Assembly (NCBI GenBank): GCA_913056235.1
Contig: CAJXMW010000001.1
Coordinates: 1,116,001-1,180,000, forward strand
Length of the DNA stretch: 64,000 bases
Source of the DNA: an uncultured Fodinibius sp.
GTDB lineage: Bacteria > Bacteroidota > Rhodothermia > Balneolales > Balneolaceae
Direction: 5' to 3'
In this document: in pieces, positions 1 through 64,000 of the stretch
How positions within the stretch are numbered: position 1 is the stretch's first letter
Layout of the letters: each line of letters starts with the position of its first letter
The notes under the pieces: model-generated
The model's input: the letters and a program-made list of their open reading frames with translations, nothing else
Databases searched by the model: none
Told to the model about the DNA's origin: nothing
Translations under genes and position numbers: made by a program

Positions 1-177
1 ATAGTCAGCAGCGAGTTGTGTTGCTGTCATCCAAGTAGAGCATCCATCTCAGCCTCAATGAAGTTTTTGAGCATCGGAGTGAATGCTGCATCCTTGCCGA
101 ACAATGACTCACCTGATTTAAGATTTAAGCTGAGCCAACGCTTTTTCTTGGAGTTGATCGAGTTCTTTTTGTTTCAT
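1..177 (-). pseudogene. IS256-family transposase N-terminal remnant (frameshifted, cut by window edge)
   Basis: On the minus strand an ATG at 177 opens a frame reading MKQKELDQLQEKALAQLKS and then a stop. Shifting frame continues into KSGESLFGKDAAFTPMLKNF and then EAEMDALL, which is the typical N-terminus of IS256/mutator-type DDE transposases. A second break follows near position 30. The piece is therefore a decayed start of a transposase that extends left of the window. No terminal inverted repeat could be identified. The track ORF at 16-201 on the plus strand is its antisense shadow. The family call rests on pattern memory of the N-terminus only. Confidence 0.6.
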
Positions 178-791
178 GATTTACGAAACTTACAAAGTTA
201 GATTCAAACTCTCCTTTTTAATGGTTAGGGTCCAGTTTAGTAGTAGACTTGTCCATTTCTTTTCAATTTTCTTAGTGGCCATATGCAAAAGCTTGAGCAA
301 GACAACGTTGCTGGCTAAAAGCCCCTTTGGTCTTGGAGTCCTTTCGCATTTGCCGGTAAGTAGGCCTGCCCATTATTAGTAATATATATGAGTTTGCGAA
401 TTGGAGCTGTATACTGGAAGTAGGTAGGCTGCTTCTCGCAGTTGTACCGCCTATTATACACTTTCGTGAATTTTAATCTTTTAATTGCTCTTCTCGTTGT
501 CAGTATACCAATGACCTACTCTTTTCAAAGTTACCCGCAACAAATATTTTCGAATATATGGGAACTAATTCATTTATTACTTCTTGGCACATTTGTGAAA
601 TGTTAAATAAAGTCTAAATACTTTCGCAATTTTCCCTAGATTAGGAAATAGTTTCTAATGGAATAAATGGACCGCGATTTTATATATTCACATATTTAGA
701 TTCATAAGGAGATGAAATGTAGCTGGAGAATTTTAAACTTTATCGGAGGCTATATAGCTTTATTTTAACTATAGGATAGTTTATTTGTTTT
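178..791. other. Intergenic region without a convincing gene
   Basis: About 600 bases between the transposase remnant and the first intact gene. The plus-strand ORF 176-379 has no protein-like features. A short inverted repeat (TTTCC...GGAAA, around 632-650) is visible. No promoter of the sigma-28 or sigma-54 type used elsewhere in the window is present. It is probably flanking DNA of the lost insertion sequence. Confidence 0.5.
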
Positions 792-1304
792 ATGAAAGAG
801 CACAAAGGAATACGTCCACAGGATATTGTTATTCTGTTGAAAATTATTTTATTAGAAGATTTGAATTGGCATCTGAAAGATGTGGCTGAGCAGCTGAATA
901 TCAGCAATTCGGAGGTAAGCGAATCGGTAAACCGGTCTTTAATTAGTGGACTTATTGAGGATGATAAGAGATTAGTAAAAAAAGAGGCCCTTCGGGAGTT
1001 TTTAGTTTATGGTGTCCAGTATGTTTTTCCGGCTCTCGAGGGACGATTAATGCGTGGAATGCCAACGGCTTTTTCTGCTTCGGTACTAAGTGAAGCGTTT
1101 GTAGTTGAAGACCCATATATCTGGCCCGTGAAAGGATATAGCAACAAGGGAATTTCTATTAATCCTTTGTATCATACGGTGCCGGGTGCATGTAAAGAAG
1201 ATGAGAGGCTGTATGATTTGTTGGCCCTAACTGATGCCCTTCGGATGGGGGCAAAAAGTAATGTAATTATTAAGCTCTTATCCCAAAAAATGGGCATCAG
1301 TTAA
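792..1304 (+). CDS. Conserved hypothetical protein with winged-helix-like N-terminus
   Basis: A 170-aa soluble protein. Residues about 8-75 (IRPQDIVILLKIILL, then LKDVAEQLNISNSEVSESVN) read as a winged helix-turn-helix: helix, recognition-type helix, then LISGLIEDDKRLVKKEAL as a wing. The C-terminal half (VFPALEGRLMRGMPTAFSA onward) is a globular segment I do not recognise. It may be a transcriptional regulator. It stands alone, is separated from the porin gene on the opposite strand by 12 bases at its 3' end, and has no sign of the flagellar promoters. It also has no signal peptide or membrane segment. The DNA-binding role is inferred from the fold pattern only. Confidence 0.6.
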   Translation: MKEHKGIRPQDIVILLKIILLEDLNWHLKDVAEQLNISNSEVSESVNRSLISGLIEDDKRLVKKEALREFLVYGVQYVFPALEGRLMRGMPTAFSASVLSEAFVVEDPYIWPVKGYSNKGISINPLYHTVPGACKEDERLYDLLALTDALRMGAKSNVIIKLLSQKMGIS

Positions 1305-1316
1305 GCCAAATAGATT

Positions 1317-2354
1317 TTAAATTTCTAGCTGAAGGACGGCAAAGAAGTTAGAATATTCAATACTATGATCTGTTGGCAGCACATACGTAAGTTTTAACTT
1401 GGTAAAACTGTTGGGTTTATGATTAAAGCCAACGAAAACCTGCTCTGTATCCTGAGTTAGGTCATCGCCTTCAAAGGCATCCCATCGGACTAACAACTGA
1501 CTGCTACTTGTTACGTAGTATCCTGCCGTAACATAGTAACCGTAGGGATTACTGTCCGGTCCAACAACTGGATTTCTCCATCCTTGTATAAACTCTCCAT
1601 CCAAGAGCAATTTATTCTTTTTAATGCTGGTGTATGCGGTAACTGAGGTTTGCTTACCCACATAATCAGAGGATAGATTTCCGTGACCAGCTACGTCTTT
1701 TGCTTCATGGGCAATACTTGTTCCAAGTTTTACCTTATTATGGTGGTCATTGGCCAGGTAACTTTCAACTCGCCCTATATATAGGAATTTATCATCGCTG
1801 TTTTTATTGGAATGGAAATTACTGCCGTTGAATATACCGCCCGTAAACCGGAATGTTTTCTTCGAAGTATAAGTATCCAGCTGCACTCCAACCTGACGCT
1901 TTGTTCCCAGTTGATTAACAACTGTAGATCGACTTGCAAAGAGTATCGAACCAGCTCCTGTTGCATATTCATGTGAAAAGGGAGATTTGAACACTCCTGC
2001 TTTGAGTTGAACGTTTGAGTATGGTTTGAAATAAACGTTTGCATCTAACACTGATGGGCTTTTAAGCATTGTAGCCTGTAGCTTATAACCAAACTTATGA
2101 TCGAATTCTCCCGAAATTTTAAATCGTGCCTTAGAAGCCTTAAAGCCGTTATGCCCGTAATCTCGTTTTGGTTGAAAATCAGCTTTGCCTTGTAATAACA
2201 AACCAAAAGAGAAATAATCATTCTTTAAGTTATTTTGAAGGTTCTTAGCTTGGTCTTCAAGATTTGTTTTGTGTTGGGCCAACGTACTTGTACTTATACA
2301 GACCAAAGGTGCCAAGAGGCATATTACTGCCATTATTTTTTTAAAAGATGTCAT
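1317..2354 (-). CDS. Outer-membrane beta-barrel porin (phosphate-selective porin O/P-like)
   Basis: 345 aa with a Sec signal peptide (MTSFKKIMAVICLLAPLVC, cleavage after STLAQ). The mature part is rich in alternating, aromatic-bounded strands: KFGYKLQATMLKSPSV, KAGVFKSPFSHEYATGAGS, LLLDGEFIQGWRN, YYVTAGYYVTSSSQLLVRWD. These resemble the OprP/OprO porin family, in particular the GVFKSPFS-type segment near residue 120 and the AEFIQG-type segment. The C-terminus ends in FFAVLQLEI, a normal barrel end. It would form a diffusion pore of unknown solute preference. A sigma-28-type promoter sits 47 bases upstream (2401-2427), so it may be expressed with the motility genes. The substrate cannot be read from the sequence. 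Confidence 0.75.
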   Translation of the reverse strand: MTSFKKIMAVICLLAPLVCISTSTLAQHKTNLEDQAKNLQNNLKNDYFSFGLLLQGKADFQPKRDYGHNGFKASKARFKISGEFDHKFGYKLQATMLKSPSVLDANVYFKPYSNVQLKAGVFKSPFSHEYATGAGSILFASRSTVVNQLGTKRQVGVQLDTYTSKKTFRFTGGIFNGSNFHSNKNSDDKFLYIGRVESYLANDHHNKVKLGTSIAHEAKDVAGHGNLSSDYVGKQTSVTAYTSIKKNKLLLDGEFIQGWRNPVVGPDSNPYGYYVTAGYYVTSSSQLLVRWDAFEGDDLTQDTEQVFVGFNHKPNSFTKLKLTYVLPTDHSIEYSNFFAVLQLEI

Positions 2355-2400
2355 ACCGAAACTCCGATAAAATTATTAATTGATTTCTATTGCTATGGAG

Positions 2401-2427
2401 TTATCGGGGATGACGACATATTCTTAA
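2401..2427 (-). promoter_or_regulatory. Sigma-28 (FliA) type promoter for the porin gene
   Basis: Read on the minus strand: TTAA, 15-base spacer, CCCGATAA. This differs by one base from the GCCGATAA used at 16045 and 58617. The -10 element lies 47 bases before the porin start codon. The same -35/spacer/-10 arrangement recurs at six other places in the window. Confidence 0.65.
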
Positions 2428-2494
2428 ATTAAATAGATTCAAAAAAAGGAATGTTTTAACAGATAGAGAAAGAAAAGAGGTTAGGAACAGAAAA

Positions 2495-4498
2495 TTATTC
2501 CCAGTTAAAAGATTTCGGCGAATTTTTTTTGTGAAAAAAAGAAATGATGGTATTTGTCAATATATCATAGCTACCATAGTTTTTCTTAACTATACTATTT
2601 GCGTTAGAAAGTAAGGTGTCACGTTCCTCATCGCTTAGCTTTTTTCCTGTATATACAATAGTGGGAATGGCAGAAAACTGCTCATCACTTTCTATTTGTT
2701 TTAAAAAGTTCAAGCAATCTGTATCACGGATAATATAATCGGTAACAATACAATCAATGCGATTCTCTTTAAGAATCTGATGCGCTTTTTCTATGGTATT
2801 TACTGCTATACAATTGGCAAATGTATAGGAAAGATATTCTTTAACAGCCAAATTATGGACTTCGCTGTCATCAATGACAAGAATAGTTTTGTTTCTATGC
2901 TTCAGTTGTTTGGTGCCGTTGAAGCGGTATTCATCAGTATTTGTATTTTTTTGTTTTGGTATGCTATCTGATAGCTTTTTATAAGCTGGCAGATAAAGCG
3001 TAAAGATAGATCCCTTCCCAACCTCACTTTCAACTTGGAGAACTCCGCCTATTTTTTGTGTTAATTTCTGGCAAATATCTAATCCAAGCCCTGTTCCTTC
3101 TTTCGAATTTTTAGTTCGTTGGTAGCGGCCAAAGATATTATTTAACTGATTCTCTGGTATGCCAATTCCCGTGTCTTTAACTCTAAATGCTACGGCATTG
3201 TCACTGTCGATTTGTATGTTGGCAAGTTCTTGATCTGTAGCTGAAGAGATATCAAGCGTTACACTACCATCGTTCGTAAATTTGAAGGCGTTTGAAAGTA
3301 GGTTTTTTAAAATGCGTTTTACATATGTTTGATTAGTTGATATATAAGACTGCTGCAGGGAGGAAGTTTCGTAATAAAAATCAATTTCATTTCTTTGGGC
3401 TATGGGTTTAAATACTAAATAGAGCTTTTCTCCAAATGAATCCAATTCTAAGGAGTCAGATAATATATCTTTTGATGTTGCCTTATCATTACTTGGATCA
3501 AAAAATTCGTTTATATAATTAAGAAGGTGTTTGCCCGAAAAATTAATGGCTTGTTGAAATTTACCAAATCCCCTTTGAAAGTCTCCCGATTGTTTATCAA
3601 AAAGTAATTTATTGGATAAAATAATTGACTGCAAACTAGTCCGCATATCATGTGCGGCATTTACTAGTAACTCTTCTTTCTGTTTGTGTTTAGCGAGATA
3701 TTTAGCTGCAATTTTTCGCTGTCTTCGAAGTTTGCGCACCTTGTACCAGGATCCGCTTATATTTTTATTTATTGCTAAAATAAACGATTTCTCATCATGG
3801 GTAATTTTATTAAAGTGGATTTCAGCAGGAAAAACGACCCCCATTCCCCGGACAATATTGCTACAAAGAGAAATTGATTCTCGTTGTTCTGTTAAAAGTG
3901 GTTGAATTAAGTTTTCAAATGATGTTCTATTGTATTCAGAATAAATATCTGACGGTGTGACCTTCTCAATGTTAATGTTACGGTATCCTAGATTATCTAT
4001 CGCGGTCTGATTGATGTATTGGCACTTAAGTGTATGGGCATCAAAAACGAAAACACTTTCAGTGCTAAGATTTAGGATATCGGATAGAAGGACTGAAGAG
4101 TTTGTTATAATTTCTTTTTGAGATTTTGACTTCGTTACAGAAAGCTCTCGTTGGAGAATTGTGGGCAGGCGGTATAGTTCTAAAGTAGATACACAATCAT
4201 TTGCCCCTTGATTAACGGCATTTTTATATATTTCATTGGAGAGGTTTGTGGTAAACAGAATAACAGGACTGTTCGGAAAGCGTTTAACAACTTTGGGTAA
4301 TATAGTAAAAGAAGAGGTGGAGGTACCTTCGGAAAGAATGACAGCATCCCAGTAGTTATTATCAATTACCTCCTGGGTAACATCCCCCGGATTCTCCATT
4401 ATCAGATAATCAACCTGAACCCCCTCCATTTCAAGGGATTTGATTATTTGAGAACTGTGGTCCTCCGTAATATTAATAAGAAGTAAGTGTAGTGTCAC
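2495..4498 (-). CDS. Hybrid sensor histidine kinase (pseudo-receiver, PAS, HisKA, HATPase, receiver)
   Basis: 667 aa, cytoplasmic, with no membrane segment. Residues 1-115 look like a receiver fold, but the phosphoacceptor position after the third strand reads AVILSEG with no Asp, so it is a pseudo-receiver. About 130-250 is a PAS domain (ESVFVFDAHTLKCQYINQTA). The H-box AAHDMRTSL places the phosphorylated His at residue 283. The N-box (LLSNAFKF), G1 (VKDTGIGIPENQ) and G2 (GTGLGLDICQKL) are intact. A C-terminal receiver (ILVIDDSEVHN) carries its phosphoacceptor Asp at residue 587 (CIVTDY) and a conserved Lys (VKKN). GTG start. It lies beside the chemotaxis locus but has no visible sigma-28 or sigma-54 site. 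Its stimulus and partner are unknown; it may feed the flagellar activator or one of the single receivers. Confidence 0.85.
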   Translation of the reverse strand: MTLHLLLINITEDHSSQIIKSLEMEGVQVDYLIMENPGDVTQEVIDNNYWDAVILSEGTSTSSFTILPKVVKRFPNSPVILFTTNLSNEIYKNAVNQGANDCVSTLELYRLPTILQRELSVTKSKSQKEIITNSSVLLSDILNLSTESVFVFDAHTLKCQYINQTAIDNLGYRNINIEKVTPSDIYSEYNRTSFENLIQPLLTEQRESISLCSNIVRGMGVVFPAEIHFNKITHDEKSFILAINKNISGSWYKVRKLRRQRKIAAKYLAKHKQKEELLVNAAHDMRTSLQSIILSNKLLFDKQSGDFQRGFGKFQQAINFSGKHLLNYINEFFDPSNDKATSKDILSDSLELDSFGEKLYLVFKPIAQRNEIDFYYETSSLQQSYISTNQTYVKRILKNLLSNAFKFTNDGSVTLDISSATDQELANIQIDSDNAVAFRVKDTGIGIPENQLNNIFGRYQRTKNSKEGTGLGLDICQKLTQKIGGVLQVESEVGKGSIFTLYLPAYKKLSDSIPKQKNTNTDEYRFNGTKQLKHRNKTILVIDDSEVHNLAVKEYLSYTFANCIAVNTIEKAHQILKENRIDCIVTDYIIRDTDCLNFLKQIESDEQFSAIPTIVYTGKKLSDEERDTLLSNANSIVKKNYGSYDILTNTIISFFHKKNSPKSFNWE

Positions 4499-4542
4499 TT
4501 TTATTAAATAGTCCTGCTATAAGCCTAGTAGAGCTTATATAT

Positions 4543-4581
4543 CTCCTCCTAAATTGGCAGATAAGAGGAGTAGTTTTTTTC
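4543..4581 (+). terminator. Weak terminator-like hairpin in a divergent intergenic region
   Basis: CTCCTC at 4543-4548 pairs with GAGGAG at 4565-4570, followed by TAG and seven T. The loop is long (16 bases) and no plus-strand gene ends upstream. It may be incidental, or it may attenuate a transcript entering the gene at 4761. Confidence 0.25.
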
Positions 4582-4760
4582 ATATCCTTATAATGAAGTA
4601 CCAATAAAAAGCGTTGGTACAACATATCCAAGAATAAATTAATATTTTTTAATATTAATTTTTTTTAATAAATTATTTCTGGAGATAGCTTCCCAAGAAG
4701 AGAAGATTTTCCGGGGTTAAGTACCATAATATTAGGACTAAAAAAGATATACGTTGGTTT

Positions 4761-5183
4761 ATGAGTATAGAGGATACGAACGACGATAGTAGCGACGAAC
4801 CGTCCGAATCAAAATCTGGGAATGCGTTGCAAACCAAATTTAACGAGGAGTTACAATCTGTTTATATCAACAAAAAGAATAGTAATTACGAACAGATTAA
4901 AACGACCTTAGAACTTCAGGAGGAGATTGTTTGCGATAAAATGCACAAGGCTATGTCACCGTTAAGTGCAATTTCTGGATACTTGGAGTTGATGAAAATT
5001 ATGCTTGAGAATGATATGAGCAATGAATCTCTCGAGCGCTATAGAAGTAGGATTGAAGAGGGAATAGGAGAACTTGGCGAAATAGTTGAAGATCTATACG
5101 AAGTTTTTGATGACGGATATCAAAAGAAAGGGTCGGAATTCACGATTGAACTGAGTTCAGATGCCAGTCGACGGGCAAGTTAG
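4761..5183 (+). CDS. Stand-alone histidine-kinase dimerisation (HisKA/DHp-like) protein
   Basis: 140 aa. After an acidic, polar N-terminus of about 35 residues, residues 55-120 form a helical hairpin that looks like a HisKA/DHp domain. KMHKAMSPLSAISGYLELMK matches the H-box with His at residue 62, and IGELGEIVEDLYEVFD matches the second helix. The residue after His is Lys instead of Glu/Asp and the usual Arg is Met, so autokinase function is doubtful. No HATPase domain follows. It could be a phosphotransfer protein, comparable in logic to Spo0B, or a dimerisation partner or decoy for the nearby kinases. ATG start. It converges on the next gene with a 6-base gap. The fold assignment is fairly good; the role is inference. 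Confidence 0.65.
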   Translation: MSIEDTNDDSSDEPSESKSGNALQTKFNEELQSVYINKKNSNYEQIKTTLELQEEIVCDKMHKAMSPLSAISGYLELMKIMLENDMSNESLERYRSRIEEGIGELGEIVEDLYEVFDDGYQKKGSEFTIELSSDASRRAS

Positions 5184-5189
5184 TGGATC

Positions 5190-5636
5190 CTATAACAGTA
5201 TGTCGTACTGTTGGCCCTTAGGATTTTTAAAGAAGTTTACTTGTAAGTCATAAAGGTGCTGGCGCAAGACGTGAATTTTGAGCGCATCAATATCAGAGAT
5301 TAATTCACTTGGGTTGAGATCTCTTTCCAGTAATATTTTAGACTGGAGTAAGGTTAGATTTTTGTGTTCAACTACAAAAAAATGTTCAAATAGATCGCGG
5401 AAATCTTTCTTCGGCATCAAGTGCATGAAGTCCGATTCTCCATTATCATTTCCTCCCGAAGTTATTTGGTGTGATTCCTCATGCCCCCCATTGTCTTTAT
5501 CGTTTTCTTCATCGATATCGGGAAAGTCTTTGACAGGATTAGATTCTGAGTCTGCAACATATTCCTGAATGGGGTGTACTCCTTCCAGAGCCGGGATGGA
5601 AGAAGAAAGAGTTGGTTTTGATGAGCGAGGAAGCAT
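5190..5636 (-). CDS. Hypothetical acidic protein, probably motility-regulated
   Basis: 148 aa, not recognised. The first 70 residues are low-complexity and acidic (DFPDIDEENDKDNGGHEE). Residues 75-148 look like two or three amphipathic helices (KKDFRDLFEHFFVVEHKNL, LISDIDALKIHVLRQHLYD). There is no signal peptide and no membrane segment. A sigma-28-like motif with a 16-base spacer lies 53 bases upstream (5689-5716). That position matches the porin and kinase genes and supports this strand over the overlapping plus ORF at 5278-5568. It sits between the lone DHp protein and cheY, so a link to signalling is possible but unproven. Confidence 0.55.
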   Translation of the reverse strand: MLPRSSKPTLSSSIPALEGVHPIQEYVADSESNPVKDFPDIDEENDKDNGGHEESHQITSGGNDNGESDFMHLMPKKDFRDLFEHFFVVEHKNLTLLQSKILLERDLNPSELISDIDALKIHVLRQHLYDLQVNFFKNPKGQQYDILL

Positions 5637-5688
5637 GATCGGCTCTAATTAGGAAATGTAGCTTTTCTATTACGTTTCATTTACAGGG

Positions 5689-5716
5689 TTATCGGTGATA
5701 TCGAGCCTTTCTTTAA
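5689..5716 (-). promoter_or_regulatory. Sigma-28-like promoter for the 148-aa hypothetical gene
   Basis: Read on the minus strand: TTAA, 16-base spacer, ACCGATAA. The spacer is one base longer than at the other sites, so the call is weaker. The distance to the start codon is 53 bases. Confidence 0.45.
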
Positions 5717-5787
5717 GAATATAACAACACCATCAACTGAGTAGTTACCTGTAATTTCTTAAATAATTTAGTTTCGGGTAAAAAGAT

Positions 5788-5814
5788 TTAAGTGTCGACG
5801 CCTACCGACGATAA
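5788..5814 (+). promoter_or_regulatory. Sigma-28 (FliA) type promoter for the chemotaxis operon
   Basis: TTAA, 15-base spacer, GACGATAA, about 97 bases before cheY. It is identical in both boxes to the sites before cheW (13208) and motA (32850). Confidence 0.7.
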
Positions 5815-5910
5815 AGGAATAAGAATAACTGTTTGTTACTTGGTTAGTGAAGGATACGGCCAAGGTCAAATCTATAGCAATATTTTTACCTAAAAGTACT
5901 GGAGTTAGTA

Positions 5911-6357
5911 ATGAGTAAAATAAGAGCACTGGTGGTCGACGATTCGAAAATTATGAGGAGTGCTGTAAAGCGTGCACTTAATAATCTAATGTTAGCTGAT
6001 TTTGAATACGTGGAGGCCAAGGACGGTGAAGATGCACTGAATAAATTTAATGAAGATATTGAGATCATGTTTGTTGATTGGAACATGCCTAATATGACAG
6101 GTGTCGAGTTTGCGCAGGCCATCCGGGAGCAGGGCAACGATCACATTCCTATTATAATGGTAACGGCCGAAAAATCTATGGGTAAGGTTGATAAGGCTTT
6201 AAATGAGGGTGGAGCCAATGAGTATGTTACCAAACCATTTACGGCTGATAAAATGCATAAGGCCATCAGCGATTACTTTGATGAAGAAGGTAATATTGCC
6301 AGTGGTGATGATGAGGAAGAAGACAAAAGTTTTTTCAAAGGTATACTAAACTCTTAA
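5911..6357 (+). CDS. cheY: CheY-type response regulator with acidic C-terminal extension
   Basis: 148 aa. A single receiver domain (residues 1-122) has the acidic pair in LVVDDSK, phosphoacceptor Asp56 (MFVDWNMPNMTG), Thr in MVTAE and Lys in VTKPFT. After the domain comes a 25-residue acidic tail (SGDDEEEDKSFFKG) not found in canonical CheY. It is the first gene of the chemotaxis operon, followed 19 bases later by the CheX-type phosphatase gene. It should be phosphorylated by CheA and act on the flagellar switch or on a sorting or adaptation step. With a second cheY at the operon end, which one drives the motor is undecided. Confidence 0.85.
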   Translation: MSKIRALVVDDSKIMRSAVKRALNNLMLADFEYVEAKDGEDALNKFNEDIEIMFVDWNMPNMTGVEFAQAIREQGNDHIPIIMVTAEKSMGKVDKALNEGGANEYVTKPFTADKMHKAISDYFDEEGNIASGDDEEEDKSFFKGILNS

Positions 6358-6376
6358 ACAAGTAGGTAGCAGATAG

Positions 6377-6874
6377 ATGAAAATAGCAGAAATTGAAGAA
6401 TTAGAACAGATTCCGGAAGAGTTGGTAGAAAAGGTTGAGGAGTCTGTTTTAAACACATTTGGTTCCATAATTGGGGAAGAGCTGGAGTACATTGAGTACG
6501 AAAATGGGGATAAGCCTCTTAATGGAATAATTGGGAATATTGCAGTTTTTAATACGGATCATACGCTCTCGCTGATGTTAGCTATACCCAAAGATACTGC
6601 CTTATATTTTTCAAAAGTATTTATTGGGATGGAGTTACCCTTTGAGAGTGATGACATGGGAGACCTGGTGGGTGAGGTTTCAAATATTTTAGCCGGTGAT
6701 GTTGCTGCAAATGTAGAAAAGGTTGGATTTCGGGGGCAGTCCTCGTTGCCTACTGCTACACGAGGTAGTGATTTAACCCTCTTTATGCCTAACAAGCCTC
6801 CTACCAAAAAGATGAAGTTTAAAAGCGAGAATACAGAATTTTTGCTGACAATGGTATTAAGTGAATCTAACTAA
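6377..6874 (+). CDS. cheX: CheX/CheC-family chemotaxis phosphatase
   Basis: 165 aa. The central part matches the CheC/CheX/FliY fold, with the signature E-x-x-N in VGEVSNILAGD (Glu100, Asn103), the pair that positions water for dephosphorylation of CheY-P. An EELEYIEYENGDKPLNGII strand and the C-terminal FLLTMVLSES strand fit the fold. It has only one ExxN motif, as in CheX. It lies between cheY and cheA, 11 bases before cheA. It most likely terminates the signal by hydrolysing phospho-CheY. A second member of the family lies at 11246. Confidence 0.75.
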   Translation: MKIAEIEELEQIPEELVEKVEESVLNTFGSIIGEELEYIEYENGDKPLNGIIGNIAVFNTDHTLSLMLAIPKDTALYFSKVFIGMELPFESDDMGDLVGEVSNILAGDVAANVEKVGFRGQSSLPTATRGSDLTLFMPNKPPTKKMKFKSENTEFLLTMVLSESN

Positions 6875-6885
6875 ATAATATTGGG

Positions 6886-9363
6886 ATGAGTAGTCAAAGT
6901 GAACAGCGAATAGAAGATCTTGGAAATATAATGCGTGCGCTGGCCGATGTATGGCCGGCCGATCGTGATAACGTAGCAGTTGCCGGGGCTCAGTTTGAAG
7001 AGTTTATTTCTACCTTTGAAGAGGACCCCGGACAATTGCAGCGGCTTATCGATATGGCATGGAAGGGGTTGAAATATCTTTTCCAAGAGGACGATTATTT
7101 TATAAGTGTTAAGACAGCCACAATGCAGGCTGTCAATACGATTCGTGAATATTTGGTACATGAAGGTAATATAGAGGTCGAGGTTTTTGAGAAGGCTTAT
7201 GATGATCTTGTAGATGCGTTGGCCGGAGAAAAAGAATCAGCGGATGAATTGATAGGGCTTGATGAGGAATCCTCGAAGTCATCTGATTCGTCTGAAGTAC
7301 CAAATATCGATGAGTCTAAAACACTAAACGATTTGGCCTCTTATATAATGGGGCTGGAAGAAGATGATGCATCAGGCGAATATATAGAAAGTTTAAATGC
7401 TATTACGGTTGCAGTAATTTCTAATGTACGACCGGATGTTGCAAAGGTTTTGGAAGATGTTAAGCAGCAACTTGACAATGTCCGCAAGGAGGGGCCGGAA
7501 GAGCATGTAGGATGGTTGCAGGAGATCGCATCAATTACTGAAAAAGCTATTGAAATTGAAGAAAATGAGGAGTGGGAGGAGAACAAAAACGTAGAAGCTG
7601 AAGCAGAGTCCCTTTCAGATAACAATGATGCAGATGATCTTTCGGAAGAGTTGGATTCGTTATCTGAAGAGTTTTATATCCCTGATGACATTGATACTGC
7701 CATGGTAGGGGAGTTTATTACTGAGTGCACCGAGCTTTTGGAAATGGCGGAAGGCGCCTTGCTGGATTTGGAAGAGAATCCGGATGACAGCGAGCTTATT
7801 AATAAAGTATTCCGAGCATTTCACACTATCAAAGGCACCTCAGCTTTTATGGGACTGGATCCCATGTCGGAATTCACCCACCACCTTGAAACGGTTCTAA
7901 GTATGGTGCGGGATGGTGAAATCAATTTTGATGTGGCATGCGCAGATATCTCATTGGAGGCTATCGATATTATTACCAAGATGCTTGATGTCGTTGAAGG
8001 TGCGGAGGGAGGGGATCATTTGCCAAAACCATTAAACTTTGAACGATTAACGAAGGTTCTACACCGTGTAGCAGATGAAAAAGTGGCTCCCCAAAAAGCA
8101 CTGGAAGCTGCAGGTGGTATAGAATATGGAAATTCGCAGACTACAGAAGAGTTATTGGCCGAAACTGAGGGAGAAAAAACAAATGGGACCTCCAAAGACA
8201 ATTCGGATGACAGTCAAACGGAATCATCGGTACGGGTAAATGTTACCAGGTTGGATCAGCTCATTGATATGGTGGGAGAATTGGTCATTGCTCATTCAGT
8301 TGTAGCACAGGACGAAAGTATTCCTGACCATTCTGAGCTGCAGAAGAAAATCAACCATACCAGCAAAATTTTGCGAGAACTCCAGGATACGAGTTTGGCA
8401 CTACGGATGGTACCTTTGAAAGCCACGTTTCATAAGATGAATCGATTGGTTCGGGATTTGTCGCGAAAAGCAGGCAAGTCAGTTAAGCTTTCAACCTTTG
8501 GGGAAGAGACCGAAATAGATCGTAATATGGTGGATATCATTAATGAGCCGCTTGTACACATGGTTCGTAATGCTATTGATCATGGGATTGAAACGCCGGA
8601 AGAGCGAGCAGCATCGGGAAAGCCAGAGGAGGCTCAAGTATGGCTGCGAGCATCGCAGGAAGGGGGAAAGGTTGTTATAGAGATTGAAGATGACGGAAAA
8701 GGAATAAATAAAGAAAAAGTATTAGAAAAAGCAGTTTCCAAGGGGCTTATTGATCCCAATCAAAAGATGACCGATAAAGAGATTTATAATCTCATTTTCT
8801 TGCCTGGATTTTCTTCCACCGACGAAGTGACGGACTTGTCGGGGCGGGGCGTAGGAATGGATGTCGTCAGGAAATCGATTGAAGATCTTAAAGGAAAGGT
8901 TGATATAGAATCGGAAGAGGGTAGGGGGACGAAGATCATTATTGAATTGCCGTTTACTCTTGCTATTACCGATGGAATGCTCGTTCGTGTTGGTTCGCAG
9001 CGTTTTATAGTGCCAATACTTAATATTGATCGAGCATTCAGGGCGCAGAGCGAAGATTTGTTTACAGTAATGGGTAAATCAGAAAAGGTTTCTATACGCG
9101 GCGAAACGGTCCCCGTTATTCGATTACATGACCATTTCAATATTAGTGATGGGATTGAAGATTTAATGGATGGTACGTTGTTGGCAATACGAAATGCTAA
9201 TAAAAAATATGCCTTACTGGTAGATGAAGTAATAGGGCAGCAGCAACTGGTAGGAAAGTCTATAAATATGGTTGCCCAGATGGATCATATCTCAGGAGGA
9301 GCCATTTTAGGTGATGGTACCGTAGGGCTTATTCTGGATACGGCGGCATTGATACAAAATTAG
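6886..9363 (+). CDS. cheA: Chemotaxis histidine kinase CheA with extended N-terminus
   Basis: 825 aa, longer than usual. The phosphotransfer (HPt) domain is not at the N-terminus but around residues 275-390, with FHTIKGTSAFMG placing the phospho-His at 313. Two helical segments of unknown role precede it (1-110 and about 148-235), joined by acidic linkers. No obvious P2 CheY-docking domain lies between the HPt and the dimerisation domain. P3 begins near 448 (VNVTRLDQLIDMVGEL). The ATPase has an N-box around 553 (HMVRNAIDHGIE), DDGKGI and GRGVGMD. The CheW-like P5 domain fills 665-825. It takes phosphate from ATP at chemoreceptor arrays and passes it to CheY and CheB. Confidence 0.93.
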   Translation: MSSQSEQRIEDLGNIMRALADVWPADRDNVAVAGAQFEEFISTFEEDPGQLQRLIDMAWKGLKYLFQEDDYFISVKTATMQAVNTIREYLVHEGNIEVEVFEKAYDDLVDALAGEKESADELIGLDEESSKSSDSSEVPNIDESKTLNDLASYIMGLEEDDASGEYIESLNAITVAVISNVRPDVAKVLEDVKQQLDNVRKEGPEEHVGWLQEIASITEKAIEIEENEEWEENKNVEAEAESLSDNNDADDLSEELDSLSEEFYIPDDIDTAMVGEFITECTELLEMAEGALLDLEENPDDSELINKVFRAFHTIKGTSAFMGLDPMSEFTHHLETVLSMVRDGEINFDVACADISLEAIDIITKMLDVVEGAEGGDHLPKPLNFERLTKVLHRVADEKVAPQKALEAAGGIEYGNSQTTEELLAETEGEKTNGTSKDNSDDSQTESSVRVNVTRLDQLIDMVGELVIAHSVVAQDESIPDHSELQKKINHTSKILRELQDTSLALRMVPLKATFHKMNRLVRDLSRKAGKSVKLSTFGEETEIDRNMVDIINEPLVHMVRNAIDHGIETPEERAASGKPEEAQVWLRASQEGGKVVIEIEDDGKGINKEKVLEKAVSKGLIDPNQKMTDKEIYNLIFLPGFSSTDEVTDLSGRGVGMDVVRKSIEDLKGKVDIESEEGRGTKIIIELPFTLAITDGMLVRVGSQRFIVPILNIDRAFRAQSEDLFTVMGKSEKVSIRGETVPVIRLHDHFNISDGIEDLMDGTLLAIRNANKKYALLVDEVIGQQQLVGKSINMVAQMDHISGGAILGDGTVGLILDTAALIQN

Positions 9364-9456
9364 ATTTTTATAGCAGGTTTTTAGCTGCCTAAAAAGAAAG
9401 AATAGATTATTAATGAGATGCCATAAGGTGTAGGCATTTTGTAAAAACAATAGAGA

Positions 9457-10242
9457 ATGAATTTAAAACCAACTGAATTCAAGAAAATACAAACTAAGAT
9501 TTATGACTATTGCGGAATAAATCTACACGAAGGGAAACAAGCTCTCGTCCGATCGAGAGTTATGAAACGCATTCGAAAGCTGGGGGTACAAAACTTTTCT
9601 CATTACTTAGATTATCTTGAAAATGATTCTTCAGGCGAAGAATTTTTGGCATTAGTTGATGTATTAACAACTAATAAGACGAGCTTTTTTAGAGAAAGTC
9701 AGCACTTCGATTTTATATGTGAATATGTTTTGCCCCAAATAAATGGGCGGCAGGTAAAATGGTGGTCGGCTGGTTGTTCATCAGGAGAAGAGGCGATAAG
9801 CAGCTCTATTATTATTAGGGAGAATATTAATCCTCAATCGGTTAAAATTTTAGGAACTGACATTTCTCGTGATGTAATAAACACAGCAAAACGAGGAGTA
9901 TATTCGGAAAAGTCCGTAAAAGGTATATCACCAAGATTAATCAGTAAATATTTTCACAAGGTAAATGAGGGACAGTATCAGATTACAGAAAAGGTTCGCA
10001 AGATGATTACATACGGCCGATTGAACCTTAAAAAGAAATGGCCACTGGATGGTCCTTTTCAAGTGATTATGTGCCGTAATGTGATGATTTATTTTAATCG
10101 AGAAACACAGCAAAAGTTAGTTGCTCGGTTCCGGGAAATCTTAGAACCAGGAGGATATCTTTTTTTAGGGCACTCAGAGAGTATAGCAAGTGCAGACAGA
10201 AACTTTGAAAATATAAGTCCGGCCGTGTATCGGAAGAAATAA
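9457..10242 (+). CDS. cheR: Chemoreceptor glutamate methyltransferase CheR
   Basis: 261 aa, normal length. The N-terminal helical domain (FKKIQTKIYDYCGINLHEGK) is followed by the SAM-binding domain. Signature segments are TTNKTSFFRESQHFDF, WWSAGCSSGEEAISSS (SAM loop), ILGTDISRDVI and VIMCRNVMIYFN. It transfers methyl groups from S-adenosylmethionine to receptor glutamates for adaptation. Both chemoreceptors in the window end in an aromatic-x-x-aromatic tail that could tether it. It lies between cheA and cheD, with cheD starting 9 bases after its stop. Confidence 0.94.
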   Translation: MNLKPTEFKKIQTKIYDYCGINLHEGKQALVRSRVMKRIRKLGVQNFSHYLDYLENDSSGEEFLALVDVLTTNKTSFFRESQHFDFICEYVLPQINGRQVKWWSAGCSSGEEAISSSIIIRENINPQSVKILGTDISRDVINTAKRGVYSEKSVKGISPRLISKYFHKVNEGQYQITEKVRKMITYGRLNLKKKWPLDGPFQVIMCRNVMIYFNRETQQKLVARFREILEPGGYLFLGHSESIASADRNFENISPAVYRKK

Positions 10243-10251
10243 TCCCTTGGC

Positions 10252-10734
10252 ATGAAAACAGTAGTAGGTGTTAGTGATTTTAGAGTCTCTGCAAATACCG
10301 ATGAGACTATTATTACATATGCGCTGGGTAGTTGTTTGGGCATTGCTGCATACGACCCCACAATAAATGTTGGTGGATTATTGCATGTAATGCTTCCATT
10401 GTCGAAAGCTGACCCCGAAAAGGCAAAGCTGAAACCGGCTATGTATGTTGATACTGGGTTTCAGCTATTATTGGATGGGTTGTATGATTTAGGGGCAAAT
10501 AAGAGGAACATCAAAATTACGGTTGCGGGTGGAGCAAGTATGAGATCGAAAGACAGAGAAGACTATTTTAAAATTGGAAAACGGAATATTACGGTTCTTC
10601 GGAAGCTGCTCTGGAAAAATAGATTTATGATATCCAGTGGAGATGTAGGAGGAAATATTTCACGCACCATGGCAATGCGCATTGCTGACGGATACATCAC
10701 GATTAACAAAAAGCCAATTAATGCTAACAAATAA
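10252..10734 (+). CDS. cheD: Chemoreceptor glutamine deamidase CheD
   Basis: 160 aa. The catalytic Cys28 (YALGSCLGIAAYD) and His45 (GGLLHVMLP) are in place, along with the GGASM and FKIGKRNITVL segments typical of CheD. It deamidates selected receptor glutamines and, in B. subtilis and Thermotoga, binds CheC-type phosphatases. Two CheX-like phosphatases here make a comparable feedback possible. It follows cheR with a 9-base gap. Confidence 0.93.
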   Translation: MKTVVGVSDFRVSANTDETIITYALGSCLGIAAYDPTINVGGLLHVMLPLSKADPEKAKLKPAMYVDTGFQLLLDGLYDLGANKRNIKITVAGGASMRSKDREDYFKIGKRNITVLRKLLWKNRFMISSGDVGGNISRTMAMRIADGYITINKKPINANK

Positions 10735-10870
10735 GGCAGGGTATTAAATTCTTCTAATTCTTAAGATTAGTGATAATCTAATTGAATTCTGTAAGATTTG
10801 GTTCGATAACAAATGGTAACCGCTGAATTCGGATGATCAAAAAGAATTAATCGCAACAACTATTTTGGTG

Positions 10871-11256
10871 ATGAATATATTAGTTGTAGAAAATAATAGA
10901 ACTAAGGGTAAAGAAATTATACAAGTGCTCCATAAAATGGATTTAAATCTTGAAAATTTATATCAGGTCCATACTGGTAGTAAGGATTAGAAATCCTAAA
11001 AACATATCTGATTGATTTAATGCTTATTGACATAGATATATCAATAATTGGTGGTTTAGAAGTTCTTGGTAAAATGCGCACGGTCCCTGACTGTTCCGAG
11101 GTGCCGACAATTGTGATATCTTCGCGAAGAGATAAGAAATTATTTAATGCTGTTACAAGTAGTGGCCTTGGCTATCTTCATAAGCCATTTAGTTGGCGAA
11201 TGTTGCGACAAAAGATTTTAAAGTTTAAAAATGGCGATGTAGCATATGTCTTATAA
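10871..11256 (+). pseudogene. Frameshifted single-domain receiver (CheY-like)
   Basis: An ATG at 10871 opens MNILVVENNRTKGKE... and runs 39 codons to a TAG at 10988. The receiver continues in another frame from about 10984 as GLEILKTYLIDLMLIDIDIS, through VPTIVISSRRDK and LGYLHKPFSW, ending at 11256. One lost base near 10980 would restore a complete CheY-sized protein. The protein was already diverged: the acidic pair is EN instead of DD, and the MP and DG after the phosphoacceptor Asp are replaced. The 3' end overlaps the next gene by 11 bases, so the reading frame was once part of the operon. It could also be a sequencing error, but the degenerate active site favours decay. Confidence 0.75.
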
Positions 11257-11716
11257 AAGGGAAATATATGAAGCCGCAGAAAAAACGTTTGAGATAACAT
11301 GTTTTTTATTTCCGCTTGAAGAAGAAGAGGTGAGTAGTGAATCCCAGGAGCGGTTATTGTTGTCAAACATGCAGTCGGTGGTTGAGTTTAGTGGTGCAAT
11401 TGATGGGATGGTGATTATAACTCCATCAAAATCATTATTAAGTGCAATGGCGGGTAATATGTTGGCTATTGATGAGCCCAATGAAGCTGAAAAAGAAGAA
11501 GCTTTATGTGAGGTGGCAAATATTATCAGTGGAAATATAGCTCCCATTTTTAGTAAAGAAGGAGATATATGTTACATAAGTCCGCCACAGCTTTTTGATA
11601 GTAGAGAAAAGTTGACAAAAAAGATCAGAGATTCTTTGAAAGAAACAGTTCGAATATTTTTGGACGAAGGTATTGCTGATATCGAAGTTCATTATCAAGC
11701 TCAGGAGAAACCATGA
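11246..11716 (+). CDS. Second CheX/CheC-family phosphatase-like protein
   Basis: 156 aa. The E-x-x-N signature appears in CEVANIISGNIAPIF (Glu89, Asn92), preceded by VIITPSKSLLSAMAGNML, a typical CheX/CheC strand-helix. The N-terminal 40 residues are more divergent (TFEITCFLFPLEEEEVS). It probably dephosphorylates a CheY-like protein. Its translation is coupled to the frameshifted receiver (11-base overlap) and to cheB (ATGA overlap). With the receiver broken, its original partner may be lost and it may act on the other CheY proteins. Confidence 0.7.
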   Translation: MSYKREIYEAAEKTFEITCFLFPLEEEEVSSESQERLLLSNMQSVVEFSGAIDGMVIITPSKSLLSAMAGNMLAIDEPNEAEKEEALCEVANIISGNIAPIFSKEGDICYISPPQLFDSREKLTKKIRDSLKETVRIFLDEGIADIEVHYQAQEKP

Positions 11717-12768
11717 TAAAAGTATTAGTAATTGACGATTCGGCATTAGTTAGAAAACTTCTTACCAAAGAGCTGGAAAAAGAAAAAGATATCAAAGTGG
11801 TAGGTACAGCTATCGATCCCTATGTGGCACGGAAAAAAATTGCTGAGCTCGATCCCGATGTACTAACATTGGATCTTGAAATGCCCCGGATGGATGGTCT
11901 CTCCTTTTTGTCAAAAATTATGAAGCATCATCCTATGCCGGTGGTAGTTATTAGTTCATTGACTCCTGCAAATAGTGAGAATGCGTTGACAGCGCTCCGG
12001 TTGGGAGCTGTAGATGTAATTTGTAAGCCCGGTTCGGCTTATTCAACGAAAGAGATTACGAGAGAAATTATCAAATCGGTCCGTACGGCTTCGGTGGCAA
12101 CTGTACAAAAAACGACCACAAAACTGACGGAGAAAAAACAGGTTGGTAATACAGATAGATATTCAACCAACGCTCGATTAAAGACGACCACAAAAAAGTT
12201 GATTGCAATAGGGTCGTCGACAGGCGGAACAAAGGCACTTGAAGAAATTTTGCCGGCCTTACCGCCACGCTTGCCGGGTACAGTTATTGTGCAACATATG
12301 CCTCCTGTTTTTACAAAGAGTTTTGCCGAACGCTTAAACAGTGTTTGTAGAGTCAATGTTAAGGAAGCCGAAAACGGAGATTGGATTCAGCCGGGACAAG
12401 TGCTCATTGCCCCTGGGAATTATCATATGCTTGTGCAGAAAAAAGGGGCAAAATATTATACGAAGATTAAACAAGGACCTCCCGTTCACCATCATCGTCC
12501 CAGTGTGGATGTAATGTTTAATTCAGTAGCTGAGGCTGTAGGTGTTAATGCAACAGGGATTATCTTAACGGGGATGGGATCAGATGGAGCGAAAGGACTC
12601 AAAAAGATGAGAGATAATGGAGCTCATACCATCGGTCAAAATGAAAATACGTGTGTGGTTTATGGAATGCCGAAGGTAGCTCAAGAAGTTGGTGCCGTTG
12701 CTGAAGTTTTACCGCTATCACAAATTGCAGAGGCCATTGTTGCCAGAACAAAGGGAAAAGTTGTTTAA
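11713..12768 (+). CDS. cheB: Chemotaxis response regulator / protein-glutamate methylesterase CheB
   Basis: 351 aa. Receiver domain 1-125 (VLVIDDSALVRK; phosphoacceptor Asp54 in LTLDLEMPRMDG; Lys in CKPGS), a linker with many Thr/Lys, then the methylesterase domain from about 160. The catalytic triad is visible: Ser169 (IGSSTGGT), His195 (VQHMPP) and Asp291 (MGSDGAKG). Phosphorylation by CheA activates demethylation of the receptors. It overlaps the preceding gene by four bases. It also carries the motif GQNENTCVVYGMP typical of CheB. Confidence 0.95.
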   Translation: MIKVLVIDDSALVRKLLTKELEKEKDIKVVGTAIDPYVARKKIAELDPDVLTLDLEMPRMDGLSFLSKIMKHHPMPVVVISSLTPANSENALTALRLGAVDVICKPGSAYSTKEITREIIKSVRTASVATVQKTTTKLTEKKQVGNTDRYSTNARLKTTTKKLIAIGSSTGGTKALEEILPALPPRLPGTVIVQHMPPVFTKSFAERLNSVCRVNVKEAENGDWIQPGQVLIAPGNYHMLVQKKGAKYYTKIKQGPPVHHHRPSVDVMFNSVAEAVGVNATGIILTGMGSDGAKGLKKMRDNGAHTIGQNENTCVVYGMPKVAQEVGAVAEVLPLSQIAEAIVARTKGKVV

Positions 12769-12804
12769 TGAAGGTGCTCATTTTTTACTAAAACCATTGT
12801 AGCT

Positions 12805-13173
12805 ATGGATATTAAAATTTTGGTGGTGGATGATAGTCCAATAATGCGAAAAGTAATTGAGCGAACCTTTAATATCTGTGGTTATGAAAGTACCTCAATA
12901 TTTGAGGCATGTAATGGTGAAGAGGGCCTAGAAATTTTAGATCAGCATTCCATTGATTTGCTTATAGTAGATATCAATATGCCTATCATGGATGGGGTGC
13001 AGATGCTAAAAGAGGTTAAGAAAAAAGATCAGACCAAAGAAATTCCCGTACTCATTATTTCAGCGGAGAGTAATGAAGAGAGAATAGAAAGGTTGAGCCG
13101 TTTTGGTGCAACTTTTATCCACAAACCGTTTACGCCAGAAAAGCTGAAGACAAAAATGGAACAGCTTATCTGA
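12805..13173 (+). CDS. cheY: CheY-type response regulator (canonical length)
   Basis: 122 aa, one receiver domain and nothing else, the size of classical CheY. Acidic pair in VVDDSPIMRK, phosphoacceptor Asp56 (IVDINMPIMDG), Ser in LIISAES, Lys in IHKPFTPEK. It is the last gene of the che operon, just before the sigma-28 promoter of cheW. By length it is the better candidate for the motor-binding CheY. FliM in this window lacks the usual docking peptide, so the contact site is unclear. Confidence 0.87.
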   Translation: MDIKILVVDDSPIMRKVIERTFNICGYESTSIFEACNGEEGLEILDQHSIDLLIVDINMPIMDGVQMLKEVKKKDQTKEIPVLIISAESNEERIERLSRFGATFIHKPFTPEKLKTKMEQLI

Positions 13174-13207
13174 CTTTGGATAGAAGAAAATTCCTTTCAA
13201 AAATTAT

Positions 13208-13234
13208 TTAAGAAGTTCATCAGAGAGACGATAA
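13208..13234 (+). promoter_or_regulatory. Sigma-28 (FliA) type promoter for cheW-mcp
   Basis: TTAA, 15-base spacer, GACGATAA, 96 bases before the cheW start codon. The boxes are identical to those before the cheY operon and motA. Confidence 0.72.
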
Positions 13235-13329
13235 GAGTACTGTAATTTAGGAGCGGTACAACTACTTATCTAATTAAATGGAGTTCATTCAGTTAGGTAG
13301 TCACAAATATCTTAATAGAATTTTTTGTT

Positions 13330-13842
13330 ATGAGTGAAGCAGCAACTAAAGAAAAAGAAGTGGATAGCCAACCTGATGTGGATGTAGAAGGGGGTAAATT
13401 CTTGACGTTCTTTCTTGGGGATGAAGAGTATGCCATCGAGATTCTGAAAGTACAAGAAATTATTGGACTAATGACCATAACTCCGGTCCCCAAAATGCCA
13501 AACTATATAAGGGGAGTGCTAAATCTACGCGGCAAAATTGTGCCCGTAATGAATTTGCGTACTCGTTTTGGTCTCGAAGAAATTGAGGATACCGATGAGA
13601 CCTGTATTATCGTCATTCAGAATAAAGAGTATCTGATGGGGGTCTTGGTCGATAAAGTTTCAGAGGTGGTTGATATAGCAACTTCAGAAATTGAGGATGT
13701 TCCTTCTATAGGCACAGGAGAGCAAAGCGAATATTTGGCCGGCATCGGGAAAACAGATGATTCGGTGAAGATGCTTTTGGAAGTCGATAAAGTGCTTTTT
13801 GAGGTGCCTCAGAAGGTATTGGATAGTTCAAATAAAGAATAA
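13330..13842 (+). CDS. cheW: Chemotaxis coupling protein CheW
   Basis: 170 aa with a single CheW domain (residues 22-160). Typical segments: FFLGDEEYAIEILKVQEII, VPKMPNYIRGVLNLRGKIVP, MNLRTRFGL and GVLVDKVSEVVDI. The first 20 residues are an acidic leader. It links chemoreceptors to CheA. It starts a transcription unit with its own sigma-28-type promoter and is followed by the first chemoreceptor after 43 bases. Confidence 0.95.
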   Translation: MSEAATKEKEVDSQPDVDVEGGKFLTFFLGDEEYAIEILKVQEIIGLMTITPVPKMPNYIRGVLNLRGKIVPVMNLRTRFGLEEIEDTDETCIIVIQNKEYLMGVLVDKVSEVVDIATSEIEDVPSIGTGEQSEYLAGIGKTDDSVKMLLEVDKVLFEVPQKVLDSSNKE

Positions 13843-13885
13843 ATACAGGTAAAAGGTTTTAATAATATAAAAATAGGATGATACC

Positions 13886-15898
13886 ATGAGTTTTTTGAAT
13901 AAACTAACAGGCGGTTCTGGTTCTAATTCCGGAGATAATAATTGGACCATTGGCAGAAGAATTACAACGCTTACTGCTACGGGTGTTACTATAACTCTTT
14001 TAGTGGGAGCGATAGCATTTTATGCCTTAAATGCAATTGATGGATATAGCAATACTCTTGTTGATGTTTATGTATCAAAATGGGGGAGTTCACAGGCATT
14101 AGATCAAACTATTCGGAAGTCCAATAATGAATTTTTGCACTATGCTCAAAGTAATGAAGATGAGTATTTCGAGCAGGCAATCGGACGTTTCCCAAAAATA
14201 AATGGAGAAATTGAAGAAATTAAAGAGGTTTTAAAAGGGGGTTCTTATCCTGTCCTTAAGGAAAAGGTAGCGGCGCTGAAAGAAGAGTCTGCACTATATC
14301 GTACAAGTTTGGAAGAATACCATGCTGCAGCAGAACAAATTAGAAAAGATGGAGCTAAAGTTGAGTTGCTTTCACAGGATATAAAAAGTGCACTGGGTAG
14401 CTATTTGGCTAATAGCAATGCGGTGATGACGAAAGGAGTTGCAGGCGTTCGGGCAGAGGTCATGGATAATGGCCGTCGTTTGTGGAAGGTAAGGATAGAA
14501 AATACAGAGGATCGCTGGCAAGAAATAACCAAAACGTATGCTAATGCTCATCAGGAGTTGACAGATATTCGCAATCAAGTAGAACCTGATACCGAACGCC
14601 GAGAAGCATTGGATAATGCTATCAATTATCTAGGTCAAATTGTTGATGCCACGGATAATATGGCAGCGCATAATAAAAAGCTTTTAGATGCGGAACATAA
14701 CAACAATTCTGCCTATGATAAGCTCATAAAAGATGCTAATATTGTAGCTGAAGCAGCCGAACAGGGAGCAAGGGATCAGGCTGATTTGGTAGCTGCTACA
14801 GTCTCACAAAATTTGTGGATAATATCGATTGTGGGGATTATTGCAGTTATAATAGCACTTTTATTTGGATTATATATCGGACGCTCTATCAATACTACAC
14901 TTAAGAGTATGATTGTGCGCCTTAGTGGAGGTGCAAGTCAGGTTGACGATTCGGCTGATCAGTTATCACAATCCAGCCAGGAGCTGGCGGAGAGTGCCAG
15001 CGAGCAGGCGGCAAGCCTTGAAGAGACGACGTCATCCCTGGAAGAGATTTCCTCTCAGTTGAAGCAGACCGATCAAAACTCGGCAGAAGCTGAGACTGCC
15101 ATGGAAGAAGCTAAACCGATGGTTGAGGAAGGTGTTGAGGCAATGAATCGCATGAAGGATGCTATGGAAGATATCAAAGAATCTTCTGATCAAACCTCAA
15201 AGATTATTGATACAATTGATGATATTGCTTTCCAGACTAATTTGTTAGCACTCAATGCGGCCGTTGAAGCTGCCCGTGCTGGTGAAGCTGGTAAGGGTTT
15301 TGCGGTGGTTGCTGAGGAAGTACGTAATTTGGCACAACGCAGCGCTGAAGCTGCTCAGAACACCTCAGAACTTATTGAAAGTTCACAAGAAAGTTCTAAG
15401 CGGGGTGCAAGGGTAGCTGACGAAGTTTCTCAAAATTTGGAGAAGATCGAACAAAGCGTAAATAATGTAAGTACGCTAGTGGTGGAAATTTCTGCCGCTT
15501 CCCAGGAGCAGTCAAGTGGTGTACAGCAGATTAACTCGGCGATGTCTGAAATGGATGAGGCTGTGCAAGGCAATGCTTCGTCATCCGAGGAGTCGGCCAG
15601 CTCTGCGGAAGAGCTTTCTTCACAAGCAAAAGAATTAAACCACATAGTGGCTGAGCTTAAATCATTAGTAGGAGGTATCGATAATGCTGAAAATTTAACT
15701 GACAAATGGCAAGCGGAGTCGAATAGTTATTCAAATGGGACAAGATCTAACGGGAGTAACGGATTCCAAAAGAAAAATAAGCAAAAAGGCAGGGAGCGTA
15801 CTCACAGCCCGAAAAATAAGAATGGGTCACACTCACAAAATAAGGATGATGGCCGTGAATTGATTCCATTTGATGAAGATGATTTCAGCGGATTTTAA
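13886..15898 (+). CDS. Methyl-accepting chemotaxis protein 1
   Basis: 670 aa. A short cytosolic leader, a first membrane helix (about 30-54), a mostly helical periplasmic domain (55-305) and a second membrane helix (309-332, [19 protein letters not shown]). The sequence then passes almost directly into the signalling coiled coil ([20 protein letters not shown]); I see no normal HAMP domain. The hairpin tip [20 protein letters not shown] and [13 protein letters not shown] is standard. After the coiled coil comes a polar, basic linker ending in DEDDFSGF. The last five residues fit the aromatic-x-x-aromatic CheR-tether pattern. It shares a nearly identical core with the next receptor. The ligand is unknown. 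Confidence 0.93.
15323..15387 (+). repeat. 65-bp exact repeat shared by the two chemoreceptor genes (copy 1)
   Basis: These 65 bases, coding for the hairpin-tip region, are identical to 17640-17704 in the second receptor gene, including synonymous positions. Similarity continues on both sides with scattered differences. It reflects paralogy, possibly with gene conversion. Confidence 0.85.
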
Positions 15899-15952
15899 AG
15901 TCAATAGAATTCGAGTCTAAGCGAATATTCCTTATAACCCAATAGTCCTTAA

Positions 15953-15986
15953 AGTGTTACCCTGGATAAGGGTAGCACTTTTTTTA
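15953..15986 (+). terminator. Rho-independent terminator after mcp1
   Basis: AGTGTTACCC pairs with GGGTAGCACT (one G-U pair), with a short loop, followed by a run of T (about 15979-15985). It ends the cheW-mcp1 transcript 55 bases after the stop codon. Confidence 0.88.
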
Positions 15987-16025
15987 TTTGTTCGTCATTT
16001 GATTGAAAAGATTTCTCTATTTCAT

Positions 16026-16052
16026 TTAAGAAAGAAATTTGCCCGCCGATAA
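16026..16052 (+). promoter_or_regulatory. Sigma-28 (FliA) type promoter for mcp2
   Basis: TTAA, 15-base spacer, GCCGATAA, an exact match to the classical -10 box of the flagellar sigma factor. It lies 109 bases before the mcp2 start, just after the mcp1 terminator. Confidence 0.8.
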
Positions 16053-16160
16053 AATATTGACAAGCAGGAAATAAGACTGGTTAAGGTTAATTCAAACGTG
16101 GATTTAAAATGTCACGGTTCATATGCCGGTAAATTCCACATCACAGTTTAAATACTATTT

Positions 16161-18173
16161 ATGCGTTTGATACAAAAAATACTACGAAAGTTAGCGTCAA
16201 GGTACGGGAATGAGCAACGTACAATCGGTAAGCGTATTTTATTTATAGTGCTGGGAGGTTCTGCAATGACCCTGATTGTTGGGGCTGTTGCTATCTACTC
16301 CCTGAATACCATCGATACTAACACTAATGAGTTGGTAGATGTAAATATTCCGGAATGGAATATCGCCAATGCTATTGAAAACAATATGTGGGAGTCGGGT
16401 AATAATCTATCTCGGTACAATTACACTCACAAAGATACGCTCTACAGAAAAGCGATAGCCAAATTAGATAGCGTGGGTAAAAGGATTGAAGACGGGAAGC
16501 AGATTGCGGAGGCGTATGATGTTCCAAATTTTAAAAGAATAATTGACCAAATTGATGAGTCCTTTGTGGCTTACAAAGCATCAGTAGATTCTTCACATAA
16601 AGCAGTTCAGGAACTCGATCAATACCGCGGAAACATGGCTTCTGCCACGGATGAGTTTGTCGACATTATGAATGAATATACTGCTGTTACAAATCAGAGT
16701 ATACAATCCCTTACCGATGCCGCCGAGATTCAATCTGTTCAGGAAGAGCTTGCTTCGGCTGATGACATAACAAAAAACTTCTTGCACAGTGTAAGCAAGT
16801 TGTGGCAGTCTGAGGCATTGCGGAATACGGAAGAATTCATGGAGTTGGAGGATGAGTTTAACGAGATGCGTTCTCAAATGGGAGAATTATATCAAGGGAC
16901 TACCGATCCAGAAAGAGATATGCAATTAAGTATTGCTCTGGCAATTCTTAATGATAATGTGGGAGCGGTGAAAGCAATGATTGCAGCGCGGAATACAGTT
17001 AATAAGCAGGAACAGATTCGTATTGAAGCATATAAGAATATTGTAAGTAGCGCTGCTGGTCTTGCAAGTTCGTCTCAGCAATGGGCTACCCAGCAGGGTC
17101 AGTTAACAAATGCAACTGTTGCCAATACGATTTGGATATTGATTGTATCAGTAGCCATAGCCGTGGCTGGTGCATTTATATTCGGTTTATTTATGAATGA
17201 GTCCATTTTGCAAGTGCTTAGTAATATCATTGATCGCTTGTCGTCTGGGGCAGAACAGGTTAATGATTCTGCGATGCAGATGAGTGATACCAGTCAGGAA
17301 CTTGCTGAGAGCTCAAGTGAACAGGCTGCCGGGCTGCAGCAAACCACCGCCTCTCTTGAAGAAATGTCAGCCCAATCCAAGCAAACTGCCCAAAATGCAA
17401 AAGAGGCTGAAGTAGCTATGAAAGAAGCTAAACCCAAGGTTTCGCAAGGGGTTGAAGCTATGGAACGCATGAATAAGGCAATGGATGAGATACAAGAAGC
17501 TTCAATGGAAACGTCGAAGATTATTAAAACGATTGATGATATTGCTTTCCAGACCAATTTGTTGGCACTTAATGCGGCAGTCGAAGCTGCCCGTGCCGGG
17601 GAAGCCGGGAAGGGGTTTGCAGTGGTTGCTGAGGAAGTGCGTAATTTGGCACAACGCAGCGCTGAAGCTGCTCAGAACACCTCAGAACTTATTGAAAGTT
17701 CACAGGAAAGTTCTAAACGGGGTGCAAATGTAGCTCAAGAAGTATCCGAGAACTTACAGGAAATCCAAGATAGTGTGGAGAGTGTCAATACTCTTGTTGT
17801 TGAAATTTCGGCGGCCTCTTCTGAACAACAGAACGGCATTGAAGAAATGAATTCCGTGATGAGGGAATTAGATGAGAATGTCCAAAGCAATGCCTCCAAT
17901 TCCGAGGAATCGGCAAGTTCGGCTGAAGAACTGTCTTCACAAGCTAAAGATTTGACAAATATTGTTGACACATTGATTGATCTGGCGGGAGTTCAGAATG
18001 AAATAGATGAAGCAACGTCGAGTACAGCTGGGAGCCAGGATATGGCTGTAAATGGACATGATGATCAATTTGAATCGGAGAATAGCTCACCACATAATGG
18101 TCATATTCAAAACAAAAATGCTGAAAATGGTCATCATGCTCAATTTGGAGACAACAATTTTAATGGGTTTTAA
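16161..18173 (+). CDS. Methyl-accepting chemotaxis protein 2
   Basis: 670 aa, the same length as the preceding receptor. Membrane helices at about 27-50 and 322-346 ([19 protein letters not shown]) flank a helical periplasmic domain that differs from that of mcp1 ([19 protein letters not shown]). There is no clear HAMP after the second helix; the coiled coil begins almost at once ([20 protein letters not shown]). The tip sequence is almost the same as in mcp1. A polar His/Asn-rich linker ends in DNNFNGF, an aromatic-x-x-aromatic tail. Its own sigma-28 promoter precedes it. Different sensor domains on a shared signalling core indicate duplication followed by sensory divergence. Confidence 0.93.
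17640..17704 (+). repeat. 65-bp exact repeat shared by the two chemoreceptor genes (copy 2)
   Basis: Identical to 15323-15387. See that entry. Confidence 0.85.
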
Positions 18174-18254
18174 GGTACGTGAGTTCGATATGTACCTAAT
18201 ATCCGAATATAACTGAAGCTAAGATTTAACCACTAATAAAAACATAATATAGTC

Positions 18255-18668
18255 ATGTATAATACAAAATATCTAAATAGAGTAATTACACTTGCATCGG
18301 TTTTAGCATTCACCATTATTGCTTTTGGGATGAATCCAACAACGGCAATAGCGCAGGATTCTGAAAAAATTCATACAATAGTTGACGAAATGCCGGAGAT
18401 TATTGGAGGATTGCCCGCACTTTATAAAGAAATTGATTATCCGAAAGAGGCTGTTAAGAAACATATTTCGGGTCGTGTTTATTTACAAGTAATTGTGAAT
18501 ACAGAAGGAAAAGCGGAAAATCCCAAGGTTCTCAGAGGCATAGGTGGTGGATGTGGTGAAGCAGCTGTCGCTGGTATTTCGAAAGTGGATTTTAAACCTG
18601 GTAAGCATAATGGGAAAAAGGTAAAGGTTAAATATTCATTGCCGGTAACTTTTAGATTGGAAAAATAA
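18255..18668 (+). CDS. Periplasmic TonB C-terminal-domain protein
   Basis: 137 aa. It has an N-terminal signal peptide or anchor (TLASVLAFTIIAFGMNPTTA, possible cleavage at AIAQ) and then a TonB-type C-terminal domain: YPKEAVKKHISGRVYLQVIV, then NTEGKAENPKVLRGIGGGCG and VKYSLPVTFRLEK. It lacks the long proline-rich spanner of true TonB, so it is probably a periplasmic single-domain protein as common in Bacteroidota-like genomes, not the energy transducer itself. It follows mcp2 by 80 bases with no terminator between them and may be cotranscribed with it. Its role in motility is unknown. Confidence 0.7.
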   Translation: MYNTKYLNRVITLASVLAFTIIAFGMNPTTAIAQDSEKIHTIVDEMPEIIGGLPALYKEIDYPKEAVKKHISGRVYLQVIVNTEGKAENPKVLRGIGGGCGEAAVAGISKVDFKPGKHNGKKVKVKYSLPVTFRLEK

Positions 18669-18742
18669 TAATAACTGGTATTGGTTGAGCTGTATAGAGA
18701 TATTAAGACAGTTTATCACCGATTATAAGAAGGGTGGTACTA

Positions 18743-19147
18743 ATGGATGAGATACCTACAGATTTGGAAATTCTTGAAGATATTTATTTTAGATATCACG
18801 ATGATTTTCGTAAGTATGCCAAAAAAGAACCTGATCGGATAGCGCGTATAAGGGTGCCGATAGATGTGGAGGTAGTAGCAGAAGCTTGCGGGGTGGAAGA
18901 AGATATGATTTTTGGTCGTATATTTTACCACTTTAATAAAAAGTACAGCTACACCGATACAGATGGAGAGGTGACAACCTTTTTTATTACGGAAAAGTTT
19001 GAGGGATTAAGCGTGAATTTCCCTTTGGTGGCTTCGGTGTTGGCTGATAAATATGCCGAAAAAAAGCAGCGCGAAAGTTTATTATTTATTGCTGGAACGG
19101 CCATTGCGCTTTCAATTATATCGCTACTGGTTGCAATTTTTGTGTAA
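18743..19147 (+). CDS. Hypothetical protein with C-terminal membrane anchor
   Basis: 134 aa from the ATG at 18743. The track start at 18734 is a GTG overlapping a good ribosome site (AAGAAGGG), so the ATG is preferred. The cytosolic part (LEILEDIYFRYHDDFRKYAK, VEVVAEACGVEEDMIFGRIF) could contain a small helix-turn-helix-like unit. The last 22 residues (LFIAGTAIALSIISLLVAIF) form a tail-anchor membrane helix. I do not recognise the family. It sits between the TonB-domain protein and a single receiver. Confidence 0.6.
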   Translation: MDEIPTDLEILEDIYFRYHDDFRKYAKKEPDRIARIRVPIDVEVVAEACGVEEDMIFGRIFYHFNKKYSYTDTDGEVTTFFITEKFEGLSVNFPLVASVLADKYAEKKQRESLLFIAGTAIALSIISLLVAIFV

Positions 19148-19187
19148 TAGAAGTTTCTGAAAAATTAATTATCTAAGTTAGAGTAAT

Positions 19188-19586
19188 ATGAAAATTAATG
19201 TGTTGATTGTTGAAGATGACGCTGCAATGCGGGTCGTCTTAAAGAACACAGTACAATCGGTCGAAATGGATATTGAAATCGGAGAAATTTACGAGGCTGA
19301 AAATGGCAAGGAAGGGATTAAAGCATTAAGAGATAAAGACCCGATAGATTTGATGCTGGTGGATATTTATATGCCAGTTATGGATGGCCTTGATATGCTC
19401 GATTATGTTCATGATCATCCCGACTTTCAACATATCCCGGCTATTGTTGTATCTACTGAAAATGATGAGGAGCGTATTGATGCAATTCTTCGCCAGGGCT
19501 TGGGCTTTGTCCCGAAACCATTGACACATGTATTGTTAAAAGATCAAATTGTGAGTATGGTTGGGGAAAATGTAAGTGAGAAGTAG
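19188..19586 (+). CDS. Single-domain response regulator
   Basis: 132 aa. Receiver with acidic pair EDD (LIVEDDAAMR), phosphoacceptor Asp59 (LVDIYMPVMDG), Ser/Thr in VVSTEND and Lys in VPKPL. It has no output domain. Its sequence is closer in style to the 122-aa CheY than to transcription regulators. It ends the mcp2 transcript, followed by a terminator. A partner could be the kinase on the opposite strand (19879) or the hybrid kinase at 2495. Confidence 0.85.
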   Translation: MKINVLIVEDDAAMRVVLKNTVQSVEMDIEIGEIYEAENGKEGIKALRDKDPIDLMLVDIYMPVMDGLDMLDYVHDHPDFQHIPAIVVSTENDEERIDAILRQGLGFVPKPLTHVLLKDQIVSMVGENVSEK

Positions 19587-19636
19587 TTTAGGAATCACTA
19601 AAAGAAACTATTAGGCACATCCGAATTAGTGATTGA

Positions 19637-19665
19637 AGCGCCCTTTTTCCGAAGGTGCTTTTTAT
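19637..19665 (+). terminator. Rho-independent terminator after the receiver gene
   Basis: AGCGCC at 19637 pairs with GGTGCT at 19654 (one G-U pair), followed by five T. The loop is an 11-base T/C-rich stretch. It closes the transcript that begins at the mcp2 promoter. Confidence 0.75.
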
Positions 19666-19878
19666 TATATAGAATTCATTTCTTCCTATAGCTGTATATC
19701 ATAGATGGTCAGGTCATTATTACGGTGTGATTTCGTATTCATTACCCTGTAGTGTTGTGAACTAAAGCTTTTGGGATAGGATAGATGAATTAATTGTGTA
19801 ATAAGGGAGAGATAATAGCAGAGGCTGGAGAATGAACTGATAGCTCATGTACTAATGATGAATTATCAGTGGCTCCAA

Positions 19879-20880
19879 CTATAACAGAGAAGATGATTGG
19901 TAATCGTTAGATGGTGGTAGACAAAAGAGGAATGAGGTTTCACGAAAAGGATTATTGTCGGTAAGAAAGATTGACCCATAGTACCGTTTGGCATAGAGCA
20001 AAGCCATAGTTAAACCAATTCCTAATTCCCTTGCTTTCGTAGTAACGAAAGGATAAAAGAGTTGGTTGGAAATCGATTCTGGAATAGAATTCCCGGTATG
20101 TGAAATCTTGATGGAATTTTTAGAAGATCGAGAGATTGTTATTTCGTGTTTGTCGGCAGGAGCATATTCCACAGCATTATCAATCAAAAAAGAAAGAATG
20201 CGACGCATGTCTCCTGAATTGCATTGGAGTGGGGCAGAATAGTTTGTTTCCTGGAGGGTGATGTTCTTTTGTACTTTAGCAGGATAGTCAGAAATAATGT
20301 CGTTAATTATTTCTGAGGGTTCTGCTGAAAAGTTGTTTAAATCTATTCGTTTTAGGGGAATCTTTTCCAGATCATCTAAATCATCAAGTAAATTAAAGAG
20401 TTCATCAACCCCTTCAGTAATTTTATCAAGATATTTTTGTGATTCTCCGATATCACTGTTGTCTTCAATCAATTCTGCATACCCTTGAATACCAGTAAGC
20501 GGGGAACGCACCCGATGTAGTAAAAATCCAATCATATTCTTAAGGGATTGCATGACTTCAAAGTCTGGTACCCCTTCGCGGCGTTCGAGCCGTACTTTCA
20601 AGTGTTGGCTTCCTTCCCAAAGAAGTGTTTCCTGTTTTAGTATGAACCATTCTTCATCAAAATATACGGGTGTAATATTTGGACCTGCATTAGGTACAAT
20701 ATGTACTACGTCCATAAGCTCTTTGCCAATAGGATTTTGATTGGCATGCCCTGCAATGGCTGCCTCATTGGCTTCACAAATCTTTTTACTTCCCATCTTT
20801 ATGATGAAGGTAGGATCAGTGCTGTTAAATGGTATCATCCCCGCTGAATTCCCGATGGCACTTTTAGTTTGAAACATCAT
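19879..20880 (-). CDS. PAS-type sensor histidine kinase (FlrB/FleS-like)
   Basis: 333 aa from the ATG at 20880; the track start at 20904 is a TTG. N-terminal PAS-like domain (FIIKMGSKKICEANEAAIAG), then H-box LLHRVRSPLTGIQGYAELI with His122, N-box LSFLIDNAVEY and G2 ELGIGLTMALLYAKR. The G1 box reads SHTGNSIPES, with His where Asp normally contacts adenine, so nucleotide binding may be altered. There is no membrane segment. Size and order match FlrB/FleS kinases, which phosphorylate NtrC-type flagellar activators. Such an activator is encoded at 54435, and the gene lies beside the sigma-54 promoter of flgB. The pairing is inference. A sigma-28-like site lies upstream. Confidence 0.75.
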   Translation of the reverse strand: MMFQTKSAIGNSAGMIPFNSTDPTFIIKMGSKKICEANEAAIAGHANQNPIGKELMDVVHIVPNAGPNITPVYFDEEWFILKQETLLWEGSQHLKVRLERREGVPDFEVMQSLKNMIGFLLHRVRSPLTGIQGYAELIEDNSDIGESQKYLDKITEGVDELFNLLDDLDDLEKIPLKRIDLNNFSAEPSEIINDIISDYPAKVQKNITLQETNYSAPLQCNSGDMRRILSFLIDNAVEYAPADKHEITISRSSKNSIKISHTGNSIPESISNQLFYPFVTTKARELGIGLTMALLYAKRYYGSIFLTDNNPFRETSFLFCLPPSNDYQSSSLL

Positions 20881-20951
20881 AATTAAATGTATTGAGACTA
20901 ACAAAGGAGTGCTCTATAAATATAGAGCTGTTGATCCTTCTATTGACCAAG

Positions 20952-20978
20952 TTATCAGCAGCGTTTCTGGTTACTTAA
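20952..20978 (-). promoter_or_regulatory. Sigma-28-like promoter for the PAS kinase
   Basis: Read on the minus strand: TTAA, 15-base spacer, GCTGATAA (one change from GCCGATAA). It lies about 70 bases before the ATG at 20880. Confidence 0.5.
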
Positions 20979-21111
20979 ATATCGGATGATTTAGGAAACA
21001 AACAGCGTGTCAGGAAAAAATTACCTCCCGGACGGTTATTTATGCAGTTAGGCTACTCGAGAAAGAAATATGAAGTGTATTAAACTTCCCGGTACTATGA
21101 ATTTTCGTATC

Positions 21112-21126
21112 TGGCATAGCAATTGC
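21112..21126 (+). promoter_or_regulatory. Sigma-54 promoter of the flgB operon
   Basis: TGGCATAGCAATTGC fits the TGGCAY-R-N4-TTGC consensus with the required GG and GC spacing. It lies about 120 bases before flgB, a normal place for an NtrC-type controlled class II flagellar promoter. Confidence 0.8.
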
Positions 21127-21245
21127 CTGTAGTATTAACGCACGTTGATACTTAAGTAAAAACATTTTGTTCCGGATGGAGGAAAATTTGATGAAATCTT
21201 TAGCCGATCGGCACAAAATGGAAAAACATAAATGAATTTATTGCT

Positions 21246-21584
21246 ATGCAGATAATAGATAGTGGTCATAGTCAGCTTTTGGCAAAAGCAATGGATAGTT
21301 ATTCATTGCGGCAGGAGATCTCCTCATCAAATATTGCAAATATTGATACTCCTGGATATAGCCGTCACAGCGTTGAGTTTGAAAGTACTCTGCAAGAAGC
21401 ACGGAAATCGGGGAAAGTAATGCACGAGGTTAATCCAAGTATTAAAGAAACTGGAGATGAAGTAGTACTTGAGAATGAGCTTTTGGAGATGGCCGACACC
21501 CAAATGAGGGTACAGCTTGTAACCCGAGCGCTCCGCCATCACTTTGATACTTTACAAACTGGTATTACAAGTACAACTCGATAA
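21246..21584 (+). CDS. flgB: Flagellar proximal rod protein FlgB
   Basis: 112 aa, normal for FlgB. It carries the rod-protein N-terminal signature SSNIANIDTPGYSRHSVEFE and a C-terminal coiled segment (ADTQMRVQLVTRALRHHFD). It forms part of the proximal rod above the MS ring. First gene of the large flgB-flgE operon under the sigma-54 promoter; flgC follows after 17 bases. Confidence 0.95.
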   Translation: MQIIDSGHSQLLAKAMDSYSLRQEISSSNIANIDTPGYSRHSVEFESTLQEARKSGKVMHEVNPSIKETGDEVVLENELLEMADTQMRVQLVTRALRHHFDTLQTGITSTTR

Positions 21585-21601
21585 TTTTTAAAACAAACAC
21601 C

Positions 21602-22099
21602 ATGATTCCTGATAGACTTTCTTCCGCATTTCAAACTGCAGCAAAAGGGCTGGCAGTACAGCGAGAACGAATTAATGTGGCTTCGCGAAATATTGCCAAT
21701 GTAAATACAAGTTCTGTTGAGGGTAGCAAGCAAGGGTATCGTCCCCAATCGGTACGGTCAGCTGCACCACAGCCCACCAACTTTCGACGAGCATTAACAC
21801 AAAGTATGGGAAGTTTAAATAAAACGCGGGAACAGCATTTATCCCCAAGGATGCCGGTTAACAACAATGTTGAAAGACAATCGCTTGGTCCCAATTACAC
21901 TATTGCTGAAAAGGATAATTTCCGCTACGAATATGAGCCGAACCATCCGGATGCAAACGAAGAAGGCATGGTGCGGTATCCGGATATCGACATGGTTGAG
22001 GAAATGACCAACATTGTAAGTGCTAACCGGATGTATGAGGCTAATCTCAGTAGTATTGAAGCTGAAAAAGAAATTATGAAGCGTTCCCTGCAGATATAA
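21602..22099 (+). CDS. flgC: Flagellar proximal rod protein FlgC
   Basis: 165 aa. The N-terminal rod motif (NVASRNIANVNTSSVEGSKQ) and the C-terminal MVEEMTNIVSANRMYEAN are diagnostic for FlgC. The middle (residues 40-115) is longer and more basic than in E. coli FlgC. It builds the proximal rod with FlgB and FliE and is in operon order flgB-flgC-fliE. Confidence 0.95.
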   Translation: MIPDRLSSAFQTAAKGLAVQRERINVASRNIANVNTSSVEGSKQGYRPQSVRSAAPQPTNFRRALTQSMGSLNKTREQHLSPRMPVNNNVERQSLGPNYTIAEKDNFRYEYEPNHPDANEEGMVRYPDIDMVEEMTNIVSANRMYEANLSSIEAEKEIMKRSLQI

Positions 22100-22162
22100 C
22101 GATCGATGACATTTAGCAAAATTACTAACACGAAATTCGACAGATAACAGATCTACCCCATT

Positions 22163-22480
22163 ATGATTGAAGGAATAGAAGCAAGCGGCCTCTTGCAGCA
22201 GGTAAATGACATTGAGCAAACATCGCCCACGCGTGAAATAGTAACTGAGAACGAACCCCCGCAATCCTTTTCGGATGTATTATCAGATGCCATTAACGGG
22301 GTTGACCAGACCATGAAAACTTCAGATGCGAAAGTGCAGGAGTTTGTGGCCGGTGAAACCGATAATGTACACGATGTTATGATATCGATGCAACGAGCAA
22401 AACTCAGCTTTGATCTGATGGTGGAAGTCCGAAATAAAGTTGTGGAGACGTATCAGGAAGTAAGTCGCATGCAAATATAA
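22163..22480 (+). CDS. fliE: Rod-MS ring adaptor FliE
   Basis: 105 aa. The conserved FliE C-terminus is present (SFSDVLSDAINGVDQTM, VHDVMISMQRAKLSFDLMVE, RNKVVETYQEVSRMQI). It links the MS ring to the rod and is needed to open the export gate. fliF follows after 9 bases. Confidence 0.93.
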   Translation: MIEGIEASGLLQQVNDIEQTSPTREIVTENEPPQSFSDVLSDAINGVDQTMKTSDAKVQEFVAGETDNVHDVMISMQRAKLSFDLMVEVRNKVVETYQEVSRMQI

Positions 22481-22489
22481 CGTAGATAA

Positions 22490-24121
22490 ATGAGTTCATT
22501 TGTAGAAAAGTTTAAAGAATTTCTTGACCCGCTGTCCACAGCTCAGCGCACGCTGTTTTTTGGCTTAATTGGGGCTGTTCTAATTTTTGCCGGAACGGTT
22601 TTTTATTGGGCCTCAAGTCCCAGTTATACGCTCTTGTTTGGATCGCTTAAACAAGATGCGGCCCAGCAGATTGTCACTGAACTGGAAGAGCGAGGTGTGG
22701 ATTACGAACTGGACAATGGCGGTCAATCAATTTACGTACCCGGCGAACGTGTTGATGAGCTTCGTCTTGAACTAGCCCCGATGGGTGCTCCACAATCTGA
22801 TATGAAAGGATATGAACTTTTCGACAATAATTCGCTTGGTATGACTGATTATATGCAGCAGCTTAACAACAAGCGAGCGCTGGAAGGTGAACTTTCCCGA
22901 TCAGTAAATAGCCTGCGACAGGTCGAATCGTCACGAATACATTTGGTATTGCCGGAACGGTCGCCCTTCCAAGAGACAACTGTTAAGGCTTCTGCATCCG
23001 TACTGTTAACTCTTAAACGGGGAGAACGACTCAATAAAAGCAGGGTGGAAGGAATTAGTTCGTTGATAGCTGGTAGTGTTGAAGGGTTAGAAGCTAAAGA
23101 TGTGACAATTGTTGATCATGCAGGAAATCGGTTGACTGATGACAAGCAGAGCGATGGTAGTTTTGCTTCTGAGGAGTCTTGGATGAAGTCAGAACAGAAG
23201 GCTGAAAACTATTTAACGCACCGTGGACAAACGATGCTGGATCGGGTTTTGGGCCCCGGAAATAGTATTGTTAGGGTGTCAGTCGATCAAAACTTTGACA
23301 GTTTAGTTCGGGAATCCAATAAGATTGATCCTGAAAGCCGAACGTTGATTTCGGAACAGCGCGATAAGCAGGTGCAAACACAAGAAGGATCAGAATTAGT
23401 ACCTATGGATGAGTTTACCCCCGTGAATAATCGTGGTGAAACTTCAGTGACATCGTCAAATGAAAATGAAAGTAGCTCGCGAACCCGAAATTATGAAGTG
23501 AGTGAAACCAAGGAAGTGTATAAAAAAGCACAGGGCGAAATCACAAATATTTCAGCTTCTGTACTGATCAATCAAAAACAGGTAGAAACAGTAAATGATG
23601 AGGGCGAAACCGTATATGAAACGGAGCCCTACAGTGATGAAGAATTACAGGAATTTCGGGAAGTGATCACTTCAGCATTAGGGATACAAGCTAAACGTGG
23701 AGATAAAATTACAATACGCCAAGTAAAATTCTGGCAGCCTGGACAGGGGGCTCCAAACGGACAAATGCTTGATGGTCCTTTACCTTGGACACGGGTTTTA
23801 CGATGGGCTGTGATATTTGTGACACTTGGGATAATTGCTTGGTTGCTATTTGGTATTCGTCGACAAATGAGTGGTCAGCAAGGCTTGGTACCACAGTCAC
23901 CATTTGGAGATAGGCAAGAAGTATTTACAGAAGGAAATATGGATCCCGAACTGCAAGGTATGAATAATGAAGAGCTTATGGCTGAAGAAGAAAACGAAGA
24001 AGTACGCGCCTTGGAGGGGAAGAAGTATGACATGGAAGAGATTATAAACATGGTTGATATGAAACCCGAAAGGGCAGCGAAAATTGTACGTTCAATGTTA
24101 ATTTCAACAGACGAGGAATAA
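22490..24121 (+). CDS. fliF: Flagellar MS-ring protein FliF
   Basis: 543 aa. Two membrane helices (about 24-43, FGLIGAVLIFAGTVFYWA, and about 432-453, WAVIFVTLGIIAWLLFGI) flank the ring-building motifs, including LNNKRALEGELSRSVNSL and VRVSVDQNFD. The C-terminal EEIINMVDMKPERAAKIVRS binds FliG. It forms the base ring in the inner membrane. fliG starts six bases after its stop, consistent with coupled expression. Confidence 0.95.
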   Translation: MSSFVEKFKEFLDPLSTAQRTLFFGLIGAVLIFAGTVFYWASSPSYTLLFGSLKQDAAQQIVTELEERGVDYELDNGGQSIYVPGERVDELRLELAPMGAPQSDMKGYELFDNNSLGMTDYMQQLNNKRALEGELSRSVNSLRQVESSRIHLVLPERSPFQETTVKASASVLLTLKRGERLNKSRVEGISSLIAGSVEGLEAKDVTIVDHAGNRLTDDKQSDGSFASEESWMKSEQKAENYLTHRGQTMLDRVLGPGNSIVRVSVDQNFDSLVRESNKIDPESRTLISEQRDKQVQTQEGSELVPMDEFTPVNNRGETSVTSSNENESSSRTRNYEVSETKEVYKKAQGEITNISASVLINQKQVETVNDEGETVYETEPYSDEELQEFREVITSALGIQAKRGDKITIRQVKFWQPGQGAPNGQMLDGPLPWTRVLRWAVIFVTLGIIAWLLFGIRRQMSGQQGLVPQSPFGDRQEVFTEGNMDPELQGMNNEELMAEEENEEVRALEGKKYDMEEIINMVDMKPERAAKIVRSMLISTDEE

Positions 24122-24127
24122 AGCGGT

Positions 24128-25165
24128 ATGGCCCAGCAGAAGAAAAAGCGAGTCATTAGTAAGGTAGACCAGTTAACCGGCGCCGAAAAGGCAGCAATTT
24201 TTATCACCAATTTGGGTACAAAGAATGCTACACCGCTATTTAAATATTTAAAAGAACAGGAAATTGAGGCTGTTACGCTTGCCATCGCAGGGATGGATAA
24301 CATAAAGCCCAATGTGGTAGATTCAGTAATGAGCGAATATTACCGGATGATGTCGAATGATGAGCTGCTATTGGAGGGCGGGCAGGATTATGCAAATCAG
24401 TTGTTAGAAGAGTTGGGTGATGATATTGATTCGGACAAGGTGCGTCAAAAACTAAAGGCAAATTCCGAAAATACTGCATTTGCCGATTTCCAGGAAAGCA
24501 AAATCACTCAAATAACTAATTTCCTTAAAAATGAACATCCCCAAGTAATTGCTCTCATCTTTTCTCAGCTGGATGAAAAGAGAACGGCCGAGATACTGGG
24601 TCATCTTGACGCTGAGTTACAGGCAGAGGTGATCTATCGTCTTACTACCATGGAAAAGATTTCAACAGAAGTGATAGAAGAAATAGAAGAAGTTATTAAA
24701 GAACAGATGGGAGGTATGTATACCGTGGGTGATCGTATTAAGAGTGGAACAAATGCGGTGGCTCAAATTCTTAACGAAGCTGAGATTGCAGTTGAACGCC
24801 ATATATTGGGTAAAATTCAGGAGCGCGATGCCCAACTGGCTGATGATATTAAACAGCAGATGTTCCTCTTTGAAGATATTCTGTACTTCAATGATCGAAC
24901 TGTACAAACCATCATCAACGAGATGGAAAAAACTGATCTTGTTATGGGGCTGAAAGGTGTAGATGAGGAAGTGAAAAAGAAATTCCTGGATAATATGTCG
25001 GATCGTGCAGGGGCTATGCTGCAAGAAGACATGGACGCTCTTGGGCCTGTACCGCTTAAAGATGTGAAAGAGGCCCAGTCACGGATTATTCGAAAAATTA
25101 AACAGCTCGAAGAAGAAGGACAGATTACCACTCGGAAAATGGGCGAAGAAGAAATTGTTGAATAG
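24128..25165 (+). CDS. fliG: Flagellar motor switch protein FliG
   Basis: 345 aa, full length with N, middle and C domains. Middle-domain EHPQVIALIFSQLDEKRTAE contains the EHPQ motif that contacts FliM. The C-terminal torque helix (FFEDIL-type: MFLFEDILYFNDRTVQTII, MSDRAGAMLQEDMDALGPV) carries the charged residues that face the stator. N-terminal LTGAEKAAIFITNLG binds FliF. In operon between fliF and fliH. Confidence 0.96.
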   Translation: MAQQKKKRVISKVDQLTGAEKAAIFITNLGTKNATPLFKYLKEQEIEAVTLAIAGMDNIKPNVVDSVMSEYYRMMSNDELLLEGGQDYANQLLEELGDDIDSDKVRQKLKANSENTAFADFQESKITQITNFLKNEHPQVIALIFSQLDEKRTAEILGHLDAELQAEVIYRLTTMEKISTEVIEEIEEVIKEQMGGMYTVGDRIKSGTNAVAQILNEAEIAVERHILGKIQERDAQLADDIKQQMFLFEDILYFNDRTVQTIINEMEKTDLVMGLKGVDEEVKKKFLDNMSDRAGAMLQEDMDALGPVPLKDVKEAQSRIIRKIKQLEEEGQITTRKMGEEEIVE

Positions 25166-25171
25166 CCTGCC

Positions 25172-25873
25172 ATGGAAGATCAGAAGATTTTACATACCGA
25201 AGAAATTAATTGGTACGACGAAGATAACCATCCGCTCGATTATGGGAGGGCATTTGACGGCAAGGGATACAAAAAATCGAGAAAGAACGAGAGTACAGAA
25301 AGTCGCCCGGAGAAGAAAGTTGATGTTAAGCAGCTTATTGATAAGCGGGATGCGAAGTGGGAAAAACGATTGGAAAAAGCCCGAAAAGAGGCGTTTGAAA
25401 AAGGCCGCGAGCAGGGATATCAGGAAGGTTATGAGGAGGCTGAACAAAAGGTTGATGATAAGCTTCATCAGCTGGAAGACTTGGTAGAGAAGGCACATAG
25501 AGATTGGAAAACTCAGCATCAGCTGTTAAACCCTGGTTTACTGGACCTGGTGTTTGACATGGTTGAGAAGATTGTAGGACTTCCGGTAGAAAATCCTGCT
25601 ATACGCGAACAGCTCGAAGAGAAATTATCAGGGCTATTGCAAGAAACGGAGGATGATATCAAACCTCAGCTCTGGGTGAGTGAGCAGGATTATAGCTTTG
25701 TAGAAGATTTAGTGGAAAAATATGCGCCCGAACTTTCGCTTTCTATCCGAATAAGTGAGGAGTGTAACCCGGGGGAATTTGAGCTTGAGACTCAAAAAGA
25801 AACAGTTGTTTATCGATTTAGAGAAAAACTTGACGATCTGAAAGATAGTATGACATTGCCATCATGGAAATGA
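25172..25873 (+). CDS. fliH: Flagellar export ATPase regulator FliH
   Basis: 233 aa. The ATG at 25172 follows the fliG stop by six bases. A charged N-terminal part leads into a long helix with spaced Gly/Glu (EAFEKGREQGYQEGYEEAEQ), typical for FliH, and a C-terminal FliI-binding domain (LVEKYAPELSLSIRISEECN). It holds and restrains the FliI ATPase. It overlaps fliI by ten bases. The track ORF 25155-25487 in another frame is a shadow. Confidence 0.88.
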   Translation: MEDQKILHTEEINWYDEDNHPLDYGRAFDGKGYKKSRKNESTESRPEKKVDVKQLIDKRDAKWEKRLEKARKEAFEKGREQGYQEGYEEAEQKVDDKLHQLEDLVEKAHRDWKTQHQLLNPGLLDLVFDMVEKIVGLPVENPAIREQLEEKLSGLLQETEDDIKPQLWVSEQDYSFVEDLVEKYAPELSLSIRISEECNPGEFELETQKETVVYRFREKLDDLKDSMTLPSWK

Positions 25874-27198
25874 CCGAAACTACTGATCTCCGTACACATA
25901 TCGACCACATTAGAAATTGTGTTGATGATTTTAGCAATCATAGCAAGCGATATGGGAAGGTTGCATCTATTGTAGGTACCATTATTAAATGTACGGGTTT
26001 GCAAGCGAGTGTCGGTGAAGTATATGGAATTGAAAATATTATGGATAATATCATTCCTGCTGAAGTGGTAGGGCTCGAAGATCGGTATGCCTTGCTGATG
26101 CCTTACGATAGCATTAAGGGGATGCGATCTGGGTGTAAGGTAGAGTATATGGGACAGTCACTGACTATTTCTGTTGGCCCGGAGATGTTGGGGCGCGTGG
26201 TAGATGCCAATGGAGACCCGATTGATAAAAAAGGGCCTATTTTATGTGGTCATCAAGAGCCGGTGCACAATGATCCTCCATCACCTGTTGAACGTGAGCC
26301 TATCGACGACATAATGAATACCGGCATTCGAGCAATTGATGCGTTAAATACTATTGGTAAGGGGCAACGTGTTGGTTTGTTTGCCGGATCCGGGGTAGGA
26401 AAAAGTGTTTTGTTGGGGATGATTGCCCGTCATTCTGATGCCGATATTAATGTTATTGCTCTTATTGGTGAGCGTGGACGCGAAGTGCAGGAATTTATTG
26501 ATGACATACTTGATGAAGAGCTGCTTGAGCGGTCGATTATAGTGGCTGAAACATCAGATAAATCAGCAATGAGTCGGATAAAAGCAGCATATAGTGCTAC
26601 GTCAATAGCAGAATATTTCCGTGACAGAGGAAAAAATGTCCTTTTAATGATGGATTCCGTAACTCGTGTAGCCATGGCACAACGGGAAGTAGGATTGGCT
26701 ACAGGTGAACCTCCAACGACCAAAGGATATACGCCAAGTGTCTTTTCTATGCTTCCAAAATTCCTTGAACGGGTAGGTAAAACATCGAGTGGAAGTATTA
26801 CAGGAATTTATACGGTATTGGTTGACAGTGACGATATGAACGAGCCTATTGCTGATGCGGTACGATCTATTTTAGACGGCCATATTGTGCTCTCAAGGCG
26901 ATTAGCCCATAAAAATCATTATCCTGCTATCGATGTCCCTGAAAGTATTTCGAGGGTAATGCCGAACATTGTAACGCAACAACAAAGAGAATTAGCAGGG
27001 AAGGTTCGGGACATGATAACCACTTATCGAGAAGCTGAAAACCTGATCAATATCGGTGCTTATGTGGAAGGTTCAAATCCCCAGATCGATAAGGCTGTGG
27101 AAAAACGAGAGGATTTGGAATCATTTTTGATACAAGATATTAACGAAGCGGACTTCGACAATAATTTGTGGAGTTCGCTTAGAAAAATAATTCAATAG
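25864..27198 (+). CDS. fliI: Flagellum-specific export ATPase FliI
   Basis: 444 aa. F1-ATPase-beta-like. The P-loop GLFAGSGVGKSVLLG lies near residue 175, followed by IALIGERGREVQEFIDD and the Walker B region LLMMDSVTRVAMAQREVGLA. The segment GEPPTTKGYTPSVFSMLP is diagnostic for FliI and its type III secretion homologues. It unfolds and delivers export substrates at the gate. ATG is at 25864 or 25870, overlapping the fliH end. Confidence 0.97.
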   Translation: MEMTETTDLRTHIDHIRNCVDDFSNHSKRYGKVASIVGTIIKCTGLQASVGEVYGIENIMDNIIPAEVVGLEDRYALLMPYDSIKGMRSGCKVEYMGQSLTISVGPEMLGRVVDANGDPIDKKGPILCGHQEPVHNDPPSPVEREPIDDIMNTGIRAIDALNTIGKGQRVGLFAGSGVGKSVLLGMIARHSDADINVIALIGERGREVQEFIDDILDEELLERSIIVAETSDKSAMSRIKAAYSATSIAEYFRDRGKNVLLMMDSVTRVAMAQREVGLATGEPPTTKGYTPSVFSMLPKFLERVGKTSSGSITGIYTVLVDSDDMNEPIADAVRSILDGHIVLSRRLAHKNHYPAIDVPESISRVMPNIVTQQQRELAGKVRDMITTYREAENLINIGAYVEGSNPQIDKAVEKREDLESFLIQDINEADFDNNLWSSLRKIIQ

Positions 27199-27213
27199 AA
27201 CGTACTAAGCACT

Positions 27214-27642
27214 ATGAAATTTGAATTTTCGTTGGAGTCGGTTTTAAAAGTGCGGGAGCATGAGGAAAAAGTTCAAAAGCAGAAGCTTGCAGAAAAGTTA
27301 AATAAGAAGAAGCATTTAAATGAGCTTAAGGAGAGGCTTAAGCGGGAGCTTGAAAATCATATCAGCGAAAATGGAAGCAGTGCATATGAAAATTTACACG
27401 ATTTACAGCGTAAGCAGCAATACATCAATGATTTGCATGATAAGGTTCAAAAAGTAAATAGTAGTCTTGCGTCGGTAAAAAAGGCCGTTGATCAGCAGCG
27501 CGATAAATTAGCTGATGTCCATAAGAAGCGTCATATCATGGAAAAGGTAAAAGAAGGAGAACGAGAATTATTTTTGGAAGAAATGACGAGGCAGCAACGA
27601 AAAGTAATGGACGAGGTTGCAACGCAAACGTTTAGCAAGTAA
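27214..27642 (+). CDS. fliJ: Flagellar export stalk protein FliJ
   Basis: 142 aa, almost entirely a charged coiled coil (FEFSLESVLKVREHEEKVQK to the end), the typical FliJ build. It forms the central stalk of the FliI ring and helps couple ATPase and gate. It lies directly after fliI (15 bases) and before the MotE-like gene. Identity rests on length, coiled coil and position. Confidence 0.85.
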   Translation: MKFEFSLESVLKVREHEEKVQKQKLAEKLNKKKHLNELKERLKRELENHISENGSSAYENLHDLQRKQQYINDLHDKVQKVNSSLASVKKAVDQQRDKLADVHKKRHIMEKVKEGERELFLEEMTRQQRKVMDEVATQTFSK

Positions 27643-27647
27643 TAATT

Positions 27648-28229
27648 ATGTCAATAAAAAAAGTTCTTAAAATTCTGGGATATATTTTTGTGCCATTGCT
27701 CCCGATGGTTGTAGCTATCTATTTTTTATTTCCATATATCAACGAAGAGAAACATCAGGAAGTAGCAGAAAAGTATAGTGATGATTTTGTAATTGGTGAT
27801 TCAACAAACGTAATGACATCTACTTTTCGTCCCACAGCCCAAGGAGGGGATACTGTTGAGGATCTCGGGGAAGACTATGCAACGATGAAAGAAAAGATGA
27901 ACCAATTTCAAAAAAATATTGAAGGTTTAAAGACAGAAATAGACTCATTGTCAACAGTTAATGATTCGCTTAATCAACAGCTTGCCCAAAGAGATTCTAC
28001 AGCCAATGAGGATGTAATAGCTGATGTGGAGATAACCGAGGAAGAATTTTCAAAAAATATCAAAAGTTTACTCGATCTGGATATCGAGAGCTTGTCACCA
28101 ATTTTAAATAAAATGAGTGATGAGCAGTTAGTAAAAATTTTTAAAGCTGGATCCGGATTACAGCGAAAAAAGCTTTTGCAATCCCTGGAGTCTGATCGTG
28201 CAGCAAAATTGATGTCAGAGGTGCTATAA
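27648..28229 (+). CDS. MotE/YlxF-like membrane protein (MgtE N-domain type)
   Basis: 193 aa. One N-terminal membrane helix (ILGYIFVPLLPMVVAIYFLF), a coiled coil (about 80-125) and a C-terminal MgtE-N-like helical domain (LDIESLSPILNKMSDEQLVK, then RKKLLQSLESDRAAKLMSEV). This order matches MotE/YlxF proteins found between fliJ and fliK in many bacteria, where MotE chaperones the motor protein MotC or otherwise helps stator assembly. Here its role is inferred from position and architecture. The stop overlaps the fliK start by one base. Confidence 0.7.
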   Translation: MSIKKVLKILGYIFVPLLPMVVAIYFLFPYINEEKHQEVAEKYSDDFVIGDSTNVMTSTFRPTAQGGDTVEDLGEDYATMKEKMNQFQKNIEGLKTEIDSLSTVNDSLNQQLAQRDSTANEDVIADVEITEEEFSKNIKSLLDLDIESLSPILNKMSDEQLVKIFKAGSGLQRKKLLQSLESDRAAKLMSEVL

Positions 28230-30241
28230 TGTTAAGCAAGTTATTATCAAATATTGGGGGCATGAATATTACCTCCGGAGAAGAGGTGATTGGTAGTAAT
28301 AAGGAGGGAGGAAAGCATTCTCCTAAAGAGGTTTTTGAATCACTGTTACTGTCTTTGCAGGATCAAAGTTCGTCGGGCAAAGCAAAAGAACAGCTGTTAG
28401 GCTTATCTGATAGTTCATCAGAGGAAGCAGAACTTGATGAGGAAGATAGCTCCAAAAATATTCTTGGAGGATCGTTCACGCCGATGGGAGATGCTGAGAA
28501 TTTGCAACAGGTTGACCGTAGTATTCTCAAAGAACTACAGAAAGAATTCCAAAACCTGAAAACCCAACTTGAGGATACGAGTAAGGTATCATCTGAAGAT
28601 GGAGAAAAGGGTCAGGATAAAAATGAGATATCTGAATCAAGTGATAGACGGGTAGCAGAAGAATCAAAAGTTAAGACAGGTGATACGAATAGTAATAGTG
28701 GATCTGAGGCTCCCACTTTGAAAGGGTTGGATGATAATATTAAAGGGTTGGATGATAATACTGCAGAAAAACCCCAAAAGAAGGTGGAAGAAAATGGTGA
28801 ACAAAAAAACAACGATCCTGTTAAAAAATCTGAAAAACAAGGAGATAGTTCAAAAGCGAGTGTTCGTAAGCCGGTTGCCGATAATTTGAAAGGGGACAAA
28901 AGTGAAAATGTAGAATCTGGTAACAAAGAAGTTGTAACGGATATAGATGGTGCAGTTGAGAATGTAAAAGAGGGTGATGGAAATGCACCGACAGATAATG
29001 AGAAAACAGAATCAGCGGCAAGTAGTAAGAGGACTGAGCTGGAACAATCTTTTTTGAAAACCAACGGCTCAATTGATAAAAACGAAGGCGGTCAGCTTAA
29101 TGCTGTTCCTCAGGATGGGGATGATCAAGTAATAACGAAAGAGGTTAAAGAATCAGGAGAACAGTCTTCACAAAAGAAAGACATTGAGAACCAGGAAGAT
29201 AATATTGATAGACAGGCTAAGTCTTTTGAGAAAGTCCAAGGTTTGGCAGGTAGCCACCAGATGCAACCCGAAGCGATCAAACAGAATGATGAAGGGCAAC
29301 AGGTAGAGGTTAAAGATCAAAATCTGAAAGCCGGCAATGTTCAATCAGGGGAGCAAGTTGAGCGTGGACAAACGGCAAAGATGGAATTGAGGGAGCAACA
29401 GAAGAAGGTGATGGACCCGTCTATCCAGAAAAATGATGCGTTTAAGGTTTCCACTAAAGGAGTGGAAATGAAGAGCACACAAAACGAGAAAGGAAAGAAT
29501 ACAAAAGAAAAGCACGAAGAGGAAAATCGTAAGCAGGGTCTGGGAAAAGAATCATCAGAAGGAAGAAATAAGCAGTTAAGCCGATTGGGGATTTCGAGTG
29601 TTAATACTCAAAAACAAGCTAAGCCTTTTGATATGAAGAATTTTTCAGGTGTTTCGGTTGGTGAATCAAAACCGAGTTTAGAAGAGCAGAAAATAAATTG
29701 GGAAGAGCAGCTTTCGAAGACGGTGGATACCTCCGCTGACAAAGAATCAAAAGCAAGCTCGGTACGACTGGGACAGATGCCGATAACAAATGGATCGCTG
29801 CGGAAAAAGATATTACCCGGCTTAACGAAGCGTATTCAACAAGCGGCTTCTTCCTCGAAAGAAAGTAGCGGCAATTGGCAGAAGCATAGTTTTACGTTGG
29901 ATGATGAAAAAAATATCCAGCTTTCAGTTCGCGAGTCAAAAGGGGTGTTGCAGGTAAAAATGGGTTCAATGAACCTTGATTTGAGCAAGATTCTGCAACA
30001 GAATATACAACAGATACGCGAGCATTTGAGACAGGAGTTTGGCGCTGAAGTGGATCTGCAATTTGAAAGTCAGCAGCAAGGAGAAGAGTCACAGTTTTCA
30101 GACAATACAGCGTCATCAGATCGTAAAAGAAATTACAGGAGCAACTTTGGCGCCAAGGGTGTAACAGTAGAAACAGCAGAAGATATAAGTAGAAAAACAG
30201 TCCGCAATTTTGGCTACAACCAAATGGAATGGACCGCATAA
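28229..30241 (+). CDS. fliK: Flagellar hook-length control protein FliK
   Basis: 670 aa, a long FliK. Residues 1-490 are a highly charged, low-complexity ruler rich in Glu, Lys, Ser and Gln. The compact C-terminal domain (about 560-630, IQLSVRESKGVLQVKMGSMN, IREHLRQEFGAEVDLQFESQ) is the substrate-specificity switch that contacts FlhB. Its length should set hook length. A small 21-bp tandem duplication lies in the ruler. It has the usual place just before flgD. Confidence 0.85.
   Translation: MLSKLLSNIGGMNITSGEEVIGSNKEGGKHSPKEVFESLLLSLQDQSSSGKAKEQLLGLSDSSSEEAELDEEDSSKNILGGSFTPMGDAENLQQVDRSILKELQKEFQNLKTQLEDTSKVSSEDGEKGQDKNEISESSDRRVAEESKVKTGDTNSNSGSEAPTLKGLDDNIKGLDDNTAEKPQKKVEENGEQKNNDPVKKSEKQGDSSKASVRKPVADNLKGDKSENVESGNKEVVTDIDGAVENVKEGDGNAPTDNEKTESAASSKRTELEQSFLKTNGSIDKNEGGQLNAVPQDGDDQVITKEVKESGEQSSQKKDIENQEDNIDRQAKSFEKVQGLAGSHQMQPEAIKQNDEGQQVEVKDQNLKAGNVQSGEQVERGQTAKMELREQQKKVMDPSIQKNDAFKVSTKGVEMKSTQNEKGKNTKEKHEEENRKQGLGKESSEGRNKQLSRLGISSVNTQKQAKPFDMKNFSGVSVGESKPSLEEQKINWEEQLSKTVDTSADKESKASSVRLGQMPITNGSLRKKILPGLTKRIQQAASSSKESSGNWQKHSFTLDDEKNIQLSVRESKGVLQVKMGSMNLDLSKILQQNIQQIREHLRQEFGAEVDLQFESQQQGEESQFSDNTASSDRKRNYRSNFGAKGVTVETAEDISRKTVRNFGYNQMEWTA
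28721..28762 (+). repeat. fliK: 21-bp tandem duplication within fliK
   Basis: Two adjacent 21-base units (28721-28741 and 28742-28762) differ at one base. Each encodes the heptad KGLDDNI or KGLDDNT. It lies in the ruler part, where in-frame repeats can change length. Confidence 0.85.
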
Positions 30242-30262
30242 ATTAATGAATATCACAGTGTT

Positions 30263-30946
30263 ATGGATATAGGACAGGTAAATGCACAGGCACAGTTAGC
30301 CTCGCAAAACGATAAGTCTTTAACAGGAAATAGTAAACTTGGACAAGACCAGTTCTTGCAGCTTCTGGTGGCACAGATGCAGAACCAGGATCCAATAAAT
30401 CCTATGGATGGCAAAGAGTTTGCCTCGCAGCTTGCTCAGTTTAATTCGGTTGATCAGCTGATAGGGGTTAATAATGGATTGTCTGAGCTGGGTCAGAGTC
30501 AGCAATTAATGCGGGCCGAGTTGACCAACTCGATGGCATCGTCACTAACGGGCAAGCAGGTACGAGCGCTGAGTAGCAATGTGAATTTACAAGCTGGCGA
30601 AGATGCCAATATCAACTATGACTTGAACAATTCTGCAAGTGAAGTAGAAATTGTTATTCGTGACTCTTCAGGAAAGGAAGTACGTCGTGAAACAGTTGAT
30701 GGCGCTGCAGCAGGAGACAATAGTTGGAGTTGGGATGGCAAAAGTAATGACGGTGTAGATGTACCCGATGGCCAATACAATGTAGAGATTAATGCCACCA
30801 ATGGAGATGACAGTGTCAAAGCACGGATGTTTATAGAAGGAACCGCCAATAAAATACGGTTTACCGGAGCAGGGGTTCGAGTGTCAATTGATGGGGTAGA
30901 AGTACCAATCGGTGATATTGAAACAGTAGCAGCAAGTGAAAAGTAA
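30263..30946 (+). CDS. flgD: Hook-cap (scaffolding) protein FlgD
   Basis: 227 aa. The FlgD signature GQDQFLQLLVAQMQNQDPIN is followed by MDGKEFASQLAQFNSVDQL. The C-terminal part has the FlgD Ig-like fold (VEIVIRDSSGKEVRRETV, DGKSNDGVDVPDGQYNVEI). It caps the growing hook and recruits FlgE. Placed between fliK and flgE, as in many genomes. Confidence 0.95.
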   Translation: MDIGQVNAQAQLASQNDKSLTGNSKLGQDQFLQLLVAQMQNQDPINPMDGKEFASQLAQFNSVDQLIGVNNGLSELGQSQQLMRAELTNSMASSLTGKQVRALSSNVNLQAGEDANINYDLNNSASEVEIVIRDSSGKEVRRETVDGAAAGDNSWSWDGKSNDGVDVPDGQYNVEINATNGDDSVKARMFIEGTANKIRFTGAGVRVSIDGVEVPIGDIETVAASEK

Positions 30947-31033
30947 GCACGAAAACAAACAAATCAGTTTAATAACAATCATACAGTGAATATTAGTAGT
31001 AGAAAGCTGTACTTATAAAAACAGGAGTAAGTT

Positions 31034-32653
31034 ATGTCTTTAATTAAATCGCTAAATTCAGGTGTAAGTGGATTAAAGAGTTTCCAAACAAAGATGGACA
31101 CAATTGGAAACAATATTGCGAATGTAAATACTACAGGATTTAAATCCTCGAGGGTTACATTTTCGGAATTGATGAACGAGAATATCGGTGGATCAGGAGG
31201 CGGGGAGTCAGCTCCTTCACTGAGCAATCAGGTAGGCCTTGGGGTGCGGGTAGCCTCTGTAGATCGTGATTTTAGCCAGGGTACAATCGCAAATACCGGA
31301 AGGACTACTGATCTTGCCATTGAAGGAGATGGTTATTTTGTGGTTAATAATGGATCACAGGATCTGATGACACGAGCAGGAAATTTTACTTTCAACAAGG
31401 ATGGTAATCTGGTAGATCAGACAGGTAATTATGTGCAGGGGTATAATGCCAACGACTCTGGGAATATTCTTGGTGGGGGGGCAACTGACAACGTACAAGT
31501 TGATTTTGAAAATGTGTTAGAACCTCAACGAACAAACGAGGTAAATGTAGGTGGTAACCTAAATTCTAATACAAGTACGGCACAGATCGTTCAAGCTCAG
31601 AGCTCATTTACTGATAGCAGTGGTAACATTGCATCATCAACAACGCAGCTAAATGATCTGAGTCAAACGACTACTAACTTTGATGGCAGCGAAACTATTA
31701 CCGTCAATTATGTAGATGGTGATGGGAATACCCAAACAGCTGATTATAATTTGACGGGGGCCAGTGACACAATCGGCGATGTCGTTAATGGATTAAATGG
31801 TAATATCAGTGAAGGTGAGTTAACGCTGGTCGATGGTATGCTTAAGTTGAAGTCAGATTCGTTGGGTGACAGTGACCTTGATGTGGACTCAATTACTATA
31901 AGTGGTGGAACCGGTAATATGAACACTCCGGGATTCCAGGTTACGCAAGAGGGGGAAACGGGTACGAAAACAATGAGTACTACTGTGTATGACGACCTTG
32001 GTCAAGAGCACTCACTGTTGGTGGACTTTACGCAAACTGGTCCCAATCAGTGGGATTATGAAGCTACTTTTGCTGATGGAGAGGAAATTACGGGTGGGGC
32101 TGCAACAGGCTCCGTTACGTTTGATGAACTGGGACAGATTGATTCTGGTGATACATTTAACATTGAGTTCAATCCGGGTAACGGCGCAAGTACAACCAAT
32201 TTTGGAGTAAATCTTGGAAGCGCTGGAGGAACTGATTTTACTCAGTATTCAGGGGCCAATACCGCTAAGGTATTAAGCCAGGATGGCTATACTCAGGGGT
32301 CGCTTGTCGATGTACGCATTGACGGAGACGGCCGCGTTCAAGGGGTGTATGATAATGGACAGAATCAGAATTTGGCCCAGCTGGCTCTCGGCAATGTCCA
32401 AAATGAAGATGGACTAGAGATGGTTGGAGGAGGACTTTTCAGAGCTACATCCGCAGCTGGTGAAGTCTTTGTGGATACTGCTGATAACGTAGCAAACAGC
32501 AGTATTCAGTCCGGATCTCTGGAAGGATCAAACGTTGATTTAGCTCAAGAATTTACGGAGATGATTACTTCGCAACGAGCCTATCAGTCGAGTGCGCGTG
32601 TTATCAGTACCTCTGATGAGATGCTCACCGAAGCAGTGAATCTCAAGCGATAA
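31034..32653 (+). CDS. flgE: Flagellar hook protein FlgE
   Basis: 539 aa, longer than the 402 aa of Salmonella FlgE because of a larger surface-exposed middle. N-terminal rod/hook motif (GNNIANVNTTGFKSSRVTFS), TDLAIEGDGYFVVNNGSQDL in the core, and C-terminal ITSQRAYQSSARVISTSDEM. The centre is rich in Gly, Asn, Thr and Asp, as expected for an exported filament component. It is the last gene of the flgB operon and is followed by a terminator. Confidence 0.95.
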   Translation: MSLIKSLNSGVSGLKSFQTKMDTIGNNIANVNTTGFKSSRVTFSELMNENIGGSGGGESAPSLSNQVGLGVRVASVDRDFSQGTIANTGRTTDLAIEGDGYFVVNNGSQDLMTRAGNFTFNKDGNLVDQTGNYVQGYNANDSGNILGGGATDNVQVDFENVLEPQRTNEVNVGGNLNSNTSTAQIVQAQSSFTDSSGNIASSTTQLNDLSQTTTNFDGSETITVNYVDGDGNTQTADYNLTGASDTIGDVVNGLNGNISEGELTLVDGMLKLKSDSLGDSDLDVDSITISGGTGNMNTPGFQVTQEGETGTKTMSTTVYDDLGQEHSLLVDFTQTGPNQWDYEATFADGEEITGGAATGSVTFDELGQIDSGDTFNIEFNPGNGASTTNFGVNLGSAGGTDFTQYSGANTAKVLSQDGYTQGSLVDVRIDGDGRVQGVYDNGQNQNLAQLALGNVQNEDGLEMVGGGLFRATSAAGEVFVDTADNVANSSIQSGSLEGSNVDLAQEFTEMITSQRAYQSSARVISTSDEMLTEAVNLKR

Positions 32654-32693
32654 TGGGATAAGAAGCCCACTTCATAATTGGCAGGTAGCTAAT

Positions 32694-32735
32694 GCCCCGG
32701 ATTTGTATTGGGAGATACAGGTTCGGGGCTTTTTA
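32694..32735 (+). terminator. Rho-independent terminator after flgE
   Basis: GCCCCG at 32694 pairs with CGGGGC at 32724, followed by five T. It ends the long flgB-flgE transcript 41 bases after the stop. Confidence 0.8.
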
Positions 32736-32849
32736 TATTTGTTGATCTTTTGTACCACGGAAAAATTTTGAAATAGCCTTTCTCGTCAAAGCCTTTTGAT
32801 AAAACACAGTTATAGCTTTTGGCACTCTCTTCTTTCTCCATTTTTCTTA

Positions 32850-32876
32850 TTAAGAAAAGAATTAATTAGACGATAA
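32850..32876 (+). promoter_or_regulatory. Sigma-28 (FliA) type promoter of motA, very close to the start codon
   Basis: TTAA, 15-base spacer, GACGATAA. The -10 box ends only eight bases before the motA ATG at 32885, so the transcript would have no or almost no leader. The boxes are identical to those before cheY and cheW. Confidence 0.75.
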
Positions 32877-32884
32877 GCCTACAT

Positions 32885-33769
32885 ATGTTAGATAGATCAA
32901 CAATCATAGGATTTGTATCAGGGTTCACATTAATTCTGCTGGCCATTGTTCTTCAGGGGAATCTGATGATATTTGCAAGTATGTCATCATTCCTGATTGT
33001 AGCCGGCGGTGTTTTAGCCGCTACATTGGTAAACTATAGTTACGAAAACATTAAGTATAGTTTTAAGGTGATTAGCAAAATGATGGGGGCCAAATCGGTT
33101 GATTTACGAACTGATATGGAGTTGATGCGTATGTTTGCCAAGAAGGTTCGAACTGATGGCATCCTTGTACTTGACGATGAAATAGGAAGCATTGAAAATG
33201 ATTTTCTGAAGAATGCCCTTCAGTTAGCCGTTGATGGATATAATAAAGATAGTTTAGGTAACATCCTTAATGATGAAATTCAAAGTCAAAAGCGCCAATT
33301 GTCAATATCGGTCAAAGTACTGGATTCGATGTCGGAATATGCTCCTGCATTTGGAATGATTGGAACATTGATCGGTATGATTCTGATGCTTCAAAATATT
33401 AATGATCCCGAATCACTGGGAGCTGGTTTAGCGGTTGCTCTTATTACCACTCTTTACGGGACGATATTTGCGAACATGATTTTAGGACCGTTGGCGGGGA
33501 AATTAGAATATTTGAGCAAATTAGATCTGAATCGAAAAGAAATGTTCCGTGTGGGCATTCTTTCAATAATACAAGAAGAGAACCCGCGTATTATGGAAAA
33601 TAAGATGCTCATATATCTTGAGCCTAAAAAAAGAGCAGAGTACAAGAAATATCACGAAAAACAATCATATGGTACAGATCGCGTAGATCGACTTTACCAA
33701 AAATGGCCTAAATATCAGACTGAAGAATGGGAGAAATTGAACGAGAATCTGGAAGTGGAAACTGGCTGA
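32885..33769 (+). CDS. motA: Flagellar stator protein MotA
   Basis: 294 aa. Four membrane helices: 7-24 (IIGFVSGFTLILLAIVLQ), 28-50, and the pair with APAFGMIGTLIGMILMLQNI and GAGLAVALITTLYGTIFANM. The cytoplasmic loop has the charged region that meets FliG. The ATG matches the expected MotA start (MLDRSTIIGFV). With MotB it forms the ion-driven stator. Its 3' end overlaps motB by 43 bases. It heads a unit that seems to include fliL-fliR, under the sigma-28 promoter. Confidence 0.95.
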   Translation: MLDRSTIIGFVSGFTLILLAIVLQGNLMIFASMSSFLIVAGGVLAATLVNYSYENIKYSFKVISKMMGAKSVDLRTDMELMRMFAKKVRTDGILVLDDEIGSIENDFLKNALQLAVDGYNKDSLGNILNDEIQSQKRQLSISVKVLDSMSEYAPAFGMIGTLIGMILMLQNINDPESLGAGLAVALITTLYGTIFANMILGPLAGKLEYLSKLDLNRKEMFRVGILSIIQEENPRIMENKMLIYLEPKKRAEYKKYHEKQSYGTDRVDRLYQKWPKYQTEEWEKLNENLEVETG

Positions 33770-34467
33770 CAACATACAGCGACATGGTTACGCTGTTGTT
33801 AGTCTTTTTTGTATTGCTGTATGTGATGACTCCGGGTATTGACGAGTCTACATTCAATGATATCATGTCCTATTTTCAGTCTTCTACCAGCGTTGTCTTT
33901 GATAAAGAGGCAGCCAGTAAAAAACAGGATGATGGACAAATGAGAGAAGAATGGCAGGATGTAAAAAAGTTTTTGGAAAAGCAGGGATATTCTGAGGAGG
34001 CAAATATTGAAAAAACAGATGAAGGAGTTAAGATAACTCTTAATGATTCTCTGACGTTTAACAGTGGTTCCGCACAGCTTCTGGCACGTTCAGAAACGGT
34101 GTTGGGGCGAATTGCAGAAGCTATTGGATCGGATGTTAAAGAGGTTAAAACGCATGGACATACAGATAATATGCCCATATCAAAGAGTTCGATATATCGT
34201 ACGAATTGGCATTTGGGCGCGGCGCGGGCTGTATCGGTGGTACTATTCCTAAATGATTCCGCAGATCTTTCTGCAAGTAAATTTGAGGCGAGTAGCTATG
34301 GCGAATATCGACCGGTTGATACAAATGAAACTCCCGAAGGACGTCGTCGGAACAGGCGGGTAGAGATATACATCAATTATGAGCAGGAGCAGCAGAATAT
34401 CAAGGTTGATATGTCCAAGCTGGATGTTGATTCTTTGCGCAAGGTTGTGATGAAAAAAAAGAATTAA
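33727..34467 (+). CDS. motB: Flagellar stator protein MotB
   Basis: 246 aa. A short N-terminus is followed by one membrane helix with the ion-binding Asp19 (TYSDMVTLLLVFFVLLYVM). The C-terminal OmpA-like peptidoglycan-binding domain has VKTHGHTDNMPISKSSIYRT and GRRRNRRVEIYI. The TYSDM-V-LLVFF pattern resembles sodium-type MotS/PomB more than E. coli MotB, but the ion cannot be settled by sight. It overlaps motA by 43 bases in another frame. Confidence 0.93.
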   Translation: MGEIERESGSGNWLTTYSDMVTLLLVFFVLLYVMTPGIDESTFNDIMSYFQSSTSVVFDKEAASKKQDDGQMREEWQDVKKFLEKQGYSEEANIEKTDEGVKITLNDSLTFNSGSAQLLARSETVLGRIAEAIGSDVKEVKTHGHTDNMPISKSSIYRTNWHLGAARAVSVVLFLNDSADLSASKFEASSYGEYRPVDTNETPEGRRRNRRVEIYINYEQEQQNIKVDMSKLDVDSLRKVVMKKKN

Positions 34468-34479
34468 GAGGTAATTCCT

Positions 34480-34962
34480 ATGGCAAACAAGAAAACTTCA
34501 GTTAAAGATAAGAAGAAATCGAAGCAGTCAATTTTTCGACGATTTGGAAAATATTTCCTGATTTTGTTTTTGGTTTTAGGTCAGGTATTTGTCGCTTATT
34601 CCATAGTGAATAAAAATTATGACGCTATTTATGGCTATACCCAAAGCTTAGTACCTGTAGAACGTGGTAAAGCAGAGCTTAAGGAGATCATCGTAAATCC
34701 GGCAGATACCAATGGTCAGCGTTATTTATTGGTCCAATTTTCCCTTGAGTTGGCTAGTATAGAGGATCAGGCGGTAATTGAAGAGCATCGATCTAAAATT
34801 CGCGATAACATCATAAAATACCTGTCTGCAAAAACAGTGGCTGAGATACAGGGTACTAAGGATAAAGAAGATCTACGTGTGGAATTGATTCAAGTAATTA
34901 ATGACGCAATAGATTCTCGTTCGGTACGCAATTTGTACTACTCTAAATACGTAATGCAATGA
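34480..34962 (+). CDS. fliL: Flagellar basal-body-associated protein FliL
   Basis: 160 aa. A basic N-terminus, one membrane helix (YFLILFLVLGQVFVAYSIV), then the FliL periplasmic domain (LLVQFSLELASIEDQAVIEE, IRDNIIKYLSAKTVAEIQG). It associates with the stator ring. It lies between motB and fliM. Confidence 0.88.
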   Translation: MANKKTSVKDKKKSKQSIFRRFGKYFLILFLVLGQVFVAYSIVNKNYDAIYGYTQSLVPVERGKAELKEIIVNPADTNGQRYLLVQFSLELASIEDQAVIEEHRSKIRDNIIKYLSAKTVAEIQGTKDKEDLRVELIQVINDAIDSRSVRNLYYSKYVMQ

Positions 34963-34992
34963 TGGAATTAATATCCGAACGAAACAATATTT

Positions 34993-35928
34993 ATGGAATC
35001 GCCAGAGTCTGGGCAGCAGCTCGCAGATGTTAAATATGTAGAGACCTACGACTTTAAACAGCCTAAGCTGTTTAGTAAGGAGATTATGCGTAACCTCCGT
35101 TCGTTGCACGATATTTTTGCTCGTAGTGTCAGCCGTATTTTCAGCAGTGCATTGCGTGCAAAAGTGGATGTGGGTTTGGAGAAAATTGAACAAATTTCCT
35201 CCAGCAAATTCATCAATAAGATTAAAAGCCCGAGCGTAATTTATTTATTGTCGGTTGATGATTCTTCGGGCAATATTATTATGGTGATGCCTCCGGGATT
35301 CTGTACTCATCTTGTAGAACGACAGAGCGGTGGATATGGCGGAGACCTTTCAGAACGTCGTACGCTTACAATAATTGAGGAAAAAATTATTTCTCGTATC
35401 GTGCGAAGCATTAACGAGGAAATCATGAAGGCTTGGGAGCCTTACATGGAGTTCGAGATCAAGTCATCAACGTACGAGAGCAAGCCCGAGAATATTCATT
35501 TGGCCTCGGTTGATCCCACTATTGTAGTAGGAATTTCGGTGACTTTTGGAGACCGAAAGGTCAATTTTCATCTCTCTTACCCCTATAGCCTTTTAAAAGA
35601 GGCGATGAATAATTCGGTATTAAAGAAAGGAAAAAAGACCGAAACGGTAGAGCTTTCCGATGAGCAACTGGAATCATACAAGTATACCCTTTCGAATGCC
35701 GGTGTTAGTATTAAGCCACTTCTGGGTGAAACTACTTTGTCTATACAAAATATTCTTGATCTCAAAGAAGGAGATGTAATACCGCTTGAGCAGCGAGCTG
35801 ATCAGCCATTAAAGGTGAAGGTAAATAATGTTCATAAGATGTCGGCTTATCCCGGAGTTTTACGTGGACGTCGTGCTGTCAAAATTTATGATATGATAGA
35901 AGAGATTAACGAACAGGAAGTTATATAA
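34993..35928 (+). CDS. fliM: Flagellar motor switch protein FliM, lacking the N-terminal CheY-docking motif
   Basis: 311 aa. The middle domain is typical (YDFKQPKLFSKEIMRNLRSL, with the GGxG-type SGGYGGD) and the C-terminal SpoA domain is present (LLGETTLSIQNILDLKEGDV). It forms the C-ring between FliG and FliN. The first 15 residues (MESPESGQQLADVKY) do not contain the LSQxEIDxLL peptide that binds phospho-CheY in canonical FliM. An in-frame stop at 34969 excludes an upstream extension. CheY-P may bind elsewhere, perhaps the enlarged FliN. Confidence 0.92.
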   Translation: MESPESGQQLADVKYVETYDFKQPKLFSKEIMRNLRSLHDIFARSVSRIFSSALRAKVDVGLEKIEQISSSKFINKIKSPSVIYLLSVDDSSGNIIMVMPPGFCTHLVERQSGGYGGDLSERRTLTIIEEKIISRIVRSINEEIMKAWEPYMEFEIKSSTYESKPENIHLASVDPTIVVGISVTFGDRKVNFHLSYPYSLLKEAMNNSVLKKGKKTETVELSDEQLESYKYTLSNAGVSIKPLLGETTLSIQNILDLKEGDVIPLEQRADQPLKVKVNNVHKMSAYPGVLRGRRAVKIYDMIEEINEQEVI

Positions 35929-35937
35929 AGTTTAATT

Positions 35938-36924
35938 ATGGATATCCTAAAAGAAACCTTAGAGCAATATGTACCAACGATAGAGGAGTTTTTAACCTCT
36001 ATCTTGCTTGAAGAAACAGATATTGAAGTAGACGCTTTTCAAGAAGTAAAAAATGACATTGCCTTAGAGCATCTCAATGATACGGATGTATATCTGTATA
36101 CCCGGGAGCAGAATATTAGTTCGGATGTGATCATTGTACTTGACCAAGAATGGTTTGGACTGCTGTCAAGTATTATGCTGGGGATTGAAGAAAAAGAGAA
36201 AAATGAGCAAACCATTGGCTTGCTTGAAGAGTTTGCTGACGACCTTGCGGAAGTGATTAAAGAAGAAGCTTCATCAAATGGGTTGGAATTCGATTTTGGT
36301 GAGGTAAAGGTCTTGTCAAAAGCGGAGATGCAGGAAGAGCTGTCCCATGAAAAGTATATTTGGACCAAGCTTGATATTGAAGGCATTGCCGACGAGGTGG
36401 TTCGGGCAGAGTTTTTACTGGGCGATCCGGAAACGGAGATAGAAAAAGAAGAGCCTGAGGAAGAGGACGACGAATCTGAAGAAGAAACGATGAGGGAACT
36501 GAGTTCGCTTGAAGAAAGTGATGATGAGGATTTTTCTACCATCAATACAAGAGCCGAGCCTAAAGAGCGTAAGAAAGAGAAGGTGATATCGGCGCGTCAT
36601 ATTGAATTTGCAGAATTTGCCGAAGAAAATGGAAACGGCAATGGGGAAGTTCACAGCATGGATCTTTTGAAGGATGTGGATCTTGACGTTTCTGTTGAAC
36701 TGGGCCGCATTGAACTGCCGTTAGGCAAAGTGCTGGAATTGGCCAAAGGTTCGGTAATTGAGCTTGAAAAGCTGGCTGGTGAGCCGGTTGATATTCTGGT
36801 AAATGGCAACCGCATTGCGCTTGGTGAAGTGGTGGTAATTGATGAACACTTCGGAGTTCGTATATCGAGCCTGGTAACTACAAAGAAACGTTTAGCAAAG
36901 ATTAAAAATGGATCTGAGGGATAA
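35938..36924 (+). CDS. fliN: Flagellar motor switch protein FliN/FliY with long N-terminal domain
   Basis: 328 aa, much longer than the 100-140 aa of plain FliN. Residues 245-320 are the SpoA/FliN domain (LDVSVELGRIELPLGKVLEL, GEPVDILVNGNRIALGEVVV). Residues 1-165 look like a CheC/FliY-type domain (VIIVLDQEWFGLLSSIMLGI, LLEEFADDLAEVIKEEASS), but without a clear ExxN pair, so phosphatase activity is doubtful. An acidic linker joins the two (EKEEPEEEDDESEEE). It is part of the C-ring and may supply the CheY-binding surface missing in FliM. It overlaps fliO by 17 bases. Confidence 0.85.
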   Translation: MDILKETLEQYVPTIEEFLTSILLEETDIEVDAFQEVKNDIALEHLNDTDVYLYTREQNISSDVIIVLDQEWFGLLSSIMLGIEEKEKNEQTIGLLEEFADDLAEVIKEEASSNGLEFDFGEVKVLSKAEMQEELSHEKYIWTKLDIEGIADEVVRAEFLLGDPETEIEKEEPEEEDDESEEETMRELSSLEESDDEDFSTINTRAEPKERKKEKVISARHIEFAEFAEENGNGNGEVHSMDLLKDVDLDVSVELGRIELPLGKVLELAKGSVIELEKLAGEPVDILVNGNRIALGEVVVIDEHFGVRISSLVTTKKRLAKIKNGSEG

Positions 36925-37468
36925 GCTTGCTTCGCTGGACGTTGCACCCAGTAAAATTCTAAAAATTGTACTTGGCCTGGCAGTAATACTGTTGCTGATG
37001 TGGTTGTTTACCCTGTCTCATGTCGATTACAATCAGAAGCCGGATGCCGAAAAATATATCAAGTCGCAAGCCAAGGCTGATTCTACTGAGGTTATTGCAA
37101 CCAACGGGCAAGAGGATCAGGCAAAAGAAATTCAATCTTATGAGCAGTCATCAGGAGTGTTTACAAACGGGCTTATTACTTTTTTAGTACTGCTGGTTGT
37201 TTTAATCATGGTTTGGTTCTGGATTGACCGTAAACAATCTGGTCATACCAAGAGCGGAAATCGAGAATTGGATGCCCAGATACTTGGGGAAGGGGCAAAA
37301 TTAAAAATCATCCAAATAAATGAAGAAGTATGGGTGGTTGGAGTTACATCAAGTTCAGTGAACTTGCTACACCGTTATACACAAGAAGAATGGAAGGAAG
37401 AAGTTCATGAGCAGGATACAAAGAATAAGGACTTATTTGGGAAGCTTTTTAAGAGTCAGATGTCGTAA
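36908..37468 (+). CDS. fliO: Flagellar export apparatus protein FliO
   Basis: 186 aa. An N-terminal hydrophobic helix (IVLGLAVILLLMWLFTLS), an extracytoplasmic stretch, a second helix (ITFLVLLVVLIMVWFWI), then a FliO-type C-terminal domain (LGEGAKLKIIQINEEVWVVG). FliO assists FliP assembly. The call relies on this pattern and the position before fliP, since FliO is poorly conserved. Confidence 0.78.
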   Translation: MDLRDKLASLDVAPSKILKIVLGLAVILLLMWLFTLSHVDYNQKPDAEKYIKSQAKADSTEVIATNGQEDQAKEIQSYEQSSGVFTNGLITFLVLLVVLIMVWFWIDRKQSGHTKSGNRELDAQILGEGAKLKIIQINEEVWVVGVTSSSVNLLHRYTQEEWKEEVHEQDTKNKDLFGKLFKSQMS

Positions 37469-37469
37469 T

Positions 37470-38264
37470 ATGATTTTTTGGAGAACTATTTCGTGGAAAA
37501 AAGTTGGGATTATGGCTGGGCTGCTCATGTTAATTATGCCGGCCAGCAGTTGGGCAAGTTCGTTTTCCTATGGAGGATTTAATGTAACATCATTTTTACA
37601 GGCAACGCCCCCTTTTAATTTGGGGATCGAGGGGGAAGATCTTACAGTAGCCATACAGGCATTGATCCTGGTTACCATTTTATCGTTTGGGTCTGCATTT
37701 ATTACGATGATGACCAGTTTCACACGTATTGTTGTGGTCTTTTTCTTCTTACGGATGGGCTTGGGCACTCAACAGTCGCCCCCAAACAAAGTATTAATAG
37801 GACTGGCACTTTTTCTGACCATTTTTATTATGATGCCCACTTTTGAGCAAGTTAATGAGGAGGCGGTGCAGCCTTATTTAAATGAAGAAATAACACAAAT
37901 GGAAGCATTGGGAGAGGCCGCAACTCCGCTTAAAGAATTTATGACTAAGCAGACACGTGAAAAAGAACTGCTCTTTTTTATGGATATGGTAGATATGGAA
38001 TCAGTAAGTAGCCCAGATGAGATTCCCTTTTATGTTGTGGTTCCTTCGTTTGTAATGAGTGAGCTACGAGTGGCGTTTCAGATCGGCTTTATGATATACT
38101 TGCCATTTGTAGTAATTGATTTGGTTGTGTCTGCAGTGCTGCTTTCTATGGGGATCATGTTTTTGCCCCCGGTACTGGTTTCACTACCGTTTAAAATACT
38201 GGTGTTTGTGCTTACCGACGGATGGTATTTGTTGGTACAATCCCTGGTGCAAAGTTTTAATTAA
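37470..38264 (+). CDS. fliP: Flagellar export gate protein FliP
   Basis: 264 aa from the ATG at 37470, which follows the fliO stop directly. The track start at 37407 would overlap fliO by 62 bases and add a basic, non-signal leader. Signal peptide (IMAGLLMLIMPASSWAS) and the FliP signatures SFTRIVVVFFFLRMGLGTQQ, PPNKVLIGLALFLTIFIMMP and VPSFVMSELRVAFQIGF are present. It forms the export-gate core with FliQ and FliR. Confidence 0.95.
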   Translation: MIFWRTISWKKVGIMAGLLMLIMPASSWASSFSYGGFNVTSFLQATPPFNLGIEGEDLTVAIQALILVTILSFGSAFITMMTSFTRIVVVFFFLRMGLGTQQSPPNKVLIGLALFLTIFIMMPTFEQVNEEAVQPYLNEEITQMEALGEAATPLKEFMTKQTREKELLFFMDMVDMESVSSPDEIPFYVVVPSFVMSELRVAFQIGFMIYLPFVVIDLVVSAVLLSMGIMFLPPVLVSLPFKILVFVLTDGWYLLVQSLVQSFN

Positions 38265-38278
38265 TAAGAAAAAAGATT

Positions 38279-38548
38279 ATGAATACAGAAACGGCGTTAT
38301 TTTGGTTACAAGAAATGTTAACGGCAGTAGTAACCTTATCTGCCCCACCGTTAATAGCTGCAGTAGTGGTTGGTTTGGCTGTTGCTATATTTCAGGCGGC
38401 GACTTCTATCCAGGAGCTTACCCTTAGTTATGTGCCTAAGATGGCTGTTGTTGCAATTATTCTATTCCTTTCGTTTGGTTTTATGTTGCAATATGCCATC
38501 GGATTCACAGAACGAATTTTTGAAATAATTCCTGAGTTGGTTAATTAG
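38279..38548 (+). CDS. fliQ: Flagellar export gate protein FliQ
   Basis: 89 aa, the family size, with two membrane helices (TLSAPPLIAAVVVGLAVAIF and AVVAIILFLSFGFMLQYAIG) and the conserved QAATSIQELTLSYVPKM between them. It lies between fliP and fliR. Confidence 0.96.
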   Translation: MNTETALFWLQEMLTAVVTLSAPPLIAAVVVGLAVAIFQAATSIQELTLSYVPKMAVVAIILFLSFGFMLQYAIGFTERIFEIIPELVN

Positions 38549-38581
38549 AATGCCATCGCGTAGTAAGATAACGGTGGCATA

Positions 38582-39358
38582 ATGGCACTGCTGTCATCCA
38601 ACTTTGTTTTAGCTCTTTTCCTGATATTTGTCCGGGTCAGTAGTCTCATTATGACGGCGCCTTATTTTAATTCTGCGGCCTTTCCGCGACGGGTTAAGCT
38701 GTTTTTGGCACTTATACTCACCTTTATCCTATCATTTGTAATTCCAAAGGAAAGTGTTTTGGGTCCGTTACAGCCAACGCTTCCTTTTATAGTTACAGCA
38801 GTAGTTATGGAGTTATTGGTGGGTGTTGCACTGGGCTTAGTCGGACAGCTGATATTTGCAGGTATAGAAATGGCGGGACGGCTTATCAGCCTCAAAATCA
38901 CGTTAAGTTTTGCCCAGATTGTGGATCCAATGTCTCAACAAAAGACTGACTTAGTGGGGAACCTCTTTAGTATGCTTGCCGTCCTAGTTTTTCTTTCTAT
39001 GGATGGAGACAAAATTTTTATAAATGGATTGGTAAAGAGTTTTGAGGTTATTCCTCTTAATCAGGCAAAGCTAACGCAGGCAGGTCCATTTATGCTTGAG
39101 GTAGCGAACTATCTCTTTGTGATTGCCGTACAGATCGCTGCTCCATTCCTGGTAGTGCTTTTTATTTTAGACCTCTCTCTGGCTATTTTTGCGCGTATTA
39201 TGCCCCAGGCTAATATCATGTTTATTGCTATTCCCATTAAATTGTTACTGGGCTTTACACTGCTTTCTTGGATGTTTCCCTACATGCCGGATGCCTTTAG
39301 TAAGATGTTCCATCGGCTGTTCCAGTACCTGGTGAATCTGCTGGGAACCATGGCTTAA
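38582..39358 (+). CDS. fliR: Flagellar export gate protein FliR
   Basis: 258 aa with six or seven membrane helices. Characteristic segments: FLIFVRVSSLIMTAPYFNS, VVMELLVGVALGLVGQLIF and IAAPFLVVLFILDLSLAIF, with FARIMPQANIMFIAIPIKL following. It completes the FliPQR gate. It is the last gene of the motA-fliR unit. The next gene, fliA, is on the opposite strand, so flhB lies in another operon. Confidence 0.95.
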   Translation: MALLSSNFVLALFLIFVRVSSLIMTAPYFNSAAFPRRVKLFLALILTFILSFVIPKESVLGPLQPTLPFIVTAVVMELLVGVALGLVGQLIFAGIEMAGRLISLKITLSFAQIVDPMSQQKTDLVGNLFSMLAVLVFLSMDGDKIFINGLVKSFEVIPLNQAKLTQAGPFMLEVANYLFVIAVQIAAPFLVVLFILDLSLAIFARIMPQANIMFIAIPIKLLLGFTLLSWMFPYMPDAFSKMFHRLFQYLVNLLGTMA

Positions 39359-39630
39359 CTGTACACCTCATATCTCTGATTTTCCCATTACTATTGAAGG
39401 TATGAGCTAATGCAAATGATTTAAGGGGACAACGTCTAAAATGTGGCGGCTTTTACAAGATTCAAGGTGACTTGTGCTGGTGTCTCTATAGATACTACTG
39501 CATCACCAAGCGATGGTAGGTAAACCTTATAAGCTTAGGGCCTTAGCTTGTGAGCAGGACAATAGGGTACAGTATCCCCGGAAACAAAGGGAGACAGGAA
39601 TAGTAAAGATGATTTCTTATTGAAAAGGGA
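39359..39630. other. Convergent intergenic region with hairpins, unassigned
   Basis: About 270 bases between the fliR and fliA stops. Several dyads are visible: one around 39488-39502 centred on CTATAG, one around 39530-39548 (AAGCT...AGCTT around GGGCC), and GGTGA...TCACC. It has no T-tract terminator I can accept and no convincing ORF on either strand. It could be a structured RNA, a bidirectional terminator, or a decayed mobile-element fragment. I could not match it to a known riboswitch. Confidence 0.4.
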
Positions 39631-40398
39631 TTACTCTACCGTGACTTTTTCTTTTACCAAATCGCCTTTCAGTTGAACAAGAATCTGGCCAATAAGCTGG
39701 GATATACGGGCTTCCGATAGTTCAAGTAGTAAAGCGACCTCCTGCATGGTCATATCCTCATAGTAATAGAGTGTAAGGATGAGGCGGTCACGCTCTCCGA
39801 GTTCCCCAATCTTTTCTTTGAGAATTTGAGCCCGCTCTTTATTAACAAGATCCTGGTCGGGCATTTCTACATCTGTGTTTTCGTGGATTTCATAAAATGA
39901 ATTCGAATCGTCATTGTTGAAACTGCTGTCGAGTGACAGAGCGTTACGCGTTTGCACGTTTGATAACAGCTGACGATAGTCTTCGATATCCATATTGAGC
40001 TCACGAGCTACTTCACCGTCGCTGGGTTTTCGGCCAAGTTTTTGGGAAAGTTCCTTTATTACTTTTTTGACTGTTCCATAATCCTTGCGTTTCTGCCGGG
40101 GCAATTGATCAATCTTGCGCAAATAATCGATGATATTGCCTCGTATACGATAATAAACAAAGGTGTTAAACTTAATATTCCGGCTGCAGTCATAGGAGTC
40201 CATCGCTTGAATAAGTCCGCTAATGCCTGCGCTTTCAATATCTTCTTGTTGTGTTAACGGTTGGTCTGGTATGTTGATCTTACCAATTATGCTACGGATA
40301 AGCGGCATAGATTTATTGATAATAGCATTCCGCAATCCATTCGATGGATTCTCGCAGTGTAACTCGGCAAGCTCCTGTAGTGATTTATTGCTCATCAT
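39631..40398 (-). CDS. fliA: RNA polymerase sigma factor for flagellar operons (sigma-28, FliA)
   Basis: 255 aa. Sigma-70 family without region 1. Region 2 (IQAMDSYDCSRNIKFNTFVY, YRIRGNIIDYLRKIDQLPRQ) and the FliA-type region 3 (KLGRKPSDGEVARELNMDI) are present. Region 4 ends with the helix-turn-helix EVALLLELSEARISQLIGQI. It should read the TTAA-N15-GMCGATAA promoters found across the window and be held by FlgM (56102). It is the last gene of the flhB-flhA-flhF unit and overlaps the preceding small gene by four bases. Confidence 0.95.
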   Translation of the reverse strand: MMSNKSLQELAELHCENPSNGLRNAIINKSMPLIRSIIGKINIPDQPLTQQEDIESAGISGLIQAMDSYDCSRNIKFNTFVYYRIRGNIIDYLRKIDQLPRQKRKDYGTVKKVIKELSQKLGRKPSDGEVARELNMDIEDYRQLLSNVQTRNALSLDSSFNNDDSNSFYEIHENTDVEMPDQDLVNKERAQILKEKIGELGERDRLILTLYYYEDMTMQEVALLLELSEARISQLIGQILVQLKGDLVKEKVTVE

Positions 40399-40631
40399 GA
40401 TTCTCCACTCTTATTCTGTGATTTATTGCCTTCTGTAGCGGTTGATCCCTTAGACATAGCGCTGGTATTTTCCTGTACAATATTTAGCAGGAACATCGAG
40501 ATGTACACCAGCGAGAATAGAATCAGGAATACCAGTAAACCACGGTATAGAGCAATATTGATGCTTTCGCCCGATACCATAAGCAATAGAAACTGGATAA
40601 GAGAAATGACCGCGATAATTCGTAATAACAT
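40395..40631 (-). CDS. Small membrane protein between flhF and fliA
   Basis: 78 aa. Two hydrophobic helices (IIAVISLIQFLLLMVSG; GLLVFLILFSLVYISMFLLNIV) and a polar tail (ENTSAMSKGSTATEGNKS). Its stop overlaps the fliA start (ATGA), which indicates a real, translationally coupled gene. I do not recognise it. In many bacteria this place is taken by the MinD-like ATPase gene flhG, which is absent here. Confidence 0.7.
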   Translation of the reverse strand: MLLRIIAVISLIQFLLLMVSGESINIALYRGLLVFLILFSLVYISMFLLNIVQENTSAMSKGSTATEGNKSQNKSGES

Positions 40632-40693
40632 GGTGCTGGGGTTTTGTTAGTTCTTACAATTTTTTGGTTTTGTATTTATTAAAATGCTTTCTG

Positions 40694-42172
40694 TTAGGCT
40701 CGTAATAATTTGCGTGCAAATTTCTCCGGTTTAAACGGAATCAGGTCACCCATAATTGACGGTCCACTACTGATATATCGCAGCTTGTAATTGGTGTTGG
40801 CTAAAAGTTGCACGGTTTTACCCCATTTAAGCGATTGGTCAATATGAGTAAGTGCAATATGATCGGCCTCAATGTCTTTCGCTAATGGGTCATTGAAAGC
40901 AGTACCGTTAATGGCCGTATTTACTAGGTAGTGAGTCTCCATGTTTGCTCGATTATAAAACTCTTTCTTTACCGACAGAATATCCTCAATGAGCGATTGG
41001 CCATCCATTTCAAGAGAGGGCGTATCAATCAATATGTGATCATAGGTTTCCCACCTTGGGGCCAAGGCCTTTGCCTGTTCGGCATTTTGGATATGATAAA
41101 AGTCGATTCCTTGGTCCTTGCAAAATGGAGCAAGGATGCTGTATCGATTTTTGGCATTTCCATTAGTCGGGGCAAACGATGCGATGGCAATTTCTTTATC
41201 AGCTCCAAAGTATGGTAGCGATGCCAGTTTCATAATTAAATGAGTTTTGCCCGAACCTGAACGACCGGCAAAGAGCATAATTTTTTTAGGCCTTCCGGCT
41301 TTTGATTGCTGGAGTAACTCATCAATACACTGCAGTAGTTTTGAATAAAAAAGTTCGGGCTGCTGGATTGGTTGGATGCCTTGCTCAATAACACTTTCGA
41401 ACCAATTTCGAATTAATTTTTGAGATACCCCCTTATGTAGTAGTTTATGGAATAGCGGGTGTTCAGAATATGCAGTATCGGGGCTGGAAAGCGCTAAATG
41501 TATAAGGGATTCCAACCGATCTAATCGTTTGTGGAGATCATCAGAACTGTTTTTTTCTGTTTCTTCTTGCCTGTTAGTAACTGGAGACACGCCGTTGGGC
41601 AGTTCTTCCACAAACTTGTCGTATAACGGATCCAGCTCACTTTCTGATGGGGGTTCCATATTGTTTAAAGTTACTGTATCAAATTCTTGCTTGGGATACT
41701 TTTGTTTATCAAAAGATTTTTGTTGGCGGATGTCTTTTCGACTGTATACGTTATTTATCGGCTGTTCTGATGTTAATTCCTTTTTATTTGTTGTGGTCGT
41801 TGGTTCAGCATCAGCTGTAGCATCTGGTTTATCAAAGGAATTCCTTGTATGCATCTCTTCTTGTTGCTCAGCATATTTGCGAATAGATTGCAACTTGTTT
41901 CCCAGTTTTTTATCGGAAGAATTGTTACTACCAGGTTTCGTTTTAGCAGATCGTTCAAAGACTACACCAGGTGTTTCTTTTGGGTCCCCAGGATGTTTTT
42001 TGTTTGGGGATTTCGATTGCTGTTTTTTTCGCTTGTCGGAAGCATTTTGTTCATCATTTTCTTCCTCTTCGGGCAACATATCCATTAGCTTCGAATAATC
42101 ATTCCCATATATTTGCACCGCACTTTTTTTGGCGGCTTTGAAGGTTTTATCTATAAATTTGGTAAGTATCAT
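40694..42172 (-). CDS. flhF: Flagellar placement GTPase FlhF
   Basis: 492 aa. A variable, polar N-terminal part (about 1-190), a helical N domain and the SRP-type GTPase G domain. The P-loop IMLFAGRSGSGKTHLIMKLA is near residue 300. The Asp-containing switch YDHILIDTPSLEMDG and the TH-D-type motif LTHIDQSLKWG follow. FlhF sets the cellular position, and often the number, of flagella. The P-loop reads GRSGSGKTH instead of the usual GPTGVGKTT. It overlaps flhA by four bases. No flhG partner is encoded nearby. Confidence 0.9.
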   Translation of the reverse strand: MILTKFIDKTFKAAKKSAVQIYGNDYSKLMDMLPEEEENDEQNASDKRKKQQSKSPNKKHPGDPKETPGVVFERSAKTKPGSNNSSDKKLGNKLQSIRKYAEQQEEMHTRNSFDKPDATADAEPTTTTNKKELTSEQPINNVYSRKDIRQQKSFDKQKYPKQEFDTVTLNNMEPPSESELDPLYDKFVEELPNGVSPVTNRQEETEKNSSDDLHKRLDRLESLIHLALSSPDTAYSEHPLFHKLLHKGVSQKLIRNWFESVIEQGIQPIQQPELFYSKLLQCIDELLQQSKAGRPKKIMLFAGRSGSGKTHLIMKLASLPYFGADKEIAIASFAPTNGNAKNRYSILAPFCKDQGIDFYHIQNAEQAKALAPRWETYDHILIDTPSLEMDGQSLIEDILSVKKEFYNRANMETHYLVNTAINGTAFNDPLAKDIEADHIALTHIDQSLKWGKTVQLLANTNYKLRYISSGPSIMGDLIPFKPEKFARKLLRA

Positions 42173-44271
42173 ACTGATGCAGCTTCATTTAATTCTGCTT
42201 GTTCAATGTGTAATCGATCGAATGTTTGGAATTGCACATTTTGGCTAATATCGTTGTACGATAGCACATTTATATCAGGCAAAATTGGTGCCAAAAACTC
42301 AAATAGTGTGTGTCGCAGCACGGGTGAAGTTAGTAGGATTGGGTCGTAGCCCTTGTGAATCATATCCTCAAAAGTACTGGAGGCATTTTTATAAAGTTGC
42401 TCTACCAGGCTGGGTTCAAGGCCAAGTGTATTGGCATTAAGTCCGCCCTGCTGTGCTTGTTGTATTAATCGTGACTCCAAGTTGGGACCCATCATTACGA
42501 CTACAATTTCATTGTCTGCTCCCACAAACCGTTTTGTAATAATTTCTGAAAGTGACGCTCGGCAATATTCTGTTAAAATATCGGTGTTTTGGGTTTGCTG
42601 GCAGTGGTCAGCAAGCGTTTCCAGTATTGTTACCAAGTTGTTAATAGGGATACGCTCACGTAACAATCGTTTGAGTACTTTTTGTATATCTCCAATTCGC
42701 ATACCCTCGGGTACCAGCTCTTCAACGAGCGCAGGAGACTGTTCTTCAATATTATCAACCAGCCGTTTAACCATTTGTCGGTCGATAAGCTTGTGTGCAT
42801 TTTTCTTAAGCACCTCCATTAAGTGAGTGGTGATAACGGCCCCGGCTTCAATTACTGAAAGACCAAATTTTTCCGCCTCCGACTTATTTTTTCCGCTTAC
42901 CCATATCGCATCCATTCCAAAGGTAGGATCTTTTGTTTCAATGCCTTGGATATTTGCGTCAAAATCAGAAGGCACAAGAGCCAGGTGATAATCGGGTAAC
43001 AGCTCGCCGTCGCCCTGTTCAATACCGCGCATCTTAATAATGTAGTGGTTGGCATCGAGTTGAACGTTATCACGGATACGAACTGACGGTATGATGATAC
43101 CCAGCTCTGAAGCTAATTGCTTACGCAATGAGGTAATACGGTCGAGAAGATCACCTCCCTGCTGTTCTTCAACCATCGAGATAAGGCTATAGCCAATTTC
43201 GAGTTCAAGAGTATCCAGCAGCAGGTAATCTTCTACGCTGTCAGATTCGCCCTCAGGTAATTCTTGCTGTTGTTGTGCTTCGGCTGTCTTTTCTTGTTCT
43301 TCGTCTTCATGTCGTTTATAGGCAAGAACAATGAAGAGGCCTCCCATGAATGCAAAGGGGAGAAAAGGCATGCCCGGCATAATACCTAAGAAAAGTACGA
43401 AAAAAGCACCAAGCATAAGAGTTTTGGGATCACCTAAAAGCTGGGTTATCAGTTCCTCACTTAAGTTTCCTTCCGAAGCAGCACGCGAAACAATAAGACC
43501 GGCCGCTGTAGAAATAAGCAGAGCAGGAATCTGCGAGACCAATCCATCCCCAATAGTCAATAGGGTATACAGTTTGGCAGCTTCCGCTAATTCCATTCCA
43601 TTTTGTACGGTACCAATTACAAGACCACCAATGATATTGATACAAGTAATGAGTAATCCAGCAATAACATCCCCCCGCACAAACTTACTGGCACCATCCA
43701 TGGCGCCGTAGAAATCAGCTTCCCGGGCGATTTCTTCTCGCCGCTTTTTGGCTTCTTGATCGGTGATAAGTCCTGCACTTAAATCGGCATCGATAGACAT
43801 CTGTTTACCAGGCATCGCATCCAAGGTAAAGCGTGCGCCAACTTCGGCAATTCGAGTCGCCCCTTTTGTGATAACCACAAAGTTGATAATAATTAGTACA
43901 GCAAAGATGATGATACCTATAACGTAATTGCCCTGTACAATAAAGCCACCGAACGATTCAATAACAGATCCTGCATATCCTTCGCTGAGTATAAGTCGTG
44001 TAGAAGCAATGTTCAGGGAGAGTCGAAAGAGCGTTAAAATAAGTAGCATGCCCGGGAATACAGCAAACTCAAGCGGCTTAAGCGTGTAAAAGGCCACCAG
44101 CATTACAATAATGGACAGTGACACGTTGAGTGCCAAGAAGAAGTCCATCAGCATTGGTGGAAAGGGGATAATCATTATCAGTAAAATGATAATGATACTC
44201 GATGAAATAAGAACATCGGTTTGTAGAAACCGGTTTTTGAGTTTACTTGTCGAAATATTTGTAAAAGCCAT
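42169..44271 (-). CDS. flhA: Flagellar export gate protein FlhA
   Basis: 700 aa, normal length. Eight N-terminal membrane helices in residues 20-310 contain the FHIPEP-type loop (ARFTLDAMPGKQMSIDADLS, AKKRREEIAREADFYGAMDG). The cytoplasmic C-domain (350-690) docks chaperone-substrate complexes (EELVPEGMRIGDIQKVLKRL, EQLYKNASSTFEDM). It follows flhB by eight bases and overlaps flhF. Confidence 0.97.
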   Translation of the reverse strand: MAFTNISTSKLKNRFLQTDVLISSSIIIILLIMIIPFPPMLMDFFLALNVSLSIIVMLVAFYTLKPLEFAVFPGMLLILTLFRLSLNIASTRLILSEGYAGSVIESFGGFIVQGNYVIGIIIFAVLIIINFVVITKGATRIAEVGARFTLDAMPGKQMSIDADLSAGLITDQEAKKRREEIAREADFYGAMDGASKFVRGDVIAGLLITCINIIGGLVIGTVQNGMELAEAAKLYTLLTIGDGLVSQIPALLISTAAGLIVSRAASEGNLSEELITQLLGDPKTLMLGAFFVLFLGIMPGMPFLPFAFMGGLFIVLAYKRHEDEEQEKTAEAQQQQELPEGESDSVEDYLLLDTLELEIGYSLISMVEEQQGGDLLDRITSLRKQLASELGIIIPSVRIRDNVQLDANHYIIKMRGIEQGDGELLPDYHLALVPSDFDANIQGIETKDPTFGMDAIWVSGKNKSEAEKFGLSVIEAGAVITTHLMEVLKKNAHKLIDRQMVKRLVDNIEEQSPALVEELVPEGMRIGDIQKVLKRLLRERIPINNLVTILETLADHCQQTQNTDILTEYCRASLSEIITKRFVGADNEIVVVMMGPNLESRLIQQAQQGGLNANTLGLEPSLVEQLYKNASSTFEDMIHKGYDPILLTSPVLRHTLFEFLAPILPDINVLSYNDISQNVQFQTFDRLHIEQAELNEAASV

Positions 44272-44279
44272 GCTTACCG

Positions 44280-45353
44280 TTAAATATTGTGTTTGTTTTT
44301 AAGCTTGTAGACGTAGGCCAGTATTTCGGCGACAGCGCGATAGAGATCATCGGGGATGTGTTGGTCCACCTCGGCCGAAGCAAAAAGGGCTTGGGCAACA
44401 GGTTTGTTTTCTACTATTGGGATATCAAATTCTTTGGCATAATCTTTAATTTTTTGAGCTCGAAGACGCTGTCCTTTGGCCAACACCAACGGTGCGTTAT
44501 TTTTTTCGGGATCGTATTGCAGAGCAATAGCATAGTGGGTAGGGTTGGTTACAACGACATCCGAATCCATCACCGCATGATCAAGTCGTTTTTGCATAAA
44601 TGATCGCCCCATTTGTTTTCGCTTGTTTTTCATTTCGGGGCTCCCTTCAGATTCTTTATGCTCGTCCTTTACTTCTTTTTTGCTCATCTTAAGATCTTCT
44701 TTGTGCTGATACTGTTGATAAATTGCATCAACTATAGCAAGAATGGTAAGAGCTACAAACGTTCTGGTTAAAAATAGGAGAACATAACTTCCGGCTTCGC
44801 TGATATTGTACTGTAAGGGCATCACAGAAAGGGAAACAAAGTGTTCCATATTGGGAAAGACAGTGAAATAAACGATGAAGCCCATGATTAGTAATTTGAA
44901 GAGTCCTTTAACCAACTCCATGAGCCCTTTCTTCGAAAAAATATTTTGAATACCGGTAATAGGATTCAGCTTCTCGGGTTTTGGCTCAATTGCTTTGAGT
45001 GAAAAAGCACCTTTGGTTTGTATGAGATTTACCACTAATGCGGTGACGACAAGTGCAATGAGAATGGGCGTCATTGCTTCAATTCCATGTTTAAAAGCAA
45101 TGCCCAAGAAAATGACCGCATTATTTTGGTTCTCAAGCGCCAGCTGGGCATTCAGAAAAAAGGTTTCAAAGAGTGCCTTAAAGCGCCCATACATAAATCC
45201 CCCCATACCCACAAACGTCATTACTGAAACCACCATAATCATAACCGAAGAAATTTCGGTGCTGATAGCGACTTGCCCTTCCTCCCGCGCTTTCTCAAGT
45301 CGCTTCTGCGTGGGATCTTCTGTTTTTTCTTGATCTGATTGTTTATCGGACAT
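44280..45353 (-). CDS. flhB: Flagellar export switch protein FlhB
   Basis: 357 aa. Four membrane helices are followed by the cytoplasmic domain with the self-cleavage site NPTH (SDVVVTNPTHYAIALQYDP). The N-terminal SDQEKTEDPTQKRLEKAREE is typical. FlhB switches export from hook to filament substrates after contact with FliK. It is the first gene of the minus-strand flhB-flhA-flhF-orf78-fliA unit. No sigma-54 or sigma-28 promoter of the window type was found upstream. Confidence 0.97.
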   Translation of the reverse strand: MSDKQSDQEKTEDPTQKRLEKAREEGQVAISTEISSVMIMVVSVMTFVGMGGFMYGRFKALFETFFLNAQLALENQNNAVIFLGIAFKHGIEAMTPILIALVVTALVVNLIQTKGAFSLKAIEPKPEKLNPITGIQNIFSKKGLMELVKGLFKLLIMGFIVYFTVFPNMEHFVSLSVMPLQYNISEAGSYVLLFLTRTFVALTILAIVDAIYQQYQHKEDLKMSKKEVKDEHKESEGSPEMKNKRKQMGRSFMQKRLDHAVMDSDVVVTNPTHYAIALQYDPEKNNAPLVLAKGQRLRAQKIKDYAKEFDIPIVENKPVAQALFASAEVDQHIPDDLYRAVAEILAYVYKLKNKHNI

Positions 45354-45638
45354 AACGTATAGTTATATCAAATACGATACCATTATTCGTAATAATTGAT
45401 TTAAGTCTCTTGGGGATGGGGATTGCCAGGATGAGGGAGAAATAATCCCCTTTGACGGAAAACATTTCCATTAAAACGGTGTTTTTAACCGCCATTGCTA
45501 TCTCACCACAAGTTGTATCAAGATAAGCTCATCAGATTAATTAAAAGAGAGGGTAATCCATCATTATATATAGAGGGGACCAATTCGTGTTGTAATAATC
45601 TGCTCTAAAGTAATGGTATAAGCCAACCAAAAAATCGG

Positions 45639-45653
45639 TGGCATAGAATTTGA
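45639..45653 (+). promoter_or_regulatory. Sigma-54 promoter of the flgF operon
   Basis: TGGCATAGAATTTGA has a perfect -24 half and a -12 half TTGA (one change from TTGC), at the right spacing. It would start transcription near 45665, upstream of the preferred flgF ATG at 45724. Confidence 0.6.
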
Positions 45654-45676
45654 AAGTCTTACACCTCAGCCGACAA
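45650..45676 (+). promoter_or_regulatory. Possible overlapping sigma-28-like site before flgF
   Basis: TTGA, 15-base spacer, GCCGACAA: one mismatch in each box against TTAA/GCCGATAA. Its -35 half coincides with the -12 half of the sigma-54 element. Weak, and possibly accidental. Confidence 0.3.
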
Positions 45677-45723
45677 GGTTGGACTTTTTAATTAAAAGCA
45701 ACAATAAAGCATTTAAGGATCTC

Positions 45724-46461
45724 ATGATTGATAGATTACAGGCTCAAATGCAGGCCATGCAGATGCTGACCAAAATGCAGGATGTTACAGCAAATAACCT
45801 TGCGAATATCAATACGCCGGGATTTAAAGGCAGTAACGTTTTTCAAAAAATGGTACAAAAACGTATCGATGGTCAAATGGTGACCCAGGCCGTACCTCAA
45901 CAACAGGTCGATATGCAGCAGGGCGTACTTGAGCCAACTGGGAATCCCCTCGACTTTGGAATTAAGGGGAAAGGATTTTTTGTGGTAGAAAACTCGGAAG
46001 GAGCCCAGTTAACACGAGATGGGCGCATGCATTTTAACAGTAATGGTTTTTTGGTAGATGAAAATGGGTCGCGCGTAATGGGCGATTTCGGACCTATTCA
46101 CATGCCGGAGTATCTAAAAGCAACAGGCCGTGGAGGTGACAAAGCAAACTTAGAAGTTGCTGACGACGGGACTATTCGACTTGATGGTGAGGTGTTTGAT
46201 CGACTTCGCATTGTACAGGTTAAAGATACATCCCAGTTGCAGCGTAAGGGGAGTAATTATTTAAGTGCCCCCGAAGGAGTTATGACTGACGACTCCTCGA
46301 GTAAGATTATGCAGGGGTATTATGAATCTTCGAATGTAGATCCGCTGAACGAAATGGTGGATATGATGAAGACTACAAAGATGTTTGAATCTCAACAGCG
46401 AGCTATGACGACTACAGATCAAATGATGGGTAGAGCGACACAGCAACTAGGAAAATTTTAA
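45724..46461 (+). CDS. flgF: Flagellar distal rod protein FlgF
   Basis: 245 aa from the ATG at 45724, which follows AAGGA. The track start at 45679 is a TTG at or before the expected transcription start. Rod-protein motif (ANNLANINTPGFKGSNVFQK), core (NPLDFGIKGKGFFVVENSEG) and C-terminal VDMMKTTKMFESQQRAMTTT. FlgF or a FlgG paralogue; the order flgF-flgG-flgA supports FlgF. Confidence 0.88.
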   Translation: MIDRLQAQMQAMQMLTKMQDVTANNLANINTPGFKGSNVFQKMVQKRIDGQMVTQAVPQQQVDMQQGVLEPTGNPLDFGIKGKGFFVVENSEGAQLTRDGRMHFNSNGFLVDENGSRVMGDFGPIHMPEYLKATGRGGDKANLEVADDGTIRLDGEVFDRLRIVQVKDTSQLQRKGSNYLSAPEGVMTDDSSSKIMQGYYESSNVDPLNEMVDMMKTTKMFESQQRAMTTTDQMMGRATQQLGKF

Positions 46462-46481
46462 TTCAATAAACGAATAACACT

Positions 46482-47279
46482 ATGCCTTTTAGAGCTTTAA
46501 CAACTGCTTCGCTCGGAATGAGTGCTCAGCAAAAATCGGTAGATAATATTGCCAATAACCTGTCAAACGTAAGTACTACCGGATTTAAAAAGAGTAACAT
46601 CGCTTTTCAGGATCTTTTTTATGAAGATATCGCCGTTTCGAAAGCCGGAGCATCGGCAAATCGAATTTCTAATGATAGTCCACGGTTACAACTTGGCCAC
46701 GGTTCACAGGCAGTATCAACAATTAGGAATTTTACGCAGGGATCTATCTCTGAAACCGGAAACCCACTGGATATGGCGATTAGCGGTGATGGGTTTTTCC
46801 GTGTTGAGAAACCTGATGGTTCCATTGGTTACACGCGGGATGGGAATTTTACCCGCGACTCTTCGGGCATGCTGGTTAATAGTTCCGGTTTGTCTCTGGC
46901 AGAACAGATTGAAGTTCCCATGGAGGCCAAGGCAGTAGATATCTCACAAGATGGTACGGTTACGGCTCTGATGGGGGGCAACAACCGTGAAATTGAATTG
47001 GGTCAAATTGAGTTGGCCCGATTTTCTAATCCTGCAGGCCTCAAAGCTGAGGGTGGTAATCTATTCAGTGAAACCCAGGCCTCGGGAATGCCTTTTGTGG
47101 ATCACCCCGGATCAGAAGGATTTGGGAATGTTCGTCAAGGTTATCTGGAAGGGTCCAATGTGGATGTGGTGACTGAGATGGTTCAGCTTATCGAAGCCCA
47201 ACGGGCCTATGAGACAAATTCAAAGATGGTACAGTCAGCCGAAGATATGATGTCGGTAACTAATTCTATCAAACGATAA
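46482..47279 (+). CDS. flgG: Flagellar distal rod protein FlgG
   Basis: 265 aa, the normal FlgG length. N-terminal NIANNLSNVSTTGFKKSNIA, core NPLDMAISGDGFFRVEKPDG and C-terminal MVQLIEAQRAYETNSKMVQS are diagnostic. It forms the distal rod inside the LP ring. Confidence 0.96.
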   Translation: MPFRALTTASLGMSAQQKSVDNIANNLSNVSTTGFKKSNIAFQDLFYEDIAVSKAGASANRISNDSPRLQLGHGSQAVSTIRNFTQGSISETGNPLDMAISGDGFFRVEKPDGSIGYTRDGNFTRDSSGMLVNSSGLSLAEQIEVPMEAKAVDISQDGTVTALMGGNNREIELGQIELARFSNPAGLKAEGGNLFSETQASGMPFVDHPGSEGFGNVRQGYLEGSNVDVVTEMVQLIEAQRAYETNSKMVQSAEDMMSVTNSIKR

Positions 47280-47285
47280 ACACCA

Positions 47286-48014
47286 ATGATTTTGCACGCT
47301 CGACTAATCATTATTAGCCTGCTTGTCTTTATCGGCCTGGGCGCTATACCTGCCCGGGCAGATATGGACATTCCTGGGGATGACGAGATGAAGTCATTTA
47401 TAGTTAAGAAGGCTTATGAGAAGTTAGAGCGACACTTTACAGCAGGAGAATATCGTTTTGATATTCAACCACGATGGATCCCCAATCAATTATTACAACA
47501 ATCTCCTGCACAGGTTCTTAGCGTTCAGCTTAGTGGACAAATACGACGCTATACCAATTTTGAGGTAGTATATAACCAAAAGGGGAGTCGTAAACGAGCA
47601 GAAATTCAGCTTAAGGTTAAAGCAGAGCAGAAGCTGCCCGTTGTTACTGGTCGCATCCGAAAGGGAGTAAAACTAAAAGAAACACATCTAGCTTACCAGT
47701 GGGTTTCGATAGCTCAAAGTGGGGAATCGTACGTTGCCAGTATCGAAGAATTAATTGGCAAGACTCTTCGCCGGACTCTCTTGTCTGGCCAACCTATCCG
47801 TAAATCGTATGTCAGTAGAGATTTAATTATAAAAGCCGGTGATGAAGTCAACATTTTTATTAAGCGCCGAGGAATTCAGGTGCAAGTGTCCGGTGTGGCG
47901 CGTGAGGATGGAGCCAAAGGGGATCGGATCAAAATTTTTAGCAATGAAACAAATCACAAATATGTGGGCGAAATTCTTCGTCCGGGAGTAATACAATGGA
48001 AAAGTACACTTTGA
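47286..48014 (+). CDS. flgA: P-ring assembly chaperone FlgA
   Basis: 242 aa. A signal peptide (IIISLLVFIGLGAIPARA), a variable first domain and a C-terminal SAF domain (RRTLLSGQPIRKSYVSRDLI, IKAGDEVNIFIKRRGIQVQV). FlgA helps FlgI assemble in the periplasm. It overlaps flgH by 19 bases. Confidence 0.9.
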   Translation: MILHARLIIISLLVFIGLGAIPARADMDIPGDDEMKSFIVKKAYEKLERHFTAGEYRFDIQPRWIPNQLLQQSPAQVLSVQLSGQIRRYTNFEVVYNQKGSRKRAEIQLKVKAEQKLPVVTGRIRKGVKLKETHLAYQWVSIAQSGESYVASIEELIGKTLRRTLLSGQPIRKSYVSRDLIIKAGDEVNIFIKRRGIQVQVSGVAREDGAKGDRIKIFSNETNHKYVGEILRPGVIQWKSTL

Positions 48015-48619
48015 TTGGAAAATGTTTTTTAGCACTGTTTTTAATTGTAGGAATTTCAGGTACAACGTATGGGCAGCGTTCGCTATATAAGGACAATAAA
48101 GCTGTTCAAGTCGGTGATATATTGACAGTTATCTTGCAGGAAAATATATCCGGGAGCACGAGTTCGGATGCCCAAAATGCATCAAATGCCGGTGCAGGCG
48201 CAGGCGGATCGATGGGCGGCAATTTTATGCCTTTTCAACCTACTTTTGGTGCTGATGCCGAAGTGAATTATGAATCAGGTGAGCAAGTCTCGACTAATCA
48301 GGGGCAGCTCTTAGAAGGTTATATGAGTGTAGAGGTTACGGATATGACCTCCACTGGGAATTTAATTGTGTCAGGTACCAGAACGACTGAAATAAACGGT
48401 GAGAAACACCAGATAGATTTAAGAGGGACCGTACGTCCCAAAGATATAAATGGACGAAACCAGGTGTTATCGTACCGACTGGCAAATGCTCAGATAAACT
48501 ATGAGAAAGAAGGTGGGTTAAAAAGCATTACCAAAAAGAAAGGATTTTTTAAACGTGTGGCCTTAACAGTAGTCGGGGTGGCAATTAGTGCTGCGGCAGT
48601 GTTAAAGGCAATGGAATAG
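47996..48619 (+). CDS. flgH: L-ring protein FlgH without a lipobox
   Basis: 207 aa. The FlgH core is clear: QVGDILTVILQENISGSTSS, then VEVTDMTSTGNLIVSGTRTT and GTVRPKDINGRNQVLSYRLA. The N-terminus is an ordinary signal peptide (CFLALFLIVGISGTTYGQ) with no Cys at the cleavage region, so it cannot be lipidated the way enterobacterial FlgH is. It forms the outer-membrane ring. The start overlaps the flgA end. Confidence 0.93.
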   Translation: MEKYTLIGKCFLALFLIVGISGTTYGQRSLYKDNKAVQVGDILTVILQENISGSTSSDAQNASNAGAGAGGSMGGNFMPFQPTFGADAEVNYESGEQVSTNQGQLLEGYMSVEVTDMTSTGNLIVSGTRTTEINGEKHQIDLRGTVRPKDINGRNQVLSYRLANAQINYEKEGGLKSITKKKGFFKRVALTVVGVAISAAAVLKAME

Positions 48620-48649
48620 ATATATAGTTATCTCATTATTTATAAACTC

Positions 48650-49777
48650 ATGAAAAAACAAATACTTATATCAATAACGGTGACTGTTCTTATTGCAATG
48701 GTCGCTGTTAAAAGTAACGCCCAAACCCCATTGAGCCGATTACTTAAGGTAAAAGGGGCGAACACTACCAAGGTAGTGGGGTATGGGCTGGTGGTAGGCT
48801 TAGATCGAAGTGGTGATCGAACGATAAGCAGACGCGGAGCCCAGTTTACGGTTCGGTCAATTGCAAATATGCTTAATAATTTTGGAATTAATGTTGATTC
48901 GGAGCGCCTGCGAACCCGCAATGTTGCTGCTGTAATAGTGACGGCAGATATTGGGCCGTATCACGCATCCGGCAGCGAAATTGATGTTACGATATCGTCG
49001 ATGGGGGATGCCAGTTCTCTGGAAGGGGGCGTACTGTTGGAAACGCCGCTCTTGAATCCTGAAACTAAAGAAATATATGCCTTGGCCCAAGGCCCGGTGC
49101 TAGTGGGAGGTATAAATGAAGAAATAGGCAGTTCTCGTTTTTCACGCAATAGTTCGTTAACAGGAACCATTCCTGGCGGAGGGATAGTAGAATATGATAA
49201 CAACTTTCAACTGAATGCTGATCAACCGCTACACTTGGTGATGTCTCAGCCGGGCTATACAAATGCGCGTAAGGTTGTTGAAGTAATTAATGAAAGTTTT
49301 GATGAAGAGTTAGCCTCGGTCTATAATCCTGGAGTCATTGAGGTGGGATGGCCGGATGCTTTCCAGGAGCCGGGGATGCGCAATATGTTTATCAGCACCA
49401 TCATGGACCAGCAGGTTGAGCTTAAAAAGCCTGCTCGTGTGGTTATTAATGAACGCACTGGTACCATTGTAGCGGGTGGGGGTGTTACTATTGATAACGC
49501 TATGGTTTCGCATGGCAGCGTACAAGTGCGAACTCAAGTAACTCCTTTTGTTAGCCAGCCGCCCCCTTTTAGCGGTGGCGATACAGAAGTGGTTCCTGTG
49601 CCGCAGGTTGGGATTAGCGAAGAGTCGGCGCAAAATGTGGTCTTAGAACCTGATACCAATGTGCAGCAATTGGCTAATGCCTTGGATTCGTTGGGGCTAA
49701 GTCCACGGGATATTATTTCCATTTTCCAGGCGCTTGATCGTGCCGGTGCGCTGCAGGGTGAACTTATTGTGATGTAG
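48650..49777 (+). CDS. flgI: P-ring protein FlgI
   Basis: 375 aa with a signal peptide (ISITVTVLIAMVAVKSNAQ). Signatures: LLKVKGANTTKVVGYGLVVG, NVAAVIVTADIGPYHASGSE, ARVVINERTGTIVAGGGVTI and LGLSPRDIISIFQALDRAGA. It forms the periplasmic ring around the rod. Order flgH-flgI-flgJ. Confidence 0.97.
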   Translation: MKKQILISITVTVLIAMVAVKSNAQTPLSRLLKVKGANTTKVVGYGLVVGLDRSGDRTISRRGAQFTVRSIANMLNNFGINVDSERLRTRNVAAVIVTADIGPYHASGSEIDVTISSMGDASSLEGGVLLETPLLNPETKEIYALAQGPVLVGGINEEIGSSRFSRNSSLTGTIPGGGIVEYDNNFQLNADQPLHLVMSQPGYTNARKVVEVINESFDEELASVYNPGVIEVGWPDAFQEPGMRNMFISTIMDQQVELKKPARVVINERTGTIVAGGGVTIDNAMVSHGSVQVRTQVTPFVSQPPPFSGGDTEVVPVPQVGISEESAQNVVLEPDTNVQQLANALDSLGLSPRDIISIFQALDRAGALQGELIVM

Positions 49778-49812
49778 CATTAAACGAAATTGAAACAGCA
49801 TAATTATAAAAC

Positions 49813-50106
49813 ATGATTAATATGGATATAAGCAATATAGCCCAGTCAATGCCAATGGGATTGGATAAACAAGATTTGGCACAGGAAAAGAAGGAAGAAG
49901 TTGCCATGGAATTCGAAAAAATGTTTGCTCGGCAGCTGGTTAACGAGATGACTAAAGATTCGTTTAAGATGGGCGATAAAAATGGTGTCGCCGGACAGGC
50001 CAACAACATGTATCGACATCACATCACAGATACACTAGCTACTGAAATTGCAGAACAAAGGAAATTGGGAATGGCTGATATGATCTCGGAATATCACAAA
50101 GTGTGA
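49813..50106 (+). CDS. flgJ: Rod-binding protein FlgJ, N-terminal domain only
   Basis: 97 aa. It has the rod-cap domain (EVAMEFEKMFARQLVNEMTK, YRHHITDTLATEIAEQRKLG) but not the C-terminal muramidase of enterobacterial FlgJ. This short form is common outside gammaproteobacteria. A separate hydrolase would have to open the peptidoglycan; none is encoded in the window. Confidence 0.88.
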   Translation: MINMDISNIAQSMPMGLDKQDLAQEKKEEVAMEFEKMFARQLVNEMTKDSFKMGDKNGVAGQANNMYRHHITDTLATEIAEQRKLGMADMISEYHKV

Positions 50107-50148
50107 TAACCTGGTATTAATAATGATAATGGACTAGGAAGGGTAGTT

Positions 50149-50652
50149 ATGGAATCAGAAAAGGCATTTACAGAATTTGGACAAATCATTGATAGACTCG
50201 GTAGACTATCTGATGATATGATAACAGTGATTGATAAACAGATTGAAGCTGTCGTGTCATCCAATGGGGAAGATATTGAACAGTATGTTGAGGAGTACAC
50301 TCATTTGCAAGGAGTGTTCAAAGAACAGGAACACAAGTTTATAGATCACTTGCAAACGATGTTAAACAATGCAGGGATTAAGAGCATCGAAATCCGGTTG
50401 GAACACTTGAAGGAGGCGTATCCTGAAGCTACGGATGCAATTACTGCCTGGCAGGAAAAGCTTGAAAATAAAATAGAGAAGCTGAAAGCGAAGCAACAGA
50501 AACTTAATAACCTGTTGGAATTCGCTGTTGAGAAAAATATGCAGCTTATGCACTCAATTTATAGTCTGCACAATAAAAAGAATACACGATACAGTGCAAA
50601 GGGTAGTAAAAAGGAAATTTCTTCCGGAATAGCACTCAATAAAGAAGCTTAG
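50149..50652 (+). CDS. flgN: Flagellar export chaperone FlgN
   Basis: 167 aa, largely alpha-helical coiled coil (IIDRLGRLSDDMITVIDKQI, LENKIEKLKAKQQKLNNLLE), with a basic tail. Its position right before flgK and flgL and its composition fit FlgN, the chaperone of the hook-filament junction proteins. Sequence conservation in this family is low. Confidence 0.75.
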   Translation: MESEKAFTEFGQIIDRLGRLSDDMITVIDKQIEAVVSSNGEDIEQYVEEYTHLQGVFKEQEHKFIDHLQTMLNNAGIKSIEIRLEHLKEAYPEATDAITAWQEKLENKIEKLKAKQQKLNNLLEFAVEKNMQLMHSIYSLHNKKNTRYSAKGSKKEISSGIALNKEA

Positions 50653-50654
50653 AT

Positions 50655-52025
50655 ATGAAAACATTATTTGAAATAGCGAAGAGTGGCCTTCATGGAGCAG
50701 AACGATCCATGTCGGTTACATCCAATAACATTATTAATGCAGATACCCCAGGGTATAGTCGGCAGCGTGTTGAGAAGTCGCCCAATGGTATGCAGATGGA
50801 TAACTATCATGTCGGGTTAGGTGTAAATATTGATGACGTAAGCCGATTGCGTGATGGTATGAACGATCAGCTTTTAAATAAAAAGCAACAGGATATGGGT
50901 TATCTGCAAAAGAAAGCTGATGTTTATGAAAAGCTTGAATCCTCCCTGGTTTCTGATTATGGGGATAACCTGGATAGCCAGGTTGGTGGATTGTTTGATA
51001 ACTTTTCGGATTTGGCCAGTAATCCACAGGATGTGAGTGTACGAAATAACCTGATTAGTGAGACTCAGCAATTTACAAGCAAGTTGCGGGAAACCAGCCG
51101 GAATGTGGATCAAAATAGTGATTTGGTGAAGAATTTTGCCGGCAAAACGCTTGATTCTATTAATAGCATGTTGAGTGATATTAATGAGCTCAACAGCTCT
51201 ATTAAACAGGCCCAAGCTAAAGGAAATCCCGATTTTGCCAGTCTTGATAAGCGTGTAGCTAAGATGAGTGAACTATCGGAGTTGGTCGAATTTGAAAGTC
51301 AGGAGACGAGTACAGGGGCTGTTGAAATTCAGATTGATGGACACAGCGTGGTGGATGAAAACCGGGCGTACAACATTACTTCGGAAGTAGATGATACCAA
51401 CAAAAAATATCGTCTTAGACTCGAAAATGGTCGTGTAATTGCCCCGGAGGGTGGACAAATTGGCGCTGAAATTGAGATGTATGAAGAAGGTATTCCAGAT
51501 ATTAAGGAGCGTCTCGATAAAATTGCCTCTACAATTGTATCGGAAGTAAATAATATCCACAGCAATGGGTATGGACTGGAAGACAGTATCCAACGTAACT
51601 TTTTTGACCCCTCTGGAACAACCGCGGAAAGTATTTCGATTAATAAGGATTTGGTTGAAAATTCAAAATTTATTGCTGCTTCTGACACAGACGGTGAAGC
51701 CGGAAATGGCGAAATTGCATCACAGATTGCAGAATTGCGTAGTCAGAAAGTCATTGGCAATACAACACAAAATCAGTCACTGACAGATTTTACCATAGGT
51801 ACTATCAGTGAGCCGGGGATTCAGTTGGATGCAGCTAATAATCGTATTGATGCCCGTGACTCGGAAATCCAGATGCTTAAAACACAGCAGGAGCAAGAGG
51901 CTGGCGTTAATATTGATGAAGAGCTTAGCCAGATGATAAAATACCAAAATGCATATCAGGGAGCGGCAAAGGTAATGAGCAGTGCCCAACAAATGTATGA
52001 CACTTTAATTAGTATAGTGAGGTAA
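50655..52025 (+). CDS. flgK: Hook-filament junction protein FlgK
   Basis: 456 aa. N-terminal SVTSNNIINADTPGYSRQRV and C-terminal EELSQMIKYQNAYQGAAKVM are diagnostic. It is shorter than Salmonella FlgK (553 aa) through a reduced surface domain. It sits at the hook-filament junction and starts two bases after the flgN stop. Confidence 0.95.
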   Translation: MKTLFEIAKSGLHGAERSMSVTSNNIINADTPGYSRQRVEKSPNGMQMDNYHVGLGVNIDDVSRLRDGMNDQLLNKKQQDMGYLQKKADVYEKLESSLVSDYGDNLDSQVGGLFDNFSDLASNPQDVSVRNNLISETQQFTSKLRETSRNVDQNSDLVKNFAGKTLDSINSMLSDINELNSSIKQAQAKGNPDFASLDKRVAKMSELSELVEFESQETSTGAVEIQIDGHSVVDENRAYNITSEVDDTNKKYRLRLENGRVIAPEGGQIGAEIEMYEEGIPDIKERLDKIASTIVSEVNNIHSNGYGLEDSIQRNFFDPSGTTAESISINKDLVENSKFIAASDTDGEAGNGEIASQIAELRSQKVIGNTTQNQSLTDFTIGTISEPGIQLDAANNRIDARDSEIQMLKTQQEQEAGVNIDEELSQMIKYQNAYQGAAKVMSSAQQMYDTLISIVR

Positions 52026-52031
52026 TTATTT

Positions 52032-52916
52032 ATGCGTGTAACACAGAAAACTATTTTTGACAATTTTATGCGAGATGTGAATAAAAATCGTAGAGAAATG
52101 GCTGGAATTCAGTCCGATCTTTCAAGTGGCAAGAAAGTTCGATTGCCTTCACAAAGTCCGGTAAATTTTCAAAGTAGTCGAATTTTAGAAGCCGATCTTA
52201 ATAAGGTAGAGCAGTTTCAGAGTAATATTAGCAGTGGTTTACGACAGGGAAGATTGGCTCAGGACACGATGAATGGAGTTATCGACAGCCTGATAAATAT
52301 TAAAAATTCTATGGTCCAGGGGGCCTCTGACTCTATCGGTAAAAGTGAACGGGTAAATTTAGCTGATGAAGTTTCCGGCATACGCAAGCAGATTGTGGAC
52401 AGCTTAAATATTCAATACGGTGAGCGTTATCTCTTCGCGGGGACTAATAGTGGCGAAAAGCCTTTTGAGCTGGCCGGTGGAGTGGTAACCAATAATAGCA
52501 ATGATAAGCCCCCTCATGTGGTTGCAGCAGATGGCGTGGAAATTGATATCAGTATCACAGGCGAAGAGGTCACAGATAGTCCTGCTGGTGATATGTTTCA
52601 GTTTATTGGTGACGTGGAAGATGCGTTACGGAATAATGACAATCAGCAGCTTAACAATTTACTTACGGATGCTGATCAGGTAATTAATCATGTTACCGAT
52701 CTCACGTCAAAGTTGGGAGATAATATCAATCGCATGGATTTTATGTTTGAACAGTACGAATCAACAAAGATTACTCAAAAGTCAGATATAAGTGAACTGG
52801 TTGATACCAACTACGCCGAGGCATTTTCTGACATGCAGCGAAACCAAGTGGCTTATGAATCGGCAATGGCGGTGCATGGCAAAATGTTTGAAAACACCTT
52901 ATTGAATTATCTCTAA
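52032..52916 (+). CDS. flgL: Hook-filament junction protein FlgL
   Basis: 294 aa. Flagellin-like N-terminus (IQSDLSSGKKVRLPSQSPVN) and C-terminus (NYAEAFSDMQRNQVAYESAM) with a FlgL-type middle (YGERYLFAGTNSGEKPF). It is the second junction protein. No fliW or csrA follows, unlike in Bacillus; instead a GT2/TPR gene comes next. Confidence 0.94.
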   Translation: MRVTQKTIFDNFMRDVNKNRREMAGIQSDLSSGKKVRLPSQSPVNFQSSRILEADLNKVEQFQSNISSGLRQGRLAQDTMNGVIDSLINIKNSMVQGASDSIGKSERVNLADEVSGIRKQIVDSLNIQYGERYLFAGTNSGEKPFELAGGVVTNNSNDKPPHVVAADGVEIDISITGEEVTDSPAGDMFQFIGDVEDALRNNDNQQLNNLLTDADQVINHVTDLTSKLGDNINRMDFMFEQYESTKITQKSDISELVDTNYAEAFSDMQRNQVAYESAMAVHGKMFENTLLNYL

Positions 52917-52954
52917 TAACATAGGACAGGGTTTCTTAAAATAATGAGGATATT

Positions 52955-54313
52955 ATGGAAACGGGACTGAAATTGATATCAGATATAAGTAGAAAGGGGA
53001 AAAGTTTAAATTGGTTGACTGGAGTTCTTTTTCTATCTGACGAAAGATTTTATAATGCAGAAAAGGTAAGGCTTTGGGAGACCTATTTTTCAGAATTAAT
53101 TGTTGCCGGAATTGGTAAAGAGCCTGAAAGCTTGCCGGCTAATGTCCATTGGTATGAATATGAGTCGGATGGCAGTCGTTCAGAGATATGGAATGCCATT
53201 AGTAAGAAGGTGAATAATTCTTGGGTACTTTTCTTAGAGGATGATGAGCAACCTCGGTTCAGTAGTTTTCCTGAAACTCAAATTTTGGAGAATACTCAGT
53301 GGCCACCGGCTATTATCAATATTCAGAAAGAAAATACTACCTATCATTTTTATCAGATGCGCTTGGTAAATGTAACGATGAATGAGGATGATATCTTTCG
53401 GGGGCACCATTTGACAGATGCTACTGAGTTTGTCCGCTCCCACGACGTTAATTTAAGCAGTAAGCCCATTATCATTGAACGGGAAAGCAGTGTTTATTCA
53501 CATATTGATATTGATCAGGAACTATCACTGAAAAACCAAGCCCCCAAGTTATATTTGGTACAGGGAAATCGATATTTACAGGAAAAAAAGTATGTTCGGG
53601 CAGCCGCCCAGTTTCGCCAACTATTAAAGAAACAAAAATTATTGCCTTTTGACCGTTTGGCGGGCGTTAATGGGCTGGCCAGCTGTTTTGCTGAACAGCA
53701 TAAATGGGAGAAAGCCTTGTCTCTAACAAAACAGTCGCTCGAAGCAGAGTCTTTCCAGCGGTTACCTTATTTGATCCAGTTTCGTATTCATGAGTTGCGT
53801 AAAGATTGGCAAAAAGCATTTGATGTATTGAAGCAATATTATGAAAGATTATCACTGTTTTCGTCTGCAAGTTTTGATCGTAAAATAGGTGAGGAGAAGA
53901 GTTTGGTTAACCTTGCCAATATTGCGTTAAAAGCAGGGCATCGAGCAAAGGCGACTGATTATTTTGATCGGCTGTTCTCGTTCAAGAGAGGAAATGCTGA
54001 CGAAGCAATGTTAGAGAAAGCATTATTGCTTTCGATTGAATTGAATAATCTTGAACGATCAGTCTATTTATTTGAGCGAATATTCAATGATCGGTTGCCA
54101 CCCTGCCAGATGGATGCAGAATCGAGAGAGCAGATAGATCAAGTTATGACGATGTTTATGAAGAAGGATTGGTACGATTATGTATCAACTATTTATAAAA
54201 AATTACATGATGCTCATCCTGAGGACCAGGAATATAAGCGAAAATTAATTGTGACGCTTACCAAAACAAATAGATTAGATCAGGCCAAAAAAATGGTGGC
54301 GAATATTGTCTGA
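52955..54313 (+). CDS. GT2-like glycosyltransferase with TPR tail
   Basis: 452 aa. Residues 10-190 resemble a trimmed GT2 domain. WVLFLEDDEQPRF (around 90) is in the place of the DxD-type motif in glycosyltransferases that also carry TPRs. Residues 195-450 are tetratricopeptide repeats (APKLYLVQGNRYLQEKKYVR, WEKALSLTKQSLEAE, NLANIALKAGHRAKATDYFD). The order GT2 plus TPR matches Listeria GmaR, which glycosylates flagellin. Position at the end of the flgF-flgL operon suggests flagellin or junction-protein modification. The usual GT2 N-terminal nucleotide-binding segment is weak, so it may be non-catalytic. Confidence 0.6.
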   Translation: METGLKLISDISRKGKSLNWLTGVLFLSDERFYNAEKVRLWETYFSELIVAGIGKEPESLPANVHWYEYESDGSRSEIWNAISKKVNNSWVLFLEDDEQPRFSSFPETQILENTQWPPAIINIQKENTTYHFYQMRLVNVTMNEDDIFRGHHLTDATEFVRSHDVNLSSKPIIIERESSVYSHIDIDQELSLKNQAPKLYLVQGNRYLQEKKYVRAAAQFRQLLKKQKLLPFDRLAGVNGLASCFAEQHKWEKALSLTKQSLEAESFQRLPYLIQFRIHELRKDWQKAFDVLKQYYERLSLFSSASFDRKIGEEKSLVNLANIALKAGHRAKATDYFDRLFSFKRGNADEAMLEKALLLSIELNNLERSVYLFERIFNDRLPPCQMDAESREQIDQVMTMFMKKDWYDYVSTIYKKLHDAHPEDQEYKRKLIVTLTKTNRLDQAKKMVANIV

Positions 54314-54434
54314 GCTCAGAACTTGGGAGCAATTAATAGCTTTACTTCTCAAATAAGTAACGTTGTTGAAACAGGAGAAGAAGCTTCAGGATTTTTTGGC
54401 TTACAGAAGAGATAGCTAGAATAGAGAAGAACTA

Positions 54435-55868
54435 TTAGTCCTCATCCTCATTTTCCGAAGCTTTTCTGATTTTATTACGGATGGTGCGGTCTGTGATACC
54501 CAAAATTTTAGCGGCCTCTTTTTGATTTCCCTTGGTATGTTCCAGCGCTTTTTTGATAAGTTGCAGCTCCATATCTTCTATAGACATCAAAGGCATATCC
54601 GAAAGTACTTCTTTGCTAACCTCCAGATCTACTTTGGAAAAGAGATTTCGCTCGATATGATCGAGGGTAATTGTATCATTTTTGCTTGACAGGATAACGC
54701 CACGATGGATCTTGTTTTCCAGTTCACGCACGTTGCCCTTCCATTTCTTATTAACCAGGTGCTCCATCAACTCATCAGATACCTCCTTGGGTTCCAGTCC
54801 GTATTGCTCGGTATAACGATTTACAAAAAAGTTAACCAAGAGTGGGATATCCTCTCTACGTTCCCGGAGCGGGGGAATAGAAATCGGAAAAACGTTCAGT
54901 CGATAGTACAAATCCTCGCGGAATTGACCATCAGCGATGGCTTCTGCTATGTTGCGGTTTGATGTGGCTAGCACCCTTACATCACATTGAATTGATTCCT
55001 GGCTACCCACACGATTAAATTCATTTTCCTGGAGAACGCGCAACAGCTTTGCCTGGATATTTATATCAATTTCGGTAATTTCATCCAGTAAGATAGTGCC
55101 GCCATTTGCTTCTTCAAAAGCCCCTTTTTTATCAGATATAGCGCCTGTAAATGCTCCTTTCACATGACCAAAAAGAGTGCTTTCAACTAACTCTTTGGGC
55201 AAATTTGCACAGTTTATCTTGACGTAAGGTTGATCAGAGCGTTTACTGTTTTCATGGATCAAATTTGCAAAAACCTCTTTCCCGGTCCCACTTTCACCTT
55301 GTATCATGACAGGCGCGGTACTTTCAGCTATTTGGGGAAGAATTTCCATCAGTTTTTCAATCTGATCATCTTCTCCAATGAATCTTTTGTCGTGCGGTTG
55401 TATTACATCACCATCGTTTTCTTGGGAAGAAGACTGTTGGTCTGTTTTATCAGCTGTTCCAGCATGTGATTCGATCTTATGTTCTTTATGAAAATCGACT
55501 TTATCCGACTCAAAAAAGCGATTAACGCGAAACGTAATCTCTTTAGCCTTAAACGGTTTGGTAATGTAATCAAAAGCTCCTTTCTGAAGCGCCCGTACGG
55601 CATGTGTAATATTCCCAAAACTGGTCATCATTATAACACCGGTTTCAGGATAGTGTTCTTTGATATGAGCCAGTACTTCATCGCCGGTCATGTCGTCCAT
55701 CTTGACATCGGTAAGAACCAATTGTACACCGTCGTTCTCTTTCAGAAAATTAATGGCCTCAAGTGGTTGGTCGAAGCCCTCAACTTCGTACCCGCCCATA
55801 CTCAAATTTTCGACCAAAAATTCGAGCAGCATTTTGTCATCTTCAACTATTAAAACATGCTCTTTCAT
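54435..55868 (-). CDS. NtrC-family sigma-54 activator (FlrC/FleR-like)
   Basis: 477 aa. Receiver domain 1-120 with phosphoacceptor Asp54 (LVLTDVKMDDMTG). The AAA+ domain has Walker A GESGTGKEVFANLIHENSKR, the sigma-54 contact loop GAFTGA near residue 240, Walker B GGTILLDEI and the GNVRELEN sensor. The Fis-type C-terminal helix-turn-helix reads KEAAKILGITDRTIRNKIRK. It should activate the sigma-54 promoters before flgB, flgF and fliS. A probable kinase partner is encoded at 19879. It lies apart from that kinase, next to flgM. Confidence 0.93.
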   Translation of the reverse strand: MKEHVLIVEDDKMLLEFLVENLSMGGYEVEGFDQPLEAINFLKENDGVQLVLTDVKMDDMTGDEVLAHIKEHYPETGVIMMTSFGNITHAVRALQKGAFDYITKPFKAKEITFRVNRFFESDKVDFHKEHKIESHAGTADKTDQQSSSQENDGDVIQPHDKRFIGEDDQIEKLMEILPQIAESTAPVMIQGESGTGKEVFANLIHENSKRSDQPYVKINCANLPKELVESTLFGHVKGAFTGAISDKKGAFEEANGGTILLDEITEIDINIQAKLLRVLQENEFNRVGSQESIQCDVRVLATSNRNIAEAIADGQFREDLYYRLNVFPISIPPLRERREDIPLLVNFFVNRYTEQYGLEPKEVSDELMEHLVNKKWKGNVRELENKIHRGVILSSKNDTITLDHIERNLFSKVDLEVSKEVLSDMPLMSIEDMELQLIKKALEHTKGNQKEAAKILGITDRTIRNKIRKASENEDED

Positions 55869-56101
55869 ATCAATGATATTGAGGATGGTTATTTACAAGA
55901 GAAAGGGAGTAATTACGCCAAGAATTTAAAAGATTTGTCCCCCTGCAAATTGAATAGATATAAAAAGCTTTTCTGACGAAAAGTTCAACGAAAAGTTAGG
56001 TTTGAGGGGAGAAAATGTCGATTCTTGAAAGTTGTTAGGGCACAAGGGGTTGTGTCAACGAAGCTGTTCAATAGAAAACAGTTTGTCAACTATTCTTAAT
56101 C

Positions 56102-56452
56102 TTATTTAAGAATTTTTGTGGCAATATCTTCCCAGATTGCAGGATCATTGATTTTCTGTCCAAGTTCTGTTTCTTGAGCAGCTTCGGCAGAATGATCCGA
56201 GGCATTAAGAAACTCAGAAACCTGAGCTTTCATTTCCTTAAACTGTTGGGATGAAGATTCGTTTAGTTTTTCCAATTCAAGTTTGGCAAAAAGTTGATCG
56301 TTATTTCGAAACTGATAATCGCCAAGCGAAACTTTGTCTTTAGGAGTGTCTGCAGAAGATTTTGATGTCTTCCCTGAAGCAGATCCTTCTGAAGTTTCGT
56401 TAGTCTTATTTATGTTATTACCGTTTATGCTATTTAGCTTACTAATATCCAT
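56102..56452 (-). CDS. flgM: Anti-sigma-28 factor FlgM
   Basis: 116 aa. An unstructured Ser/Lys/Asn-rich N-terminus (INKTNETSEGSASGKTSKSS) with the conserved DKVSLGDYQF and a helical C-terminus (LFAKLELEKLNESSSQQFKE). It binds FliA until it is exported through the finished hook. It is the last gene of the fliS-fliD unit, the usual coupling of filament-cap genes and flgM. Confidence 0.8.
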   Translation of the reverse strand: MDISKLNSINGNNINKTNETSEGSASGKTSKSSADTPKDKVSLGDYQFRNNDQLFAKLELEKLNESSSQQFKEMKAQVSEFLNASDHSAEAAQETELGQKINDPAIWEDIATKILK

Positions 56453-56491
56453 AGTCCTATATTTGAGTTCCTGACAATTTATGAAACTTTG

Positions 56492-56833
56492 CTATCGTTT
56501 TAAAAGCTGATAGCTTTTTTCGGCTTTATTCCTTTTAATTGCATCGTCAAGCCGCTCTTTTGACTCCTCTAAAATGTAATTAAGTGCGTCTTGAATTTGT
56601 TGTTGTTGTCGATTGAACCTGTTAAAGAGTTTTTTAAGTGATTCTTTTTCTTTCTTTGTAAATGTTGTTGCATCAACTTCCGAGGTTATCTGTACAAACT
56701 CATTTGTATGGTTGCCCCGTACGTCAAACCGTTTTTGCAGTAAATCCATATCTGCTTCATCTTTGTGAAGCTGATTAATAATCTTTCTATTAATTTTAAT
56801 CAACTCTTTAAGTTGATTAGCAACTTTATTCAT
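56492..56833 (-). CDS. FliT-like flagellar chaperone (putative)
   Basis: 113 aa, all helical and highly charged (LKELIKINRKIINQLHKDEA, LKKLFNRFNRQQQQIQDALN). It lies three bases after the fliD stop and before flgM, where fliT-type chaperones of FliD are found. No clear sequence signature is visible; the call is based on position and structure. Confidence 0.5.
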   Translation of the reverse strand: MNKVANQLKELIKINRKIINQLHKDEADMDLLQKRFDVRGNHTNEFVQITSEVDATTFTKKEKESLKKLFNRFNRQQQQIQDALNYILEESKERLDDAIKRNKAEKSYQLLKR

Positions 56834-56836
56834 CTT

Positions 56837-58234
56837 TTAGAATCCTAATGTGGATTGTTGATTCATAATTTGATTAAACTGTTGCTGAGCTTGTTGTTGA
56901 ATTTGATTGATTTCTGCAAAAATTTCGCGTTGACGTTCCTCGTAACTTTCCAGGTACTTATCTTCTGATTCAATACGATTATCCAGAAAATCTATTTTTT
57001 GATCTAAACCACTTTCCAACGATGAAATGGTACCCCCTGTTTCAGTAAACGTTTTTGCGCGTTCATACATCTTTGTGACCGGGGAGTCGTCGTTGGTAAA
57101 CAGGCTTTTAATTTCGTTGGGTTTATCAGATAAAGCTTTATTGAGTTTTTCTGAGTCTTCAACTTTCATCTTCCCATCATTTTCGAAACTGATACCAATT
57201 TGCGACAGGTTATTAAGCTCTCCAGTTCCTGCAGAGGCCATATCTGTTAGTGCAATTTGACGCATATTAATAGACAGGTTGCGAACAGAGCGCATATCCT
57301 GCAGGGGACCTTTATTGCCCGTCTCACCGTTGATAAAGGTTTGGTTGCGAATTTTGGTATTCATTTCATTGTACTTGGAAATGAAATCATCAATATTTTC
57401 GCGGGCCTTATCAGTATCTTTTGAGACCGTAATTTGTTCTTGTTGGGAGGTTGAATCAAGTAAAGTAAATGTCATTCCCGAGATAGCATCATCAACGGTA
57501 TTTTGGCCACGGCTAAATGTAATTCCATCTACCGTAAATTCAGCATCAAGGTTTGTAGTATCAGTCTTTTGATGTGACATATTTCCAGTGATATTAGCCA
57601 GTGCACCAGTGGCATTGGCAAACTGAATGCGTTCATCGTAGCCGGTTTGAGCACTTTTTACTGAGAGTTGGACATTACCATTGTTATCCACTTCAAAAAC
57701 ATCGCTATCAGATTCTTCGCCCATTAAATTATTAATAGCCGAAGTGAATGATTCTAAAATTTCTTTATTCGTTTTGTCGGTACCATCGTTATTGGTACTT
57801 GTAATACTAATTGTTTCTGTCTTATCACCAATGGTGATATCTACAGAACCATCTCCACTGGCTGCAAGATCTGTAGCTGCCCCATCCATCACATTCGAAA
57901 GCATAATATCTTTGGTTGCTTTCCTATTCACTGAGATATCATAGGTATTGGGATCTTTTAATCCCGATATAGAATCCACCCGGACGGCATCTTCGTTACT
58001 TAACGTAGCCTTCAGAGGATTAAAGCTATTTGAGGTAGTGCTGGTAAGTTCATCAACCTGGGAAGTAAAGTCAGAAATTACGGAGCTTACTGTGCTAAGA
58101 GCGGACTGTTTATTGCTGAGCTGACTTTTTTGGTCTTCCAATCGAAATTTCTTCTGACTTTCGATGAGTACCAGCTGGTCAACAAATTGTGAGTAGGGGT
58201 TGGACTGTTGTAATAAGCTACTGACAGAGTTCAT
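56837..58234 (-). CDS. fliD: Flagellar filament cap protein FliD
   Basis: 465 aa. N-terminal FliD domain (LLQQSNPYSQFVDQLVLIES), a Ser/Thr/Asp-rich exposed middle and the C-terminal domain (FISKYNEMNTKIRNQ, FLDNRIESEDKYLESYEERQ, ending in QQQFNQIMNQQSTLGF). It caps the filament and guides flagellin folding. In operon after fliS. Confidence 0.92.
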   Translation of the reverse strand: MNSVSSLLQQSNPYSQFVDQLVLIESQKKFRLEDQKSQLSNKQSALSTVSSVISDFTSQVDELTSTTSNSFNPLKATLSNEDAVRVDSISGLKDPNTYDISVNRKATKDIMLSNVMDGAATDLAASGDGSVDITIGDKTETISITSTNNDGTDKTNKEILESFTSAINNLMGEESDSDVFEVDNNGNVQLSVKSAQTGYDERIQFANATGALANITGNMSHQKTDTTNLDAEFTVDGITFSRGQNTVDDAISGMTFTLLDSTSQQEQITVSKDTDKARENIDDFISKYNEMNTKIRNQTFINGETGNKGPLQDMRSVRNLSINMRQIALTDMASAGTGELNNLSQIGISFENDGKMKVEDSEKLNKALSDKPNEIKSLFTNDDSPVTKMYERAKTFTETGGTISSLESGLDQKIDFLDNRIESEDKYLESYEERQREIFAEINQIQQQAQQQFNQIMNQQSTLGF

Positions 58235-58252
58235 GACATTATCTTTATAGGG

Positions 58253-58573
58253 TTAATCAGCTGCTTGTTCTTCGGTTTTTCCTTTTGAAGCTTGCTCCCA
58301 GGCATCTCGAAGTGGTTCAAGGATTTCACGAATTTCTTCATATTCTTCTTGCCGGGCTAAATCCTGACAATACTGATAAAGTTGGAAAAGTTCTTCAGCA
58401 GGTTCGTGATCAAAATTCAGACTTTCCGTCAACGTATTTAGTACATCACGTACGCGATTTTGATCTTTACGATAGGTTGCCTGCAGTAGCAGGTCGTACA
58501 GTTTTACGACCAGCTGTAAAGGCGATGCGTTCATGATCGCTTGTTGCTGATAAACCTGTTGTGGATTCTGCAT
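58253..58573 (-). CDS. fliS: Flagellin export chaperone FliS
   Basis: 106 aa. Typical N-terminus YQQQAIMNASPLQLVVKLYD and helices LTESLNFDHEPAEELFQLYQ and REILEPLRDAWEQAS. It binds flagellin before export. First gene of the unit and preceded by both a sigma-28 and a sigma-54 element. The flagellin gene itself is not in the window. Confidence 0.93.
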   Translation of the reverse strand: MQNPQQVYQQQAIMNASPLQLVVKLYDLLLQATYRKDQNRVRDVLNTLTESLNFDHEPAEELFQLYQYCQDLARQEEYEEIREILEPLRDAWEQASKGKTEEQAAD

Positions 58574-58616
58574 GGTACTTTAAATTCAATTTTATTTTTG
58601 TCTTAGGTACCAATCA

Positions 58617-58643
58617 TTATCGGCTATATTGGAAAATACTTAA
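58617..58643 (-). promoter_or_regulatory. Sigma-28 (FliA) type promoter of fliS-fliD-flgM
   Basis: Read on the minus strand: TTAA, 15-base spacer, GCCGATAA, an exact -10 box. It lies 43 bases before the fliS start codon. Confidence 0.8.
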
Positions 58644-58697
58644 GGCCATATAGATTAGATCTCTCTAATCTCATTACCCTCGGTTGCCATTATAAAT

Positions 58698-58712
58698 GCA
58701 AACAATATGCCA
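58698..58712 (-). promoter_or_regulatory. Sigma-54 promoter upstream of fliS
   Basis: Read on the minus strand TGGCATATTGTTTGC, a full match to both halves with correct spacing. It lies about 125 bases before fliS and upstream of the sigma-28 site, so the unit appears to be transcribed both early and late. Confidence 0.75.
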
Positions 58713-59075
58713 TCATGGTATCTCATGTAATCTGTGATTGGCTGTAATAAGGATGTGTGAGCTATCGAAGTTTCCGGATTTTAAATTTAGAGGAATGTTT
58801 CAGGCTTTGAACCATGAATAACGTCTCTGTTGTACATGAGATAATTGCTCTAATTATAATCAGAAGTATGACTATTGATAATACTCTGGTTTATAAAAGG
58901 ATTTTATGTTTTTAACGAAATGTTCCCCTTCGAAGAAAAAAATTCCGTTAATAGGAAGCGAGTACCCGTTTGGAATAGCTTTGTGCAGTGGAGAAGTAAC
59001 TAATTGGTCTTGGCATTTTATTTGTGAATACATCTGGTGTAGTCCAATACCAAAATCAACGAAATCCTGTAGACC

Positions 59076-62000
59076 GTGCAGAAAAAGATCAAGCAAGCTC
59101 AAAAATATTTGGAGTGGGGAAAGCCGAATCAGGCTATTGCCGAATTAAAACCCACATTAGAAAGTAAACAGATCCAACAAAAGTATAAGTGGGTACCCAA
59201 CCACATGATGGGAATTGCTTTGTCGCTCAAAGGTGAGCATAAGACATCGGTCGCATATTTGGAAAAAGCCGTGGAGTGTGGTTCAGGGGAGTCGGAAACC
59301 TTTCATATGCTTTCTGTCAACTACTATAACCTTGGTCAATTTGGTGAGGCTGAAAAGCATGGAAAAGAGGCGGTAGCTCGAAAAGACGACTTTTTAAAAG
59401 CGTGGTTGAATTTAGGATCGGTATACCGGGCGCAGGCAAAGTTGGATAAGGCATTGAAATGTTATGAAAAAGCGAATCAAATTGATCCTACCAATGCCGG
59501 TGTAGCTTTTCGGATAGGCGAAATTTATCGTGACCAAGGTGACCTGGAACAGGCTATGAAACTGTTTGATATTACATTGAAGATAGAAGAGAATCATATC
59601 CGGGCAATGTTAGAAAAGGCCGATATCTACAAAAAGAAAGGGAATCTGGAGGAAGCGATTCAGAATCTTGAGCAAGCTGAGGAGATTCATGGAGATCAAA
59701 CCTCGATTGGAGTTAGCAAAGCCGAAATTTATAAGTCCCGCGGGAAGTATGATGATGCTATTGTACTATATGAGGAGCTACTTAAAAAGCATCCTGATAG
59801 CGGTGCATTGCGGGTAAACTATGCTTTGTGTTTGCAGGAGGTAAGCCGGTTTGATCAAAGTGAAAAGAATTATCGGCGTGCTATCCAGGATATGAAAGAT
59901 CCCCGTAATGCCATCTCAAATTATTTGATGGGATTGCATTATAACCCGCGAAATAGCAAGGAGTATATATATAACGAGCACGTCAGACTTGGTAAAGTCT
60001 TCACCTCCCAGAATGGGAAGGGGCGCCCAGTACCAGATGATGTCAATCCTGACAAAAGGTTAAAAGTAGGGTTTGTCTCTGGTGGATTCCGCCGTCATCC
60101 GGTTGGATGGATGATTGCCGGCGCGCTCGAGCAATTACCTGATAAAGATTTTGACCTCTACTGCTATACAACCAACAATAAATTTGATTTTGTTACACGT
60201 CGGATTCATCAAAACATTGATACTTGGAGATCAGTTGTTGGATACAGTTCTGATGTGATAGAAAATATTATCAGAGAAGATGAGCTGGATATATTAGTAG
60301 ACTTGTCGGGCCATTCTGCTGATAATTGTCTTGAGGTAATGGCTAATGAGCCGGCACCGGTGATTGTGAAGTGGGTGGGGGGCTTATTTAATACAACTGG
60401 ACTTGATGCTTTTGACTTTTTGATTACTGACAAATATGAAAGTCCTGAAGGGAAAGGCGAGTATTATACTGAAAAATTGGTACGGATGCCTGATGATTAT
60501 ATCACCTTTACACCCCCAGCTTATGCTCAAAGTATCGATACTTTGCCGGCTGAAAGAAAAGGATTTATCACCTTTGGATGTTTTAATAATCCCACCAAAG
60601 TAAATGATGTGGTCCTAAAGCATTGGGCAGAAATTATGAGCCAGGTGCCGGGAAGTCATCTATATCTTAAAAGTAAACAGTATGATACAGCTTCCTTTCG
60701 TGCACAGATACTGGAAATTATGAGTGCCGAAGGTATTCCAGAAGAACGTATCGAATTTGAGGGCCAAACCTCTCATGATGATCACCTTGCCGCTTATAAT
60801 AAGATCGATATCGCCCTTGATCCTTGGCCGTATTCCGGTGGACTTACAACTTGTGAGGCTCTTTATATGGGGGTGCCTGTCATTACGATGCCCGGCCCTA
60901 CATTTGCCGGTCGGCATTCTACAACACACTTGATGAATGCAGGTCTCCAACAGTGGGTAACGGATAGCTGGGAAGAATATAGCGAAAAAGTTATCGCCCT
61001 GGCGAATGACTTAGTTGAATTACAGAGATGGCGATCAACCCTGCGCCAAAAACTGCGTAAATCTCCTGTTTGTGACAATAAGCGTTTTGGTGCTCATCTG
61101 TCGGTTGCTTTCCGCGAAATGTGGAAACAGAGGATAGAAGGTTATCAGAATGAAAAAGGAAGGTGGCAAGATCATATTAAGATGGATGCACTGTTTGACA
61201 AAGAAGTACAAAGATTGACAGATGGACCACGTGTAACGCTCCCTATTACCATAAATGATACAAAAGGTTTTGGTGAAAATGGGCAAGCGAACGATAAGGA
61301 TGTTCAAAAAGACATAAAGAAAGAATCGATGATTGATACAGCAGAATTAGAACAGGATTTAATCAAAAATGGGAATGGGCAAGTAGAGGAAAATAGTTCG
61401 AGGGAAGTGCATTCGCCTTCTGCTGATAACGGTGATGAAGATTATTTTATAGAAACCAAAGATGGAATAACCATATGCACTCCTGCTGATTTAGATGTGT
61501 TAACAACCTATGTTCTGTTGGAACAAGAAGAATGGTTTGAACCTGAACTGAATTTTGTCCGTGACTATCTACAATCTGGCATGCAGGTGGTAGATGCGGG
61601 AGCCGCCTTTGGGGCGTATTCGCTGCCGATGGCAAAAAAGGTTGGTCAAAATGGACGGGTTTTTGCTTTTGAACCAGATCCCAAGAGTTGTTCTTTTCTT
61701 GAAAGAAGCAAGATCGAAAACAACATTAACCATTTGGAAATAGTAGGTCGTGGCCTGTCTGATAAAACGGAAAAAAAGGCATTAAAAAAAGACGAAACCC
61801 CAGAGTTTAATACTATTGCAGAGGAAGGCGATGAAGAGGTATTCGTAACGACCTTAAATGCTTGGTGGGAGTTTGCCGGGCAGCCGGAATTGGACCTGAT
61901 AAAGATTGATGTCAACGGCATGGAGTCTGAAGTACTAAAAGGGGCGTATGAAGTACTAGATCAAACGCGGCCAATTATATTGGCGTCCATTGGAGAAAAA

Positions 62001-64000
62001 GAGGGGAACTTATCTACATTACGAGAAACGGTGCGTGATCTGAATTATCAGCTGTTTGAATACATACCGGGACCAGGGGTATTAGCTAAGCATGATTTTG
62101 AGGAAGAGGTTGACCCATATCTTATGAATTTGATTGGGATACCCGATAGCAGAGTAGAAGAGTTTAAAGAGAATGGCTGGATCTTTGACGAGTCGGTCGA
62201 GGTTGAGATCACTGATGAACACCAGTGGAAGCAAGTGTTGAAAAGCCAACCTTGGACAGAAGATAAAATGGGCACTTGGGAAGACTTGGCAGCATCAGAC
62301 AACCATCAAGAGTATTTCGAAGCGCTGAATCTGGCTTGTATTGCTGAGCAAATAGAGATTTCGGATGAGGAGCCCAATTCGCGATCTCGAAAAGGGGCAA
62401 TGATGCTGGCAGCAGCCCAAAAATTAATTGGTTTGTTCAATAGCAGTCGAGCAGGTGTTGCAACGGCCATGACCTATGTTCGAGTGATGGGCCAGCTAGG
62501 TAAACGTCAGCAGGCACTGGAGATGATGAAACAGCTGATGGAAACGGCAAACTCAGGTAGTGATATTTCGGTTGATCTACCCTTTTTGCCGCCCCTGCCA
62601 TGCCAGGATAACACATGTATTCAAACTGATTTCTCCAAGTGGATGACGGTACGCATTGTGGAGGCATGGATCAAATTGAAGAATCCTACAACCTATATGG
62701 CCGAAGAGCAGGAGCTTGGTATGGTAGAGGCGCTCGAAGATAATCCGGAAAGAGTTGATACTTTTTTATTAACGCCAAATAAAGAGGAAGATAGAAAAGT
62801 AAAAAAACGAGTGGGCCAATCTATTCCTAATAAAAAAAGAACGGAAAAAAGAGACTCAAACGCATTATGGTTTAAAACTGCTTTAAGTCTAATCAAAGTT
62901 AATGGTCCCCAAAGTGTACACAGCCACAATTTGCCTAATAAGTTAATTGTGTCTTTAACTTCATATCCAGCTCGCTTTGACCAGCTTCCCTTAACGCTTT
63001 TAAGCTTGATACAGCAAACGGTAAAGCCCGATAACATCTTATTATGGATCGCCTATGAGGATAAATCTGAATTAACCTCTGACATTAGACTTTTTGAGGA
63101 TTTAGGAGTAGAGATATGTTTTTGCGAGGATTTAAAATCATATAAAAAGATAATACCCACGCTCAAAAAATACCCTGATTCATATATAGTTACTGCTGAT
63201 GACGATTTGTATTACAAAAAGAACTGGTTAGAAGAATTATTAAGTAGTTGGGATGGTAATAATAAAACTATTGTGGCACACCGTGCTCATAGAGTTAAGT
63301 TTAATGGCTCCGGTGATATTAAACCATATCGTGAATGGGGGTGGGAGTATAAAAAGGATAACAAGGCATCCGCTTATAATTTTCCAACTTGTGGTGCCGG
63401 AGCTTTATTTCCTCCAAATATTTTTTACGAAGATGTCTTGGAAGTTAATCAGTTTCAAAAGTTGGCGCCAACAGCAGATGATGTGTGGCTATATTGGATG
63501 AGTAGGTTAAATGGAGCAAAAATAAAAGTTGCCAACAATCCACAACCTCTTGTTGAGTGGCCATTATCCAAACAAAATAATCTGTGGCAGAAAAATATTT
63601 TAGAGGGTAAAAATGATGAGCAGATAGAGCATTTAATAAAGAGTTATGGATTACCCTTGGATAAGGAAAAAGTAGATAAAAAGGGGGGCATTAATTCATC
63701 AAAATATTGGAAGAACCGTTATCAACAAGGAGGCAATTCTGGGAGTGGTTCTTATGGACGGTTAGCACAGTTTAAGGCAGATACAATCAATGAATTTTCT
63801 GACGAGCATGATGTCGGGTCGTTTATTGAGTTTGGATGCGGAGATGGCAACCAGCTTAAATATCTGAATATTGATGATTATCTAGGCCTTGATGTAAGTG
63901 ATAAAGCGATAGAAATATGTCGTAATAAATATCAGGAAGATCAAGCAAAGGAATTTAAAAAAGCGGATGAATATAAGGGAGAAACTGCAGAGTGTGCTTT
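59076..64000 (+). CDS. Giant multidomain flagellin-glycosylation candidate: TPR, GT41 (OGT/SPINDLY), FkbM methyltransferase, GT-A, SAM methyltransferase (3' end outside window)
   Basis: Open from a GTG at 59076 to the window end without a stop (at least 1,641 codons); an in-frame TAG at 59070 limits the start. Residues 1-300 are TPRs (WLNLGSVYRAQAKLDKALKC). 328-690 is an O-GlcNAc-transferase-like domain: KVGFVSGGFRRHPVGW with His341 in the place of the OGT active-site His, CFNNPTKVND with Lys508 and DPWPYSGGLTTCEALYMGVP. About 820-1000 is FkbM-type (VVDAGAAFGAYSLPMAKKVG). 1288-1520 is a GT-A transferase (LIVSLTSYPARFDQLPLTLL, then TADDDLYYKKNW). From 1541 a second methyltransferase begins (SFIEFGCGDGNQL). 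Caulobacter FlmG shows that TPR-OGT proteins can glycosylate flagellin. The extra domains suggest addition, extension and methylation of the glycan by one chain. No promoter was recognised. Confidence 0.85.
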   Translation, partial: MQKKIKQAQKYLEWGKPNQAIAELKPTLESKQIQQKYKWVPNHMMGIALSLKGEHKTSVAYLEKAVECGSGESETFHMLSVNYYNLGQFGEAEKHGKEAVARKDDFLKAWLNLGSVYRAQAKLDKALKCYEKANQIDPTNAGVAFRIGEIYRDQGDLEQAMKLFDITLKIEENHIRAMLEKADIYKKKGNLEEAIQNLEQAEEIHGDQTSIGVSKAEIYKSRGKYDDAIVLYEELLKKHPDSGALRVNYALCLQEVSRFDQSEKNYRRAIQDMKDPRNAISNYLMGLHYNPRNSKEYIYNEHVRLGKVFTSQNGKGRPVPDDVNPDKRLKVGFVSGGFRRHPVGWMIAGALEQLPDKDFDLYCYTTNNKFDFVTRRIHQNIDTWRSVVGYSSDVIENIIREDELDILVDLSGHSADNCLEVMANEPAPVIVKWVGGLFNTTGLDAFDFLITDKYESPEGKGEYYTEKLVRMPDDYITFTPPAYAQSIDTLPAERKGFITFGCFNNPTKVNDVVLKHWAEIMSQVPGSHLYLKSKQYDTASFRAQILEIMSAEGIPEERIEFEGQTSHDDHLAAYNKIDIALDPWPYSGGLTTCEALYMGVPVITMPGPTFAGRHSTTHLMNAGLQQWVTDSWEEYSEKVIALANDLVELQRWRSTLRQKLRKSPVCDNKRFGAHLSVAFREMWKQRIEGYQNEKGRWQDHIKMDALFDKEVQRLTDGPRVTLPITINDTKGFGENGQANDKDVQKDIKKESMIDTAELEQDLIKNGNGQVEENSSREVHSPSADNGDEDYFIETKDGITICTPADLDVLTTYVLLEQEEWFEPELNFVRDYLQSGMQVVDAGAAFGAYSLPMAKKVGQNGRVFAFEPDPKSCSFLERSKIENNINHLEIVGRGLSDKTEKKALKKDETPEFNTIAEEGDEEVFVTTLNAWWEFAGQPELDLIKIDVNGMESEVLKGAYEVLDQTRPIILASIGEKEGNLSTLRETVRDLNYQLFEYIPGPGVLAKHDFEEEVDPYLMNLIGIPDSRVEEFKENGWIFDESVEVEITDEHQWKQVLKSQPWTEDKMGTWEDLAASDNHQEYFEALNLACIAEQIEISDEEPNSRSRKGAMMLAAAQKLIGLFNSSRAGVATAMTYVRVMGQLGKRQQALEMMKQLMETANSGSDISVDLPFLPPLPCQDNTCIQTDFSKWMTVRIVEAWIKLKNPTTYMAEEQELGMVEALEDNPERVDTFLLTPNKEEDRKVKKRVGQSIPNKKRTEKRDSNALWFKTALSLIKVNGPQSVHSHNLPNKLIVSLTSYPARFDQLPLTLLSLIQQTVKPDNILLWIAYEDKSELTSDIRLFEDLGVEICFCEDLKSYKKIIPTLKKYPDSYIVTADDDLYYKKNWLEELLSSWDGNNKTIVAHRAHRVKFNGSGDIKPYREWGWEYKKDNKASAYNFPTCGAGALFPPNIFYEDVLEVNQFQKLAPTADDVWLYWMSRLNGAKIKVANNPQPLVEWPLSKQNNLWQKNILEGKNDEQIEHLIKSYGLPLDKEKVDKKGGINSSKYWKNRYQQGGNSGSGSYGRLAQFKADTINEFSDEHDVGSFIEFGCGDGNQLKYLNIDDYLGLDVSDKAIEICRNKYQEDQAKEFKKADEYKGETAECA

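Follow-up and report, generated by a model that had tools for sequence, protein, structure and literature searches.

The locus and its protein

The window, a stretch of 64,000 nucleotides on contig C1 of a 3.97 Mb genome whose closest named relatives among those found belong to Aliifodinibius (now Fodinibius; Balneolota), contains at 4761..5183 (+) an ATG-initiated open reading frame encoding a 140-residue protein with a stand-alone histidine-kinase dimerisation (DHp) domain, identified by its Pfam HisKA match, an AF2-predicted hairpin and its syntenic orthologues. HisKA (PF00512; E=1.8e-5) was the sole domain found in the Pfam scan, its score of 25.2 bits lying slightly below the curated cutoff of 26.9 bits, and neither an HATPase nor an HPt profile matched. 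The N, G1 and G2 boxes are absent, which takes the protein out of the histidine kinases, as does the Lys that follows the H-box His. A convergent gene ends 6 bp past the stop codon, so there is no ATPase remnant downstream; the claim of a DHp domain without an ATPase domain, made in a reading of the sequence alone, is thus borne out. That sequence-only reading also described correctly an H-box (KMHKAMSPLSAISGY, residues 60–74) in which His and Pro are kept and the acidic residue has become Lys. His62 (codon 4944..4946, +) is the presumed phospho-acceptor, and Lys63 (codon 4947..4949, +) replaces the autokinase acid, which is Asp in intact kinases. The replacement of the H-box Arg by Met, also noted there, is no sign of decay, because Met is present in 8/14 intact kinases of the same protein family.

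The gene is flanked by a divergent hybrid kinase (2495..4498, −), in which Pfam recognises a pseudo-receiver, PAS, HisKA, HATPase and a C-terminal receiver, and by the convergent gene (5190..5636, −), which encodes a 148-residue protein and was recognised by genome comparison as a conserved neighbour of the DHp family. This order is shared by the eight genomes of the genus that carry the gene, with cheY-cheX-cheA-cheR-cheD downstream. Between the divergent genes lies an AT-rich block (4637..4676, no strand assigned) that is near-identical in four genomes in a DNA alignment, a candidate for a shared regulatory site; the ATG of the DHp gene and the DNA just upstream of it are also conserved. No Rfam elements were found in the window, and in the neighbourhood of the DHp gene terminator and sigma-70 promoter signals did not exceed those of shuffled sequence.

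The 148-residue protein has a disordered N-terminus, with an ML-RSS start conserved in the genus, and a helical C-terminus; its AF2 model (mean pLDDT 50.8) was too poor for structure search. Its gene is present in 26/129 genomes of the order, beside a DHp-family gene in 21 of these, and accompanies the family through all three of the reduction stages described below.

Conservation and selection

The DHp gene occupies the same position in 8/12 genomes of the window's genus. Among close pairs (the window, G005 and G003) dN/dS is about 0.06–0.11 for the core (residues 44–118), compared with 0.14–0.24 for the N-terminus and 0.39–0.74 for the tail; these ratios are approximate because dS is high, and those for the core indicate strong purifying selection there. 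In the six genus sequences inspected, changes in the His62 codon are synonymous only. A chance open reading frame is excluded by the synteny and dN/dS. A kinase truncated or frameshifted in the assembly only is likewise excluded, since the identical short form occurs in eight genomes and the convergent gene lies 6 bp beyond its stop. Within the otherwise variable tail, the C-terminus of six of the eight bare forms reads (S/N)R(R/K)AS (window 5120–5180 (+), L039, L040, L042, L043, L044), possibly a short binding motif.

A series of reduced kinases

We assembled a family of 42 members, comprising 14 intact, 20 ruined and 8 bare forms; HisKA matched in all 22 members scanned with Pfam. The intact forms, HisKA-HATPase kinases, come chiefly from the order's other families, a few genomes of the window's family also carrying them; all 14 have an HD(L/I)xSP or TP H-box and the N, G1 and G2 boxes in full. 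The ruined forms, of 247–287 residues, retain the DHp domain and an ATPase-like domain from which the G1 Asp and glycines have gone in 20/20; their sources are other genera of the window's family and, in one case, a genome of family f4. The bare forms, all eight of 130–141 residues with the DHp domain only, belong to the window's genus. One correction to the sequence-only reading is that the protein is no isolated fragment but the end point of this traceable reduction series.

Ruined and bare forms together form a single clade (support 100/99 in a tree from all columns), within which the bare forms are nested (98/95). The clade is recovered with support 98/96 from DHp columns only, with the column after the His left out, so the missing domain does not account for the grouping. 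Most of the ruined forms share the window's slot beside cheY; the intact kinases are mostly encoded at other loci, although two of them (family f5) lie within a few kb of cheY and several have the same convergent neighbour. A sample of 395 genomes from the phylum yielded no relatives beyond the order at E<=1e-25. Descent directly from the adjacent hybrid kinase is unsupported, the DHp domain of that kinase lying on a separate tree branch.

On the evidence of these alignments and trees, the bare DHp protein descends from a HisKA-HATPase kinase through stepwise loss of the ATP-using half. Kinase, worn-down and bare forms all survive in related genomes, with the worn-down and bare ones at one locus, and the sequences therefore reveal in which order the losses came: the ATPase, then the autokinase acid, then the entire domain. 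The ancestor would have been an ordinary HisKA-HATPase kinase associated with flagellar/chemotaxis genes, whose ATPase domain decayed in a first step; the Asp next to the His would then have given way to Asn, Gln or Lys, before the whole ATPase domain was deleted in the window's genus.

What was kept and what was lost

The acid after the His is reported to be necessary for autokinase activity only. The residue at this position is Asp in 14/14 intact kinases, Asp (4), Asn (13) or Gln (3) in the 20 ruined forms, and Lys (7) or Asn (1) in the eight bare forms, none of which has an acid (0/8). Such a substitution is by itself no proof that autokinase activity has been lost, because HWE-type kinases have Arg at this position (PMC5898713); the absence of the ATPase domain is. 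His62, Pro67, Ala70, Gly73, Tyr94 and Gly101 are invariant in 42/42 members, and the check for orthologues without the His proposed in the sequence-only reading accordingly found none. All 28 reduced proteins, ruined and bare, thus combine a conserved His with the lack of a working ATPase domain, and the retention of this residue without exception after autokinase loss points to a phosphoryl group arriving from elsewhere.

The invariance of His and Pro also bears on whether the protein may be a relic on its way to loss, or serve as a structural scaffold for which phosphorylation is no longer relevant. Its domains were lost stepwise, as would be expected of a relic, and the gene has gone altogether from one genome of the genus (G011). 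Nevertheless the low core dN/dS and the retention of the gene in eight of the nine cheA-bearing genomes of the genus speak against decay, and we regard this explanation as very improbable.

AF2 modelling of a single chain, from an alignment of three sequences only, predicts helices at residues 43–83 and 88–139 folded as a hairpin; from this three-sequence alignment pLDDT is about 77–87 over residues 51–110, with a mean of 64.5 for the whole protein. The top PDB matches in Foldseek were the DHp domains of Thermotoga maritima HK853, with probability 1.00 but E 0.08. Two hairpins should pair as a four-helix-bundle homodimer.

A presumed donor

The ATPase boxes of the divergent hybrid kinase are intact, and its C-terminal receiver keeps the acidic pair, phospho-Asp, Thr/Ser and Lys in 8/8 genus orthologues. 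The N-terminal receiver (125 residues) has lost its phospho-Asp in the window's genus; the Asp is kept in more distant kinases occupying the same slot (L045, L047, L051). A Gly follows the receiver Thr/Ser in 10/11 aligned hybrid-kinase proteins, giving a faint likeness to the FATGUY motif that marks intermediary receivers (PMC9981736), which we take only as a hint.

Within the genus the hybrid kinase is found in exactly the eight genomes that carry the DHp gene, and in all eight the two genes are head-to-head. In G011 (L112) both are gone and the che genes and convergent gene remain, a co-loss in a che-positive genome that represents a single event. At the G011 locus (about 7011–7183 of L112) the convergent gene and a porin gene are separated by about 170 bp, a natural double deletion. 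Among loci with ruined forms a hybrid kinase adjoins in most of those inspected, the exceptions being L048, L098 and genus g5. The adjacent kinase has no C-terminal receiver in L048, L098, L055, L101 and L102, and the donor is therefore not constant across the whole family. In the window's genus the distribution and arrangement of the hybrid kinase make it the presumed phosphoryl donor to the DHp protein.

A second HisKA protein in the window (19879..20904, −), which adjoins flgB in the flagellar cluster, had been proposed as a heterodimer partner. It is unlikely to be an active one, because HRxRSP stands in place of HD/HE and the G1 Asp is absent in 15/15 orthologues. Its N-box Asn-Ala and G2 GIGLT mostly survive, and the sequence suggests a further kinase-derived protein that is either inactive or PhyT-like. 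These observations bear on the possibility that the DHp protein acts as half a kinase, forming a heterodimer with a neighbouring kinase and thereby regulating it, or being phosphorylated in trans by another ATPase domain. DHp domains naturally dimerise and two HisKA proteins are encoded near the gene, but the apparent inactivity of the one and the distance in the tree between the DHp protein and the DHp domain of the other argue against pairing, and replacement of the autokinase acid speaks against phosphorylation in trans by an ATPase domain. Overall we judge a role of this kind improbable.

Receivers and the flagellar setting

Three single receivers with Pfam Response_reg matches are encoded on the forward strand at 5911..6357, 12805..13173 and 19188..19586. 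The first, which is CheY-like, is the receiver nearest to the DHp gene and its most constant, being a neighbour at all loci with bare forms and at most of those with ruined forms. Going by this proximity, our guess is that it is the most likely phosphoryl acceptor, the other two being alternatives. A further receiver gene, at 10871–11256 (+), is broken by a frameshift, with 39 codons to a stop followed by an out-of-frame continuation; its orthologues in L038 and L039 are intact at 130 residues.

The association of the family with motility extends beyond the window. Among genomes of the order fliF is present in 43/44 with a DHp-family member compared to 10/85 without (Fisher p about 2e-23, uncorrected for shared ancestry), and in the window's family bare or ruined forms occur in 21/22 genomes with this cheA compared to 6/70 others, several of these latter genomes being fragmented.

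Proximity to cheY would also suit a phosphate drain, in which the DHp protein strips phosphoryl groups from CheY or from the hybrid-kinase receiver, via His62 or a DHp-guided water, and so lowers the signal. The phosphatase activity of HisKA kinases is independent of the acid (PMC3510030), and Spo0B-type transfer is reversible (PMC5898713). However, the position four residues after the His, where HisKA phosphatases have Thr or Asn, is Ser in this protein, with Thr in one member only, and the chemotaxis cluster already includes two CheX phosphatase genes identified by Pfam. A drain is in our view unlikely.

A putative phosphotransferase

Since the ATP-using half has been lost and the phosphate-carrying His kept, a relay of phosphate between other signalling proteins is the most likely role. 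The sequence-only reading offered either a phosphorelay node or a dominant regulator of the nearby kinases. The first of these is well supported on comparative grounds by the His in 28/28 reduced proteins, the loss of the acid, the decay of the ATPase domain before its disappearance and the hybrid kinase with its intact C-terminal receiver, always head-to-head in the genus. We found no positive evidence for the second, which alone leaves unexplained why the His never changes. We therefore consider the protein to be probably a histidine phosphotransferase of Spo0B/ChpT-like kind and independent origin, carrying phosphate from the hybrid kinase to one of the receivers in the chemotaxis cluster.

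Under this proposal, two hairpins would pair into a four-helix bundle, in which His62 would be phosphorylated by the intact receiver at the C-terminus of the hybrid kinase (2495–4498) and would pass the group on, reversibly, to one of the single receivers in the chemotaxis cluster, the CheY at 5911 being the likeliest. The sensor of the hybrid kinase would thereby gain a route into flagellar control beside CheA, following the logic of CckA-ChpT-CpdR. It is possible, though we advance it only tentatively, that the full scheme holds: a phosphotransferase consisting of a DHp hairpin only, derived from a stepwise-reduced kinase of a flagellar/chemotaxis locus with all stages extant in one order, and bringing a second input, from the hybrid kinase, to CheY independently of CheA, with two types of kinase converging on the flagellar motor. 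Should transfer indeed occur, the protein would represent a minimal phosphotransferase that carries no catalytic-type domain at all, and the chemotaxis machinery of Balneolota would have a second source of phosphoryl groups.

Comparison with known phosphotransferases

Our searches of the open-access literature turned up neither an account of a DHp-only phosphotransferase, an absence that argues only weakly for novelty, nor a paper on chemotaxis, flagella and histidine kinases in Balneola. The general idea has precedents. Spo0B, ChpT and other dimeric phosphotransferases are regarded as kinases that have worn down, and the authors of the PhyT study already suspected that phosphotransferases arise from kinases through decay of the catalytic domain (PMC5898713).

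One close counterpart is ChpT of Caulobacter and Brucella (PF10090), which has a DHp hairpin with a phosphoryl-shuttling His in a kinase-derived architecture and works with a hybrid kinase whose receiver is C-terminal (PMC3433190, PMC9981736); the ruined relatives, with their degenerate ATPase domain, are similar to it in architecture. ChpT nevertheless retains a degenerate C-terminal Bergerat-like domain, whereas the window protein has none and comes from an independent lineage in Balneolales. PF10090 (HPTransfase C-terminal domain) gave no match to it and a weak match to one family member (E 0.032). With Spo0B of Bacillus sporulation (PF14689) it shares the logic of a two-helix hairpin dimer and of relay between receivers, but it is of HisKA ancestry and without a C-terminal domain; PF14689 (SpoOB-type helical domain) did not match the window protein and matched two other members weakly (best E 0.034). 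PhyT/PhyP of the alphaproteobacterial general stress response is also kinase-derived, with a degenerate ATPase domain, and acts as a phosphotransferase between receivers (PMC5898713). PhyT is, however, membrane-anchored, of HWE/HisKA_2 type and marked by HRxxN; the window protein is soluble, of HisKA type and lacks the ATPase domain. Monomeric HPt proteins are similarly small, ATP-less His carriers between receivers, but are usually monomeric four-helix bundles (PMC3433190), in contrast to the two-helix DHp hairpin with a HisKA origin described here. The new elements are the chemotaxis setting and a separate case from another phylum, complete with intermediates, in which the domain was finally lost altogether.
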